A DNA stretch of 44,606 nucleotides, from contig JAFLKN010000018.1 in the NCBI GenBank assembly GCA_019163175.1, positions 1 to 44,606 on the forward strand. Reading direction: 5' to 3'. Shown in pieces: positions 1 to 44,606 of this stretch; the stretch's first letter is position 1, and each line of letters opens with the position of its first letter. The DNA comes from Prolixibacteraceae bacterium. GTDB lineage: Bacteria; Bacteroidota; Bacteroidia; Bacteroidales; Prolixibacteraceae. The translations under genes were made by a program, and so were the position numbers. The notes beneath the pieces were generated by a model. That model had not been told where the DNA came from. It worked only from the letters and a program-made list of their open reading frames with translations, and searched no databases.

Positions 1-1
1 A

Positions 2-64
2 GATTTACCAGAAGACCTAACCGATCTGCAATTCAAAGCCATCAGCATCTTTTTACAGGATTAA
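2..64 (+). CDS. C-terminal end of a truncated gene at the left edge
   Basis: An open frame enters from the left edge and stops with TAA at 62-64, giving 20 residues that end in SIFLQD. It directly precedes the tail gene at 103. Its position suggests the end of a tail or fibre protein, possibly the continuation of the fibre that leaves the right edge. A direct end-to-end join does not keep the frame, so this link is not shown. Function cannot be assigned from 20 residues. Confidence 0.45.
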   Translation, partial: DLPEDLTDLQFKAISIFLQD

Positions 65-102
65 TTCAACATTCAAAATTCATCATTTAGCATTTATCTG
101 CC
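63..102 (+). repeat. ATTCAACATTCAAAATT-type leader repeat, copy 1
   Basis: AT-rich repeat built from ATTCAACATTC and ATTCAAAATT units, ending 4 bases before the start of the tail gene at 103. Related copies lie at 1996-2031, 41493-41530 and 41568-41600, all next to tail genes. Confidence 0.6.
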
Positions 103-1989
103 ATGCTCGAACTCACTTTGAACAACCATATTATTCCGCTCCCACGCGACTTCCGGATGCGAGTAACAATCAAGACTCCTTTTTTTCAGTTTGATAAAAT
201 TCCTTTTTCGTACTCGCTTGATTTTTCGTTGCCGATTAACGAATACACATCAGCCATATTTGCGCATCCGGAACGGATAACCAAACGGCGATGGGGAACG
301 GAAAATAAATATTCAGGATTCAAAGTCACGTTCAAAGGTTCATTGTTTTTAAGTGGTTCAGTTACTTTGACGGTTCAGGGTAAAAGCTACTCTTTAACTG
401 CAGTCGATGCTGTTGGCGTTCTGAATGATGCAACTCAGGAGAAATCAATAACGGACCTGCTGAAATTAAATGAAGAGCTTGATTTTATTAATGTGGGGAA
501 TTACGATCCGGACGTGCATTCCTATTGCTGCTTCCCGGTGATCAACAATTTATTTTTCAAAGACAAGTCGAAAAAGGTAACGCGGCCAGTGATGGTGAAT
601 GAGCCCGGTGTGGGATTGGTAGAATCGGAAGACGAATACGAAACTGAAGCGCTTTCTTATTGCTTCAGCAAAACGACCGAAAGCACGGTGAATGCCAAAA
701 ATGGTGATGGAACAATTAAAGAGCTGGCATCAACAATTAATGTTTCGGGATATGCCAGTTACGAAACCGGGCAGGTAACCGTAGTTACACCATTCTTTTT
801 CCTGAATTCAATCATCAAATTGGCGCTGAAAGAAAACAACATTCACATTATTGAGAACTACATTAACGATCATCCGGTTCTGAAGAATCTCTGCATTTAC
901 AACAATTACGACATCACTGAAATGGATTATGATACAGGATTGATGAACCTGTATAAAATATTTTCAAATTTCTTGAAGTTTGACGGATCAACACCCATTG
1001 AGGATTATTCATCTTCAGGGGCTGAAGTAGTCTCCTACGTGCGATCATACTCAAATAAACTGACTCCGAAAAATCATGTGCCAAAAATGAAGGTTGGCGA
1101 AATGCTTTTGTCAACACAAAACGAATTCAACCTGATGTTTGACTTCCTTCCGAATTCAACCGTCAACGTTTATTCGCGCGAGGATCTGATGACTATGGAA
1201 GCCATAAACATCGAAAAGTACCTGGTTGGGAAGCTCGAACCTGAAAAAATGGAAAACACGGCCATCAAATTCGTTAGGCAAACTGATGATCAGGATCTTG
1301 TTTTTGCTGAACGATTTGTAAATCTGGATGATCGCAGAGACGACATTAAAGAACCTGTGGCCGACTGGACTGCTTTACTTGCCCTTACATTTCCACAGCA
1401 GGGTGATATACGTTACATAGCATCCTCCAATAAATTTGCCGAATACAAATGGTCAACCGTATCCGAAACCAACGGATTTACACAAAAAGAATACACAAAA
1501 GACATGCTTGGTTGGGAAGAAATTTCAATCTCCCTGCAAAATGGATGGTATCATTATGGACGAACAACGGTAAAAGAGATTGAAACAACCTGGGGAACTT
1601 GTTTTTCTGTGGCCGGAAAGATCCTGGTGAATCAACCCGGACAACAAAAAAGCTGGAAATCAAGTGAACGCTCGTTTACTCCGCGCTTGCTTATTTACCT
1701 GGGCAACAATACCGGCGGAAATGAGCACCCTGATTTGTCGTTCGAATACGAAAAAGCTGGAAACGGCCTGCTCGAAAAATGCTGGAAAAAAACCACCCGT
1801 ATGCTGGCCAATGCCCTGCCGATGACTGTTTATGCCAATTTCCCGGTCAATGTGCTGCACTCCATTATTTTTAATAAATGTCTTCCTTACAGGTCCGACG
1901 AAGCTTCATTTTTTATCGACGAATTCAATTTTGATTTAATGATCGACAGGGTTGGAACCGTTGAAATGAAAGTGTATAAAAGGGATTGA
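103..1989 (+). CDS. Tail/baseplate-like structural protein
   Basis: A 628-residue protein with no signal peptide or membrane segment. It is rich in aromatic beta-strand sequence, and its N-terminus (LPRDFRMRVTIKTPFFQFDK) resembles large tail proteins found after the tape measure in Bacteroidota prophages. It lies in the late rightward block before the exported beta-helix gene and the lysis cassette, so a role in the distal tail or baseplate is inferred from context. No catalytic motif was recognised. The ATG at 103 is the only reasonable start and follows the leader repeat closely. Coding is certain; the exact tail role is not. Confidence 0.75.
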   Translation: MLELTLNNHIIPLPRDFRMRVTIKTPFFQFDKIPFSYSLDFSLPINEYTSAIFAHPERITKRRWGTENKYSGFKVTFKGSLFLSGSVTLTVQGKSYSLTAVDAVGVLNDATQEKSITDLLKLNEELDFINVGNYDPDVHSYCCFPVINNLFFKDKSKKVTRPVMVNEPGVGLVESEDEYETEALSYCFSKTTESTVNAKNGDGTIKELASTINVSGYASYETGQVTVVTPFFFLNSIIKLALKENNIHIIENYINDHPVLKNLCIYNNYDITEMDYDTGLMNLYKIFSNFLKFDGSTPIEDYSSSGAEVVSYVRSYSNKLTPKNHVPKMKVGEMLLSTQNEFNLMFDFLPNSTVNVYSREDLMTMEAINIEKYLVGKLEPEKMENTAIKFVRQTDDQDLVFAERFVNLDDRRDDIKEPVADWTALLALTFPQQGDIRYIASSNKFAEYKWSTVSETNGFTQKEYTKDMLGWEEISISLQNGWYHYGRTTVKEIETTWGTCFSVAGKILVNQPGQQKSWKSSERSFTPRLLIYLGNNTGGNEHPDLSFEYEKAGNGLLEKCWKKTTRMLANALPMTVYANFPVNVLHSIIFNKCLPYRSDEASFFIDEFNFDLMIDRVGTVEMKVYKRD

Positions 1990-1995
1990 ACCAGG

Positions 1996-2031
1996 CATTC
2001 AACATTTATAATTCAAAATTTAGCATTTCTT
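1996..2031 (+). repeat. ATTCAACATT-type leader repeat, copy 2
   Basis: Contains ATTCAACATTTATAATTC and CAAAATTTAGCATTTCTT, clearly related to the repeats at 63-102 and 41493-41600. It lies directly upstream of the late promoter at 2035. Confidence 0.55.
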
Positions 2032-2034
2032 TTC

Positions 2035-2070
2035 TGTCCTTTCTATACAAATACCTCCTACTTAGATTTG
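2035..2070 (+). promoter_or_regulatory. Predicted phage late promoter P1
   Basis: TGTCCTTT at 2035-2042, a 20-nt gap, then TAGATTTG at 2063-2070, a perfect match to the Bacteroidota -7 consensus TAnnTTTG. The arrangement recurs with identical spacing at five other structural-gene leaders. It would drive 2094 and the tail/lysis genes downstream. Confidence 0.7.
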
Positions 2071-2093
2071 AGTAAACTTTAAAATTTACTCAG

Positions 2094-2495
2094 ATGAAGA
2101 AGTACCTATTTATTCGCGAATCTGATGGCGCGAAAATCTACGGCGATACAGATGGCTCACTCAATACTGGAGGCTACCGGGTTGAACCAAACAAAGAAAA
2201 AACAAGGGTAACGGTTTACGACCGACTTAACCGAGATTCTGCCGAAGCTTCAGATTTGGCCGTTGGAGATTTCTTAAAAGAAAACGGGGAGCCTTATGCG
2301 AATTATGCTGAGCTTGATTCTGCTTTTGCAGCTTTTTTTTTTAACGTAAGCGGATCTGGAAATCCATTTTTACCGATCGGTAACTTTAGAATTATTTCAA
2401 CAGAAGACGGTCTTAGGATTGACAAGAAACTGACCGAATTAGGATTCAGCGGTGCTGAGTTTACAGACTGGGAAATACTTAACATTTTTAATTAA
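2094..2495 (+). CDS. Small tail-region protein of unknown function
   Basis: A 133-residue soluble, acidic protein starting MKKYLFIRESDGAKIYGDTD. It has no signal peptide, membrane segment or recognised motif. It is the first gene after late promoter P1 and lies 5 bases before the next gene, so it belongs to the tail/lysis operon. It may be a fibre accessory or chaperone; this is inferred from position only. Confidence 0.75.
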   Translation: MKKYLFIRESDGAKIYGDTDGSLNTGGYRVEPNKEKTRVTVYDRLNRDSAEASDLAVGDFLKENGEPYANYAELDSAFAAFFFNVSGSGNPFLPIGNFRIISTEDGLRIDKKLTELGFSGAEFTDWEILNIFN

Positions 2496-2500
2496 AACCT

Positions 2501-3181
2501 ATGAAAAAATTTATTTTATTGCTCGTAACAGTTGCATTTACCTTATCTGCAAATGCTCAACTTGAATTGAAAAAAGGTTTAAAAGTCGATAACACGACAA
2601 TAACAAATACGCAGATAAAGAAAATTCCTGATATTGACCTGAAATCAAACAAGGCTGATGAAGTCAACTACAATATCTATGTTTACAGTAAGGCTCAGAC
2701 TGATTCAATCGCGGCATTGAAAGCACCTAAACTTACAGCAGTTTACAAAGTGATTTCGGACAATGCCCAGCATACTGCGGTTAATACCCTTGCGGAAACT
2801 ACTATTTTCACAGGGACAATACCCGCCAATAGTATAGGTGCAAATGGGAGTTTTCATATTTACGCCTTGCTTTCAATGGTTAATTCCGCAAATAGTAAGT
2901 TGTTTAAAGTAAAATTGAATGGGACTCAAATTGGGGCAATAAGTGCCACCACATTTTCTTCTTACTATGCCACCTGGTCTATAAAGAATAGGTCGCTTAC
3001 ATCACAGCTTTCAATGATTCCAACCTCTGGATCATCATCTGGATATACAGGACATACCAGTGCTGTACAAACATATTCTTTAAATACTGCTGCCGATATG
3101 ACATTGACCGTTACCGTAACGATGGGAGTTAATACAGAGACAGCAGGAATAGAAGCGCTTGAAGTCTTAGCAGTTCCATAA
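2501..3181 (+). CDS. Exported protein with Sec signal peptide, tail region
   Basis: A 226-residue protein whose first 19 residues (MKKFILLLVTVAFTLSANA) are a textbook Sec signal peptide with an ANA/Q cleavage site. The mature part is Ser/Thr/Asn rich and beta-like, resembling a fibre or adhesin domain, with no recognised enzyme motif. Its stop overlaps the next ATG (TAATG at 3179-3183), indicating translational coupling to the beta-helix protein, which also has a signal peptide. A Sec signal on a tail-block protein is unusual: it could be a host-surface modifier or a lysogenic conversion factor rather than a virion part. Confidence 0.75.
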   Translation: MKKFILLLVTVAFTLSANAQLELKKGLKVDNTTITNTQIKKIPDIDLKSNKADEVNYNIYVYSKAQTDSIAALKAPKLTAVYKVISDNAQHTAVNTLAETTIFTGTIPANSIGANGSFHIYALLSMVNSANSKLFKVKLNGTQIGAISATTFSSYYATWSIKNRSLTSQLSMIPTSGSSSGYTGHTSAVQTYSLNTAADMTLTVTVTMGVNTETAGIEALEVLAVP

Positions 3182-5172
3182 TGAAAAAGATAATTTTCTT
3201 TCTTGCGCTGATTTGCAGCATTTCAGCGCAAGCAACCAACTACTATTATAGTAGCTCTGGCAACAATGCAAATAGTGGATTAACACCACTGCTGGCACGG
3301 CAAACACTGGCAAATCACAATAGCAGCACATTTGCGGCTGGTGATTCAATTTTGTTTAAGAAAGGTGATACTTTTGCCGGTCAATTAGTACCTAAATCTG
3401 GGAGTGTTGGTGTTCCTATTATTTATGGAGCATACGGAAGTGGAGCAAAACCAATTATTTCAAGCTTTGAAACGCTCACAGGTTGGACCTTGCAGTCTGG
3501 TAATATATACCGAGCTGCAACCACTTGCAACAATGCCATTAATGTGATTTTGACAATAGATGGGGTGCCTACTGCTAAAGGTCGCTATCCGAATTCTACG
3601 TGGTTGAGCTATGAGTCGCACTCTGGAAATACATCCATAACTGATAATTCTTTAACTGGATCGCCTTCCTTCACAGGTGCCCAGGTTGTAGTCCGAAATT
3701 CAAGGTGGAAAATGGAAGTGGCCACAATTTCAGGCCATACAAATGGAACTCTTACTTTCAATTCAATAACTGACACGCCCAGTGATGGCTATGGTTATTT
3801 TATTCAGAATTCGGCGCAGGTGCTTGATCAGGAAGGGGAATGGTACATTTCTGGCGGATATGTGTATATGTATTTTTCTGACTCTCCTGCTTCTAAAACG
3901 GTCAAGATTTCGACAATCGACAACCTGATCAGCTCTATCGGGAAGTCGTACTGGACCATGACCAATATTGCGATACAGGGTGCAAATGATAAGGGATTAA
4001 AAATCTATAATCCGGTCGGAATAAATCTAAAGTACTGTGACTTTTCGTTAATCGGGAATGCCGCAATCGAGTCAGATGGAAGCCCTGCAAGCGTTGCGCT
4101 AAAAATAGAGAATTGCACATTCTCAAATATCAATTCATGCGCTGTATATTCTTATTCTGATGCAACTACAGTCAAGAATTGCACAATCACAAAAATAGGG
4201 ATGCAGGCAGGGATGGGTGATGACAATTGGGGCAATTATTGTGGCGCCTTGGTTAATGGGAATAATTCTCTGGTCGAAAAGTGTACGCTTCAAAACATCG
4301 GTTATGTGGGAATTGGCTTCAGGGGAAACAGCACATTGATCAAAAATAATCTGATTGACAATTTCTGCATAACGCTTGATGATGGTGGCGGAATATACAC
4401 AAGTACTGCAACACCAACAGGTCGGTCGATCGATGGTAATATAGTTGTGAATGGTGCAACTGCCTACGGTGGAAGTAATAATCAGATTTCGGCCACTTAT
4501 GGCATTTATCTGGATGAACGAGCTGCTGATGTGAACATCAGTAACAATACCGTTTCAAACATGCCGTCTGGGGGAATTTTGCTTCATGTAGCTACGGATG
4601 TGGATATAACAGGGAACACCGTGTACAATTGCGCCAAACAGCTTTATTTTTCAAACAATCAGGCTGGCTATCCGGCAATGGCTACGGTGAATGTGAACAA
4701 CAATATTTTTGTGGCAAAAGAAGCAAGCCAGAATGTTTTTACATTTTACTCGATATATAATGACCTTACATTTGGCTCGGCTTCAAGTAATGTTTATGCG
4801 CGACCTATTTCAGACACACAGGTTTTCAGCGTAGATCCTTATAACGGATCAGCTACAACCTACGATCTGGCTGGTTGGAAGGCCGTATCTGGGTATGATG
4901 CAAATAGCACGAAGTCACCGAAGGCAATTTCGACAACGGCAGATATTGACTTTGCTTACAACGCAACATCAATAGAAACATCAGTTAGCCTTGCATTTGC
5001 GGGTATAAGTCCTTCAGGCAGTCGAGTTCTGCAAACAACGACCTTACAGCCCTATACATCAGTAATCGTGATTAAAGACTTAACAAATCCAACCGGAAAC
5101 CTGAAAGCTTTAAAGACGGCAGACGGCAAACGGTTAAAGACTGCTGACGGATTAATACTAGGCGGGTTTTGA
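3181..5172 (+). CDS. Exported right-handed beta-helix protein (possible polysaccharide depolymerase)
   Basis: A 663-residue protein. Residues 1-18 (MKKIIFFLALICSISAQA) form a Sec signal peptide. Residues of about 230-520 show repeated short strands with Asn ladders (for example IENCTFSNINSC, VEKCTLQNIGY, VNISNNTVSNMPSGG), the signature of parallel beta-helix proteins such as pectate lyases and phage tailspikes. The C-terminus carries two copies of a KTADG unit (LKTADGKRLKTADGLILGG). The family often degrades or binds capsule or pectin-like polysaccharides, but no catalytic residues can be named. Coupled to 2501 upstream; the next ATG is at 5217. Confidence 0.8.
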   Translation: MKKIIFFLALICSISAQATNYYYSSSGNNANSGLTPLLARQTLANHNSSTFAAGDSILFKKGDTFAGQLVPKSGSVGVPIIYGAYGSGAKPIISSFETLTGWTLQSGNIYRAATTCNNAINVILTIDGVPTAKGRYPNSTWLSYESHSGNTSITDNSLTGSPSFTGAQVVVRNSRWKMEVATISGHTNGTLTFNSITDTPSDGYGYFIQNSAQVLDQEGEWYISGGYVYMYFSDSPASKTVKISTIDNLISSIGKSYWTMTNIAIQGANDKGLKIYNPVGINLKYCDFSLIGNAAIESDGSPASVALKIENCTFSNINSCAVYSYSDATTVKNCTITKIGMQAGMGDDNWGNYCGALVNGNNSLVEKCTLQNIGYVGIGFRGNSTLIKNNLIDNFCITLDDGGGIYTSTATPTGRSIDGNIVVNGATAYGGSNNQISATYGIYLDERAADVNISNNTVSNMPSGGILLHVATDVDITGNTVYNCAKQLYFSNNQAGYPAMATVNVNNNIFVAKEASQNVFTFYSIYNDLTFGSASSNVYARPISDTQVFSVDPYNGSATTYDLAGWKAVSGYDANSTKSPKAISTTADIDFAYNATSIETSVSLAFAGISPSGSRVLQTTTLQPYTSVIVIKDLTNPTGNLKALKTADGKRLKTADGLILGGF

Positions 5173-5216
5173 AAATATTAACTCTTCCGGCTGATACCGG
5201 ATTAATACTTGAAACA

Positions 5217-5477
5217 ATGACTGTTGACAAAAAAGATATAATCACGATCCCGAAATGGTTAGTCATTTGGGTCGCGCCGATGTTGGTTTCTGCAATTGTT
5301 GCTTTTGGAACTATCAGCGCCTGGAAAGGAAAATATGAAACAAAAGCTGCCCGAAATGAACAGGAAATACAGCGGCTTGATGAACGGAAAGTTGACAGAA
5401 AAGAGATGGATTTACTCCTTAATACGCTAAACAGGATTGAAAATAAACTCGATTCGCACGTTTCACAGAGGCAATAA
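5217..5477 (+). CDS. Single-TM coiled-coil membrane protein of the lysis cassette
   Basis: An 86-residue protein from the ATG at 5217. An upstream TTG at 5169 would overlap the previous gene and is less likely. Residues of about 12-32 (WLVIWVAPMLVSAIVAFGTI) form one transmembrane helix, followed by a charged coiled-coil tail to the end. It directly precedes endolysin and holin genes. One membrane anchor plus a coiled coil is the architecture of i-spanins and of some holin accessory proteins; spanin-like is the better guess. No outer-membrane lipoprotein partner was seen. Confidence 0.65.
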   Translation: MTVDKKDIITIPKWLVIWVAPMLVSAIVAFGTISAWKGKYETKAARNEQEIQRLDERKVDRKEMDLLLNTLNRIENKLDSHVSQRQ

Positions 5478-5488
5478 AAATATACAAA

Positions 5489-6025
5489 ATGGCTAATTAT
5501 ACTCAAGCATTTGAATTGTTGCTGGCCCATGAAGGTGGCTACAACAAAGACCCGCAGGATCCGGGAGGCGAAACCTACAAAGGAGTGGCCCGGAAGATGC
5601 ATAGCAAATGGGATGGCTGGATTAAAATCGACATGCTCAAACGTCAATCCGGATTCCCGGCTAATCTCGATCAGGATGCCGATTTGCAAAGCTCCATATT
5701 CTCATTCTACCGAGTGAATTTCTGGGATAAAATGAATCTTGATCTGGTAATTGACCAGGAGATGGCCACATCAATTTTTGACTTTGGCGTTAATGCAGGA
5801 ATCAACACCAGCGCATCACTGGCTCAGCTCGTAATTGGCGCTTCAGTTGATGGTGTAATTGGACCAGATTCAATTGAAAAACTGAACGGTTTTGATAAAG
5901 AACACTTCCTGTCTGCTTTTACCGTTGCGAAAATTGCCAGGTATATTACGATCGTAAAGAAACGGCCAACCTCAAAAAAATACTTCTACGGATGGGTTTG
6001 CAGGGCTTTGGGCGATAATACTTAA
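5489..6025 (+). CDS. Endolysin, glycoside hydrolase family 108 type
   Basis: A 178-residue peptidoglycan hydrolase. The N-terminal segment LLLAHEGGYNKDPQDPGGET, followed by YKGVARK, is the GH108 (N-acetylmuramidase) signature; the Glu of HEGGY is the expected catalytic acid. The middle FDFGVNAG block and the C-terminal VDGVIGPDSIEKLN match the peptidoglycan-binding half of this family. The length is typical for GH108 phage lysins. There is no signal peptide, so release through the neighbouring holin at 6036 is expected. Confidence 0.9.
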   Translation: MANYTQAFELLLAHEGGYNKDPQDPGGETYKGVARKMHSKWDGWIKIDMLKRQSGFPANLDQDADLQSSIFSFYRVNFWDKMNLDLVIDQEMATSIFDFGVNAGINTSASLAQLVIGASVDGVIGPDSIEKLNGFDKEHFLSAFTVAKIARYITIVKKRPTSKKYFYGWVCRALGDNT

Positions 6026-6035
6026 AACGAAAATC

Positions 6036-6518
6036 ATGAGCTTTTTAACAGATTTATTTTCAGGAGGAGCCAATACACTGATCGATTCGGTTGGCAAAGT
6101 GCTCGATAATGTGATCACAACGAAGGAAGAAAAACTTCAGCTCGATAATGAGATCCTGAAGGCAGATATGCAGTACCAGCTCGACATGAAGAAACTCACC
6201 AACGAAGAACAGGCGATGGTGATTGGTGATATAGCTTCAGCTCGTAACCGGGAAATACAAATAGCTTCGGCACCAAACAGCAGCTGGTGGACAAAGAACA
6301 CACAGCATGTTCTGGCCGTTGGTACAATCACCCTCATTTTAATTTTCTTCTATATCCTGGTATTCATGCCTGACAGCATCAGTGAAAGAAGCCGGGAAAT
6401 AGTGCTCTATATCCTTGGAATAATGAGCGCAATCCTGACGCAGATATACTCGTATTATTTTGGATCCAGTGCCGGAAGTGCCGCGAAAGATCAAACGATT
6501 AAATCATTAAAACGCTGA
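6036..6518 (+). CDS. Holin, 3TM family
   Basis: A 160-residue protein. Residues 1-85 are an amphipathic charged region (TKEEKLQLDNEILKADMQY). Residues of about 95-117 (VLAVGTITLILIFFYILVFM) and 128-147 (VLYILGIMSAILTQIYSYYF) are membrane helices, followed by FGSSAGSAAKDQTI, a C-terminal motif typical of the holin family with three predicted helices. It lies 10 bases after the endolysin gene and would form the membrane lesion that lets the lysin reach the wall. Confidence 0.85.
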   Translation: MSFLTDLFSGGANTLIDSVGKVLDNVITTKEEKLQLDNEILKADMQYQLDMKKLTNEEQAMVIGDIASARNREIQIASAPNSSWWTKNTQHVLAVGTITLILIFFYILVFMPDSISERSREIVLYILGIMSAILTQIYSYYFGSSAGSAAKDQTIKSLKR

Positions 6519-6520
6519 TC

Positions 6521-6754
6521 ATGGAAAACAAATTCACATTAAAGGAAGTATGGATGATGTTCTGGGGCCTTGGTTACCGGGTCAATCATGCAAAAAAGGA
6601 AATCCACCGGCTGGAAGACAAACACAAGAACTGCCTGCACGAAGCAATGTCGAAAAAGACATCTGAGTATATCACTAAAGGCAGAGCGATAAAACTGCTA
6701 AAACTTGGTTATAACGGGTGCCGATGGTGTTGGGAGGATGCAGATCAGGGATAA
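6521..6754 (+). CDS. Small protein of unknown function closing the late operon
   Basis: A 77-residue basic protein with no membrane segment, starting 2 bases after the holin stop. It has three Cys residues and aromatic pairs (WMMFWGLGYR, CRWCWEDAD). No family was recognised. It is the last gene of the rightward late block, before the terminator at 6802 and the opposing integrase gene. Confidence 0.65.
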   Translation: MENKFTLKEVWMMFWGLGYRVNHAKKEIHRLEDKHKNCLHEAMSKKTSEYITKGRAIKLLKLGYNGCRWCWEDADQG

Positions 6755-6801
6755 AATATTTTGGGGTTTAATCGGTTGGTTGATTTTTGGATTCTATTTT
6801 T

Positions 6802-6833
6802 CCCCCGGATCACGAGTTGGTCTGGGGGTTTTT
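6802..6833 (+). terminator. Terminator of the tail/lysis operon
   Basis: CCCCC at 6802-6806 pairs with GGGGG at 6824-6828, with extended near-complementarity inward, followed by TTTTT at 6829-6833. It faces rightward and separates the late operon from the convergent integrase gene. Confidence 0.75.
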
Positions 6834-6835
6834 AT

Positions 6836-8098
6836 TTATATACAAAATTCAAATTCTTGAGGTACTGATGCTGTTGAAACGAATCCTGGCGGATCTGGAA
6901 ACTTAGTTCTTACGTGCTGCGATCGATCGCCAAAATGACGGCGTATATACCTGTAAGTTGAAGCGATATCAGTATGACCTAGTTGATTCATAATCTCTAT
7001 AATGGTTGCTCCAGATTCAAGCAATTTACCGGCTCCAGTGTGTTTGAAAGAATACCACTTGTATAGGTCTGTCATTCCAAGCTGGTCGCGATATTTATTA
7101 AATCGATTTCTAAGTGTATTATAACCAATAGGCTGCTTTCCTGGTCGCCCGAATTTACTGATCAGGTACATGTCTTTTCCAAATACTTGAATTCCCTGAT
7201 CTACCAGTATTTTATACATCTGCTCCGGAATGTCAACAGTACGTTCTTTTCTTTTTTTTGCTGTATTCTTTGGTATATGAATAGTTCTTGCAGATAAATT
7301 AACCTGGTTAAGTTTTAGCTTGAGTAATTCATCGCCCGGCCGGATAAAACAAAAATACTGAAGCATTGCACCCAAAAACAACTGTGGATCTTCAGCCCTA
7401 ATGACAGGAAGTATTTGCTGAAGATCTTCATCAAGGAAAGGAATAGCAGAAAAATCTTCTCCCGTTTCTGGCAGTTCTATTTTCCCAACCGGACTTTCAT
7501 TGATGACTTTCCGATCAATAAGGTATGCCCAAAATCCGTCAAGAGTTAATTTATATTTTTCAATTGTTGGCCCAGCCAATTTGCGATCAATTATCAGATA
7601 GTCGAAAAACCTTAAAATCAGATCATGATTATAAGTTGTCAGATCATTATCTATCAATTTTTCACGCTCAAGCCAGGCAACAAGTTCACGGATCTTTCCT
7701 CTATAACTTTCGTAAGTTTTTTTTGCTTTTATATTCTTCTGAAGTGTAACGTATTCTGAGGCATAAAAGCGGATATTTTTATTTGCTTTTCGCTTTCTAC
7801 CGTAAACTTGTGCAGCCTGATGATATTCCAAATCATCAACATACACAACCTGGACAGATGTATCATCAGTTGGATTCCATCCTTTCAGCAATTTTGCAGT
7901 GAGATTGCTTATTAATTCTTCAGCATACTTGTATCTCTCCTTTTTGGTTCGGAGCTGGGCAAATCCTTCCTGATATCGTTTCCTGATCATTTTACCATCA
8001 CGAGGATCCCGATAACCTATTTCTACCCACCAAGGTTTTTGAAGATCGCCACCCTGATCAAACAGGCGTGGCGACCTGAACAATTTCTGTCGTTTCAT
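6836..8098 (-). CDS. int: Tyrosine recombinase integrase
   Basis: A 420-residue phage integrase from the ATG at 8098 (MKRQKLFRSP). A longer start at 8158 would translate through the 19-bp repeat at 8114 and is rejected. An N-terminal arm-binding region is followed by a SAM-like core-binding domain (about residues 95-200) and the catalytic domain. Visible active-site elements are Arg in FIRPGDE (about 253), Lys in TAKKRKERT, the YSFKHTGAG box, LGHTD, and the nucleophile Tyr in TYRYIRRH (about 384). The box-II HxxRH motif reads YSFKH, a variant I recall from Bacteroidota integrases. It is encoded next to attP and transcribed away from it. Confidence 0.95.
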   Translation of the reverse strand: MKRQKLFRSPRLFDQGGDLQKPWWVEIGYRDPRDGKMIRKRYQEGFAQLRTKKERYKYAEELISNLTAKLLKGWNPTDDTSVQVVYVDDLEYHQAAQVYGRKRKANKNIRFYASEYVTLQKNIKAKKTYESYRGKIRELVAWLEREKLIDNDLTTYNHDLILRFFDYLIIDRKLAGPTIEKYKLTLDGFWAYLIDRKVINESPVGKIELPETGEDFSAIPFLDEDLQQILPVIRAEDPQLFLGAMLQYFCFIRPGDELLKLKLNQVNLSARTIHIPKNTAKKRKERTVDIPEQMYKILVDQGIQVFGKDMYLISKFGRPGKQPIGYNTLRNRFNKYRDQLGMTDLYKWYSFKHTGAGKLLESGATIIEIMNQLGHTDIASTYRYIRRHFGDRSQHVRTKFPDPPGFVSTASVPQEFEFCI

Positions 8099-8113
8099 AA
8101 TGCTTGAAAAAGT

Positions 8114-8132
8114 GCGTCCCCACGCCCTAAAA
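8114..8132 (+). repeat. 19-bp direct repeat, copy 1 (integrase leader)
   Basis: GCGTCCCCACGCCCTAAAA occurs here and again at 10438-10456 in the same orientation. Each copy contains the small inverted repeat GCGT-CCCC-ACGC. This copy lies 16 bp upstream of the integrase ATG on the opposite strand; copy 2 lies just after the tRNA. A shared operator or recombination site is possible. Confidence 0.65.
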
Positions 8133-8138
8133 TCAATC

Positions 8139-8350
8139 ACATACACAACGACATACATTTTTTAAAATCAAAAATACACATTTTCAATAACAAGTCATTG
8201 AAAATCAGCGTATTATAAAACCAAGTGGAGCTGGCGGGAGATTCGAAACCCTTCTAACTCACTTATCTTCAAGATTTCAAAATTCGTATTTTGTGTATGT
8301 TCTAACTTTAGATTGTATCTGTGAGTGTAGCTATTATATAATGTGTATGT
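8139..8350. other. attP: attP region: ssrA 3'-end core with flanking arm-type repeats
   Basis: On the minus strand, 8251-8226 reads GGGTTTCGAATCTCCCGCCAG followed by CTCCA. This matches the 3' end of bacterial tmRNA genes (CTCCCGCCAGCTCCA is identical to the E. coli ssrA end as I recall it). The rest of a tmRNA is absent, so this is an attachment core, not a gene. Three exact 9-bp repeats flank it: ACATACACA at 8139-8147, and its reverse complement TGTGTATGT at 8292-8300 and 8342-8350. They are candidate arm sites for the integrase encoded next door. A 9-bp inverted repeat ATTTTCAAT/ATTGAAAAT lies at 8180-8205. Confidence 0.75.
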
Positions 8351-8351
8351 C

Positions 8352-8687
8352 TCAATTATCTATTTTAATTGCATCAGGAATGTCAAGGCTTAAATTTCCT
8401 GTAATAGCAATATCTTTCTGTAAAATAACAATGCGTAAGGCATCTAAATACTCACCTATGCCATTTCTAATAATTGAACGTTGATCGCTCAGACGGATGT
8501 TTTTCATCAGAGTTTCAGTCATTGATACTGCAAGATCTGGATGATTTTTTGAAAAATCCCTTCCAAATTTATTGTCAAGTATTAAGCAAGCAGCCTCTAA
8601 GGCCTTTACGGTTATTATTGAATTTTCGGCATTTGCATCGCCTATTAATTCATACACTTCTCTTTCTAATTCCTGTTGTTTATTCAT
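8352..8687 (-). CDS. Small lysogeny-region protein of unknown function
   Basis: A 111-residue soluble, mostly helical protein (MNKQQELEREVYELIGDANA). It lies between the repressor-like gene and attP, on the same strand as both the repressor and the integrase, so it is probably cotranscribed from the operator region at 9199. No motif was recognised. It may be a lysogeny or superinfection function by position only. Confidence 0.7.
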   Translation of the reverse strand: MNKQQELEREVYELIGDANAENSIITVKALEAACLILDNKFGRDFSKNHPDLAVSMTETLMKNIRLSDQRSIIRNGIGEYLDALRIVILQKDIAITGNLSLDIPDAIKIDN

Positions 8688-8777
8688 ATCATAAAGTTTT
8701 ATTCAACTATTTCTATAACATTAATTTCATCTCCAGCCCACCATACTAGCGGCAACTCAAATTGGTACTTTTGCAAA

Positions 8778-9179
8778 CTACCCGATTTTTTTACTACTCG
8801 TAGATGGGATCTCTTTTTTTACAGTGCCATTTTCCAGCAAGTGCCGGTACTTTGTATTCACATCATTAAGATCTTCAAGCAGCTTCATCTTTTCTACCTT
8901 TAGTTTTTCGCAACAAGGGCATCCATCTTCTACAACATTTATATTTTCGATGAGCTTATATGTCTGTGGCTCTTCCAAATCAAAGAAATATGTAACTGGT
9001 TTATTAAGTTTTTCAGCAATTTCCTCCAGTTTTTTCACAGACATAGTATGCAACTCCATCATTTTTAAATATCCTTTTTGAGACATCAGAATTACGCGTG
9101 CCTCAGCCCTATCGCTTATTTTTTCGTTGTTACTCTCCAGGTATTCACGAATCGCTTTTTTTACTTTATAATAATTCAT
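8778..9179 (-). CDS. XRE-like phage repressor with C-terminal coiled coil
   Basis: A 133-residue protein. Residues of about 20-67 resemble a divergent helix-turn-helix of the XRE/cI type. The clearest piece is MSVKKLEEIAEKLNKPVTYF, which matches the last two helices of such domains. Residues 84-115 form a Cys-containing (GCPCCEKLKVEK) coiled coil probably used for dimerisation. It is transcribed away from the palindromes at 9199-9248, which are its likely operators. No peptidase domain is present, so induction would not follow the LexA-like self-cleavage route. Confidence 0.7.
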   Translation of the reverse strand: MNYYKVKKAIREYLESNNEKISDRAEARVILMSQKGYLKMMELHTMSVKKLEEIAEKLNKPVTYFFDLEEPQTYKLIENINVVEDGCPCCEKLKVEKMKLLEDLNDVNTKYRHLLENGTVKKEIPSTSSKKIG

Positions 9180-9198
9180 TATTTATAATGATTCTAAA

Positions 9199-9248
9199 TT
9201 GAGTTAATAATAACTCAATAATGAATTATTATTAACTCAATTGAGTTA
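9199..9248. promoter_or_regulatory. Operator region: two TTGAGTTA palindromes between divergent regulators
   Basis: TTGAGTTA at 9199-9206 and TAACTCAA at 9211-9218 form an 8-4-8 inverted repeat. TAACTCAATTGAGTTA at 9233-9248 is an uninterrupted 16-bp palindrome of the same half-sites. Together they fill the gap between the leftward repressor gene and the rightward RHH gene, as expected for a lysogeny switch. Confidence 0.75.
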
Positions 9249-9255
9249 TTTATTC

Positions 9256-9263
9256 TACATTTG
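9256..9263 (+). promoter_or_regulatory. Predicted -7 box of the rightward early promoter
   Basis: TACATTTG matches the Bacteroidota -7 consensus TAnnTTTG. It lies 8 bp after the operator palindrome at 9233-9248 and 24 bp before the RHH start codon. A clear -33 box was not found at standard spacing, suggesting control by the adjacent operators. Confidence 0.55.
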
Positions 9264-9286
9264 TCCTACTAATGTATTAATAAAGT

Positions 9287-9475
9287 ATGACCGCCACAAC
9301 AGTAAAAAGGATGAATCTTCTAATTCAGCGAAATGAAGCAAGGATTAGTATTAAGGTTCCGGCTCAAATGAAGCTTGATGTGAATGAAAATGCCAGCAAA
9401 ATGAATATGAGTGATTCACAATATATCAAACTGGCAATAAGTGAAAGGCTTGAAAAAGATTTACAGCCACAGTAA
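9287..9475 (+). CDS. Ribbon-helix-helix (Arc/CopG-like) regulator
   Basis: A 62-residue protein. RISIKVPAQMKLDVNENA supplies the beta strand and helix A, and MSDSQYIKLAISERLEKD supplies helix B of an RHH DNA-binding domain. Its length is typical of Arc-family repressors, which dimerise and bind through the strand. As the first rightward gene after the operators it is a good candidate for the Cro-like arm of the switch. Confidence 0.75.
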   Translation: MTATTVKRMNLLIQRNEARISIKVPAQMKLDVNENASKMNMSDSQYIKLAISERLEKDLQPQ

Positions 9476-9482
9476 AAAAACA

Positions 9483-9518
9483 AAACCCGCATTCATCTTC
9501 GACAAATCGTGCGGGTTT
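9483..9518 (+). terminator. Inverted repeat between RHH and LuxR-type genes
   Basis: AAACCCGCA at 9483-9491 pairs perfectly with TGCGGGTTT at 9510-9518 around an 18-nt loop. The 3' arm ends in TTTA. It could be a terminator or an attenuator controlling the LuxR-type gene that starts 15 nt later. Confidence 0.6.
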
Positions 9519-9533
9519 ATAAATCAAATATTT

Positions 9534-10097
9534 ATGGAGACAAATTTACTAAAAAAAGACAAATCACCAATACCAGCCGGAATATTCGGTAACGGAATGG
9601 AACCGTTTTGGTACGAAAATGAAAAATGGGTAATTGCCCATGCAGATGTTCGCCGATTCGACGAATGTGACTCTTCAATTCAGCAACCTATCTGGAAGGC
9701 TTTTTTAAACGACAAGCAAAGCCTGGCTTACTTATCTAAAATTGGAGTTAAAAAGGCTTCAGAATCGTTCGATCGTTGGTATCGATGCGTGGTTGGAGGA
9801 CTAGACCATGTTTCCGATATCGTTGGTGACAGTTTCACTCCTGATGCCTTCAATAACATGTGCTCCGAAAGCAACTGCCCCCACCGTGGCCTATTGTGTG
9901 GCCGTGCTTCGGGTTTACGATCGTTCGAGATTGAAACAATCCGGTCGCTGATGCAGGGTAAAAGCATGGAGCAAACTGCCGAATCACTCTATATGTCACT
10001 GCCGGCCATTAAATCGCGGGTGAGCAAACTACACGAAAAATTTGAGGTAACAAATACGGTTGCGCTTATTGCGCTGGCCACCCAATTAGGACTTTGA
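9534..10097 (+). CDS. LuxR-type HTH transcription regulator with Cys/His cluster
   Basis: A 187-residue protein from the ATG at 9534; a GTG at 9441 would overlap the RHH gene and the hairpin. The N-terminal half (GMEPFWYENEKWVIAHADVR) is unfamiliar. Residues of about 108-121 contain CSESNCPHRGLLCG, a Cys/His set that could bind zinc. The C-terminus (FEIETIRSLMQGKSMEQTAE through SRVSKLHEKFEV) is a LuxR/GerE-type helix-turn-helix. It sits in the regulatory block before the early operon. I infer it could be the activator of the six late promoters; a role in lysogeny is the alternative. Confidence 0.75.
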   Translation: METNLLKKDKSPIPAGIFGNGMEPFWYENEKWVIAHADVRRFDECDSSIQQPIWKAFLNDKQSLAYLSKIGVKKASESFDRWYRCVVGGLDHVSDIVGDSFTPDAFNNMCSESNCPHRGLLCGRASGLRSFEIETIRSLMQGKSMEQTAESLYMSLPAIKSRVSKLHEKFEVTNTVALIALATQLGL

Positions 10098-10288
10098 TTG
10101 ATACCGGTTAATTCCGAAACTAGGAATCGGACTTAATCACACAGGTGGAATTGGCAATCCTGAGAATTACACTTCCACCAAAATACTATAGCAGTACTGG
10201 CCGCTGCTCCACGATTGGCCTGAGTTCTTTTGAACCAATTTGCATAATGCCGCCCCGGTTGAGTTTGGTTATTCTCCGGGGCACAATT

Positions 10289-10361
10289 CGCGGAGTAGAG
10301 CAGCTGGTAGCTCGCGGGGCTCATAACCCTGAGGTCACAGGTTCGAATCCTGTCTCCGCTA
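10289..10361 (+). tRNA. Initiator tRNA (tRNA-fMet, anticodon CAT)
   Basis: A complete cloverleaf: acceptor CGCGGAG/CTCCGCT, D stem GAGC/GCTC, anticodon stem CGGGG/CCCTG with loop CTCATAA (CAT at 10322-10324), T arm ACAGG-TTCGAAT-CCTGT, discriminator A, no encoded CCA. Two features mark it as an initiator: three consecutive G:C pairs at 29-31/39-41, and a mismatched first acceptor pair (C1/U72). It may help the phage start translation, or be a cargo or former attachment tRNA. The rest of 10098-10465 holds no gene; it contains a GGTGGAA/TTCCACC inverted repeat (about 10143-10179) and GCCCCGGGGC at 10401-10410. Confidence 0.9.
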
Positions 10362-10437
10362 CACGGTAGACGAAGCAAACTGGGGTAGATTCCCTGCGGT
10401 GCCCCGGGGCTTCAAAACCGACAAAAAGTAAAAAAAA

Positions 10438-10456
10438 GCGTCCCCACGCCCTAAAA
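10438..10456 (+). repeat. 19-bp direct repeat, copy 2 (early operon leader)
   Basis: GCGTCCCCACGCCCTAAAA, identical to 8114-8132. It lies 77 bp after the tRNA and 9 bp before the first gene of the early operon. The pair brackets attP, the repressor block and the tRNA. Confidence 0.65.
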
Positions 10457-10465
10457 CAAAAAATT

Positions 10466-10663
10466 ATGTATGCAGAACAATTGACTAACGGAAAATTTGC
10501 ACTTCAGGATTTAACGACAGAAGAGCTTGAGCTACTCCAGTCTGGATTGATAGAATTCAAACAGCGCTCTCTCCAGGATGCCGAAGCATTCAAAACTCAA
10601 CGGGCTTCGTGTAACGAAATGTTTCTCAAAATTGATTCCGAACTCAGAAAATCAAGATCATGA
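10466..10663 (+). CDS. Small early protein of unknown function
   Basis: A 65-residue charged, helical protein (MYAEQLTNGKFALQDLTTEE) with no recognised motif. It is the first gene of the tightly packed early operon and its end overlaps the next ATG by four bases (ATGA at 10660). Possibly a DNA-metabolism accessory by position only. Confidence 0.7.
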   Translation: MYAEQLTNGKFALQDLTTEELELLQSGLIEFKQRSLQDAEAFKTQRASCNEMFLKIDSELRKSRS

Positions 10664-10869
10664 CTACACTACAGATCAAAATTGGTGAACACAACAGCAG
10701 CATTGTGTATGGCGGAGATCTTCCGGCTATTGCCCGCGAAATTGACCGCATTTGTTTGGAACACGAAGAGTTTGCTCTTGCAATGAATCTGGCCATGATT
10801 CCGGTTAACGAAGAACTTACTGTCATCAGGCTACGTGATGAAATGATTGGAATAATTATAAACCCCTGA
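10660..10869 (+). CDS. Small early protein of unknown function
   Basis: A 69-residue protein (MTTLQIKIGEHNSSIVYGGD) with alternating beta and helical stretches and no recognised motif. It overlaps the upstream stop and is followed after 3 bases by the next gene, so it is part of the same transcription unit. Confidence 0.65.
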   Translation: MTTLQIKIGEHNSSIVYGGDLPAIAREIDRICLEHEEFALAMNLAMIPVNEELTVIRLRDEMIGIIINP

Positions 10870-10872
10870 GCC

Positions 10873-11160
10873 ATGTATGCCGCCGATGCCAAACGATATA
10901 TCCTGAAGTTGATCAATATTCAGAACCATATTGAAAAGAAAGGTTATCGGCGGATCGATCAGGCAGCAGTAAGGCAAGCTAAAGAGCATTTAAGAAAGTA
11001 CCTTGAGTATTACAAGTTTGATAGCGACGAGAAAATGAGGGGATTTTTTGAACGAAACCACGACAAAATCAAGACCCTTATTCCAACCGAAAGCTATCCG
11101 GGATTCAAAAAATTAATGAACGAATTTATTAATCTCCAAAATCACAATGAAACTCACTAA
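10873..11160 (+). CDS. Small basic helical early protein
   Basis: A 95-residue Lys/Arg-rich protein (MYAADAKRYILKLINIQNHI) predicted to be mostly helical, with no catalytic motif seen. It overlaps the next gene by 14 bases, which implies coupled translation. Its basic character allows nucleic-acid binding, but this is not shown. Confidence 0.7.
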   Translation: MYAADAKRYILKLINIQNHIEKKGYRRIDQAAVRQAKEHLRKYLEYYKFDSDEKMRGFFERNHDKIKTLIPTESYPGFKKLMNEFINLQNHNETH

Positions 11161-11533
11161 AACAGACCACGAAGAACAGTCACTCCAGATGGATCGTGAA
11201 ACAAAATACCTGGTGCGCGAAGCATTTGGTGCCATGCTCGATCATCAGGTTGGATCAATAGAAATGCGCGACCGTGCGCTTCAGATTAAACGAATGCTTG
11301 AAGATCCTGACCGGGAAGACAATCCCGCATTATTTCAAAAATCACATGGTTCGATGATGAAATGTCCTGACTGCCTTGGAACCGGGAATCAAAGAAAAAT
11401 ACCTGAAGACCGGAATGAGGAGATTGAATTTATTCCATGTGATACCTGCAAAGGTGAAGGACAATTGTATTACGAAGTTATCCGTAAAGGATATGTGCCA
11501 ACAGAATACCACCGTAAAAAACTGGCCAAATGA
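11147..11533 (+). CDS. Early protein with DnaJ-like CxxCxGxG zinc motifs
   Basis: A 128-residue protein. Residues of about 74-108 contain CPDCLGTG and CDTCKGEG, two CxxCxGxG half-sites like those of the DnaJ cysteine-rich zinc finger, with only two of the usual four repeats. The N-terminus is helical and charged. Such small phage proteins are usually annotated as unknown zinc-finger proteins. It overlaps both neighbours by a few bases in the early operon. Confidence 0.75.
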   Translation: MKLTKTDHEEQSLQMDRETKYLVREAFGAMLDHQVGSIEMRDRALQIKRMLEDPDREDNPALFQKSHGSMMKCPDCLGTGNQRKIPEDRNEEIEFIPCDTCKGEGQLYYEVIRKGYVPTEYHRKKLAK

Positions 11534-11727
11534 AAATAAGACTTACCGGAGATATTGATCCTGAGTTGACAATTTTAGGATTAAAGCAGGGCGATGAACT
11601 TGAAGTAATACCAGATCCGAATTCAAAGGCGGGTTGCTGCCACTTTACCAAATACCTGAACGGTTATCCTTTTAACTGCTCCATTTGGCCCGATAACTAT
11701 GAAAAAATTAACTCATCACTTAATTAA
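11530..11727 (+). CDS. Small early protein, possibly swapped-hairpin-like
   Basis: A 65-residue protein. The N-terminal stretch MKIRLTGDIDPELTILGLKQ followed by GDELEV resembles the G-L-x-x-G-D-x-hydrophobic pattern of AbrB-like or other small beta-barrel domains, but the match is short. It contains three Cys. It starts within the previous stop (ATGA) and ends 4 bases before the first DGR target gene, so it shares the operon. Confidence 0.6.
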   Translation: MKIRLTGDIDPELTILGLKQGDELEVIPDPNSKAGCCHFTKYLNGYPFNCSIWPDNYEKINSSLN

Positions 11728-11731
11728 AAAC

Positions 11732-12208
11732 ATGGAATTAACGCTCAAAAAAACAACAGCAAAAAAGCTTTATCCTGAAGCTCCTGAGTGGTTTCAGAAA
11801 GTATTAACCGAAACATTTGGAGCTGACTGCTTCAAAAAAAGAGAATTCTACGACATCAAAACATTTGCCGATGCTTGCGAAGAAATTGGAATTACCGAGG
11901 AAGAATTTAATTATCGATTTGCTGCACTTGGTCTGGATCCGGACACCATTAACTACGAAAAACTAAAAATTGTTGTGAAGGCAATTAACCAGGACTGGAC
12001 TCCGGATTGGGACAATACCAATCAACAAAAATGGTGGCCATACTTCAAGCTGTCTTCCGGTTTCGGTTTTTCGGGCTCGTATTGCGCCTACGGTTCCGCG
12101 CATTCGGCTGTCGGCTCTCGCCTTTGCTTTGAAACTGAGAAGAAATCAACCTATGCAGCTAATCAATTCATTGACATTTACGAACAATTCTTAACCATTA
12201 AAAAATAA
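11732..12208 (+). CDS. DGR target protein 1 with variable repeat VR1
   Basis: A 158-residue protein from the ATG at 11732; a start at 11699 would overlap the upstream gene. Residues 107-132 are the variable segment, from LSSGFGFSGSYC through VGSRLC. It lies after a conserved WTPDW...WWPYFK lead-in and before a conserved ANQFIDIYEQFL tail. A paralogue follows 5 bases later. Within the 78-nt repeat, 18 bases differ from the template repeat, all at template adenines. DGR targets are usually ligand-binding proteins; this small family lies in the early block, not among tail genes, so its ligand is unknown. Confidence 0.9.
   Translation: MELTLKKTTAKKLYPEAPEWFQKVLTETFGADCFKKREFYDIKTFADACEEIGITEEEFNYRFAALGLDPDTINYEKLKIVVKAINQDWTPDWDNTNQQKWWPYFKLSSGFGFSGSYCAYGSAHSAVGSRLCFETEKKSTYAANQFIDIYEQFLTIKK
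12050..12127 (+). repeat. DGR variable repeat VR1
   Basis: 78 nt aligned without gaps to the template at 12655-12732. 18 of 21 template adenines are substituted and 0 of 57 non-adenine positions. The last 18 nt (GTCGGCTCTCGCCTTTGC) are identical to VR2, a candidate IMH. Confidence 0.92.
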
Positions 12209-12213
12209 AGATC

Positions 12214-12621
12214 ATGGCTAAAAAATCAGCAAAAAACCAACCTGTTTTCGATTACAGAACAATAAAATCGTTTGAAGATGCGTGCGCAAAAGAAAATATT
12301 GATCCAACAGCACTTCCGGATGTGTCGATGATCCCGGAGGAATTCCGCAAACCAATCATCAACGCCTACAAGCTTTATATCATTTTCAAAGCGATAAATA
12401 ACGGCTGGAGACCAGACTGGAGTAAATCATCGCAATGGAAATACTATCCATGGTACAGGGTTCTGTCTTCCGGTTTCGGTTTTTCGCTCTCGGATTGCAA
12501 CTTCGGTCGCGCGGCTGCGAGTGTCGGCTCTCGCCTTTGCACTGACACCTCAGAGAAGGCTGAGTATATAGCCGAACAGTTCCAGGATGAGTATAAGGAA
12601 TTCTTCCTGTATTCTGAATAA
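12214..12621 (+). CDS. DGR target protein 2 with variable repeat VR2
   Basis: A 135-residue paralogue of the 11732 product. It shares the FxDAC segment near the N-terminus, the KAIN-GW-PDW lead-in, a WKYYPWY block and a C-terminal AEQFQDEYKEFF helix. Residues 84-109 are variable and bounded by LSSGFGFS and VGSRLC. Seventeen bases differ from the template, all at adenines. Two targets served by one template and one RT is a known but less common DGR arrangement. The variable surface includes a Cys from TAC to TGC shared with target 1. Binding partner unknown. Confidence 0.9.
   Translation: MAKKSAKNQPVFDYRTIKSFEDACAKENIDPTALPDVSMIPEEFRKPIINAYKLYIIFKAINNGWRPDWSKSSQWKYYPWYRVLSSGFGFSLSDCNFGRAAASVGSRLCTDTSEKAEYIAEQFQDEYKEFFLYSE
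12463..12540 (+). repeat. DGR variable repeat VR2
   Basis: 78 nt aligned without gaps to the template. 17 of 21 template adenines are substituted and 0 of 57 other positions. Homology extends 3 nt further left (GTT) with the template. A CTCAG-AGAAGG-CTGAG hairpin lies 8 nt downstream at 12549-12564. Confidence 0.92.
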
Positions 12622-12651
12622 TTTAAAAGGTTGTACGCTGCGTTGCTGTTA

Positions 12652-12732
12652 GTTCTGTCTTCCGGTTTCAGTTTTTCGAACTCGAATTACAACTACGATA
12701 ACACGAATACGAATGTCAGCTCTCACCTATGC
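12652..12732 (+). ncRNA. DGR template repeat (TR) region
   Basis: Invariant donor for VR1 and VR2. It reads AAC/AAT-rich codons (AAC TCG AAT TAC AAC TAC in frame), which allow wide amino-acid change when adenines are mutated. It lies between target 2 (ending 12621) and the RT gene (starting 12832), the usual TR-RT order. The open frame through it from 12631 is a copy of target sequence without the conserved lead-in, so it is taken as template RNA, not a gene. Its 3' end GTCAGCTCTCACCTATGC differs from both VRs at three adenines. Confidence 0.9.
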
Positions 12733-12831
12733 GATACTGGCAGCGTAAACCTTGCCAACAGTGCAAAAAACAAAAGATTCTTTAACGGAGCATTGGTACC
12801 TGAGGGAAGATGATCCATTAAAAGCAAAGGC

Positions 12832-13782
12832 ATGAAACGGACCAATAATTTATACGAGAAAATATACTGCATCGAGAACCTCCAGTTGGCTGATGAGATT
12901 GCCCGAAAAGGGAAATCAAAACAGCCTGGAGTAATCGGGCACGACCGGAACCGGGAACAAAACATTCAAAAGCTTCATGAAATGCTGAAGGATAAAACCT
13001 ATCAAACGTCAGAATATACCACGTTCACCATTTTCGAACCTAAAGAGCGCCTGATCTTCCGATTGCCTTATTTTCCTGACCGGATCACCCATCACGCTGT
13101 GATGAACGTATTAGAGCCGATTTTCGTTTCAACATTTACCGCTGATACTTACAGCTGCATCAAGGGGAAAGGCATTCATGCTGCGGCCAATGCGGTTAAG
13201 CGTGCGCTCAAAGATGTTGCCGGAACTCAGTACTGCCTGAAGCTATACATTAAGAAGTTTTACCCGAATGTGGATCACGAAATACTCAAGCAGCTACTCC
13301 GGAGAAAAATAAAGGATAATGACCTGCTTTGGTTGCTCGATGAGATTATTGATTCGACCGATGGCCTTCCAATCGGCAATTATCTGAGCCAGTATTTTGC
13401 CAATTTTTACCTGAGTTATTTTGACCACTGGATGAAAGAACAGCAGCAGGTAAAATATTATTTCCGCTATGCTGATGACCTGGTAATTCTCTCAAGCAAT
13501 AAGCCTTATCTGCATCAATTACTTGCTGAAATCAGGACTTATCTGAATGACCGGCTGAAACTCACCATAAAAGGAAACTATCAGGTATTCCCGGTTGATG
13601 CGCGGGGAATTGACTTTGTTGGTTATGTCTTCCGACATACGCATGTCCTTCTCCGGAAGAGTATCAAACAGAACTTTGCACGGATGCTTAAAACCCGAAG
13701 AAATGCACAGTCAATTGCATCATACAACGGATGGACAGCGCACTGTAATTCAAACAACTTGATGAGAAAACTACTCGCATGA
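12832..13782 (+). CDS. DGR reverse transcriptase with altered motif A
   Basis: A 316-residue RT of normal DGR length. LIFRLPYFPDRITHHAVMNV is the RT finger region. Motif B reads IGNYLSQYFANFYL with the IGxxxSQ signature specific to DGR RTs. Motif C is YFRYADDLVI with Y213-A-D215-D216. Motif A reads KLYIKKFYPNVDH, where KLDIKKFF(Y)P is expected: the catalytic Asp is Tyr139 (TAC at 13246-13248). Loss of this metal ligand should abolish polymerisation. Start at 12832 (MKRTNNLYEKIYC); the stop overlaps the next ATG. The rest of the protein is intact. Confidence 0.93.
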   Translation: MKRTNNLYEKIYCIENLQLADEIARKGKSKQPGVIGHDRNREQNIQKLHEMLKDKTYQTSEYTTFTIFEPKERLIFRLPYFPDRITHHAVMNVLEPIFVSTFTADTYSCIKGKGIHAAANAVKRALKDVAGTQYCLKLYIKKFYPNVDHEILKQLLRRKIKDNDLLWLLDEIIDSTDGLPIGNYLSQYFANFYLSYFDHWMKEQQQVKYYFRYADDLVILSSNKPYLHQLLAEIRTYLNDRLKLTIKGNYQVFPVDARGIDFVGYVFRHTHVLLRKSIKQNFARMLKTRRNAQSIASYNGWTAHCNSNNLMRKLLA

Positions 13783-14090
13783 ACACGTTTAGCCAGTTCA
13801 ACATCAAAGTAGAAAGCCAGGCTTTTGAAGGTGATAAAATTAAGATGTCGAGAATTCTGAACCGTGAAATTGTGGTTCATCATTTCAAGCTGGAAGATTC
13901 GAAAGTGAAATCTTTCCAGGAGAAAGGAACAGGAAAATGTCTGCACTTGCAGATATCATTTGACAACCGAAAGCATGTTGTTTTTACTTCTTCGACCGGG
14001 TTAATTGAAGTAATACAGAAGATCCCGGAGAATGGATTCCCATTCTCAACTACCATAGTCGAAGAAAATGACAGATACTTATTTACCTAA
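13779..14090 (+). CDS. Small beta-rich protein coupled to the DGR RT
   Basis: A 103-residue protein whose ATG overlaps the RT stop (ATGA). The pattern GDKIKMSRILNREIVVHHFK, then CLHLQISF, VVFTSS and FPFSTTIVEENDRYLFT, is beta-rich and could form a small OB-like fold. It is not like the helical-bundle accessory protein Avd of BPP-1 type DGRs, and no Avd candidate was found nearby. Similar short proteins occur in Bacteroidota phage early regions. Either a DGR accessory or a DNA-binding replication protein. Confidence 0.75.
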   Translation: MNTFSQFNIKVESQAFEGDKIKMSRILNREIVVHHFKLEDSKVKSFQEKGTGKCLHLQISFDNRKHVVFTSSTGLIEVIQKIPENGFPFSTTIVEENDRYLFT

Positions 14091-14159
14091 AACTAAAATC
14101 GAATGAAAGAAATAGAGTCTGGTTAGTTGATTAACCAACCGATTAAACGCTTCTAATTC

Positions 14160-14180
14160 GTAACCTTGTAACTCTGTAAC
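14160..14180 (+). repeat. Three GTAAC repeats before the primase-helicase gene
   Basis: GTAAC at 14160-14164, 14168-14172 and 14176-14180, spaced 8 bp apart, ending 2 bases before the primase ATG. The unit matches the TGTAAC/GTTACA motifs at 18714-18945. A GGTTA...TAACC inverted repeat lies upstream at about 14119-14134. Confidence 0.5.
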
Positions 14181-14182
14181 TA

Positions 14183-16987
14183 ATGGCATTCATCGAACAA
14201 AAAGAAATTATTGACGCCACATCTGGCGGACTCGATATTATTTTTCATTATTATCCACAGGCAAAGGCAGCGCAATCCAATGCCGATAAACGTTTTAAAA
14301 TCAGGGGCGATGAAAAAACCCCATCAGCATCACTCAAGCAGCTTCAGGATGGTACCTGGGTAGTTACCGATTTTGGAGGAGACCAGACTCCCCGGAATGG
14401 GATACAGGTTTGCATGAAGGAAGAGTCTATTACTTTTCGTGAGGCTCTTGTTATGCTTGCCGATCGGCATGGTGTTGGCGGTATCAAATCGGAATTAAAC
14501 AAACCGGATTTCGATAAACGACCGGCCACTCCGGAAGAAAAAGAAAGTGACTATATCTTCAACGTAAAGGAAAAGATTTCTGAAGCTGAGCTGAAGGTAT
14601 TGGGTCCAAAGGTAACCGCTGATATTTGCGACAGATACCATGTATTTGCGCTCAATTCGTTTACCTATATCAAAAACCGTGAGGCATTAATTACCAGTTC
14701 GAACGATCGATATCCGATTTTCATGTTTGATTATGGCGACTGGAAAAAGATTTACCAGCCGCTTAACCCGGAGAAACAATACCGCTTCAGGTACGTTGGA
14801 ACAAAACCAAAGGATTATATTAATGGCCTTGAGCAACTCAATAAAGCTTACGAAAAATTCAGAAGCGCCCAGCTCAAGGAAATGAGCGAAGAGGAAGAAG
14901 CAAAAACCATAGACAAGCTGGATGAAGCCATTATTTGCTCCGGTGAGCGCGATGCCCTGAACTGCGCTGGGTACGGCTATTATCCAATCTGGTTTAATTC
15001 CGAATCGGCCAATCTATCCGGAAAAGATTACAAGGCTATCACTCGCTGTGTCGAAAATCTGTATAACCTACCTGATATTGATGAAACAGGCATCCGCTGT
15101 GCTATTAAATTGGGAATGGAATACATGGATATCAAACACATTTGGCTTCCTGATTCGCTTCGAAAGTTTAAAGATATTCGTGGCCGGTCGCGCAAAGATT
15201 TTCTTGATTACATCGAAATATATCCTTCCGACTGGGATTTTAAAAAGCTAATTCAGGTCGCTAAACCGCTACGGTTCTGGACTACTTCAGCCGGGAAAAG
15301 CGGAATAAAGTACAATCTAAGCTCAACAAATACCAGGTTCTTTTTGCAGTCAAACGGGTTCTATCAGTTAGAAAACAAGAATTCAAAAACAGGACAGATG
15401 TTTGTCCAGGTTAAAGGAAATATTGTAAATGAGGTACAAACAAAAGACATAAAGGCTTTCCTGATCCGATTCTGCGAAGAAAAGTACCTGAGTAATGAAG
15501 TTCTTGAATTACTTCTGAATACGAACCGGCTTGGAGAAGGGACACTAACCGGCTTAAAACAGATCGATATCGATTTCACCGACTACGATCACGATGCCCA
15601 GTATCTGTTTTTTCAAAATAAAACATGGAAGGTTACGGCAGGTGAAATATTGGAGAGTCGCCCAGGAGAGATTGACCGATATGTATGGGAAGATGAAGTT
15701 ATAACCCATAACGTTAAAAAGATCGATGATTTCTTTAAGATCACAGAAGATCCGGCACATGGATATAACATAGAGATTTTCAATACCAACTCCAATTATT
15801 TCAAATTCCTGATCAACGCTTCGCGGATCCATTGGCGCAAAGAGCTGGAGAAGTCACTGGAACATCTTCCGGAGAAAGAACAGCAGGAATACAGAAAGCA
15901 AAATAAGTTCAGCATTTCAGGGCCAAACCTAACAGCTGAGGAAATAATGGAACAAAAGCTGCACCTGATCAATAAAATGTTCTCGATCGGGTACGTGCTC
16001 CACCGATACAAAACACAATCGAAAGCCTGGTGTATTTTTGCCATGGACAATGTAATTGGGGAAGAAGGTGAAAGTAATGGCCGTTCCGGAAAGTCTGCAG
16101 CATACAAGGCGCTACGCCCTTTCATGAAGTCGGTAACGCTATCCGGGAGAAATCCGAAGCTGACCGACAACCCTCACTTATACGACCGGGTTACTGAGCA
16201 TACCGATTATATTTTGGTTGATGATGCCGATCAATATTTGAACTACAAATTCTTTTTCGATTCAGTAACCGGGGAACTGATTGTGAACCCGAAAAACAAT
16301 CAGTCCTACGAGATCCCGTTTGAGAAAGCTCCGAAGTTTGTTTTCACATCAAACCATGCTCAGCGCAATATGGATCCATCGCTTGAGGCACGTTTGCTCT
16401 ATACTGTATTTTCAGATTACTATCATCAGCAATCTGACTCGAACGATTACAATGAAACTCGCGGGATCCGTGATGATTTTGGAAAGGATCTGTTTGGCTA
16501 CGATTATTCTGAAGCGGAATGGAATGCTGATTTTAATTTCTTCGCGCAGTGCATCCGGTTTTATTTATTGGTCCCCTCTCCCCGTAAAGTAAACCCACCG
16601 ATGGGAAATGTAACTCTGCGTAACATGCTTGCCGAAATGACTCAACCGTTCAAGGATTGGGCAGATGCTTACTTCGACCTGGAAGGAAAGAATATCGATA
16701 CCATGATCGTTAAAGAAATTGCCCTTCAGGACTTTATTACCAAAACAAATAACAAAGGCTGGACTACAAATAAATTCACCAAGGCAATGAAAAGCTGGTG
16801 CCGGTACTACGGATTTGTTTTTAACCCGAAATCGTTCCAGAATGGACAGAAACGCATCAGCAAGAAAGTAGATGGCGACACGAAAGATATGATCTACGTT
16901 CAAACAAAAACAGATGCGATTAATGCCAACGATCTTTCTGATGATTCGGATTTTACTGAAATTCCTGAAGATGATAAACCATTCTGA
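14183..16987 (+). CDS. Primase-helicase replication protein
   Basis: A 934-residue protein. The N-terminus (RFKIRGDEKTPSASLKQLQD) is a DnaG/CHC2-like primase entry domain without the zinc cysteines. IICSGERDAL near E255/D257 resembles the TOPRIM metal site. The C-terminal part is an AAA+ superfamily 3 type helicase: Walker A GRSGKSA at about 633, Walker B YILVDDAD at about 677-682, sensor FVFTSN ending at N724 and an arginine-rich SLEARLLYTVF. It would prime and unwind phage DNA at the origin. Size and order match phage primase-helicase fusions. Confidence 0.85.
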   Translation: MAFIEQKEIIDATSGGLDIIFHYYPQAKAAQSNADKRFKIRGDEKTPSASLKQLQDGTWVVTDFGGDQTPRNGIQVCMKEESITFREALVMLADRHGVGGIKSELNKPDFDKRPATPEEKESDYIFNVKEKISEAELKVLGPKVTADICDRYHVFALNSFTYIKNREALITSSNDRYPIFMFDYGDWKKIYQPLNPEKQYRFRYVGTKPKDYINGLEQLNKAYEKFRSAQLKEMSEEEEAKTIDKLDEAIICSGERDALNCAGYGYYPIWFNSESANLSGKDYKAITRCVENLYNLPDIDETGIRCAIKLGMEYMDIKHIWLPDSLRKFKDIRGRSRKDFLDYIEIYPSDWDFKKLIQVAKPLRFWTTSAGKSGIKYNLSSTNTRFFLQSNGFYQLENKNSKTGQMFVQVKGNIVNEVQTKDIKAFLIRFCEEKYLSNEVLELLLNTNRLGEGTLTGLKQIDIDFTDYDHDAQYLFFQNKTWKVTAGEILESRPGEIDRYVWEDEVITHNVKKIDDFFKITEDPAHGYNIEIFNTNSNYFKFLINASRIHWRKELEKSLEHLPEKEQQEYRKQNKFSISGPNLTAEEIMEQKLHLINKMFSIGYVLHRYKTQSKAWCIFAMDNVIGEEGESNGRSGKSAAYKALRPFMKSVTLSGRNPKLTDNPHLYDRVTEHTDYILVDDADQYLNYKFFFDSVTGELIVNPKNNQSYEIPFEKAPKFVFTSNHAQRNMDPSLEARLLYTVFSDYYHQQSDSNDYNETRGIRDDFGKDLFGYDYSEAEWNADFNFFAQCIRFYLLVPSPRKVNPPMGNVTLRNMLAEMTQPFKDWADAYFDLEGKNIDTMIVKEIALQDFITKTNNKGWTTNKFTKAMKSWCRYYGFVFNPKSFQNGQKRISKKVDGDTKDMIYVQTKTDAINANDLSDDSDFTEIPEDDKPF

Positions 16988-16988
16988 T

Positions 16989-17267
16989 ATGAGAACAGGA
17001 GACGAATACACAGAATCGGTTTTTGAATTTCTGGATAATGCTGAAGTAGATAAGTCGTTTACAATTGAAAATTTGGTAAAGGCAGCCAACCGTGAACGAT
17101 TTATCGAAGCAGTGAAGCTCTACATCAGCTCTTATGCCTTTGGCGGAGGATGGGAATTTAACACGGACTATACCAAGATCCGGAAGTTCGAAATCCCGGA
17201 AGAAGCTTTGAAAGGTTTATGGGAATATAACCTGAAGAAAAGTAAAATGAAAATGTTCACCCATTAA
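16989..17267 (+). CDS. Small early protein after the helicase
   Basis: A 92-residue protein from the ATG at 16989; an upstream start at 16914 would overlap the helicase by 74 bases. It is helical, with ESVFEFLDNAEV and FTIENLVKAANRERFIEAVK suggesting a small winged-helix-like fold. No family recognised. Spaced 1 base from the helicase stop, so probably coexpressed. Confidence 0.7.
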   Translation: MRTGDEYTESVFEFLDNAEVDKSFTIENLVKAANRERFIEAVKLYISSYAFGGGWEFNTDYTKIRKFEIPEEALKGLWEYNLKKSKMKMFTH

Positions 17268-17278
17268 AATTAAAACCG

Positions 17279-17662
17279 ATGAACCTTATAACCTTTGATA
17301 AAACAACTAAAAGACCGGTAACCAGAGACTCAAAACCATTTATAACTGTGAGCAAAAATGGGAAATTCAATTTTAGCCAGGGCGCTAGAAGATTGCTCGG
17401 CCTAAATGATGGAGATCGTGCAATATTACATCAGGATGCTGTTTTCAGATCGGATTGGTATATGGAAATCACCAGAAATGAGAATGGGTACAAAATAGTA
17501 TTAGGAAAAACTGATACGCGATTTACCTGCACCCGGATAGCTGTAGAGATTTTTAAATCGATTGGCCGCCAACCTCAAAAAATGAGTTTCCCAATAGCTT
17601 CCAGACAAAGCCTGGTCGGTAATATGCATTTGTGGGTAATTGAAACCAAGAAACCATTATAA
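17279..17662 (+). CDS. Early protein of unknown function
   Basis: A 127-residue protein. The segment ITVSKNGKFNFSQGARRLLG followed by LNDGDRAILHQD resembles the strand-helix-GD-strand pattern of AbrB-type or other small DNA-binding beta barrels. The remainder is beta-rich with few charged clusters. It lies 11 bases after the previous gene and just before the DNA methyltransferase. Function not known. Confidence 0.7.
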   Translation: MNLITFDKTTKRPVTRDSKPFITVSKNGKFNFSQGARRLLGLNDGDRAILHQDAVFRSDWYMEITRNENGYKIVLGKTDTRFTCTRIAVEIFKSIGRQPQKMSFPIASRQSLVGNMHLWVIETKKPL

Positions 17663-17666
17663 CCAA

Positions 17667-18200
17667 ATGACACTAACAAAATTCGAAATAGGAGCTAAGT
17701 TTCAAACCCCTACGGTAGTTGCTGAATACATGAAAAGTTTAATTCCTGAAGGAGTTAAAACAGTGCTGGAGCCAACACCGGGAGAAGGTAATATTTTGGC
17801 CGTATTGGGAGATTACGAGGTTACTGCTCCAGATAATTTTTTCACACTGGATCCATCACGGTATGACTGCATCATTATGAACCCTCCGTTCTCAACCAAA
17901 TACGCTTTCGGCGTTCCTGATCATGTTGAAGAGAGCGGATTAAGACTTGGCTATCATATTTTACTTGAGTGCATGAAAATGTCAGATAACGTGATTGCCC
18001 TGATGCCACTGTTTACCATTTCTGACTCTGATGTAAGACTCCGGTACCTGAAGCAGTACGGTTTGAAATCGATCACAATCCTGCCCAGGAAAACATTTAA
18101 GTATGTGCGGATCCAGACAGCAGTTTTCGAACTAATTAAAGGCTGGAGTGAACCAACCATATTCGAAGCATTTGAATTAATGAATCTTCAACAACAATAA
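17667..18200 (+). CDS. DNA adenine N6-methyltransferase (small, phage type)
   Basis: A 178-residue protein from the ATG at 17667. VLEPTPGEGNIL (about 32-43) is the SAM-binding motif I, and CIIMNPPFS (about 69-77) is the NPPF catalytic motif IV of N6-adenine methyltransferases. The protein is short and has no visible large target-recognition domain. No cognate restriction gene is present, so it probably protects or marks phage DNA. Context is the end of the replication block, before the terminator at 18329. Confidence 0.85.
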   Translation: MTLTKFEIGAKFQTPTVVAEYMKSLIPEGVKTVLEPTPGEGNILAVLGDYEVTAPDNFFTLDPSRYDCIIMNPPFSTKYAFGVPDHVEESGLRLGYHILLECMKMSDNVIALMPLFTISDSDVRLRYLKQYGLKSITILPRKTFKYVRIQTAVFELIKGWSEPTIFEAFELMNLQQQ

Positions 18201-18210
18201 AAATGAAGTA

Positions 18211-18306
18211 ATGAACAGAGATTTAATCAGTGAAGTATTCGTACTTTGCAGTGCATGCCATATCCGTAATGACTCTTATTGCATATTTTGCAAGTTCAAC
18301 CATTAG
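18211..18306 (+). CDS. 31-residue zinc-ribbon-like microprotein
   Basis: An ATG at 18211 opens a 31-codon frame ending TAG at 18306. The product ends CSACHIRNDSYCIFCKFNH, with two CxxC pairs 9 residues apart, a typical zinc-binding pattern. It starts 10 bases after the methyltransferase stop and ends 22 bases before a strong terminator, which fits a real last gene of the early operon. Small size makes it easy to miss. Confidence 0.55.
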   Translation: MNRDLISEVFVLCSACHIRNDSYCIFCKFNH

Positions 18307-18328
18307 AAAATCCACATCACGCAACCGC

Positions 18329-18355
18329 AGCCAGACCCATCAGGTCTGGCTTTTT
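18329..18355 (+). terminator. Terminator of the early operon
   Basis: AGCCAGACC at 18329-18337 and GGTCTGGCT at 18343-18351 form a perfect 9-bp stem with a 5-nt loop, followed by a T tract to 18355. Confidence 0.9.
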
Positions 18356-18713
18356 AAATTCGTACCGGATCGATACAGATAAGAAAAGATCCAGTCCGGG
18401 TACAAATACCTTCCAACAGAGAAAGCTTACCAAAGACTCAAAAACTATCATCCGGAGCGTAACACCAGGACCGATCAATCAAACCCTCCCAAGCCAGATC
18501 ATAGCACACCGGTACACCTTCTCAACCGTTCCTGGTTTATACTATGCCGGGACAAATCTAACACCAAAACACATTTTAATTGGGCCATTTTTATGGAGTA
18601 TGCGCCATGGTTACGCACTGGCCAGTTACCGAGTCACGACCCTCAGACCGACTTCGCTTGCGTGTCCAGGTCTTTTCCTTTCCTTTCCTTTTATTTATTT
18701 ACTACTAAAAAAA
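18356..18713 (+). other. Gene-poor segment with a possible decayed reading frame
   Basis: No convincing gene. One frame from 18383 to a TAA at 18716-18718 reads protein-like in part (YKYLPTEKAYQRLKNYHPER, later FMEYAPWLRTGQLP) but lacks an ATG before 18593 and has an in-frame TAA at 18380-18382. Another frame from a TTG at 18279 is open to 18746 but crosses the terminator and reads as low-quality protein. A remnant gene is possible. The end is a pyrimidine tract (about 18668-18700). Confidence 0.3.
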
Positions 18714-18945
18714 TGTAACTTTGTAACAACACTCAAAAGGAGGTGATATATAAAGTGTTATGAGGTTACAAATTGATTTTTTGATTTGTGTCGGTTACAA
18801 AAAAAATGTAACCTTAAAAAATAAGATACACGGTTACAATTTTTTTTCAAGGCAGTTGCATTTTGAAAAATGAAATTTGTAATCTGTAAAACATTTAAAT
18901 ACAAATAGTTAAATACAGATAGTTACAAAGTTACGCTGTTACACA
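18714..18945. repeat. TGTAAC/GTTACA repeat cluster, candidate origin or control region
   Basis: At least eight copies of TGTAAC or its reverse complement lie in this AT-rich stretch, including a perfect hairpin GGTTACA-A7-TGTAACC at 18793-18813 and close copies at 18921-18945 (GTTACAAAGTTACGCTGTTAC). It lies between the early operon and the next genes. Direct and inverted iterons in AT-rich DNA suit a replication origin or a regulator site; which of these is unknown. 18946-19049 holds no gene. Confidence 0.5.
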
Positions 18946-19049
18946 TTTTTAGTGTAAAATTCATATAACAACACTAAAATTAAAAGTTTGTACTTTAGCA
19001 GTGCTTCGCTACCGGATTTTAAGTTAAACTTTTAACCCGGTATATTCCT

Positions 19050-19568
19050 ATGCTTAAAAATCCGAAGTATTCTCCAAAACCTCAGGTAACGATATCGCTT
19101 GAGCCAATTCTTGAAGCTTTTCTTCGCTTTATATTCAAAACACCAGCTGATCAGGAAGCAATAACGATAAATCTTCAGAAAGATTTGGGTAAACTGATTC
19201 ACTCGCATGTGCATTCAAATCATTGTTTCCGCAAAGGTCCTTCTGTAAAGAATCCGGTTACCATTATTTTACCAGTGAATAAAACCAATCACCATGGTAT
19301 TCAATCCGGATTTTTATTCGTCGATGACTGGGGCCTTCAAAAGATTGAAAATGGTATTGAGTATGAGTACAGGAAATGGATTGAACGTCGGTTCGAAAAT
19401 GGTTACCGGAAAAACAACAAACAGAAGGCAATTATAGAGGCAATTTTGAGAGGTCTGAACGTGCGAAATAATTGCGCGAATTTCGATGCCATCAAACAAA
19501 TTGACTACCGAAACCTGAGAAAAGAAGAAGAATTACGTTTTGAATCTCTCTTAGAATCTGATAGTTAG
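19050..19568 (+). CDS. Protein of unknown function before the head genes
   Basis: A 172-residue protein, basic and mostly helical. Its C-terminal half (KNNKQKAIIEAILRGLNVRN) could hold a helix-turn-helix, and the middle FLFVDDWGLQKIENG is not recognised. It follows the repeat cluster at 18714, so it may be a regulator or a replication initiator acting there, but this is a guess from position. No T-rich terminator separates it from 19635. Confidence 0.65.
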   Translation: MLKNPKYSPKPQVTISLEPILEAFLRFIFKTPADQEAITINLQKDLGKLIHSHVHSNHCFRKGPSVKNPVTIILPVNKTNHHGIQSGFLFVDDWGLQKIENGIEYEYRKWIERRFENGYRKNNKQKAIIEAILRGLNVRNNCANFDAIKQIDYRNLRKEEELRFESLLESDS

Positions 19569-19634
19569 AGTGTTATAAAATTATTTAATCCTTTCTGCAA
19601 AATTGACTTACAAAAACAATTAAAAAACACAAAA

Positions 19635-20075
19635 ATGGAAAACAAATTACTTGGTACTGATCGGCCGGTTGCAATTTATTACGCCTTACAATCTGATATC
19701 GCATCCATTTACCAATCGAGTGCAAACACAGTATCGCTCGAATTTAAGCCAGGGAAGGATTTTAAACTGATCAATACAACTATTGGAACAATTGATTTGC
19801 AAGAAGATTCGCAGAAAACGGATGCTCAAATCATTTATTCAAACGATTTGAAAGCGGTTTCACCTGGTCACGAAGAAAACACTCCTGATCACATTTCATC
19901 ATTATCGGGCCGTAAGTTGATACTCCGGATTGATTACCGAAGTGGTATGCGTAAGATTATCGGAACCTTGGATGAAGCTCCAAGGTTATTGATTAAAATT
20001 ATATCGGCCACATCAACCACCCGAAAAATTGAATCAAGCTTCAATTCACCGGAACCAAATTACTGGCTAGACTAG
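19635..20075 (+). CDS. Conserved-looking phage protein, unknown function
   Basis: A 146-residue soluble beta-rich protein (MENKLLGTDRPVAIYYALQS). It precedes the head protease gene and late promoter P2. In Bacteroidota prophages a protein of similar size is often found just before the protease, but I cannot name a family. It could be a head component. Confidence 0.7.
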   Translation: MENKLLGTDRPVAIYYALQSDIASIYQSSANTVSLEFKPGKDFKLINTTIGTIDLQEDSQKTDAQIIYSNDLKAVSPGHEENTPDHISSLSGRKLILRIDYRSGMRKIIGTLDEAPRLLIKIISATSTTRKIESSFNSPEPNYWLD

Positions 20076-20109
20076 TCCTTTAATTGCCTGCCTGTTGAAA
20101 GTAATATTG
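20074..20109 (+). promoter_or_regulatory. Predicted phage late promoter P2
   Basis: AGTCCTTT at 20074-20081, a 20-nt gap, TAATATTG at 20102-20109. The protease ATG at 20115 lies 5 nt past the -7 box, so the transcript would start at or next to the start codon (leaderless). Confidence 0.65.
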
Positions 20110-20114
20110 TATCT

Positions 20115-21086
20115 ATGAGAGATCGAGTATTACAACAACAGTGGCAGTTCCTGCTTACCTCCCAAATTTATAGAGGACTTTGGGCCGTTCATCCCGGACA
20201 CGCATTAGCCCAGGGCGCAACTGTTCAGCAGTTGATGAACCGTGACTGGTCTGGAATGGATCAAACCGAAGATCTGGACAAATCCCGCGGTCGTGCTGCA
20301 CTTCCTGTTTGTGCCATTTCAGGAGCTGGTAATATATTTGCCGGTATTGAATCGTTTGATAAGGTACCGCAGGGATCAACCGCGGTTATTCCGCTTAAAG
20401 GCACGATGCTGAAATATGGCACCATGTGTACCTATGGCACCGAAGAAATTGCCGGCCAAATTATGGAAGCCGGTTCTCACCGCAATATTGCCTCTCTTAT
20501 TATTGATATCGATTCGGGTGGAGGAGCTGTTGATGCAGTTGCCCCCATCGTTCAGGCTATCATCAAAATCAGGAACGAAGCAAAAAAACCAGTTGTTGGT
20601 TCTGCCGACCTCTGTGCAAGCGCAGCCATGTGGGCCGCTTCAGTTTGCACCAGGATAGTAGCCAACAACGAAATTTCTGCCGAATTCGGATCCATTGGTG
20701 TGATGATGAGCTTTTGGGATATTATTCCTTACTACGAAAAAGAAGGTTATGTATTCCATTCGATCTATGCCCCGGAATCGGACTACAAAAACAAGCCATT
20801 TCAGTTAGCGCTTGAAGGTAAGTACGAAGAAATTCAGAATGAAGAGCTTTCTCCGCTTGCCATTTCTTTTCAAAATGCCATCAAGGCCAACCGCGGTTCG
20901 AAACTGAAGCTGGAAACTCCCGGATTACTCAATGGGCGAATGTTCTTCGCCAAAAATGATAAAGATAATTCACTTAACGCCAAAGAGGTGGGTTTGATTG
21001 ACGAAGTTGGAACGTTTGACCTGGCTGTCAGGTTGGCTCGCGACCTCGCTAAATCAGCCTTTGTGGAAAAATACGTTCAATCTTAA
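20115..21086 (+). CDS. Head maturation protease, S49 (SppA/ClpP-like) family
   Basis: A 323-residue serine protease. The IPLKGTMLKYG, LIIDIDSGGGAVDAV and DLCASAAMWAAS blocks are the S49 fold; Ser169 in CASAA is the likely nucleophile. The SIYAPESDYKNKPF segment probably supplies the catalytic Lys. In the family this enzyme trims capsid and scaffold during prohead maturation, and the next gene is the capsid. First gene under promoter P2. Confidence 0.88.
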   Translation: MRDRVLQQQWQFLLTSQIYRGLWAVHPGHALAQGATVQQLMNRDWSGMDQTEDLDKSRGRAALPVCAISGAGNIFAGIESFDKVPQGSTAVIPLKGTMLKYGTMCTYGTEEIAGQIMEAGSHRNIASLIIDIDSGGGAVDAVAPIVQAIIKIRNEAKKPVVGSADLCASAAMWAASVCTRIVANNEISAEFGSIGVMMSFWDIIPYYEKEGYVFHSIYAPESDYKNKPFQLALEGKYEEIQNEELSPLAISFQNAIKANRGSKLKLETPGLLNGRMFFAKNDKDNSLNAKEVGLIDEVGTFDLAVRLARDLAKSAFVEKYVQS

Positions 21087-21097
21087 ATTTTACAAAA

Positions 21098-22546
21098 ATG
21101 TTTAAACACGCACTGAGCATGGTTTTAGGCTTTTTGGGAATCGAAGCATTTGCGAAAGCAGAAGGCAAATCGAAACTTTCCGAAGAGCAGAAGACACAGC
21201 TTTCCGCAGAATTCGGAGAGCAGTTTGTCGCCAAGTTCGAGGCTGATCTGGCGAAGTATGAAGCCACTGGCGATGATCCACTTCGCGACCGCCTCGCAGC
21301 ATCTCTTAAAAATCTTGAAGGTACAGTTGCCGATTTGAAAAAGAATCTGGAAACAACTACCGCCGAGAATTTGAAACTTAAAGGTCAGGTTGAAAAACTT
21401 GCCGAAACTACCGAGCCGGAACCGGCTGCCGAAGTTGTAACCGTTAACGGTAAAAAACAAGTGAAACTGAAAGCAAACCGCAGCCTGGCACACAATGTAA
21501 TTGCATTGCAGGTTCAGGAAGGTGATCACCGTGCGCTTGCAGCTGGTGAAACCATCGATGTTGATTCGGTAATTACCGAGTTTGGCACGATGATCGATTA
21601 CGTGAAGATGGACATGATCCGTGACATCTTCCAAGGCTTTGACACCGCTCAGTATTTAACCTGGAAACGCGAAATTCATTCGCATAAAGCAAACCAGGCT
21701 TTGATTACTTCGGTAATCCAACAGTTTGTTCCCGAATTCACTCCGCTTGGTAAAGCAAGCTTTGTGCCTCTCGAAATCCCATTACGTCGATTCAAAATCA
21801 ACGTTAAAATTACTCCTTCGGAAGTAAAAGACTGGATCTTCACGATGTACGATGAAAGCAAAGATTTGGATCAGCATCCAATCACGCTGTATATCATCAA
21901 TCAATTGATTGCTCCAAAGGCTGAAGAAGATTTGGATGATATTTGCGCCAATGGTGAATTTGAAGAACTCGACTGGAGCACAGTTGAAGAAGGCGATGTT
22001 GGTCAGGATCCATTGAAATCAATTGATGGTTTCTTAACTCAGCTGAAGAAAGACAAAGCGCTTCCGGTGAAGAAAATGAATTTCATTCCACTGGCTTCCT
22101 CTTTTACCGATTCGAATATCCTGGCTGAAATAAACAAGTTTGTTGATGCCATCGATAAAAAATACAAACGCCGCGAAATGCCGGTATTTGTTGATCCTAC
22201 CATTTACCGGATGTACAAACGTGCCTACAAGAAATTGTATGGTGAAGGTTCGGGCACCGAAAAAAGTGATTTCGGAGCTGATGTTATTGATTATACCAAG
22301 AACCGTTTGGTTCCGATGTATAACATGACTGATTCGGGTGCGATTTTTACCACGCCTAAGGAAAACTTCATCGGTTTACGCCACATCAACGAACCTGGTG
22401 CAACTAAACTGACTCTTCGGAAACTGGATTACCATATCCGTTGCATTGGTGAGTTCCGTTTTGGTATTGGCTTTGGCATTGCTGGTGGTGTATTCTACTA
22501 TATCCCTGACGAAGTTGTTACTTCGGGCGGAGGTGCTGGAGTATAA
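21098..22546 (+). CDS. Major capsid protein with N-terminal scaffold-like domain
   Basis: A 482-residue protein. Residues 1-110 are charged and coiled-coil (LEGTVADLKKNLETTTAENL), like an attached scaffold/delta domain. From about residue 125 the sequence is typical of Bacteroidota HK97-type capsid proteins (WKREIHSHKANQALIT, FVDPTIYRMYKRAYKKLYGE). It follows the S49 protease directly, which would remove the scaffold part. The C-terminus ends SGGGAGV, like the next protein. A strong hairpin follows the stop. Confidence 0.85.
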   Translation: MFKHALSMVLGFLGIEAFAKAEGKSKLSEEQKTQLSAEFGEQFVAKFEADLAKYEATGDDPLRDRLAASLKNLEGTVADLKKNLETTTAENLKLKGQVEKLAETTEPEPAAEVVTVNGKKQVKLKANRSLAHNVIALQVQEGDHRALAAGETIDVDSVITEFGTMIDYVKMDMIRDIFQGFDTAQYLTWKREIHSHKANQALITSVIQQFVPEFTPLGKASFVPLEIPLRRFKINVKITPSEVKDWIFTMYDESKDLDQHPITLYIINQLIAPKAEEDLDDICANGEFEELDWSTVEEGDVGQDPLKSIDGFLTQLKKDKALPVKKMNFIPLASSFTDSNILAEINKFVDAIDKKYKRREMPVFVDPTIYRMYKRAYKKLYGEGSGTEKSDFGADVIDYTKNRLVPMYNMTDSGAIFTTPKENFIGLRHINEPGATKLTLRKLDYHIRCIGEFRFGIGFGIAGGVFYYIPDEVVTSGGGAGV

Positions 22547-22555
22547 AACTTTTTA

Positions 22556-22577
22556 GCAAACCCCTTCGGGGGTTTGC
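22556..22577 (+). terminator. UUCG hairpin after the capsid gene
   Basis: GCAAACCCC at 22556-22564 pairs with GGGGTTTGC at 22569-22577 around a TTCG tetraloop. No long T tract follows (TTCACTT), so it may be a partial terminator or a 3'-end stabiliser setting capsid-to-tube expression. Confidence 0.7.
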
Positions 22578-22604
22578 TTCACTTAACTCATAAAAATTAC
22601 AGAT

Positions 22605-23159
22605 ATGCTAATTTTAATTTATACCCCGGTAAGTGTTCCAAAAACTGGAGCCAATCCTGGAAGGCCAAGAGGGAAAGATGAAAACATTATCATTGTGCGT
22701 ACACAGGATGTTTTAACGTTCCCCACTCGCGATGCCAATGGTGTGAAAAGCGTAGCGCTTTCGAACCTTGTTCTGAAATCTGGTGCGGTGGCTATTGCCA
22801 TTTATGCAACTCCTTCAACTATTAAACGTTTTGATACCGGTGAAGGTGATCCGGATGCAAAAGGTTGGCTTTCTAATCTTGAATTCGAACATCCGGGTGA
22901 TGAAGTTGCCCTGGAAGAATTCCTTGAAAACAACATCAACGAAAATTTGATTGCCATTTCAAGCCGTCGCAACTGGTCTTCTGTGAAAATTCACGGAACT
23001 ATTGAAGAACCTCTCCAATTTGATGCTGAACAGCAGGATGACAAAGATGGTTTGAAAACAACCATCAAATTGAAATCCATCATGCGCGGTCCTAAGTCTA
23101 TGGTTTATCTGGGAACCAAGCCGGTTCTGGATACCGATAGCGGTGGCGCAGGTGTTTAG
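22605..23159 (+). CDS. Probable tail tube protein
   Basis: A 184-residue protein of beta-rich character. VPKTGANPGRPRGKDENIII near the N-terminus and DTGEGDPDAKGWLSNLEFEH followed by PGDEVALEEFLENNINENL match tail tube/major tail proteins of Bacteroidota prophages as I recall them. It lies after the capsid gene and ends in SGGAGV, nearly the same tail as the capsid. A strong terminator follows. Alternative: head decoration protein. Confidence 0.65.
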   Translation: MLILIYTPVSVPKTGANPGRPRGKDENIIIVRTQDVLTFPTRDANGVKSVALSNLVLKSGAVAIAIYATPSTIKRFDTGEGDPDAKGWLSNLEFEHPGDEVALEEFLENNINENLIAISSRRNWSSVKIHGTIEEPLQFDAEQQDDKDGLKTTIKLKSIMRGPKSMVYLGTKPVLDTDSGGAGV

Positions 23160-23177
23160 CGATTTTTTACCAGCTAT

Positions 23178-23215
23178 AAAAAGGGTGAGCAGATCTGCTC
23201 ACCCTTTTTTTTTGT
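23178..23215 (+). terminator. Terminator after the tail tube gene
   Basis: AAAAAGGGTGAGCAGATCTG continuing into CTCACCCTTTTTTTTT is a near-perfect palindrome (stem AAAGGGTGAGCAGA/TCTGCTCACCCTTT) with a T tract. It separates head/tube genes from the unit starting at promoter P3. Confidence 0.92.
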
Positions 23216-23220
23216 TGGTA

Positions 23221-23237
23221 CCTGAGCTTGTCGAAGG
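23221..23237 (+). repeat. CCTGAGC-TGTCGAAGG dispersed repeat, copy 1
   Basis: CCTGAGCTTGTCGAAGG. A near copy is at 34781-34797 and a diverged one at 37475-37497. It abuts late promoter P3. Confidence 0.55.
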
Positions 23238-23273
23238 TGTCCTTTGCTTGCAATTGCAAATTAGGGAAATTCG
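23238..23273 (+). promoter_or_regulatory. Predicted phage late promoter P3
   Basis: TGTCCTTT at 23238-23245, a 20-nt gap, then GAAATTCG at 23266-23273, the weakest -7 match of the six (two mismatches). The following GTAAACTCTAAATTTT resembles GTAAACTTTAAAATTT after P1. The ATG is at 23297. Confidence 0.5.
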
Positions 23274-23296
23274 GTAAACTCTAAATTTTAACACAA

Positions 23297-24208
23297 ATGT
23301 CAGAAATTACACTCCAAAACACCAAGGCCGAAATCTTTGCAGCATATCAGGCAGCTCAGGCCGCAGTTCTTGACCTTTCAGAAAAATTAAGTGATCTGAA
23401 TGACATGTTTAAGCCGTCGAGTGCAGTTCAGGTAACCTCAGAAACCTCATTAATTCCTGAACGGGTAACCGTTTGTATTCCTTATGTGAAAGCATTAGCG
23501 CAGGGTAACGAATTGCAGTTGGCACTCCGTGGATGGGCCGAAAACTTCAAGGCAGATATGAACATTGTCGTAATTGGCGATCGTGAAGACTGGATGAGTG
23601 ACCTGGTGCACGTAATTGAGTGCGAACGGATCAGTACTAATCCGCCGCTCGATGTGGTAAATAAAATTATGCTGGCCATTAAATCCGAGGAAGTAACTGA
23701 AAAGTTTATCTGGGCAAACGATGATCAATACCTGATATCACCGTGTATGCTTGCCGATTTTGAAACCCTGAAGTATGCCGGAATGCTTGGCGAAACTGAT
23801 TTTGGAAGTACGCTGTACCAAAAGAACAAAGCGAGAACAGCCGCTTTGCTGCTGAAAAACAATTGCTCAACCCTCGATTTTTCGACACATACCCCGGTGG
23901 TGTTCGAAAAAGAAAAACTGCTCGAAATAATCAACAAGTTTGATTTGACAGCAGAGCCTCACCTGGTAACAACCATTTATTTTAATTACTGGTTCCCACG
24001 GTTCAGGCCGTATGCATCCGAGACTCCTGAAGCTCTTGAAAACGACAACCTGAAGGTTGGGGTATATCGCAAAGGTGCCGATCTGGAAAGGCTTAAAAAG
24101 CTTATGCAGTATAAAAAGCTTGTAAGTAACTCAGAAAGCGGATGGACACCTCAATTGTCGGAGATCCTAAACAGTTACTTCTCCTACACATGCAGGTTCG
24201 AAAACTAA
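23297..24208 (+). CDS. Stealth/glycosyltransferase-like protein
   Basis: A 303-residue protein. After an N-terminal helical segment, VTVCIPYVKALAQGNELQLA starts a GT-like Rossmann region; KFIWANDDQYLISP (about 140-153) is like the NDD motif of Stealth proteins and GT-A enzymes; THTPVVFEKEKLLEIINKFD is like their later conserved H-P region. Stealth family members transfer sugar phosphates in capsule synthesis. In a phage this could modify host surface glycans or virion proteins. No membrane segments. It overlaps the next gene if that starts at 24190 or earlier. Confidence 0.6.
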   Translation: MSEITLQNTKAEIFAAYQAAQAAVLDLSEKLSDLNDMFKPSSAVQVTSETSLIPERVTVCIPYVKALAQGNELQLALRGWAENFKADMNIVVIGDREDWMSDLVHVIECERISTNPPLDVVNKIMLAIKSEEVTEKFIWANDDQYLISPCMLADFETLKYAGMLGETDFGSTLYQKNKARTAALLLKNNCSTLDFSTHTPVVFEKEKLLEIINKFDLTAEPHLVTTIYFNYWFPRFRPYASETPEALENDNLKVGVYRKGADLERLKKLMQYKKLVSNSESGWTPQLSEILNSYFSYTCRFEN

Positions 24209-25008
24209 CACTTAAAGGCGACCGGGTAAAGGTTGTGAACTGGATAAGAAGCGGGGCTCCTCTCAAAGAGGGGATCCCGCTTTATGCATCCTTGTTCCCT
24301 GATGCCGGTTTTCTTGCTGAACTGAAAAAGAATCCGGACGATAACCGTGAAAAGTTATACCTGACTTTTTGCGACATGATGGATATTACTTACCAACGAT
24401 TTGAACAGATAGTAAACGAATGGCATGCAAAGCAGAAATCAACAAACACAGGGAGTACCGCTACCCAACCCGGAAGTAACGGTCAAGAGAATAAAAGATC
24501 AAATGCAGGAACTGAGCAGACACAAAATACCCGGAAGCGGAGTTTTAGAAGTGAATGGCCGTACTTATCTGACCCGACCTGCCCCCCACAACTTAAAGCC
24601 TTAGCCGCTGACAAAATTAGTTGCTGGGAACGATATACTGAAGCGCATAAAAATTTGTTCGATTGCTCCAGTCTGGATGAATGTTACCAGGTTGCAAAAA
24701 TACTGATCGACAACTATAAGGAAAACAGGCAGATTTATGAGGAACTTGATTACTATAAGCAACATGGAGCTGTATTAGGACAACACCGGGTATTTGATCA
24801 ATACAAGCGATTTGACGAACTAAAAGGTAAAAATGTAATAGAGCTTGTTCAGCTATATAACAAGACACTACCGCACCGAATTTGGCGCATTGAGAATGAA
24901 ATGAAGAAAGGTGACAAACCCCATTTGAACAGCGATCGCGAAGCTAGGTTGCGCGATGTTCAGGCAGAGCTGGCAGAGGTTAAACGAATTTTAGGTATCA
25001 ACAATTAA
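24190..25008 (+). CDS. Phage protein of unknown function upstream of terminase
   Basis: A 272-residue protein from the ATG at 24190 (MQVRKLTLKGDRV); an in-frame ATG at 24142 lies further inside the upstream gene. Residues of about 95-140 are a Gln/Asn/Thr-rich linker; the C-terminus is a charged coiled coil (RLRDVQAELAEVKRILG). Proteins of this layout often precede the terminase genes of Bacteroidota prophages, but no function is known to me. It shares the P3 transcript. Confidence 0.65.
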   Translation: MQVRKLTLKGDRVKVVNWIRSGAPLKEGIPLYASLFPDAGFLAELKKNPDDNREKLYLTFCDMMDITYQRFEQIVNEWHAKQKSTNTGSTATQPGSNGQENKRSNAGTEQTQNTRKRSFRSEWPYLSDPTCPPQLKALAADKISCWERYTEAHKNLFDCSSLDECYQVAKILIDNYKENRQIYEELDYYKQHGAVLGQHRVFDQYKRFDELKGKNVIELVQLYNKTLPHRIWRIENEMKKGDKPHLNSDREARLRDVQAELAEVKRILGINN

Positions 25009-25019
25009 AAATCAACATT

Positions 25020-25331
25020 ATGAAATTTGGAGAAGTAATTGAAGCCTTGAAGCAAGGTAAAAGAGTAGCAAGAACAGGTTGGAACGGTAAAGACATGTTT
25101 GTTTTCAGGCAAGTTCCATCAGAGATTAAACGGGATATCGTTCCTAAAATGCAGTCTTTACCCCAGTCGGTAAAAGATGAATTCGAAAAAAGGTTTAATG
25201 ATAAAACTGAACAGATTGATGCTATTTACTACGATAATCAATTAGCTATTGTTGGTCTTAGTAACCTGATATCAGGATGGACGCCGTCTGTTTCCGATTG
25301 TTTTGCTGAAGATTGGGTTATCCTGGATTAA
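25020..25331 (+). CDS. tad2: Tad2-like anti-Thoeris protein (DUF2829)
   Basis: A 103-residue protein with both family signatures: MKFGEVIEALKQGKRVARTG followed by WNGKDMFVF at the start, and GWTPSVSDCFAEDWVIL at the end. DUF2829 proteins include Tad2, known to bind the cyclic ADP-ribose type signal of Thoeris and so block NADase activation. The middle region (about 40-75) is longer and more charged than in the minimal family, so ligand range may differ. It sits inside the late packaging operon rather than an early cassette. Confidence 0.8.
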   Translation: MKFGEVIEALKQGKRVARTGWNGKDMFVFRQVPSEIKRDIVPKMQSLPQSVKDEFEKRFNDKTEQIDAIYYDNQLAIVGLSNLISGWTPSVSDCFAEDWVILD

Positions 25332-25338
25332 TATTTTG

Positions 25339-25941
25339 ATGCCTAAATTCTTCAATATACGGGATCTGAAGCCTAAACCATTTGAAAAAGGCGAAGAAAC
25401 GGAACTGGCGACCAAAGAAACAAATTCAAAGTCGCTCCGGATCCGCTTTGATGACATGCACGATCAGAAGATTGCAACAATCAAAATGCTATGCGGCCGA
25501 CTTCCGGAAGAAAATGAAATCTTTTTCCTGGAATCAACAAATAGTTTCAATGCCTTTACTTTCATCGTTTACCTGATCAAACATGCCGGAAGGATTGATG
25601 ATCTTTTCATTGCGACCTATTCGATAAATACCCGCATCCTGGACAGTTTATCAAACAAGATCCAGAACAATGAGATTGGTGACATTTGCCTGTATATCGC
25701 TGAAAGTATCAGGTACCGGATGCCGAAAGTAAAGGACCAGCTCGACATGATGATCAAAAGCATGGATAATTTTCAGGTTGAATATTCCTGGACACATAAA
25801 AAGGTTATGGCTGCCCGTGTGGGCGATGCTCATTATGTAATTGAAGGATCAGGTAACTTTTCGGAAAACAGCGCAGAGGAACAATATATTTTCATGAGAT
25901 CAAAACGAATTTATGACTTCAGAACTGGACATATTGAGTGA
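25339..25941 (+). CDS. PLD-like nuclease/phosphatase-fold protein
   Basis: A 200-residue protein from the ATG at 25339; a start at 25303 overlaps tad2. The C-terminal part SWTHKKVMAARVGDAHYVIE followed by GSGNFSENSAEEQY resembles the H-K...GSxN block of the phospholipase D superfamily, here as one HKD-like half. Dimerisation would be needed to form a full site. Similar proteins occur before terminase genes in Bacteroidota prophages. Role in packaging or DNA processing is inferred. Confidence 0.6.
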   Translation: MPKFFNIRDLKPKPFEKGEETELATKETNSKSLRIRFDDMHDQKIATIKMLCGRLPEENEIFFLESTNSFNAFTFIVYLIKHAGRIDDLFIATYSINTRILDSLSNKIQNNEIGDICLYIAESIRYRMPKVKDQLDMMIKSMDNFQVEYSWTHKKVMAARVGDAHYVIEGSGNFSENSAEEQYIFMRSKRIYDFRTGHIE

Positions 25942-26254
25942 GTGGCCCCATTGGTTTCCGCTTAACGAAGTTGAAACGCTTGAGTATCTTGCTGCCGTAG
26001 GCTATACTCCTGACAAGATTGCCATGTATTTTGGCATCGATAAGGAAACATTCCTGCAGGAGTTCTACCGTGAGGACAGCCGGATCAGGTTCCATTACGA
26101 ACGCGGGATCCTGGTGAATGAAGCCAATGAAACCATTGCCACCCAAAAAGCAGCCAACGAAGGAAATGCTACCCAGGCGCAGCGCCTCGATAAACGCCGG
26201 TTCCAAATCATGTTTCAGCAATTGAAAGAAAGGATTATTTATGGGAAAGAATAA
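25913..26254 (+). CDS. Small helix-turn-helix protein, possible terminase small subunit
   Basis: A 113-residue protein. LEYLAAVGYTPDKIAMYFGI followed by DKETFLQEFY is a typical helix-turn-helix like those of small terminase subunits, followed by a helical oligomerisation region. It overlaps its upstream and downstream neighbours by 29 and 14 bases. With 26241 it precedes the large terminase; either or both could recognise the packaging site. Confidence 0.65.
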   Translation: MTSELDILSEWPHWFPLNEVETLEYLAAVGYTPDKIAMYFGIDKETFLQEFYREDSRIRFHYERGILVNEANETIATQKAANEGNATQAQRLDKRRFQIMFQQLKERIIYGKE

Positions 26255-26864
26255 GTTCGAAATCAGCCGGTATCACGAAATTGCTGAATACATTGAAACA
26301 GGGAGCAAATCAAAACTATCGGAAGAAGAAATTGATTATCTGGATATACTGATTAAAATGAATTCCATGCGCCGCCGATATGGAATAAACGAAACCATTT
26401 CATTTTTCAATAAAAAACCTTACGAAATAAGCTTATATAGGGCTAAACAGATGTTTGAGGAATCGATTAACCTGTTTTATTCTGATGAGACAATTGAAAA
26501 ACGAGCTGCACGAAACCTGAAAGCCGAACAGTTTGAACAGGCCGCCCAATTAGCTCTCGATGCTGCCCAAACAGTTAAAGACCTGGAAATATACCGGGCG
26601 TTGCTATGGGATAGCTACAAGGCCCGGCAATTGGATCAGCCTGATCCTATCAACATTCCGAAAGAATTGTATGAACGGCCAATTAAGATCTACACAATGA
26701 ATCCCGCACAGGCTAAACTCCCAAGTATCGACCGCAATGCCCTGGCTGCCGAAATTGATGCGCTTGACGAATCTGAATCAGATAAAAAACGCTGGAAACA
26801 GGAAGCAATGGTTGAAGATATTGACTTTATAGAAATGATCAATGACCAAGCCGACGAAGATTGA
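26241..26864 (+). CDS. Terminase small-subunit-like protein
   Basis: A 207-residue, mostly helical charged protein. SRYHEIAEYIETGSKSKLSE and the later INETISFFNKKPYEISLYRA suggest an N-terminal DNA-binding domain; a long helical middle follows. It overlaps the large terminase start by 23 bases, the common position of a terminase small subunit. The alternative is that it is a packaging accessory and 25913 is the small subunit. Confidence 0.6.
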   Translation: MGKNKFEISRYHEIAEYIETGSKSKLSEEEIDYLDILIKMNSMRRRYGINETISFFNKKPYEISLYRAKQMFEESINLFYSDETIEKRAARNLKAEQFEQAAQLALDAAQTVKDLEIYRALLWDSYKARQLDQPDPINIPKELYERPIKIYTMNPAQAKLPSIDRNALAAEIDALDESESDKKRWKQEAMVEDIDFIEMINDQADED

Positions 26865-28545
26865 CCTTGACCGCCCGGACGTAGAAGTCCGTTATATGAA
26901 CTGGCTGGCGCAGATCAGTGGCATTGGCATGTTCAGCTCACTTTATTTCATTGGTGGCCGCGGATCGACCAAAACAACCGCATTTCAGGCCGAAAGGCTT
27001 CAGGAAATGGTGTACGATATGCCAGGAGCTCCTGTTGCCCTGGTTGCCGATACCTTTACCAATTTACAGAAAAATGTTTGGCCAACGCTTCAGGAAGGTT
27101 TGCGCCTGCTCGGATGGGAAGAAAATATCCATTATGTAGTAGAAAAAGAACCACTCGAACATTGGAAACAACGGCCAGTCAATATTATCTCCAGCTATAA
27201 ACATACGGTTGTATTTTTCAATGGATTTAACCTCACTTTCATTTCACTCGACCGCCCATCCACAGCGGCCGGGAAATCTTACGTTGCCATCATTGGTGAT
27301 GAAGTCAAGTTTTTTCCTGAACACAAAATTGCCAAACTAACCAAGGCAGTACGCGGATACAAAGTAAAATTTGGTAATTCGCCTTTTTACCGTTCCCAGA
27401 CATTCACAACCGACATGCCTAACCCGAATCTGATAGGTGAGCATGACTGGATCCTGAAGCATCGGAAACGAATGACCATTAAACAAATCATCCGGATCCT
27501 AAAAGTTGGATTTGTTTATAACGACATCAAAAAGGAATATGTAATTGCCCGGGATTCCGGCGACCGCAAAGAATTGGCAATTGTAAAGCGTAAACTCGAC
27601 CGATGGGAAGCCAGATGGAGAAAGGTCCGCAAAAAGTCTGTTTTCTTCTGGGTTGCCAGCTCATTCATTAATGCTGACATCTTAGGAGTCGATTTTTTCT
27701 CTGAAGAGTTTGAAACCAATCTGGAAGATGTTGCACAGGCAATTCTTTCACTAAAGCCAAAATTAATGGCCGGTAATCGCTTTTATTCAAAGCTTACCGA
27801 AAAGCATTTTTATAAGGATGGCAATGATGCCTATTGGAGTGACCATTTCGGAATATCCGACTTTGAAGACTGCCGTATCCTGGCTAAACTAAACAGGAAA
27901 AAGGCTCTTGATGCAGGTATGGACTTTGGCAATATGCTATCTATGATTGTTGCTCAAGATGGTAATAAACGTGAGTATAATATACTTAAAGAGTTCTATA
28001 CCCTACCACCTAACTCTATTCGTGAGATTGCTGATCAGTTCATTGAATACTTCAAGCTGCATGAAGAGAAGACTCTTAACCTATACTATGACCGTGCTGG
28101 TAATAACTACAGCAAGACAGGACAGGATCTAGCCTCTCAAATAAAGAAAGCCATTGAGAAGACTGAGAAGGGTACACGCACAGGATGGAAGGTAATCCTA
28201 AGGAGTATAGGTCAGGGCACAATTCATTCAAACACTGAATATAACTTCATGGTTGATCTGCTTTCTGAGACTAATACATTACTACCATCAGTTAGAATAG
28301 ATCAGTTCAATTGTCGCTCACTTAAGTCATCGCTAGAGCTGGCACCTACTAAGGTAGTCAATAGGAATGGTCGTAAGCTTATTGTGAAGGATAAGCGCAG
28401 TGAAGGTCTGCCAATACACAAACTCCCAACTCAATCCACAAACTTCTCAGATGCGTTCAAGTATCTGCTATGTCGCAAGCAGTGGCTCAACCTTAACAAG
28501 GCTGGCCGCAAACAAAGCTCAGGTAATGTATCTATGGTTGGATAA
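26842..28545 (+). CDS. terL: Terminase large subunit
   Basis: A 567-residue packaging motor. Walker A is GGRGSTKTT (G38-T46); Walker B is VAIIGDE with D153/E154. The nuclease domain shows DAGMDFGN (D361) and YYDRAGNNY (D417). The length is normal. Codon use changes from about 27,950 onward: in the last ~195 codons Lys is 15 AAG to 5 AAA and Glu 8 GAG to 4 GAA, with frequent CTA and ATA, unlike the first part. This suggests a recombination join within the gene. It packages DNA into the prohead through the portal. Confidence 0.93.
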   Translation: MTKPTKIDLDRPDVEVRYMNWLAQISGIGMFSSLYFIGGRGSTKTTAFQAERLQEMVYDMPGAPVALVADTFTNLQKNVWPTLQEGLRLLGWEENIHYVVEKEPLEHWKQRPVNIISSYKHTVVFFNGFNLTFISLDRPSTAAGKSYVAIIGDEVKFFPEHKIAKLTKAVRGYKVKFGNSPFYRSQTFTTDMPNPNLIGEHDWILKHRKRMTIKQIIRILKVGFVYNDIKKEYVIARDSGDRKELAIVKRKLDRWEARWRKVRKKSVFFWVASSFINADILGVDFFSEEFETNLEDVAQAILSLKPKLMAGNRFYSKLTEKHFYKDGNDAYWSDHFGISDFEDCRILAKLNRKKALDAGMDFGNMLSMIVAQDGNKREYNILKEFYTLPPNSIREIADQFIEYFKLHEEKTLNLYYDRAGNNYSKTGQDLASQIKKAIEKTEKGTRTGWKVILRSIGQGTIHSNTEYNFMVDLLSETNTLLPSVRIDQFNCRSLKSSLELAPTKVVNRNGRKLIVKDKRSEGLPIHKLPTQSTNFSDAFKYLLCRKQWLNLNKAGRKQSSGNVSMVG

Positions 28546-28573
28546 TAAAGTTACCCTTTATTAGATAAAAGAG

Positions 28574-28639
28574 GGGCATGGTAACCATGCACCCCCAACC
28601 TTAAACAGGTTGGATTTATGACTTTGAGGCTCAGAGCCT
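28574..28639 (+). other. Three consecutive hairpins after terL
   Basis: GCATGGT-A-ACCATGC at 28576-28590, CCAACC-TTAAACA-GGTTGG at about 28595-28613, and AGGCTC-A-GAGCCT at 28627-28639. None has a long T tract. A structured RNA, recombination site or packaging signal is possible. The remaining 28640-29078 contains no gene that I can support; it is AT-rich. Confidence 0.6.
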
Positions 28640-29078
28640 TTGTCATATATCCGGCCACCGCACACCCCTGCAATTGCAATCACGATTGAGGGCGGGCTCG
28701 GATTCATCTTTCAAACAAACTAATTTTGAAGTTTTCAAAATTGGTTTATTTTCTGATTATCAATAATATACACTTGATTGTCTTTTATTTTGGTGGGTTT
28801 TGTTGGCCGATTTTTGTTTGAAGTTTGCCGGTTTGTAACTTTTTGGGGTGGTTTTATAGATGATATTTTTAAATGTTGCCCTGCAAAAAATTTCATTCAA
28901 TCTATTATTTATAACCATTCTAAATAACAAAGCATTCTCAGCGCTTTAAATCAATTTTTTCAATGCCTGATCAGATTTTTTCCGAAAACTTTTTTTTAAT
29001 GGAATAGCAAAAAAGAGAAGCGTTTAAATTAATCTAAAATGTTGTAACATACTGTATATGTGTATTTTGAATCTAAAA

Positions 29079-29086
29079 TATATTTG
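29079..29086 (+). promoter_or_regulatory. Predicted -7 box before the accessory island
   Basis: TATATTTG matches TAnnTTTG exactly. No -33 box at usual spacing and no TGTCCTTT octamer, so this is not a late-type promoter. The ATG is about 100 nt downstream. Confidence 0.4.
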
Positions 29087-29187
29087 CACATGTCAAAAAA
29101 AAGCAGTACTTTAGTTATATGAAAATGAGGGGGGAACCCCAGATTTTCTATCCATATCCAATTTGTTTAACATTTTAAATTAATCTT

Positions 29188-29652
29188 ATGACAGTGAAAA
29201 AAGTTGCTGCGCCTATGAGCGTGCAGAAGGGTGTGAACACCCCAGAAATTGAGTTAAAAGCTTTACCAGTTGCAACCCCAAAACCGGAACAAACACCGGA
29301 GGAATTGAAAGCCGAAAACGAAAAGCTAAAAAAACAGCTTTCAGCAATTCCGCAGGACCTTAAAACAAGGGTCGAGTACTTCAACAAAAAAAATGAATTG
29401 ATTCGTAGGCTTTCAAAGCTTGACCAGGACAAAGACAGTTTAACTATTCATTTGGATAGGCTTGCAGAAATTGCAGCCTCCAACGAGTTCGAAAATGAGG
29501 AGTTTTATTTGAACATTGAAACCGGAAACAGCTACAGCAAAAAGGCAGTTTACACCCTGAAAAACCCTATGATTATTGGCGAACTCATTGCCTTTATTAT
29601 TGGAAAGGTTGACAGCAAAAGAGAATCATTGAAAAATGAAATTGAAGCCTAG
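29188..29652 (+). CDS. Coiled-coil protein of the accessory island
   Basis: A 154-residue soluble protein. The N-terminal Pro-rich region (KALPVATPKPEQTPEELKAE) leads into a coiled coil, then FEVEEFYLNIETG-like beta segments (seen as FENEEFYLNIETGNSYSKKA). Proteins like this accompany conjugative or mobilisable elements in Bacteroidota more than phages; this is from memory and moderate. A terminator follows, so it is a single-gene unit. Confidence 0.6.
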   Translation: MTVKKVAAPMSVQKGVNTPEIELKALPVATPKPEQTPEELKAENEKLKKQLSAIPQDLKTRVEYFNKKNELIRRLSKLDQDKDSLTIHLDRLAEIAASNEFENEEFYLNIETGNSYSKKAVYTLKNPMIIGELIAFIIGKVDSKRESLKNEIEA

Positions 29653-29660
29653 TAAAAACA

Positions 29661-29689
29661 AAAGGCGGGTATCCCTCCCGCCTTTCAAA
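29661..29689 (+). terminator. Terminator after the accessory coiled-coil gene
   Basis: AAAGGCGGG at 29661-29669 pairs perfectly with CCCGCCTTT at 29677-29685 around a 7-nt loop. Confidence 0.85.
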
Positions 29690-29727
29690 TCCACTTTATT
29701 TGTTTAACATCAAAATTAATTGACATC

Positions 29728-30162
29728 ATGAGCAAAGATACAGAATCAACCAGAAAAGAGCAATACATTCAGAAAAGAAAAGAGTTAATAGAGCTTTCAA
29801 AGTTCGTCCGTATGGGGGTAAAGTCGGGAGCGTATGACAGTGTAAACGAAGGACTAAAGGAAATTTACATGGAGACGAACACAGAAATAGAAGAGTTTAA
29901 AACATTCTACCAATGGAAAGAAGAGGGCGCGACAGTCCGCAAAGGTGAAAAAGCCTTTTTGATCTGGGGGCAACCCCGAAAAGGTTCGCAAGTGCCAGAG
30001 GGTACAAACGAGCCGGAAGAATACAAATACTGGCCGCTTTGCTATCTGTTCGCAAATACGCAGGTTTACAAGCCAGAACCAAAGACCGAAGCGGAAGCCA
30101 CACCAGAGGAGGAAGAAGAAGAAGAGCAGGAACTTACAACGGTTTCGGGCGATGAATATTAA
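29728..30162 (+). CDS. ArdC N-domain-like protein of the accessory island
   Basis: A 144-residue protein. FKTFYQWKEEGATVRKGEKA followed by FLIWGQP resembles the N-terminal ssDNA-binding domain of ArdC-type antirestriction proteins, with the tfnqW...G..VrKGEk pattern. The C-terminus is an acidic Glu-rich tail and the usual ArdC metalloprotease domain is missing. It probably arrived with 29188 from a mobile element. Could protect incoming DNA, but the domain alone is not proven to do so. Confidence 0.6.
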   Translation: MSKDTESTRKEQYIQKRKELIELSKFVRMGVKSGAYDSVNEGLKEIYMETNTEIEEFKTFYQWKEEGATVRKGEKAFLIWGQPRKGSQVPEGTNEPEEYKYWPLCYLFANTQVYKPEPKTEAEATPEEEEEEEQELTTVSGDEY

Positions 30163-30451
30163 TTGATTTTTGTTTGAACGTTCAACGGCTTAGTTTTTTT
30201 CACGTAGTTTTTTGAGAAATAGCCATCCGGCCACAGGCGGAGAATCTGAAAAAACAAAGGGTTTGGAGGTTGTACCGCAACAACTCCGCAGGGATGGCCG
30301 TGTGCCATTTCCCGGCGCGACCGATTAGGAGTTCCGTGCCTCCAGGCTTCGCCTTATTTCCTTCGTCAATGTTACCTTCCTTTGTCAGTTAACCGGCACT
30401 CTACCGTATTTTATTTGTCTGATTTTTGACAACCCTACGGGCACTTACAAA
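30163..30451 (+). other. Gene-free stretch in the accessory island
   Basis: No supported gene. The sequence is GC-richer than the flanks around 30225-30400, with no clear terminator or promoter that I can support. It precedes the 33-bp tandem repeat. Confidence 0.4.
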
Positions 30452-30522
30452 AAAAAAATGCACCATATTGGAATTATTTTTATTAAAAAAATGCACCATA
30501 TTGGAATTATTTGCTATCTTTG
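30452..30522 (+). promoter_or_regulatory. Tandem 33-bp-period repeat with -7 box
   Basis: Two copies of ATGCACCATATTGGAATTAT (30458 and 30491, period 33) preceded by A tracts, the second running into TATCTTTG at 30515-30522, a TAnnTTTG -7 match. A third partial site, CAAATTGGAATTGTTT, lies at about 30579-30594. The repeated TTGGAATT could be a regulator site for the 30614 gene. Confidence 0.6.
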
Positions 30523-30613
30523 TTTCATCCAAAAGGGTAATCGGGGCGAAAGCCTCACTTTTTGCCCTTCAAAGTACCAAATTGGAATTGTTTAACATTT
30601 AAAAATTGACAAA

Positions 30614-30850
30614 ATGAAAAAAGTAAATTTAAATCAGTCGCTCGATTCACTTAGTCTTGATTACGTTTCTAATGCTTTCAAATGTCAGCCAACTGAGCAT
30701 GGAGTTTGTGGCTTCGACGCTTACGGCACGATGGAATTTGTTTATTTCTACAACAACGGCACTGCTGCCTATTCTCCTTCAGGAAGTTTAAAAGATGTAA
30801 TTCCTTTTGAATCTCATCAGGATGCAGTTGACTTTATTCGTATTAAGTAA
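30614..30850 (+). CDS. Small accessory protein of unknown function
   Basis: A 78-residue protein (MKKVNLNQSLDSLSLDYVSN) with a beta-rich C-terminal half and two Cys. It has its own promoter region upstream and a terminator 10 bases after the stop, so it is an independent single-gene unit (moron-like). No family recognised. Confidence 0.65.
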   Translation: MKKVNLNQSLDSLSLDYVSNAFKCQPTEHGVCGFDAYGTMEFVYFYNNGTAAYSPSGSLKDVIPFESHQDAVDFIRIK

Positions 30851-30860
30851 ATAATTAATC

Positions 30861-30882
30861 GCCCCGGTTTGCCGGGGCTTTA
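30861..30882 (+). terminator. Terminator after 30614 gene
   Basis: GCCCCGG-TTTG-CCGGGGC at 30861-30878 followed by TTTA. Confidence 0.85.
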
Positions 30883-30893
30883 AAACAAATATC

Positions 30894-31145
30894 ATGAAAA
30901 CTGAAATCATTGAAAAAGTAGCAGCTATTAAAAAAGAAACAGGAGCAATAAAGGTCTATGTTGATGACAGATATTCTAATCCTTTAATGATTCCGTTATA
31001 CAATGAAGTACAAGTTGAATTTTTGAAAGAAGTACTAACGAGTTGGAGTATTTTTTCAGAATTACTGATTAAACTGTTTGAAACGAAATCAGCCTCAATT
31101 GAAGATTTGAGAAATATGTATACTGATATGATAGATTTTGATTAA
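30894..31145 (+). CDS. Small accessory protein of unknown function
   Basis: An 83-residue acidic helical protein (MKTEIIEKVAAIKKETGAIK). Between two terminators (30861 and 31152), so again an independently controlled unit. No domain recognised; the base composition is AT-richer than the structural genes. Confidence 0.6.
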   Translation: MKTEIIEKVAAIKKETGAIKVYVDDRYSNPLMIPLYNEVQVEFLKEVLTSWSIFSELLIKLFETKSASIEDLRNMYTDMIDFD

Positions 31146-31151
31146 TAAACC

Positions 31152-31184
31152 AGCCACTGATCCTCCGGTGGCTTAAATCTTTTT
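31152..31184 (+). terminator. Terminator after 30894 gene
   Basis: AGCCAC at 31152-31157 pairs with GTGGCT at 31168-31173, followed by TTAAATCTTTTT. Confidence 0.7.
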
Positions 31185-31186
31185 AT

Positions 31187-31717
31187 ATGAGTAACAAAAC
31201 ATTCATTCAAATTGTAGAAGCTTACCTGGTCACAATTAATAAAGACAGGGAATGGCTATTGCAACAAACAGGATTTACGGCAATTGCCTGGCGAAATTGG
31301 GCAAACGGATTTAAAAACCCATCGCTCGATGCAATAAACTCAATTGCTTTAGTCCTAAAAAATTCAGGTGCAAACATCTGGACTCCCAAGCAACTAATGC
31401 CTTCTGATATGGTTTTCAGCTTCGACCGCTCAAAGGTGGCAAGGTGTAATGTAAAATGGATATGCGATTCGTACAGCATTTCAATGCCTGATTTGTATAA
31501 TGAACCTAAATTTGGCTTGGCTAAAAACAGCGTTATAAATATTCTATCAAACGACAAACAACCCAACTACGCTAACATTGTGAAATTTGCCGAAGCATTC
31601 AAAAAGCTGAATAAAGGCAATGTTAAAAGTGCGATCGACTTATTATATTTTCCAATTCCGTGGGCAGAAACAGAAAAAAGTTACATTGACATACGTAATA
31701 AAATAAAACTAATTTAA
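31187..31717 (+). CDS. Probable HTH regulator of the accessory island
   Basis: A 176-residue protein. DREWLLQQTGFTAIAWRNWA followed by NGFKNPSLDAINSIALVL looks like an XRE-type helix-turn-helix; a second similar segment (NEPKFGLAKNSVINILSNDK and VKFAEAFKKL) suggests a duplicated domain. It is bounded by terminators, so could regulate its own cassette or host genes. Moderately supported. Confidence 0.65.
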   Translation: MSNKTFIQIVEAYLVTINKDREWLLQQTGFTAIAWRNWANGFKNPSLDAINSIALVLKNSGANIWTPKQLMPSDMVFSFDRSKVARCNVKWICDSYSISMPDLYNEPKFGLAKNSVINILSNDKQPNYANIVKFAEAFKKLNKGNVKSAIDLLYFPIPWAETEKSYIDIRNKIKLI

Positions 31718-31786
31718 TATATTTGATACTCCGCGATGGAATTGAAATAGTCGTAGGAATATTGTAAAATCGCACCAGCGGCATAT

Positions 31787-31816
31787 AGCCTCACAGAAAT
31801 GTGGGGCTTTTTTTTG
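31787..31816 (+). terminator. Terminator after the HTH gene
   Basis: AGCC-CACA...TGTG-GGCT stem (31787-31808, one bulged base each side) followed by eight Ts. Confidence 0.85.
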
Positions 31817-31823
31817 TTACCTA

Positions 31824-31854
31824 TTGACAGGTATTGTTAAATTGATGTATCTTG
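31824..31854 (+). promoter_or_regulatory. Predicted promoter of the SHOCT-domain gene
   Basis: TTG at 31824-31826, a 21-nt gap, TATCTTG at 31848-31854, close to the Bacteroidota -33/-7 pattern. The ATG lies 24 nt past the -7 box, just after the previous terminator. Confidence 0.55.
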
Positions 31855-31877
31855 TACCAAACTAAATATTACCACAC

Positions 31878-32411
31878 ATGAAAAAACTTATTTTATTTAT
31901 CTTATTATTACCTGTTTTCTGTTTTGCGCAGGAAGAAATGTCTTCAGATTCATTACAAACTGCTAATTACAATGATGTTGTTTCAAAAAAAGTTAGAGGA
32001 AAGATCGGCTCATACATTACAAAAGATGGAGAAAAATTTTCTGTCGGTGATACAATTACGATAGGGGTTTCATTTAGAAATGATCAGTTTGATTTAATTA
32101 GGCAATACGCAGTTATTCAAACTTATCCTCTCGATAATAATGCAAGTGGAAGTCCTGTTGTGATTAAAAGTTTGAAATCTTATATGAAAAATGTTCAAGT
32201 TATTACTACTAAGCCAAATGGTTATGTTTATGGTCTCTGGATTAGTAATTTTGAAGCAGCACTTGCAAATAAAGAAGTAAAATCAAATGTGATGTCTAGC
32301 GATCAGGCTTTGACTGAGCTGAAGCGATGTAAAGATAAACTTGATTTAGGTCTTATTACACAGGAAGCTTTTGATTCTAAGAAAAAGGAATTAGCAAAAT
32401 TTATAAAATAG
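31878..32411 (+). CDS. Exported protein with C-terminal SHOCT-like domain
   Basis: A 177-residue protein. Residues 1-18 (MKKLILFILLLPVFCFAQ) form a Sec signal peptide. The last ~30 residues (LKRCKDKLDLGLITQEAFDS and KKKELAKF) match the short helical SHOCT pattern, often found at the ends of membrane or secreted proteins. It has its own promoter and lies between terL and portal, so it is a likely lysogenic conversion gene. AT-rich relative to structural genes. Confidence 0.7.
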   Translation: MKKLILFILLLPVFCFAQEEMSSDSLQTANYNDVVSKKVRGKIGSYITKDGEKFSVGDTITIGVSFRNDQFDLIRQYAVIQTYPLDNNASGSPVVIKSLKSYMKNVQVITTKPNGYVYGLWISNFEAALANKEVKSNVMSSDQALTELKRCKDKLDLGLITQEAFDSKKKELAKFIK

Positions 32412-32450
32412 ATCGCTTGTTATTCAATTCCTAATCCTTACATTTGTAAC

Positions 32451-32612
32451 GCTTACACAATCAGAATGGGGTTTCGGAATTCGCCTTTAATGTAATTTCA
32501 ACGAGATTTTAAATATAGAGCTATCGGGATCAACTTCTTCCGGGTTTCGGCCTGTTCGTGGTTGTGTAAGCACCCGGTGGCTCCTTTTGTTTCATTTAAT
32601 GCTTACACAACC
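32451..32612 (+). repeat. GCTTACACAA repeats forming a hairpin at a start codon
   Basis: GCTTACACAA at 32451-32460, GGTTGTGTAAGC at 32560-32571 and GCTTACACAACC at 32601-32612. The last two are perfect 12-bp complements with a 29-nt loop, ending at the base before the ATG at 32613. It could hide the start site or be a protein-binding site. Confidence 0.65.
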
Positions 32613-32843
32613 ATGAGTAAAAAACAAGCTTTCCGCCTGATCTACAAGGTAGAGTCAGAAAAATTAGAAGATGTAATCCGAGTAGCCTGGGAATTCGTTT
32701 CCGAAATGGGCATGGAACCTGAAACAATCACACTGCCTGATGGCAGGATCCTGCCGTGGAATCCTTCAGCAGCTCACCAGTTCGCCGCTGAAGGTAGTAT
32801 CGATGAGAAAAAATATATTGAATGGTCGCTCTCAGAAAAATAA
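32613..32843 (+). CDS. Small accessory protein of unknown function
   Basis: A 76-residue protein from the ATG at 32613 (MSKKQAFRLIYKVESEKLED). A start at 32562 would run through the hairpin stem and is less likely. Mixed alpha/beta, acidic end. Possible translation control by the hairpin. A terminator follows, then the portal operon. Function unknown. Confidence 0.65.
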   Translation: MSKKQAFRLIYKVESEKLEDVIRVAWEFVSEMGMEPETITLPDGRILPWNPSAAHQFAAEGSIDEKKYIEWSLSEK

Positions 32844-32866
32844 TTCATAAAAATCAATAAAATCAA

Positions 32867-32893
32867 AGCAGCTCTCCCCGGGCTGCTTTTTTT
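32867..32893 (+). terminator. Terminator before the portal operon
   Basis: AGCAGC at 32867-32872 pairs with GCTGCT at 32882-32887, followed by a T tract. The late promoter P4 octamer begins inside the T tract. Confidence 0.8.
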
Positions 32894-32928
32894 GTCCTTT
32901 CCCTTTCCCTTCGCCATTCTTAGCTTCG
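32893..32928 (+). promoter_or_regulatory. Predicted phage late promoter P4
   Basis: TGTCCTTT at 32893-32900, a 20-nt gap, TAGCTTCG at 32921-32928. The ATG at 32934 lies 5 nt beyond, so the message may be nearly leaderless. Drives 32934, portal and connectors. Confidence 0.68.
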
Positions 32929-32933
32929 CTAAC

Positions 32934-33206
32934 ATGAAACTTTACGAGGCAATAGAACAAATGCGGCAAATCTCCAAAGAAGGAGGCGAATTCTCATTCA
33001 CCTTTATGGGCTATTCCGAAACTGCCGGAAAATCCGATGGACCAATATCGGTCGAACGTGCCAGGCTTCGTTCGCGCCCAACGCACGAACAAAACAGCAA
33101 TACATATGTGATGGAAGCCTATACCAATCTGCTAAGCGGAGAAGCCCGCCAATTCTATCAGCCTTTACTCATGATTTTTAACGGACAAAAAATTGATCTC
33201 GAATGA
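32934..33206 (+). CDS. Small protein before the portal gene
   Basis: A 90-residue protein from the ATG at 32934 (MKLYEAIEQMRQISKEGGEF). A start at 32892 would lie inside the terminator and promoter. Its stop overlaps the portal ATG (ATGA at 33203), so the two are translationally coupled. Probably a head-assembly accessory, from position only. Confidence 0.7.
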   Translation: MKLYEAIEQMRQISKEGGEFSFTFMGYSETAGKSDGPISVERARLRSRPTHEQNSNTYVMEAYTNLLSGEARQFYQPLLMIFNGQKIDLE

Positions 33207-34573
33207 AAAAAACTGATGTGCATGTAGAAGGCGATGCGGGAGTATTGAATATTCCTGATGTTGGCGTTTACTCATTTTATACCGGATCTGGCTCTTCCTC
33301 CGACATGTGGAGCTCGCTTGTTATGAACGATAGCGGAGTGCAATGGGAGGCAGATCCTAACATTATTGGAGGTAAAAAGATTGTACCGTATGGCGCAAAC
33401 AACAACCTGCCAGTCGTGATCCGGAACATGATGGAAGAAAACAACCTGGCTCCCGGAATCCTGGAGCGCGAAATGGGTTTACTCCATGGTCAGGGTCCGC
33501 AGTTGTATGTCGATAATGTGGTAAACGATGATATTGTTCGCAAATGGACCTACGATCAGGAAATATGGGACTGGCTAAAATCATGGAATTACCGCCGTTT
33601 CATCGACATGAGCACGGTTGAATACAAATACCTGAAGGGAATTTTCGTAAAGAGGTTCATCCGCAAAGGTGCACGTATTGGCCGACGTCCTGAATTTGTT
33701 CTGGAAGTTTGCCCCGGTACCGATGCGCGTTTGGCATGGGTTGACAGCCGCCGACTTGAAGACGTACCCAACATTTTTACCGGAGACTTTGAAAACAATT
33801 GTAGTCGTACCGGGATCCGCACATGGCCAATCTGGGACAAATACGATCCGTTCGGCATAGCCGCTTCAATGAGCTACCACAACAGCTATTCGTTTGCTCA
33901 CAACTTTTACTCGATCCCTGCATTCTGGGGTTCGCGCAAATGGATCCAGCGTTCGAGCGATGTGCCAAATATCCTGAAATATTTGTCAGACAATGGCCTG
34001 ATGCTTACACACCACATCCATTCTCCATCCAACTACTGGGACGAAAAGCGCGACAAGCTTGAGCTGAAATTCCCTGGCAAACCTGAATCATACATCGATG
34101 AGAAACTGAAGCAGTTGAAAGAAGAAACATTCCGCACAATTTCAGGAGTTCTGCAAGGCCAGAAAAATGTAGGTAAATTCATTGAAACAGTTGATACCTG
34201 GGATGATGAAGCGCAATTGGTCCGTACCTGGAAGATTGAAGCGATCGACAATAAAACCAAAGATTTTATTGATGCACAAATTGCCATATCCGACAAGGCC
34301 GATGCTGCCACCACTTCAGGAATTGGATTGCACCCTGCCCTATCAAACATGATGATGAACGGAAAGTCAGCTTCAGGATCTGAAATGCTTTACGCGCTGA
34401 AATTGTACCTGGCATCCGATACCACTATTCCGGAAGAGGTAATATTTGAACCTATCAACCAATGTATTGAAGCCATGTGGCCCGGGAAAAAGTGTCGCCT
34501 GGGATTCTATCACAAAATTGTGATGAAAGAAGAGAATGTTGCTCCACAAGACAGAACTACAACAAACGTTTAA
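33203..34573 (+). CDS. Portal protein
   Basis: A 456-residue protein in the size range of portal proteins, with long helical stem segments (YIDEKLKQLKEETFRTISGV) and the wing/crown-like sequence typical of Bacteroidota prophage portals. It is upstream of connector-like genes and the tape measure, and the packaging motor gene lies 5 kb upstream with the accessory island between. The portal forms the DNA entry channel and binds terminase. Not proven by a single signature motif. Confidence 0.7.
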   Translation: MKKTDVHVEGDAGVLNIPDVGVYSFYTGSGSSSDMWSSLVMNDSGVQWEADPNIIGGKKIVPYGANNNLPVVIRNMMEENNLAPGILEREMGLLHGQGPQLYVDNVVNDDIVRKWTYDQEIWDWLKSWNYRRFIDMSTVEYKYLKGIFVKRFIRKGARIGRRPEFVLEVCPGTDARLAWVDSRRLEDVPNIFTGDFENNCSRTGIRTWPIWDKYDPFGIAASMSYHNSYSFAHNFYSIPAFWGSRKWIQRSSDVPNILKYLSDNGLMLTHHIHSPSNYWDEKRDKLELKFPGKPESYIDEKLKQLKEETFRTISGVLQGQKNVGKFIETVDTWDDEAQLVRTWKIEAIDNKTKDFIDAQIAISDKADAATTSGIGLHPALSNMMMNGKSASGSEMLYALKLYLASDTTIPEEVIFEPINQCIEAMWPGKKCRLGFYHKIVMKEENVAPQDRTTTNV

Positions 34574-34576
34574 GCC

Positions 34577-35629
34577 ATGATATTCAACAAAAACAGTAAT
34601 GGAAGTGAAGAGCTGCGGGTACTTACCGGCTCCTATTATGCCAGCAACGAGTTCGAAAAAATAGGTGTTAAAGTAGAGCTGGCCACCGAAGATCTTACCA
34701 CTCTTATCGGCCTTGAAGTTTATCAGGTTGCTGAAACGCACTACCTAAGCGATAACTATCTGTCCCCGGTCGAGCCGACCCCTGAGCCTGTCGAAGGGGA
34801 TTCGGGCAGCCTTGGCGCCGGAATTGCTCCTCCGGATTATGCCTTTCGTGACAAGTTGGTCCAGTACATGCAGCTCCCCATCGCATTTATGGCTACAATG
34901 TGGCACCATCAGGGCAATGATCTTTCGCACGAAGACAGTGGCCGGAAGAATAAGCTCGATAAAAACTCCGAATCTATTGCCTGGGAATGGCAATATAACC
35001 GCGACGATGCCGCTGCGCTTAGCAATTACCGCCGTGCATTCGACCGGTTAATCCGTTTCATGAATGCCAACATCGATAAGCTTCCGGAATGGAAGAATTC
35101 GCCAGCAAAGAAAACATCGCTCAGCCTATTCATAAATACGGCAGAGCATTTTAATCGGTTATTCGCCATCGATGATTCCCCGGTTTTTTTCCTGCGCCTG
35201 GCTCCGCTTATGCGTGAAGTGGAACGCAAATTCATTAAACCAATCCTTGGATCGGAAAGGTTTGATGAATTGAAAGATGCGATCAAATCCGGAGAAGAAC
35301 TCTCCGGAACTGATCAGGAGCTTTACGACTATGTTTGCGATCCAATTCCGCTAATCACCATGAGCATGGCCGTGAAAAGATTTTCGCTAACCGTGATCCC
35401 CGAAGGCGTTGTGCAGAATTTTACTTCTGAGCGAATGACCCAGAACGCCAACATTCCGGCAACAATCGATTTAATTACAGCAGTATCAAAGTCGCTGTAT
35501 CAAGACGGAATCCGTGTTCTGAATGAGTTGAAGAAGTTCTGGTCAATCGAAAATGCTGATGAAACGGATGAAACAATTACCGAGTTTTTACCTGGTGCAA
35601 AAGCCAACGACAAATTCATTGCCCTATGA
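34577..35629 (+). CDS. Head-tail connector-type protein
   Basis: A 350-residue protein. It resembles the DUF6712-type family seen between portal and tail genes in Bacteroidota prophages (ANIDKLPEWKNSPAKKTSLS, PILGSERFDELKDAIKSGEE). Residues of about 67-82 hold a Pro/Glu linker (PVEPTPEPVEGDSGSLGAG) that is encoded by a CCTGAGCCTGTCGAAGG repeat, an in-frame insertion. Coupled to the next gene by overlap at 35626. Confidence 0.65.
   Translation: MIFNKNSNGSEELRVLTGSYYASNEFEKIGVKVELATEDLTTLIGLEVYQVAETHYLSDNYLSPVEPTPEPVEGDSGSLGAGIAPPDYAFRDKLVQYMQLPIAFMATMWHHQGNDLSHEDSGRKNKLDKNSESIAWEWQYNRDDAAALSNYRRAFDRLIRFMNANIDKLPEWKNSPAKKTSLSLFINTAEHFNRLFAIDDSPVFFLRLAPLMREVERKFIKPILGSERFDELKDAIKSGEELSGTDQELYDYVCDPIPLITMSMAVKRFSLTVIPEGVVQNFTSERMTQNANIPATIDLITAVSKSLYQDGIRVLNELKKFWSIENADETDETITEFLPGAKANDKFIAL
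34781..34797 (+). repeat. CCTGAGC-TGTCGAAGG dispersed repeat, copy 2 (inside a gene)
   Basis: CCTGAGCCTGTCGAAGG, one base different from 23221-23237, located within the 34577 coding sequence and read in frame as part of PTPEPVEG. Confidence 0.6.
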
Positions 35630-36558
35630 ACACGATCGAAATTCCTGATAAAGATTTAAAAGTCGAATTCCCATCGTGTTGGGAAGAACTTACCAACGAT
35701 CAGTTTGCTTTTGTAATGCAAGAATGGATCTCACTGATGGATGGTAAAATCAACGAAGACGAATTCAAGCTGCTTATTCTCTATAATCTTCTTGGGCTTA
35801 CCCGCTCACCTTTCCAAAATTGGAAAGACAAACGCCTGACCAAAGAGCAGCTGGAGAATAAATTTGCAAACATCTGGCAATTGACTGAATTACTCAACTG
35901 GCTTATCCGGGAAGAAACCTATCAGGGCGAAACCGTTTCAATGCTTAACTATACCGGCATCATTAACCGAATCCCGCGTATTGATGGTGAATGGTCGGTT
36001 CTCGAAGGTCCTTCTGATTGCCTTCTGAATGTAACTTTTGCCGAATACCGTGCAGCCTGGAAGTTTTTCGAAGCCTATACCCTCGACCAGAAACATGCTG
36101 ATCTCGATCATTTAGTTGCTGTTTTGTACCGGCCGGTCAGGGCAAATTATGACGAGCTGAAACTGAAGCCAGATTTTGACGGTCAAAACCGCGAACCGTT
36201 CAATCCGTACATTACCGACCATTATGCCGAGCTGATAAAAACCCTGCCTTTCTGGATGAAATACACGATTTACGTGTGGTTTGGCAATTGCGATAAATTT
36301 CTGAAGGAGGAAGATCTTGAGCTGGATGGCAAACCGTTATCCTTCTCCCAATTGTTCAAAAAGTCGCTGGCTGAACCTGTTGATGGAGAAGTTGAAACGC
36401 TTGATGACAATGACCTGGGATTAACAGGATTGCTTTATATGGTTGCCGAATCGAAACTTTTTGGAACGATAGCCGAAACCGACCGGACCAACTACATCGA
36501 TCTGCTTACCGCTCTCCTGTATTGGAAGCAACAAACCGATAAAATTAAAACAGCATGA
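35626..36558 (+). CDS. Tail/head completion protein of unknown type
   Basis: A 310-residue acidic, helix-rich protein (MNTIEIPDKDLKVEFPSCWE) in the connector block. Its ATG overlaps the upstream stop and its end overlaps the next ATG, so the four connector genes form one coupled unit. No fold recognised beyond position. It may be a tail assembly chaperone-like or head completion factor. Confidence 0.65.
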   Translation: MNTIEIPDKDLKVEFPSCWEELTNDQFAFVMQEWISLMDGKINEDEFKLLILYNLLGLTRSPFQNWKDKRLTKEQLENKFANIWQLTELLNWLIREETYQGETVSMLNYTGIINRIPRIDGEWSVLEGPSDCLLNVTFAEYRAAWKFFEAYTLDQKHADLDHLVAVLYRPVRANYDELKLKPDFDGQNREPFNPYITDHYAELIKTLPFWMKYTIYVWFGNCDKFLKEEDLELDGKPLSFSQLFKKSLAEPVDGEVETLDDNDLGLTGLLYMVAESKLFGTIAETDRTNYIDLLTALLYWKQQTDKIKTA

Positions 36559-37013
36559 TCCGGATTACAGATTTTTCAGAACTGCTCACCCTGATGGTGG
36601 CCGACATACAGAAAACCATTCCCGAATTGAAAGGTTTTGTGCTGGTAGCAAACGAAAATCACCTGGTCAGGCGATTGAGCGATAAGCCTGGTGTGTGGCT
36701 TGGTGTAACTATACCTTCATCAGATCCGGAAACGGTTAACGAAGATAGTGTGGCCGAAAATAACATTGTCTGGATTTTTATCCTGGAGAAGAAAGATCCG
36801 GGAAGCCTGACAGCTACAGCTGAGCTTACGCATTACCAGAAACTTCAGGATATAACAACGGCAGTAAAGAACTGGCTCCGCGATAAAAAGCTGGATGGAA
36901 ACGAATTTCTTGAATACCTGAACCTTCAAAGCCTGCACACCGATCCTGAATATCAGTTTGGCGGATGGAACGGCTGGAGCATCAACTTTAATTTCGACAC
37001 TGACGGATATTAA
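36555..37013 (+). CDS. Probable tail terminator/completion protein
   Basis: A 152-residue mixed alpha/beta protein (MIRITDFSELLTLMVADIQK) of the length expected for tail terminator or head-tail joining proteins, with GVWLGVTIPSSDP and an aromatic C-terminus (GGWNGWSINFNFDTD). Position between connectors and tape measure supports this. The exact class is inferred. Confidence 0.55.
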   Translation: MIRITDFSELLTLMVADIQKTIPELKGFVLVANENHLVRRLSDKPGVWLGVTIPSSDPETVNEDSVAENNIVWIFILEKKDPGSLTATAELTHYQKLQDITTAVKNWLRDKKLDGNEFLEYLNLQSLHTDPEYQFGGWNGWSINFNFDTDGY

Positions 37014-37015
37014 CG

Positions 37016-37420
37016 ATGGAACTGGCACTCGTACGCAAAGAGTTTATAAAGCAGATCCTCCAGCAGGAAGGAAAAGAGCTGCACGATAATCAGGGAAAAG
37101 CAATTGCCAAACTTTTGCACTTTCACAGTAACCGGCTGATGGATACCCGTCCTTATCGTGTTAGTTCCGAGGACTCGATGGACGGACAGTTCAGTACGCA
37201 GATCACCGCTTATGGCCGCTTTCTCGACATCAAACCAAAGAACCGGGTAATTAAGGAACAAAGCAAATACACCCACTGGCGCCAACGCAGACGAACAAAA
37301 GCTTTCCCGATATACAACCGCTTTGTTTTTGGGCACTATTATACAATCGCTTACCGGCTCATGTATGGACTTACTGAAGAAGTCGCTCAAAATATCAGAA
37401 AACAATTCGATGAAAAATAA
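37016..37420 (+). CDS. Tail-region basic protein of unknown function
   Basis: A 134-residue basic protein. SKYTHWRQRRRTKAFPIYNR and FVFGHYYTIAYRLMYGLTEE are distinctive but not assigned to a family by me. It ends 134 bases before the tape measure, with a hairpin-rich spacer and late promoter P5 between. Possibly a tail completion factor. Confidence 0.65.
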   Translation: MELALVRKEFIKQILQQEGKELHDNQGKAIAKLLHFHSNRLMDTRPYRVSSEDSMDGQFSTQITAYGRFLDIKPKNRVIKEQSKYTHWRQRRRTKAFPIYNRFVFGHYYTIAYRLMYGLTEEVAQNIRKQFDEK

Positions 37421-37422
37421 AT

Positions 37423-37497
37423 GCTCACTTCGACACGCTTCGCTGCTCAGTGAGCGTAGCTCATAGCATTGCTGCCTGAGCGCGAAGCAGTCGAAGG
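37423..37497 (+). repeat. Hairpin-rich spacer with diverged TCGAAGG repeat
   Basis: GCTCACT at 37423-37429 pairs with AGTGAGC at 37449-37455. A second part, CCTGAGCGCGAAGCAGTCGA ending AAGG, is a diverged third copy of the CCTGAGC...TCGAAGG repeat with outer GCCT/AGGC arms. It ends next to late promoter P5, as the copy at 23221 does next to P3. Confidence 0.55.
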
Positions 37498-37498
37498 C

Positions 37499-37534
37499 TG
37501 TCCTTTTTGTAGGTTGCCGCCAATTGTATCATTG
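37499..37534 (+). promoter_or_regulatory. Predicted phage late promoter P5
   Basis: TGTCCTTT at 37499-37506, a 20-nt gap, TATCATTG at 37527-37534. The tape-measure ATG is at 37555. Confidence 0.68.
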
Positions 37535-37554
37535 CTTTCATAAAATTTTAAGCA

Positions 37555-40500
37555 ATGGGAAAGAAACTACGCGACGAAGATCTTAACCTCAATATTATCG
37601 TGAATGGTGATAAAGGCAAGAAAGAACTGGGTGATCTGGAAAAGAGCACCCGTGACCTTACTGTCCGAAACAAAGAACTCCGGGAAGAAAAACAAAAGTT
37701 GATCCGTGCCGGTCAGCAGGAGAGCGAAGCATTTAAGCGAATTACCAAGGAAATAACCGAAAACAATGCAACGCTGAAAACTAACGAAACCCGGATGGCT
37801 GCCCTCCGCAAAGAAATTGGCATAACTGGTCTTACGATGGCTCAGCTCCGGAGCGAACAAACCAGGTTAAAGCGCTTGATGGATTCATCTACTCCAGAAA
37901 CCGAACAATGGAAGCTGTTTAAAAATCAGCTTGCTGCCGTTGACGGACAAATGGCAAAGCTCAAAGGTGGAGGTCAGAAAATGCAATTGTCGATCGGCAA
38001 AATGGCCGATGGATTTAACCGCTATTTTGGAATGATATCCGTTTGGGTTGCATCATTTACCGGAGTCGTACTAGGTTTCAAAAAAGCTTCGCAGGCGTAT
38101 GCCGAATTTGATGATAAGGTGGCAGATGTGCAGAAAACTACCGGCTTAACTAAGGAGGAAGTTCTCGACCTGGACAAATCGCTTCAGGAACTTGATACCC
38201 GAACCGCTCAGCAAGGCTTGCTTGATCTGGCTAAAGTAGCCGGTAAATTGGGTATATCAGCACAGGAAGATGTGGAAGGTTTCGTTCGTGCAGCTGATAA
38301 AATTGCCGTTGCATTAACTGAGGATCTGGGCGGAAATATCGAAGAATCGGTAAACGACATGGGTAAGCTTGTCGATATCTTCAAGCTGAAGGATGAGTTT
38401 GGCATGGAACAATCGCTTATCAAGGTTGGATCTGCAATAAATAGTTTGGGAGCGGCGGGCACAGCAAACGAAGGATACATTGTAGAATTCACAAAACGCA
38501 TGGCTGGTGTGGCCCCGGCTGCTGATATCTCGATTGATAAGGTAATGGGACTGGGTGCAACTCTTGATCAGTTCGGCCAAACTTCTGAAATCTCATCAAC
38601 AACCATTTCGGCCGTATGGACTGACATGTTTAAAGCGCCTGGCGAATATGCTAAGATTGCCGGAATGTCGCTCAAAGACTTCAATGATCTGCTGAACACG
38701 GATTCAAACGAGGCATTTATTAAATTCCTGACTGGCTTAAAAGGGAACAATGGCGGACTAAGTGAGATGGCCACGAAGCTCGATGGTTTAGGACTGGAGG
38801 GAAAGCGGTCGATCTCTGTTTTGGGTGTACTGGCCAACAACACCGAAACGCTCCGGACTCAACAGAAATTATCGGCTGATGAATTCGAAAAAGGAACATC
38901 ACTGATTAATGAGTTCAACATCAAGAATGAAACAATGCAGGCCCGTTTGGAGAAATCAAGGAAAGACCTGGATTTAATGACCCGTGAATTGGGCTCAAAT
39001 CTTTCTCCTGCTATGTTGGTCAGCACAAATGGAGTTACTTATTTCATAAAGGGATTAAGTGCAGGAATCAAAATATTCAAAGAGTATTATCCATTAATTG
39101 TCAGTTCCGCTATTGCTGTTACTGCCTATACTATTGCCCTTCGGGTAAGCACTGCCGAAAAGAAAGCATCATTTCTGGCCACAAAATTGGGCGCAGCTAT
39201 GGAGGCTACTTACGGCACAATAAAGGGAATTGTAACCGGGAAAATCAATCTGGCAACAGTAGCTCAACGTGCATGGAATGTTGCTGTCGCTCAGAATCCA
39301 ATTGGTGCAATATTAGCTGTTGTTGTTGCCGTTGGCGCTGCAATTTGGCAATACTCCAAAACTGTAAACGCAGCTACAGCCGCGCAAAAGGCATTGAACG
39401 AGCTTGAAACAAGGGCCCTGCAAAACACGGTAGAGCAAAAACAGGAAATGGAGAAGTGGCTGGATATTGCCCGGGATAAAAACAGGAGTATTGATGAACG
39501 TACAGCTGCTGTTGCTGCACTCAATAAACTCTCTCCTGAATTCCTTGGAAACCTTACCCTGGAGAAAATCAATACTGAAGCGGCAGATGAAGCTACAAAG
39601 AATTACATCAAATCAATCGAGCAAAAAGCAAGGGTACAGGCTGCACAGGAAATGCTTACTGAACTGGAAAAGGAACGAATAAAGGCAGTTCGTGAGGGAT
39701 CAGATGTTGAACTTTCGACTATGCAGCAAGTTTGGAATTCAGTATCAAGCCTTGGAAATATCCATGCCTTAACCGCTAAAAATATCGTGTCAGGCATAAA
39801 AAACCAGACCAAAGCCGAGAAGGAATATCTTGAACAGAAAAAAGCACTATCGAAGATTATTGGTGATGGAAGCAAAACAGATCCGGGAACTCCAATTGGC
39901 ACCAGAAAAACAATAGGCGACCAGGTTCTTGAATGGGACGGCACCAATTGGAAACTGGTTCAGGAACTAGGCAATGGTGGTGGATCTGGTGGTGGCGAAT
40001 TATCGGAAGCTGAAAAGAAAGCACGGGCCAAAGCTTACCAGGACATTGAAATACTCCAGCGCAAAGAAGTAAATGCCATCAAGCAGAAACTTCTCGATAA
40101 ACAAATCAGCGAGGAGGAGGCCAATGCACAGATTCTCCAGAAAGAAACTGAATTCCTTACTAAAAAAATTGCTCTTCAGAAAAAGTATGGTGAAGACTAT
40201 ACCGATACCGAATCTGCGATCCTGGATAAATCGTTGAAAGCTGCTGAAGAACTTGATAAGAAATCGGCTGATGCCCGGAAAAAAGAACAGGAAAAGGCGC
40301 TTAAGGCACTTGAAAGTCGTGAGGATGCTGAGCTAAATGTAATTAAAAAACAACTGGCTGACAGGCTGATTGATGAAGATACCGCAGAGCAGCTTTTGTT
40401 GCAGAAAGAAATTGACTTTTTAAATGAGAGAATTGCCCTCAAAAAGCAATATGGCGAAGATACTGCTGAACTCGAAGGCCAGATTCTTGATAAAGTAAAT

Positions 40501-41463
40501 AAGATTGCTGACAATGCTGCAAAGGGTAATGCTGATAGAGAAAAAGCACTGGCCGATTTGCGTAAAGATTATGCTGACGAAGATGTTGTTCGTGAACAGG
40601 AAAAAGCCGCAGCACTGGCAGAACTCGACCGGGTTACTAAAAACGGTTCACTTATTTCTGAGGAAGAATACCAGAAACTAAAAACCGGTATTACTGAAAA
40701 GTACGAAGATGAACGTTTTAAAAAGATTCGCGCTTATCTAGATGCGACACAGCAGATCCTTGGAGGGCTTTCAGACTTCTTCTCTGCCCGCAAAGATGCT
40801 GAGCTTGCCAAAGCCGGGGATAATGCGAAGAAAAAAGAGCAGATTGAAAAGAAGTATGCCAAAAAGCAACAGGCTATTGCCATTGGGCAGGCAGTTATTT
40901 CGGGAGCACAGGCTGTTCTCGAATTGTGGGCTGCAAAATCGACTATCCCGGAACCGGCAAACTCGATTTATAAAGGAGTAATGAGCGCGCTTATTGTGGC
41001 AACAACCGGCGCCCAGATTGCAAAAATCAAAGGGCAGTCGTTTTACACTGGAGGCTATACAGGTGGAAACAGAAAATATAAACCTACCGGAATTGTACAT
41101 GAAGGCGAATTTGTAAACAACCAGGAAGGAGTAAATAATCCCGATGTCAGGCAGTTCCTTGATGTGTTTGATTACTACCAGCGGACCGGGCAAATATCAA
41201 AACTGAACACAAAAACGATTCTGGCCAGCATCCCAACAAAGCAAATGTACACCGGTGGTTTTGCATCAGGCAACAACAAGCAAACAGCATCGGCCAATAT
41301 TGTGGCCTCGATCGGATCGGGAAATGGTATCGACAAAAATACAAGTGTTCAGCTCATTGATGCAATCAATCAGCTGATGAGCTGGCAGCCTTATGTGGCC
41401 GTTGAAACCTACGAACCAAAGCGCGATCGATTTAAAGAAATGACTGATGGCGGACTAAAGTAA
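37555..41463 (+). CDS. Tail tape measure protein
   Basis: A 1302-residue protein. Residues 1-150 are coiled-coil. Residues of about 155-480 include the conserved block FDDKVADVQKTTGLTKEEVL and MAGVAPAADISIDKVMGLGA of TP901-type tape measures. Hydrophobic segments near 515-535 and 575-600 (NPIGAILAVVVAVGAAIW) may act during DNA entry. The rest is charged coiled-coil (two similar ISEEEANAQIL-/IDEDTAEQLLL-type units at about 845 and 940). The length predicts a tail of roughly 190-200 nm by the usual residue-to-length relation. Confidence 0.9.
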   Translation: MGKKLRDEDLNLNIIVNGDKGKKELGDLEKSTRDLTVRNKELREEKQKLIRAGQQESEAFKRITKEITENNATLKTNETRMAALRKEIGITGLTMAQLRSEQTRLKRLMDSSTPETEQWKLFKNQLAAVDGQMAKLKGGGQKMQLSIGKMADGFNRYFGMISVWVASFTGVVLGFKKASQAYAEFDDKVADVQKTTGLTKEEVLDLDKSLQELDTRTAQQGLLDLAKVAGKLGISAQEDVEGFVRAADKIAVALTEDLGGNIEESVNDMGKLVDIFKLKDEFGMEQSLIKVGSAINSLGAAGTANEGYIVEFTKRMAGVAPAADISIDKVMGLGATLDQFGQTSEISSTTISAVWTDMFKAPGEYAKIAGMSLKDFNDLLNTDSNEAFIKFLTGLKGNNGGLSEMATKLDGLGLEGKRSISVLGVLANNTETLRTQQKLSADEFEKGTSLINEFNIKNETMQARLEKSRKDLDLMTRELGSNLSPAMLVSTNGVTYFIKGLSAGIKIFKEYYPLIVSSAIAVTAYTIALRVSTAEKKASFLATKLGAAMEATYGTIKGIVTGKINLATVAQRAWNVAVAQNPIGAILAVVVAVGAAIWQYSKTVNAATAAQKALNELETRALQNTVEQKQEMEKWLDIARDKNRSIDERTAAVAALNKLSPEFLGNLTLEKINTEAADEATKNYIKSIEQKARVQAAQEMLTELEKERIKAVREGSDVELSTMQQVWNSVSSLGNIHALTAKNIVSGIKNQTKAEKEYLEQKKALSKIIGDGSKTDPGTPIGTRKTIGDQVLEWDGTNWKLVQELGNGGGSGGGELSEAEKKARAKAYQDIEILQRKEVNAIKQKLLDKQISEEEANAQILQKETEFLTKKIALQKKYGEDYTDTESAILDKSLKAAEELDKKSADARKKEQEKALKALESREDAELNVIKKQLADRLIDEDTAEQLLLQKEIDFLNERIALKKQYGEDTAELEGQILDKVNKIADNAAKGNADREKALADLRKDYADEDVVREQEKAAALAELDRVTKNGSLISEEEYQKLKTGITEKYEDERFKKIRAYLDATQQILGGLSDFFSARKDAELAKAGDNAKKKEQIEKKYAKKQQAIAIGQAVISGAQAVLELWAAKSTIPEPANSIYKGVMSALIVATTGAQIAKIKGQSFYTGGYTGGNRKYKPTGIVHEGEFVNNQEGVNNPDVRQFLDVFDYYQRTGQISKLNTKTILASIPTKQMYTGGFASGNNKQTASANIVASIGSGNGIDKNTSVQLIDAINQLMSWQPYVAVETYEPKRDRFKEMTDGGLK

Positions 41464-41492
41464 TTGGAAATGCTGAATGCTGAATTTTAAAT

Positions 41493-41530
41493 TTAATTCA
41501 GCATTCAAAATTCAAAATTTAACATTTCTC
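41493..41530 (+). repeat. ATTCAACATTCAAAATT-type leader repeat, copy 3
   Basis: ATTCAGCATTCAAAATTC followed by AAAATTTAACATTTCTC, closely related to the copies at 63 and 1996, between the tape measure and promoter P6. Confidence 0.6.
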
Positions 41531-41531
41531 T

Positions 41532-41567
41532 TGTCCTTTATCCTTCCCGCCTCGCGCTCTATTTTTA
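41532..41567 (+). promoter_or_regulatory. Predicted phage late promoter P6
   Basis: TGTCCTTT at 41532-41539, a 20-nt gap, TATTTTTA at 41560-41567 (one mismatch to TAnnTTTG). Drives the tail gene at 41607. Confidence 0.6.
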
Positions 41568-41600
41568 ATTCAACATTCAACATTCAACATTCAAAATTTC
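41568..41600 (+). repeat. ATTCAACATTC tandem leader repeat, copy 4
   Basis: ATTCAACATTCAACATTC continuing into AACATTCAAAATTTC, three tandem units, ending shortly before the ATG at 41607. Confidence 0.6.
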
Positions 41601-41606
41601 TCTGTC

Positions 41607-42761
41607 ATGGCAGTTACACATAGTTTACCAGGAGGAACTGATTATTTATCCGGAAACCCGATTGAGATAGTTATTACCGCTTCAGCAGCAAAAGACAATC
41701 ATCGCACTGCCGTAAAGGTTAAGTGCGACGAACTTATTTCTGTCGAACAAATTGACGAACGCGAGCCAATTGACCTGGTATCAAAACACAACTTACAGGG
41801 ATTATTGGATGAGCCGCTTCCTGTTGAATTTCACTTCCCGGTTACCGGAGTGGCTTCGGCACATGCTGCCCTGGTACTGAATGTCGATTTGGAAATTGGT
41901 GAAATTTGGAACGATGAAAACGGCGATCGGCAGGAATCATTTACTCCTATATCCGATTCCCTTCGGGTTCTGGATGGAAAATTGTTTCAGCACGAATTGG
42001 CAGTACTGACCGAGGCCGGTAAATCGTTTGCTTCGGAATATATTGAAGGTGGCAAATTCCTTACTTCGCAGCCGAACAATCAGAAAGTGTCGTTAAACCA
42101 ATACGTGAAACTTTGGTACTTAAGCCGCTGGACTGGATCTCATGAGGTTACTCTGTTCACTAAAGTGAATACGAATAATAAGGTAGCTCATATTCCGATC
42201 ATGCAAAATATTACCCTTTATCCAACTACCGGCCTGCTTGAGCTTTCAATCAATCCAATATTCCAGGGCTTTGAACTGGATCCGGGAGAGCTGATCGTAA
42301 GCTTCGAGGTTTGGCTGGAAGATGCCGGAGGTGAAGTTTCGGAACACCGCACTTACATTGTCGATAACAGATATCGCGAACAGCAGCTATTTGGATTCTT
42401 CCGGAATAAATTTTCGGCTGTTGAGTCGTTCTGGTTCCGGGGCGAAAAAGAGGAAGGACTGAAGACCGATATTGAAACTGCCTACACTGCACTTCCTTCC
42501 GGATCGGGCACAAAAAAGGCATCAATTAAAACGGTTTCAAATACCGGATCGAGATACATTGAAGTAAATACAGGAGTACTGAAGCGTGCTGAAATGTTGG
42601 GTCTTCGTGATTTTATTCAGTCGAAAGAACGCTGGATTATTGATCCGGACAATTCCACAAAGCTGATTCCTGTTTACATCGAGGGTGGAGACTTCAAACT
42701 CAATGATACCCGGCAAGATGTTCAGAGCATTGCATTCAAACTAATTGAAGCTCACGTATAA
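41607..42761 (+). CDS. Tail tip/distal tail protein
   Basis: A 384-residue, beta-rich protein (MAVTHSLPGGTDYLSGNPIE). It is just after the tape measure, the usual place of distal tail or tip proteins. No enzyme motif. The TAATG overlap at 42759-42763 couples it to the fibre gene. Some segments (LFGFFRNKFSAVESFWFRGE) look like beta-sandwich tail domains. Class by position. Confidence 0.7.
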   Translation: MAVTHSLPGGTDYLSGNPIEIVITASAAKDNHRTAVKVKCDELISVEQIDEREPIDLVSKHNLQGLLDEPLPVEFHFPVTGVASAHAALVLNVDLEIGEIWNDENGDRQESFTPISDSLRVLDGKLFQHELAVLTEAGKSFASEYIEGGKFLTSQPNNQKVSLNQYVKLWYLSRWTGSHEVTLFTKVNTNNKVAHIPIMQNITLYPTTGLLELSINPIFQGFELDPGELIVSFEVWLEDAGGEVSEHRTYIVDNRYREQQLFGFFRNKFSAVESFWFRGEKEEGLKTDIETAYTALPSGSGTKKASIKTVSNTGSRYIEVNTGVLKRAEMLGLRDFIQSKERWIIDPDNSTKLIPVYIEGGDFKLNDTRQDVQSIAFKLIEAHV

Positions 42762-44606
42762 TGAGAACCAAAGGCGAATTAAAAAAAGCTTATCCAACCC
42801 TTAACCAGTTAATTGATACGCTGTGGCGAAATTACTATGGTTTGTATGCCGAACGCTACCGCGATCCTGTTGATCTCGACGAGTTTGGCGATCCAATCGA
42901 TGCATGGCAAAAAAGTTTCGTTTCGCGCGATATCCGGCATGGTCAGGCTTTAGGCCAAGATAACCTGGTAGAAGGAAACCGCTCAATTGCCATCGGACAA
43001 AGCAATAATACTAAATCGTTTCTGGAGATTGTTTGTGGAGTTTACGCAACAGCACCAAGCGATCAAAACGCAACCGAATGGGTTCCGGCTGATCGGCTGT
43101 TCACCGTTGGAAACGGTTTGGGTCCTTCTCTCCGCAATGATGCACTAACCATTTATAAATCGGGTTATTCTCAATTTACCAATGCCATATTGGTTGGCGA
43201 CTACGACCACCGCGATACGGTTGGTATTTTAATCGATCCCGAAAATGGTACACTTCGATTCACAATTGCCGATAAATACCAATTCTGGGATGTTGACCAT
43301 TGGGCTAGTCTTGGAGGTGCAGGTAGCTATACGCTTCCGGTTGCAACTACAACCATCCTCGGTGGTGTAAAACAGGGATCCGGAACAACAATCGCTGTAG
43401 ATGGAACTATTTCAGTAAGTACAAACTATCAGGCACCACTCAGCGGCACAGGCTTTGTAAAAATATCTGGAACCACCATCAGCTACGACAATAGCACATA
43501 TTTAACCGCTATTACAAAAGCAATGGTGGAGGCTGTCTTGACAGGTGCAATAACCAGCCATACGCACAACTACGACAAATATTCTAAATGGGATGTCAAA
43601 ACATCATACGGAACAACGGGGGTGTTTTCAGGTTCAATTGTTGAATTTGTAGCAGGTTCAGGAATCACAATTACCGATAATTTGAACGCTGGCCATCAGA
43701 TATTAACATTTAGTGCATCCGGCGGCACAATGGTTTATCCTGGGGCTGGCTTAGCTAAGTCAACAGGTAGCGCATGGGCTACTTCAATAACAGATAATTC
43801 AAGCAATTGGAATGCAGCTTATACCCACAAAACAACTGAGGATGCTTTAAATGGCTTGGTGAAAGTTAATGGAGCTGGAGTCTATTCAGCTATTACTGAC
43901 AATTCATCGAATTGGAATGCTGCTTACACCCATAAAACAACTGAGGATGCGTTGAATGGCTTGGTAAAAGTTAATGGAGCTGGAGTCTATTCAGCTGTTA
44001 CTGATAATTCAAGTAACTGGAATGCTGCTTACACCCATAAAACAACTGAGGATGCTTTAAATGGCTTGGTGAAAGTTAATGGAGCTGGAGTCTATTCATC
44101 TGTTACTGATAATTCAAGTAACTGGAATGAAGCTTATACAAATATGGGTAAGGTGGCATTTCACGACAATACTACGCTGATTGGTTATCTGAATAGTACA
44201 AATTTCTCAATAGTCGGGGGTGTTATTTCGCTCCAGTTAAAAACAATAAATAGCACCTCACTGATCGGCATTGGAAACCTATCGCTTCAACCCACGCTTG
44301 TTTCCGGGACAAACATTAAAACGATAAACGGCGCATCAATTTTGGGATCGGGAAATATCACAACAGCAAGCGCCGCAACATGGGGATCAATTACCGGAAC
44401 ACTATCCGCACAAACCGATTTACAATCGGCACTTAATGCAAAAGCCGCGCTTGCCGGTTCAACATCTCAGGACTTTGGTATTCAAAAAATAAACCTGCCT
44501 ACCGGTGGGTATATTCAGGTCGAAAGTGGCAACATACATATCTATCCGGGCTCTACACAGGTAGTGGTTCACGGGCAGGTCACAGCCGATTATTTTTATA
44601 AAACTT
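42761..44606 (+). CDS. Tail fibre protein, open at the right edge
   Basis: Partial gene of at least 615 residues from the ATG at 42761; no stop in the window. The N-terminus is a particle-binding type region (MRTKGELKKAYPTLNQLIDT). The middle and C-terminal parts are Gly/Ser/Thr-rich fibre sequence, with three 35-residue repeats at 43787-44101 and a fourth partial copy. The last residues, VTADYFYKT, look like the lead-in to an intramolecular chaperone (S74-type) domain, usually TSDxRLKxxI, which would lie beyond the edge. Binds the host surface, by class. Confidence 0.85.
   Translation, partial: MRTKGELKKAYPTLNQLIDTLWRNYYGLYAERYRDPVDLDEFGDPIDAWQKSFVSRDIRHGQALGQDNLVEGNRSIAIGQSNNTKSFLEIVCGVYATAPSDQNATEWVPADRLFTVGNGLGPSLRNDALTIYKSGYSQFTNAILVGDYDHRDTVGILIDPENGTLRFTIADKYQFWDVDHWASLGGAGSYTLPVATTTILGGVKQGSGTTIAVDGTISVSTNYQAPLSGTGFVKISGTTISYDNSTYLTAITKAMVEAVLTGAITSHTHNYDKYSKWDVKTSYGTTGVFSGSIVEFVAGSGITITDNLNAGHQILTFSASGGTMVYPGAGLAKSTGSAWATSITDNSSNWNAAYTHKTTEDALNGLVKVNGAGVYSAITDNSSNWNAAYTHKTTEDALNGLVKVNGAGVYSAVTDNSSNWNAAYTHKTTEDALNGLVKVNGAGVYSSVTDNSSNWNEAYTNMGKVAFHDNTTLIGYLNSTNFSIVGGVISLQLKTINSTSLIGIGNLSLQPTLVSGTNIKTINGASILGSGNITTASAATWGSITGTLSAQTDLQSALNAKAALAGSTSQDFGIQKINLPTGGYIQVESGNIHIYPGSTQVVVHGQVTADYFYKT
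43787..44133 (+). repeat. 105-bp tandem repeat in the tail fibre
   Basis: Three full units (43787-43891, 43892-43996, 43997-44101) and a partial fourth encode ITDNSSNWNAAYTHKTTEDA then LNGLVKVNGAGVYSA (35 residues) with few changes. High DNA identity suggests recent expansion or contraction, a way to vary fibre length. Confidence 0.88.

Follow-up and report, generated by a model that had tools for sequence, protein, structure and literature searches.

A diversity-generating retroelement with two small early-gene targets in a Bacteroidota phage contig

Receptor switching is the usual explanation given for phage diversity-generating retroelements (DGRs). The locus described here raises the question of what such an element diversifies when the only targets detected are early, apparently non-virion proteins. 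It lies in a 44,606-nucleotide stretch of a Prolixibacteraceae bacterium assembly (GCA_019163175.1, contig JAFLKN010000018.1), hereafter the window, where two target genes, T1 and T2, each with a variable repeat (VR), are followed by one template repeat (TR) and a reverse transcriptase (RT) gene (Table 1). By its sequence the element is a DGR in a phage contig, and the host of that phage is probably a member of the Prolixibacteraceae.

Table 1. Coordinates of the retroelement and its predicted parts in the window
Feature	Position	Strand	Description
T1	11732..12208	+	158 aa; VR between a helical N-terminus and C-terminal helices; phrog_11581 E 6e-25
VR1	12050..12127	+	inside T1; ends 26 codons before the T1 stop codon
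T2	12214..12621	+	135 aa; T1 paralogue; phrog_11581 E 1e-26
VR2	12459..12540	+	inside T2; ends 26 codons before the T2 stop codon
P1 5′ arm	12629..12640	+	pairs with 12741-12751; stem encloses the whole TR
TR, template repeat	12655..12732	+	78 nt, from comparison with VR1 and VR2
TR mutable core	12679-12713	+	17 A in 11 codons; no stop codon can arise
TR 3′ flank	12714-12732	+	resembles IMH*
Spacer RNA, TR to RT	12736..12831	+	conserved, 96 nt
P1 3′ arm	12741-12751		part of spacer
Hairpin P2	12753-12765		part of spacer
Hairpin P3	12787-12816		part of spacer
RT, DGR-type	12832..13782	+	316 aa; IGNYLSQ motif, YADD; phrog_1423 E 1e-125; RVT_1 E 7e-17
Candidate accessory gene	13779..14090	+	103 aa; start overlaps RT stop by 4 nt

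The first-pass annotation had claimed a 78-nt template with two VRs substituted at template adenines alone, and recomputation reproduces this exactly. VR1 (12050-12127) and VR2 (12463-12540) align to the TR without gaps, with 18 and 17 mismatches that all fall at a template A (chance probability 6e-15 and 1e-13, respectively), and none of the 57 non-A positions is changed in either copy. The VR2 match extends four bases further upstream, to 12459, with 18 mismatches over 82 nt. Besides the three copies, agreement with the 57 non-A positions never exceeds 32 in any 78-nt stretch on either strand of the window. The TR does contain the 21 adenines previously counted as available, but the mutable ones number 17: each of positions 12670, 12718, 12725 and 12729 is occupied by a single fixed letter in almost all VRs of relatives. 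Thus, VR1 and VR2 differ from the TR at 14 and 13 of the 17 mutable sites. Among VRs whose TR has A at the site concerned, 12718 is G in 113 of 114, 12725 is G in 108 of 108 and 12729 is T in 104 of 104. These fixed letters give the VR 3′ end the asymmetry of an IMH/IMH* pair and differ from the TR as would be expected of IMH marks. A search for a hairpin or cruciform downstream of the VR gave no clear excess over shuffles, the mean best stem being 3.8 bp for T1 (56 sequences) and 3.7 bp for T2 (57 sequences) versus 3.5 bp in shuffles. Short palindromes lie 3′ of several T2 VRs.

Variation among relatives is concentrated at the same sites. In four near-identical pairs, chosen from 12 compared and belonging to two phage clusters (one pair and three pairs), 38 of the 41 VR mismatches fall at TR-A sites and 3 elsewhere in the VRs, with 11 mismatches in the rest of the 20.6 kb compared. 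A similar rate of non-A differences in related phages had been named beforehand as a sign against a DGR; in these four pairs the rates are far from similar (38 versus 3). In the eight other pairs compared, the counts at TR-A sites, at other VR sites and elsewhere are 21, 2 and 2 (L048/L052), 17, 3 and 1 (L048/L049), 9, 0 and 7 (L013/L014), 2, 0 and 0 (L045/L049), 0, 0 and 7 (L012/L014), and 0, 0 and 1 in each of L047/L049, L007/L009 and L035/L037. Single VRs change separately in close relatives. Two VRs are found in 63 of 81 loci, a set that includes identical copies, and in 50 of 61 distinct TR-RT regions. That the 81-locus survey shows no non-A change in 8,611 positions is a consequence of the run definition and not evidence; likewise, the TR/VR runs of gut phages draw their weight from length and number of adenine changes, the run definition fixing the rest.

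The RNA around the TR is predicted to be a conserved, covarying fold. Across 61 sequences, the helix cells of P1 are 99.3% paired, with both-side changes in 7 of 11 pairs. P3 contains a GGUA/GAA internal loop, and between P3 and the RT start lies AAAAGCAAAGGC. A covariance model of the spacer (R1), trained on the window plus 48 viral rows (49 of the 61 rows of alignment A1) with P1 left out, matches immediately 5′ of the RT at 73 of 80 genome loci, and its one match in the host assembly is the DGR locus itself. In the window's own sequence, 2 of the 25 named pairs, in P2 and P3, fail to pair. Folding of the single template RNA is not better than that of shuffles (z 0.38), so that the fold is backed by covariation alone. 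Rfam yielded no match at the gathering threshold for the TR-surrounding RNA. Downstream, homologues of the candidate accessory gene adjoin the RT in 108 of the 157 loci with room, and 50,697 phage records contain just two matches at E ≤ 1e-3, each 3′ of an RT. The gene has no Pfam match. Its identification as Avd was rejected, as it gives no alignment with BPP-1 Avd and its sequence similarity to that protein is nil. An avd gene is absent from some DGRs.

Both target ORFs are open, and the T1 start at 11732 is likelier than 11699 because T1 of close relatives starts likewise. Purifying selection on the two genes outside the VR is apparent from codon comparisons, with dN/dS of 0.08-0.16 for T1 outside the VR (four of five comparisons, those with finite dS) and 0.06-0.17 for T2 (five comparisons), rough ratios since dS is high (0.7-2.0). 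Their family, phrog_11581, is a PHROG of function unknown. AF2 models of T1 and T2, each with a mean pLDDT of 85, place short helices around the VR. Structure prediction of the variable face, proposed earlier, leaves the VR as the low-confidence part of both models (below 50 in T1, low in T2). No Pfam domain exceeds its cut-off in T1 or T2, no Ig or lectin domain appears in Pfam or the AF2 models, and inspection of the N-termini by eye reveals no hydrophobic signal or membrane segment. The T1 fold has no match in the PDB at E ≤ 0.001 and four in BFVD at the same threshold, all uncharacterised phage proteins. The T-family sequence profile gives two PDB matches only (E 0.12 and 0.32), and an hhalign comparison with Mtd is not significant. 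By tblastn, the family reaches phage Versailles (E 8e-8) and, at E 6e-7 to 4e-5, LoVEphage-type phages, the homologues in BI-TP1 and LoVEphage being 27-28% identical. The comparison with known DGR targets that the first-pass annotation had called for finds homologues in LoVEphage-type phages, with a true VR in that of BI-TP1.

A length and motif filter passed 166 T-family rows, and the resulting alignment A2 holds 142, the window's two included. A target tree with the VR removed, made by a quick method from few columns and 107 distinct rows of 136, contains a starred branch that splits 46 rows (41 T1, 4 extra, 1 T2) from 61 (49 T2, 11 T1, 1 extra). Five of the 11 misplaced T1 rows read as spoiled labels through ORF read-through or a third gene (L022, L026, L068, L071, L048), and six are real exceptions (L069, L075, L076, L078, L079, L080). 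An ancient T1/T2 duplication is thus likely, although the tree does not separate the two cleanly. Of 247 genomes from the order, 5 contain the family, as do 3 of 395 from the phylum, own genome included, so the family is rare in host genomes. G116 carries a pair of T-like genes and gives no RT match at E ≤ 1e-10. The record G004 encodes a tandem T2-T2 protein directly upstream of a portal-like gene.

T1 and T2 lie at 11.7-12.6 kb, and genes that read as tail-like lie at 37-44.6 and 0.1-5 kb. No tail VR of this TR was detected in a scan of the window, whose contig ends inside a tail-fibre-like gene, or in 14 related records searched whole (a subset of 20, possibly incomplete). In all 14, VRs are confined to T-family genes, and a tape-measure homologue lies ~18-34 kb from the RT in the 9 where one was found. 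These scans strengthen the earlier description of the targets as small paralogues in an early block far from tail genes, and they suggest that T1 and T2 do not function in tail tropism. At RT identities of 65% or more (129 loci), 120 loci have a T-family gene no further than 1.5 kb from the RT, and none has the tail family phrog_5302 near it. Below 65% identity (31 loci), a gene of a tail-protein family stands just before the RT in 22 and a T-family gene in 8. Cassette neighbours among relatives include a Mu-like transposition gene, terminase or primase-like genes, and the T1/T2 pair is kept beside the RT both in phages with Mu-like transposition genes and in phages with integrases. A circular contig was considered and rejected: there is no terminal overlap of 20-399 nt, and the last ORF, read on across the join, is closed by a stop within two bases. 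Also rejected was a host-fragment origin of tRNA-Met 10289, which looks phage-encoded because its closest long match in the rest of the assembly has 77% identity.

The reading we lean towards, at slightly better than an even balance, is a working DGR of a temperate-type Bacteroidota phage, laid out among its early genes, with T1 and T2 as early non-virion binders in phage-host conflict. By analogy with BPP-1, the RT would copy the structured template RNA while misreading A, the cDNA would replace the VR of T1 or T2, and the fixed 3′ flank would distinguish recipient from donor. T1 and T2 would be small proteins absent from the virion, produced in the early phase of infection or from the prophage, with a hypervariable patch exposed for binding within the cell. 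Their partners might, more tentatively, be changing host or rival-phage factors, in which case the element would maintain a reserve of variable binders for counter-defence or exclusion. Variable intracellular binding in phage-host conflict is thus the most likely, if unproven, role of the two proteins. A bolder version has the DGR of this lineage wholly devoted to intracellular conflict, with the patches of T1 and T2, sister proteins of long standing made early in infection, binding changing host-defence or rival-phage proteins, a structured template RNA and a non-Avd accessory; it is speculative, and we would sooner expect it to fail than to hold.

Whether the element is a DGR, and a working one, is the smaller doubt. 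An RT of another class (group II intron, retron or antiviral DRT) beside incidental repeats would fit sub-threshold NCBIfam scores for group II maturase (114 bits, cut-off 300), Drt3a (68, 200), retron St85 (56, 235) and Drt2 (49, 390). It is countered by TR/VR differences at adenine alone and by the RT itself: the DGR-type IGxxxSQ motif noticed earlier reads IGNYLSQ, phrog_1423 matches at E 1e-125 and BPP-1 Brt at 33% identity (E 2e-48), so that the lack of homology to DGR RTs once considered as a possible objection is not found. The probability of such a misassignment is negligible. Decay of the DGR into an inactive remnant is highly improbable; activity is read from the VRs of near-identical relatives by comparison of sequences alone, but the ORFs are open, T1/T2 dN/dS is 0.06-0.17, the differences between those relatives centre on the VRs and the RNA is conserved.

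The role of the targets leaves more room. T1 and T2 could be virion-displayed adhesins, head- or portal-associated, in an unusual gene position, with the DGR serving host recognition. The VR module is common to the RT-adjacent annotated tail gene of Versailles and BI-TP1 and can therefore serve receptor binding, terminase genes lie near the cassette in 14-15 loci, the G004 tandem gene stands just before a portal-like gene, and the more distant RT lineages are mostly (22/31) beside a tail-protein family. Moreover, viral DGR targets are mostly annotated tail proteins in three of six clades, according to an excerpt of PMC8144416. Against this, neither the window nor the 14 related records contain a tail VR, in four gut phages the T-family gene is remote from both the RT and the tail target, and the models, with short helices around the VR, come without a Pfam domain above cut-off. 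We regard the adhesin as unlikely, though worth keeping in view. Superinfection-exclusion or abortive factors acting from the prophage, their variability tracking rival phages, would suit the integrase-like and repressor-like genes read in the window and the placement of T1 and T2 among early genes, and the logic of a variable binder applies equally. However, prophage expression of T1 and T2 is presumed, and by eye their N-termini offer no hydrophobic signal or membrane segment; this reading is distinctly less probable than the adhesin.

Were T1 and T2 intracellular binders, the phage would carry a repertoire of them in two independently randomised patches, with ~10^10 possible peptides each. 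Early-gene targets hint that DGRs may serve conflict inside the host cell besides host choice, and the cassette would allow a direct test of whether targeted hypermutation operates in intracellular arms races too. With the conserved RNA fold and the accessory gene linked to the RT as handles, an Avd-free DGR could be sought and reconstituted.

The element resembles the BPP-1 DGR (Mtd/Avd/Brt) in its RT, in a TR just upstream of the RT, in adenine-only VR changes, in fixed letters that replace TR adenines at the VR 3′ end, a pattern to be expected of IMH/IMH* marks, and in a structured TR-RT spacer, for which a fold is stated in an excerpt of PMC12875486. It differs in having two small early proteins as targets in place of a tail tip, VRs away from the C-terminus, a small gene 3′ of the RT that is non-Avd-like in sequence, and no clear hairpin 3′ of the VR; no VR in a receptor-binding tail-module gene, the mark of Mtd-type tropism, was found in the window. 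One template with two targets is shared with the Bacuni phages, where Avd is present (excerpt of PMC8143477), and with tentaclin phages nd4/nd12 (excerpt of PMC10743442). Their targets, as far as these excerpts go, are fimbrial-tip-like or C-lectin/Ig and read as virion binding proteins, unlike T1 and T2, whose 158 and 135 aa and helical models lack the tentaclin order of an N-terminal C-lectin with the VR followed by Ig domains. In four gut Bacteroidales phages (Versailles, BI-TP1, Barnesiella An55 and SW299), one TR serves an RT-adjacent gene and a distant T-family gene. In Versailles and the An55 and SW299 prophages the likeness is one TR with a distal T-family VR, and the difference is another VR in the gene adjoining the RT, in Versailles an annotated tail protein. 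R1 has no match in Versailles and weak ones at L160 (E ~0.003) and L163 (E ~0.001). Of the three distal contexts read, those of Versailles and An55 contain recombination/replication genes; in BI-TP1 the T-family gene, which holds a true VR of the RT-side template, lies beside methyltransferase and tRNA-ligase genes. Elsewhere, a second VR near counter-defence genes is described for four prophages (excerpt of PMC12629997). The BI-TP1 neighbourhood resembles the surroundings of Quimbyvirus ORF 84 given in an excerpt of PMC8008677, and the BI-TP1 gene may well be ORF 84. According to the same excerpt, the Quimbyvirus DGR has one structural and one non-structural target, the latter in a defence-related island, so that non-structural DGR targets as such are already published. 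The present locus shares with that type phrog_11581 homology and a VR outside the structural module; in Quimbyvirus one VR is in a structural-module gene, whereas here both targets are adjacent T-family genes.

The cassette is almost certainly a diversity-generating retroelement (DGR). Both variable repeats, VR1 in target gene T1 and VR2 in its paralogue T2, align ungapped to the template repeat (TR), with 18 and 17 mismatches, respectively. All mismatches fall on template adenines, and 0/57 non-adenine positions are changed in either repeat; the chance of such adenine-only mismatches is 6e-15 for VR1 and 1e-13 for VR2. These counts and their pattern, claimed in the first-pass annotation, proved exact to the base on recount. 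Beyond TR, VR1 and VR2, the best match on both strands of the 44.6 kb agrees at 32/57 non-adenine letters at most. The reverse transcriptase (RT), called DGR-type earlier for its IGxxxSQ motif, is borne out as such by the motif and family match listed in the table and by 33% identity to BPP-1 Brt.

Mutability was counted over 118 VRs, each aligned to its own template. Core adenines (window 12679-12713) are seen as all three other letters, except that 12709 is never C. TR adenine 12670 is G in 85/87 VRs, 12718 is G in 113/114, 12725 is G in 108/108 and 12729 is T in 104/104. By analogy, the fixed differences of the 3′ flank look as IMH/IMH* marks would, elements given for BPP-1 in PMC4372165. 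Seventeen adenines in 11 codons are variable, allowing 1.2e10 possible protein variants per target with a stop codon unreachable. Of the six AAY codons, five show more frequent change at the first adenine than at the second, and the last shows the opposite; for the BPP-1 system, PMC12875486 describes a raised rate at AAC. The TAC adenines of the core are often kept (73/97 and 67/118), retaining Tyr.

Features of the window and the basis of their assignment (gene names from the ORF list come from sequence reading, save the primase-like, head-protease and phrog-based assignments)
Feature	Position	Strand	Basis or remark
Integrase-like and repressor-like genes	6.8-9.2 kb	minus	sequence reading
Early block	starts 9.3 kb		sequence reading
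DGR cassette	11.7-14.1 kb		inside early region
T1	11732-12208	plus	DGR target gene
VR1	12050-12127		in T1
T2	12214-12621	plus	DGR target gene
VR2	12463-12540		in T2
Stem P1	12629-12640 pairing with 12741-12751		encloses whole template
TR	12655-12732		template repeat
RT	12832-13782		phrog_1423, E 1e-125; motif IGNYLSQ
103-aa accessory gene	13779-14090	plus	candidate
Large gene	14.2 kb		its relative in locus L002 matches DNA primase family
Head-protease family gene	20.1 kb		family match
Terminase-like gene	26.8 kb		sequence reading
Portal-like gene	33.2 kb		sequence reading
Tape-measure-like gene	37.6 kb		sequence reading
Tail-like genes	after tape-measure-like gene to contig end, plus 0.1-5 kb		sequence reading

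The window is an entire contig (C42, 44,606 bases) of a bacterial assembly of 5.92 Mb in 74 contigs. It has no terminal overlap and terminates within a repeat-bearing tail-fibre-like gene (42761-44605), whose approximately three near-perfect protein repeats (DNSSNWNAAYTHKTTEDALNGLVKVNGAG) lie close to the contig end and are probably where the assembly broke. T1 and T2 are separated by 5 nt, RT and the 103-aa gene overlap by 4 nt, and T1, T2, TR, RT and the 103-aa gene are tightly packed, as in one predicted operon. The early region also holds a tRNA-Met (CAT) gene (10289-10362), which looks phage-encoded because the closest long match in the rest of the host assembly reaches only 77% identity. 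Putative signal peptides were read by eye at the start of three genes (2501-3181, 3181-5172 and 31878-32411), among whose products a 663-aa protein reads as a right-handed beta-helix protein.

The description of the targets as small paralogous proteins stands: T1 (158 aa) and T2 (135 aa) share homology with one another and with phrog_11581, a family without assigned function. Pfam returned nothing above cut-off for either protein, and Foldseek no solved structural relative of T1. Confident helices flank the VR in AlphaFold models of both, the VR itself being of low confidence. In a VR-free tree a supported branch largely splits T1 from T2; six genuine exceptions belong to deep lineages. Among the homologues of T1 and T2 (the T-family), a third target gene lies more than 5 kb from TR in locus L056, and L080 has four targets. 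In one relative (G004, locus L177, record 55320-56276), the gene immediately before a portal-like gene encodes two T2 units in tandem, as a 318-aa protein that contains two VRs and ends in a short extension at its C-terminus. In genome G116, where an RT match at E <= 1e-10 is absent, two T-like genes stand side by side (L223:3558-4450), either as an orphan pair or as a lost DGR.

Four pairs of near-identical loci, chosen from twelve compared and the last three of one phage cluster, bear on whether the element is live or decaying. L012/L013 (3.0 kb) differ at 9 VR1 sites of template adenine, at 0 other VR sites and at 9 sites elsewhere, all near one end. The corresponding mismatches are 9, 2 and 1 for L048/L050 (4.7 kb), 8, 1 and 0 for L050/L049 (6.0 kb), and 12, 0 and 1 for L049/L052 (6.9 kb). 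Adenine-targeted VR change, as claimed earlier, holds in these four pairs, with 0-2 mismatches at other VR sites, and these VR-centred differences disfavour decay of the DGR. In each pair the template-adenine changes are confined to one VR, which indicates that VRs are rewritten separately. Judged from sequence comparison, T1 and T2 outside the VR are evolving under constraint, with dN/dS of 0.08-0.16 and 0.06-0.17 (five relatives; one T1 comparison has saturated dS). The ratio is 0.06-0.10 for RT (five relatives) and 0.02-0.06 for the accessory gene (three relatives).

A search with RT yielded 469 viral and 122 genome loci, of which the 80 best of each kind were kept as relatives, at 74-94% and 55-90% identity; they are Bacteroidota for the most part. 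Across the 80 viral loci and the window, two VRs occur in 63, three in 3, four in 1, one in 10 and zero in 4, some of the one- and zero-VR loci being cut by contig ends (checked in part). Restricting the count to the 61 loci whose TR-RT regions are distinct gives two in 50, three in 2, four in 1 and one in 8. In most loci the VRs keep steady distances upstream of TR, approximately 185-215 nt for the nearer and approximately 550-630 nt for the farther. RT is among the called ORFs in 160 loci, drawn from the viral and genome sets and the window. Grouped by RT identity (85% or more, 75-85%, 65-75% and 50-65%), 18/19, 65/69, 37/41 and 8/31 of them have a T-family gene no more than 1.5 kb upstream of RT; the tail-protein family phrog_5302 is upstream in 0, 0, 0 and 22, and both occur together in L161 alone. 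The early T-family cassette is therefore the rule in closer relatives and the tail cassette in farther ones. Neighbouring families (161 loci) include DNA transposition in 34, terminase small in 15, terminase large in 14 and a primase-like gene in 12, window counted, so that the same kind of cassette occurs in unlike phages.

A homologue of the 103-aa gene stands behind RT in 108/157 loci with room (17/17 at 85% RT identity or more, then 55/68, 32/41 and 4/31), a figure that may be an undercount because 132 loci carry one somewhere. Within 50,697 phage records, only two homologues were found at E <= 1e-3, each directly behind RT, in the archaeal viruses ANMV-1, whose DGR is already published, and vir525. 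The gene gave no alignment with BPP-1 Avd.

The RNA around the template shares a predicted fold. After stem P1 come two hairpins, P2 and P3, and then a conserved AAAAGCAAAGGC ahead of the RT start. The internal loop of P3, in which GGUA or AGUA faces GAA, may resemble a bulged-G motif. Across 61 sequences, 95.1% of cells are paired and both sides have changed in 17/25 pairs; cells with changes on both sides number 147 against 38 in shuffles, a control that ignores relatedness. Slid controls reduce pairing to 36-46%, and the outermost pairs fail in 13 sequences for P2 and 20 for P3. The 96-nt spacer without P1 was made into a covariance model (48 viral rows plus the window). The model matches 73/80 genome loci, once each, at a distance of 26 nt or less ahead of the RT match; some of these loci are closely related to rows used to build it, and the weakest matches (E 0.001-0.03) depend on their position. 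The model has no match elsewhere in the 1.29 Mb of genome loci, in L131, L138, L145, L146, L155, L156 and L161, or in the stretches read from Versailles, BI-TP1, cr55_1, ANMV-1, vir525 and BPP-1. In the host assembly the window's own match is the single one, and Rfam gave nothing at gathering threshold for the window RNA. According to PMC12875486, the BPP-1 spacer is folded and recruits the RT-Avd complex, with priming at an adenine inside it; by analogy, the window spacer is probably an RT-binding and priming RNA, and the enclosing stem P1 may hold or end the template.

Whether such a DGR also serves a tail protein was examined in 14 related records (35-61 kb) scanned whole with TR. No tail VR was found and T-family genes were the only matches; the tape-measure homologue, found in 9/14, lies approximately 18-34 kb from RT in linear position, upholding the first-pass view that the targets are far from tail genes. 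A different arrangement is seen in Versailles, a Bacteroides phage, and in BI-TP1, where the RT-side TR matches a VR in the adjoining annotated tail protein gene (11 and 20 adenine changes) and also a far-off T-family gene (107-nt run with 14 adenine changes, and 113-nt run with 15). The latter gene sits among recombination/replication genes in Versailles and among methyltransferase and tRNA-ligase genes in BI-TP1. A TR with one VR in the gene adjoining RT and another in a distal T-family gene recurs in the Barnesiella An55 prophage (TR run 76 nt, 14 adenine changes) and the SW299 isolate prophage (52 nt, 9 changes). The distal An55 VR lies in a T-family protein of 255 aa that carries an additional domain (L225:8197-8964) and whose gene adjoins SbcC-like and other DNA-metabolism genes (read by eye; homologous neighbours are annotated in genome G102); a second T-like gene there (5634-6188) has no VR match to TR. 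The RT matches of BI-TP1 and LoVEphage are split in three pieces, consistent with the published three-frame Quimbyvirus RT.

The distal VRs of these four elements show that T-family genes repeatedly serve as a second type of DGR target among Bacteroidota phages; in the window they are the sole type found. We lean towards reading T1 and T2 as non-virion early targets; that they are counter-defence or conflict binders is a more speculative and rather doubtful proposal.

The literature searched, which excluded many subscription papers and supplements, held no recognised description of a phage DGR with T-family-like proteins as only targets, nor of the window RNA fold or the 103-aa accessory gene. 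In earlier work, viral DGR targets of three clades are mostly annotated tail proteins (Roux et al. 2021, PMC8144416), Quimbyvirus carries, within an island related to defence, a second target that is apparently non-structural (Benler et al. 2021, PMC8008677), and four prophages have a second VR near counter-defence genes (2025 Nature paper, PMC12629997). Beside these systems, the window DGR, without a detected tail target, is of real interest because it allows the role of non-structural DGR targets to be tested.
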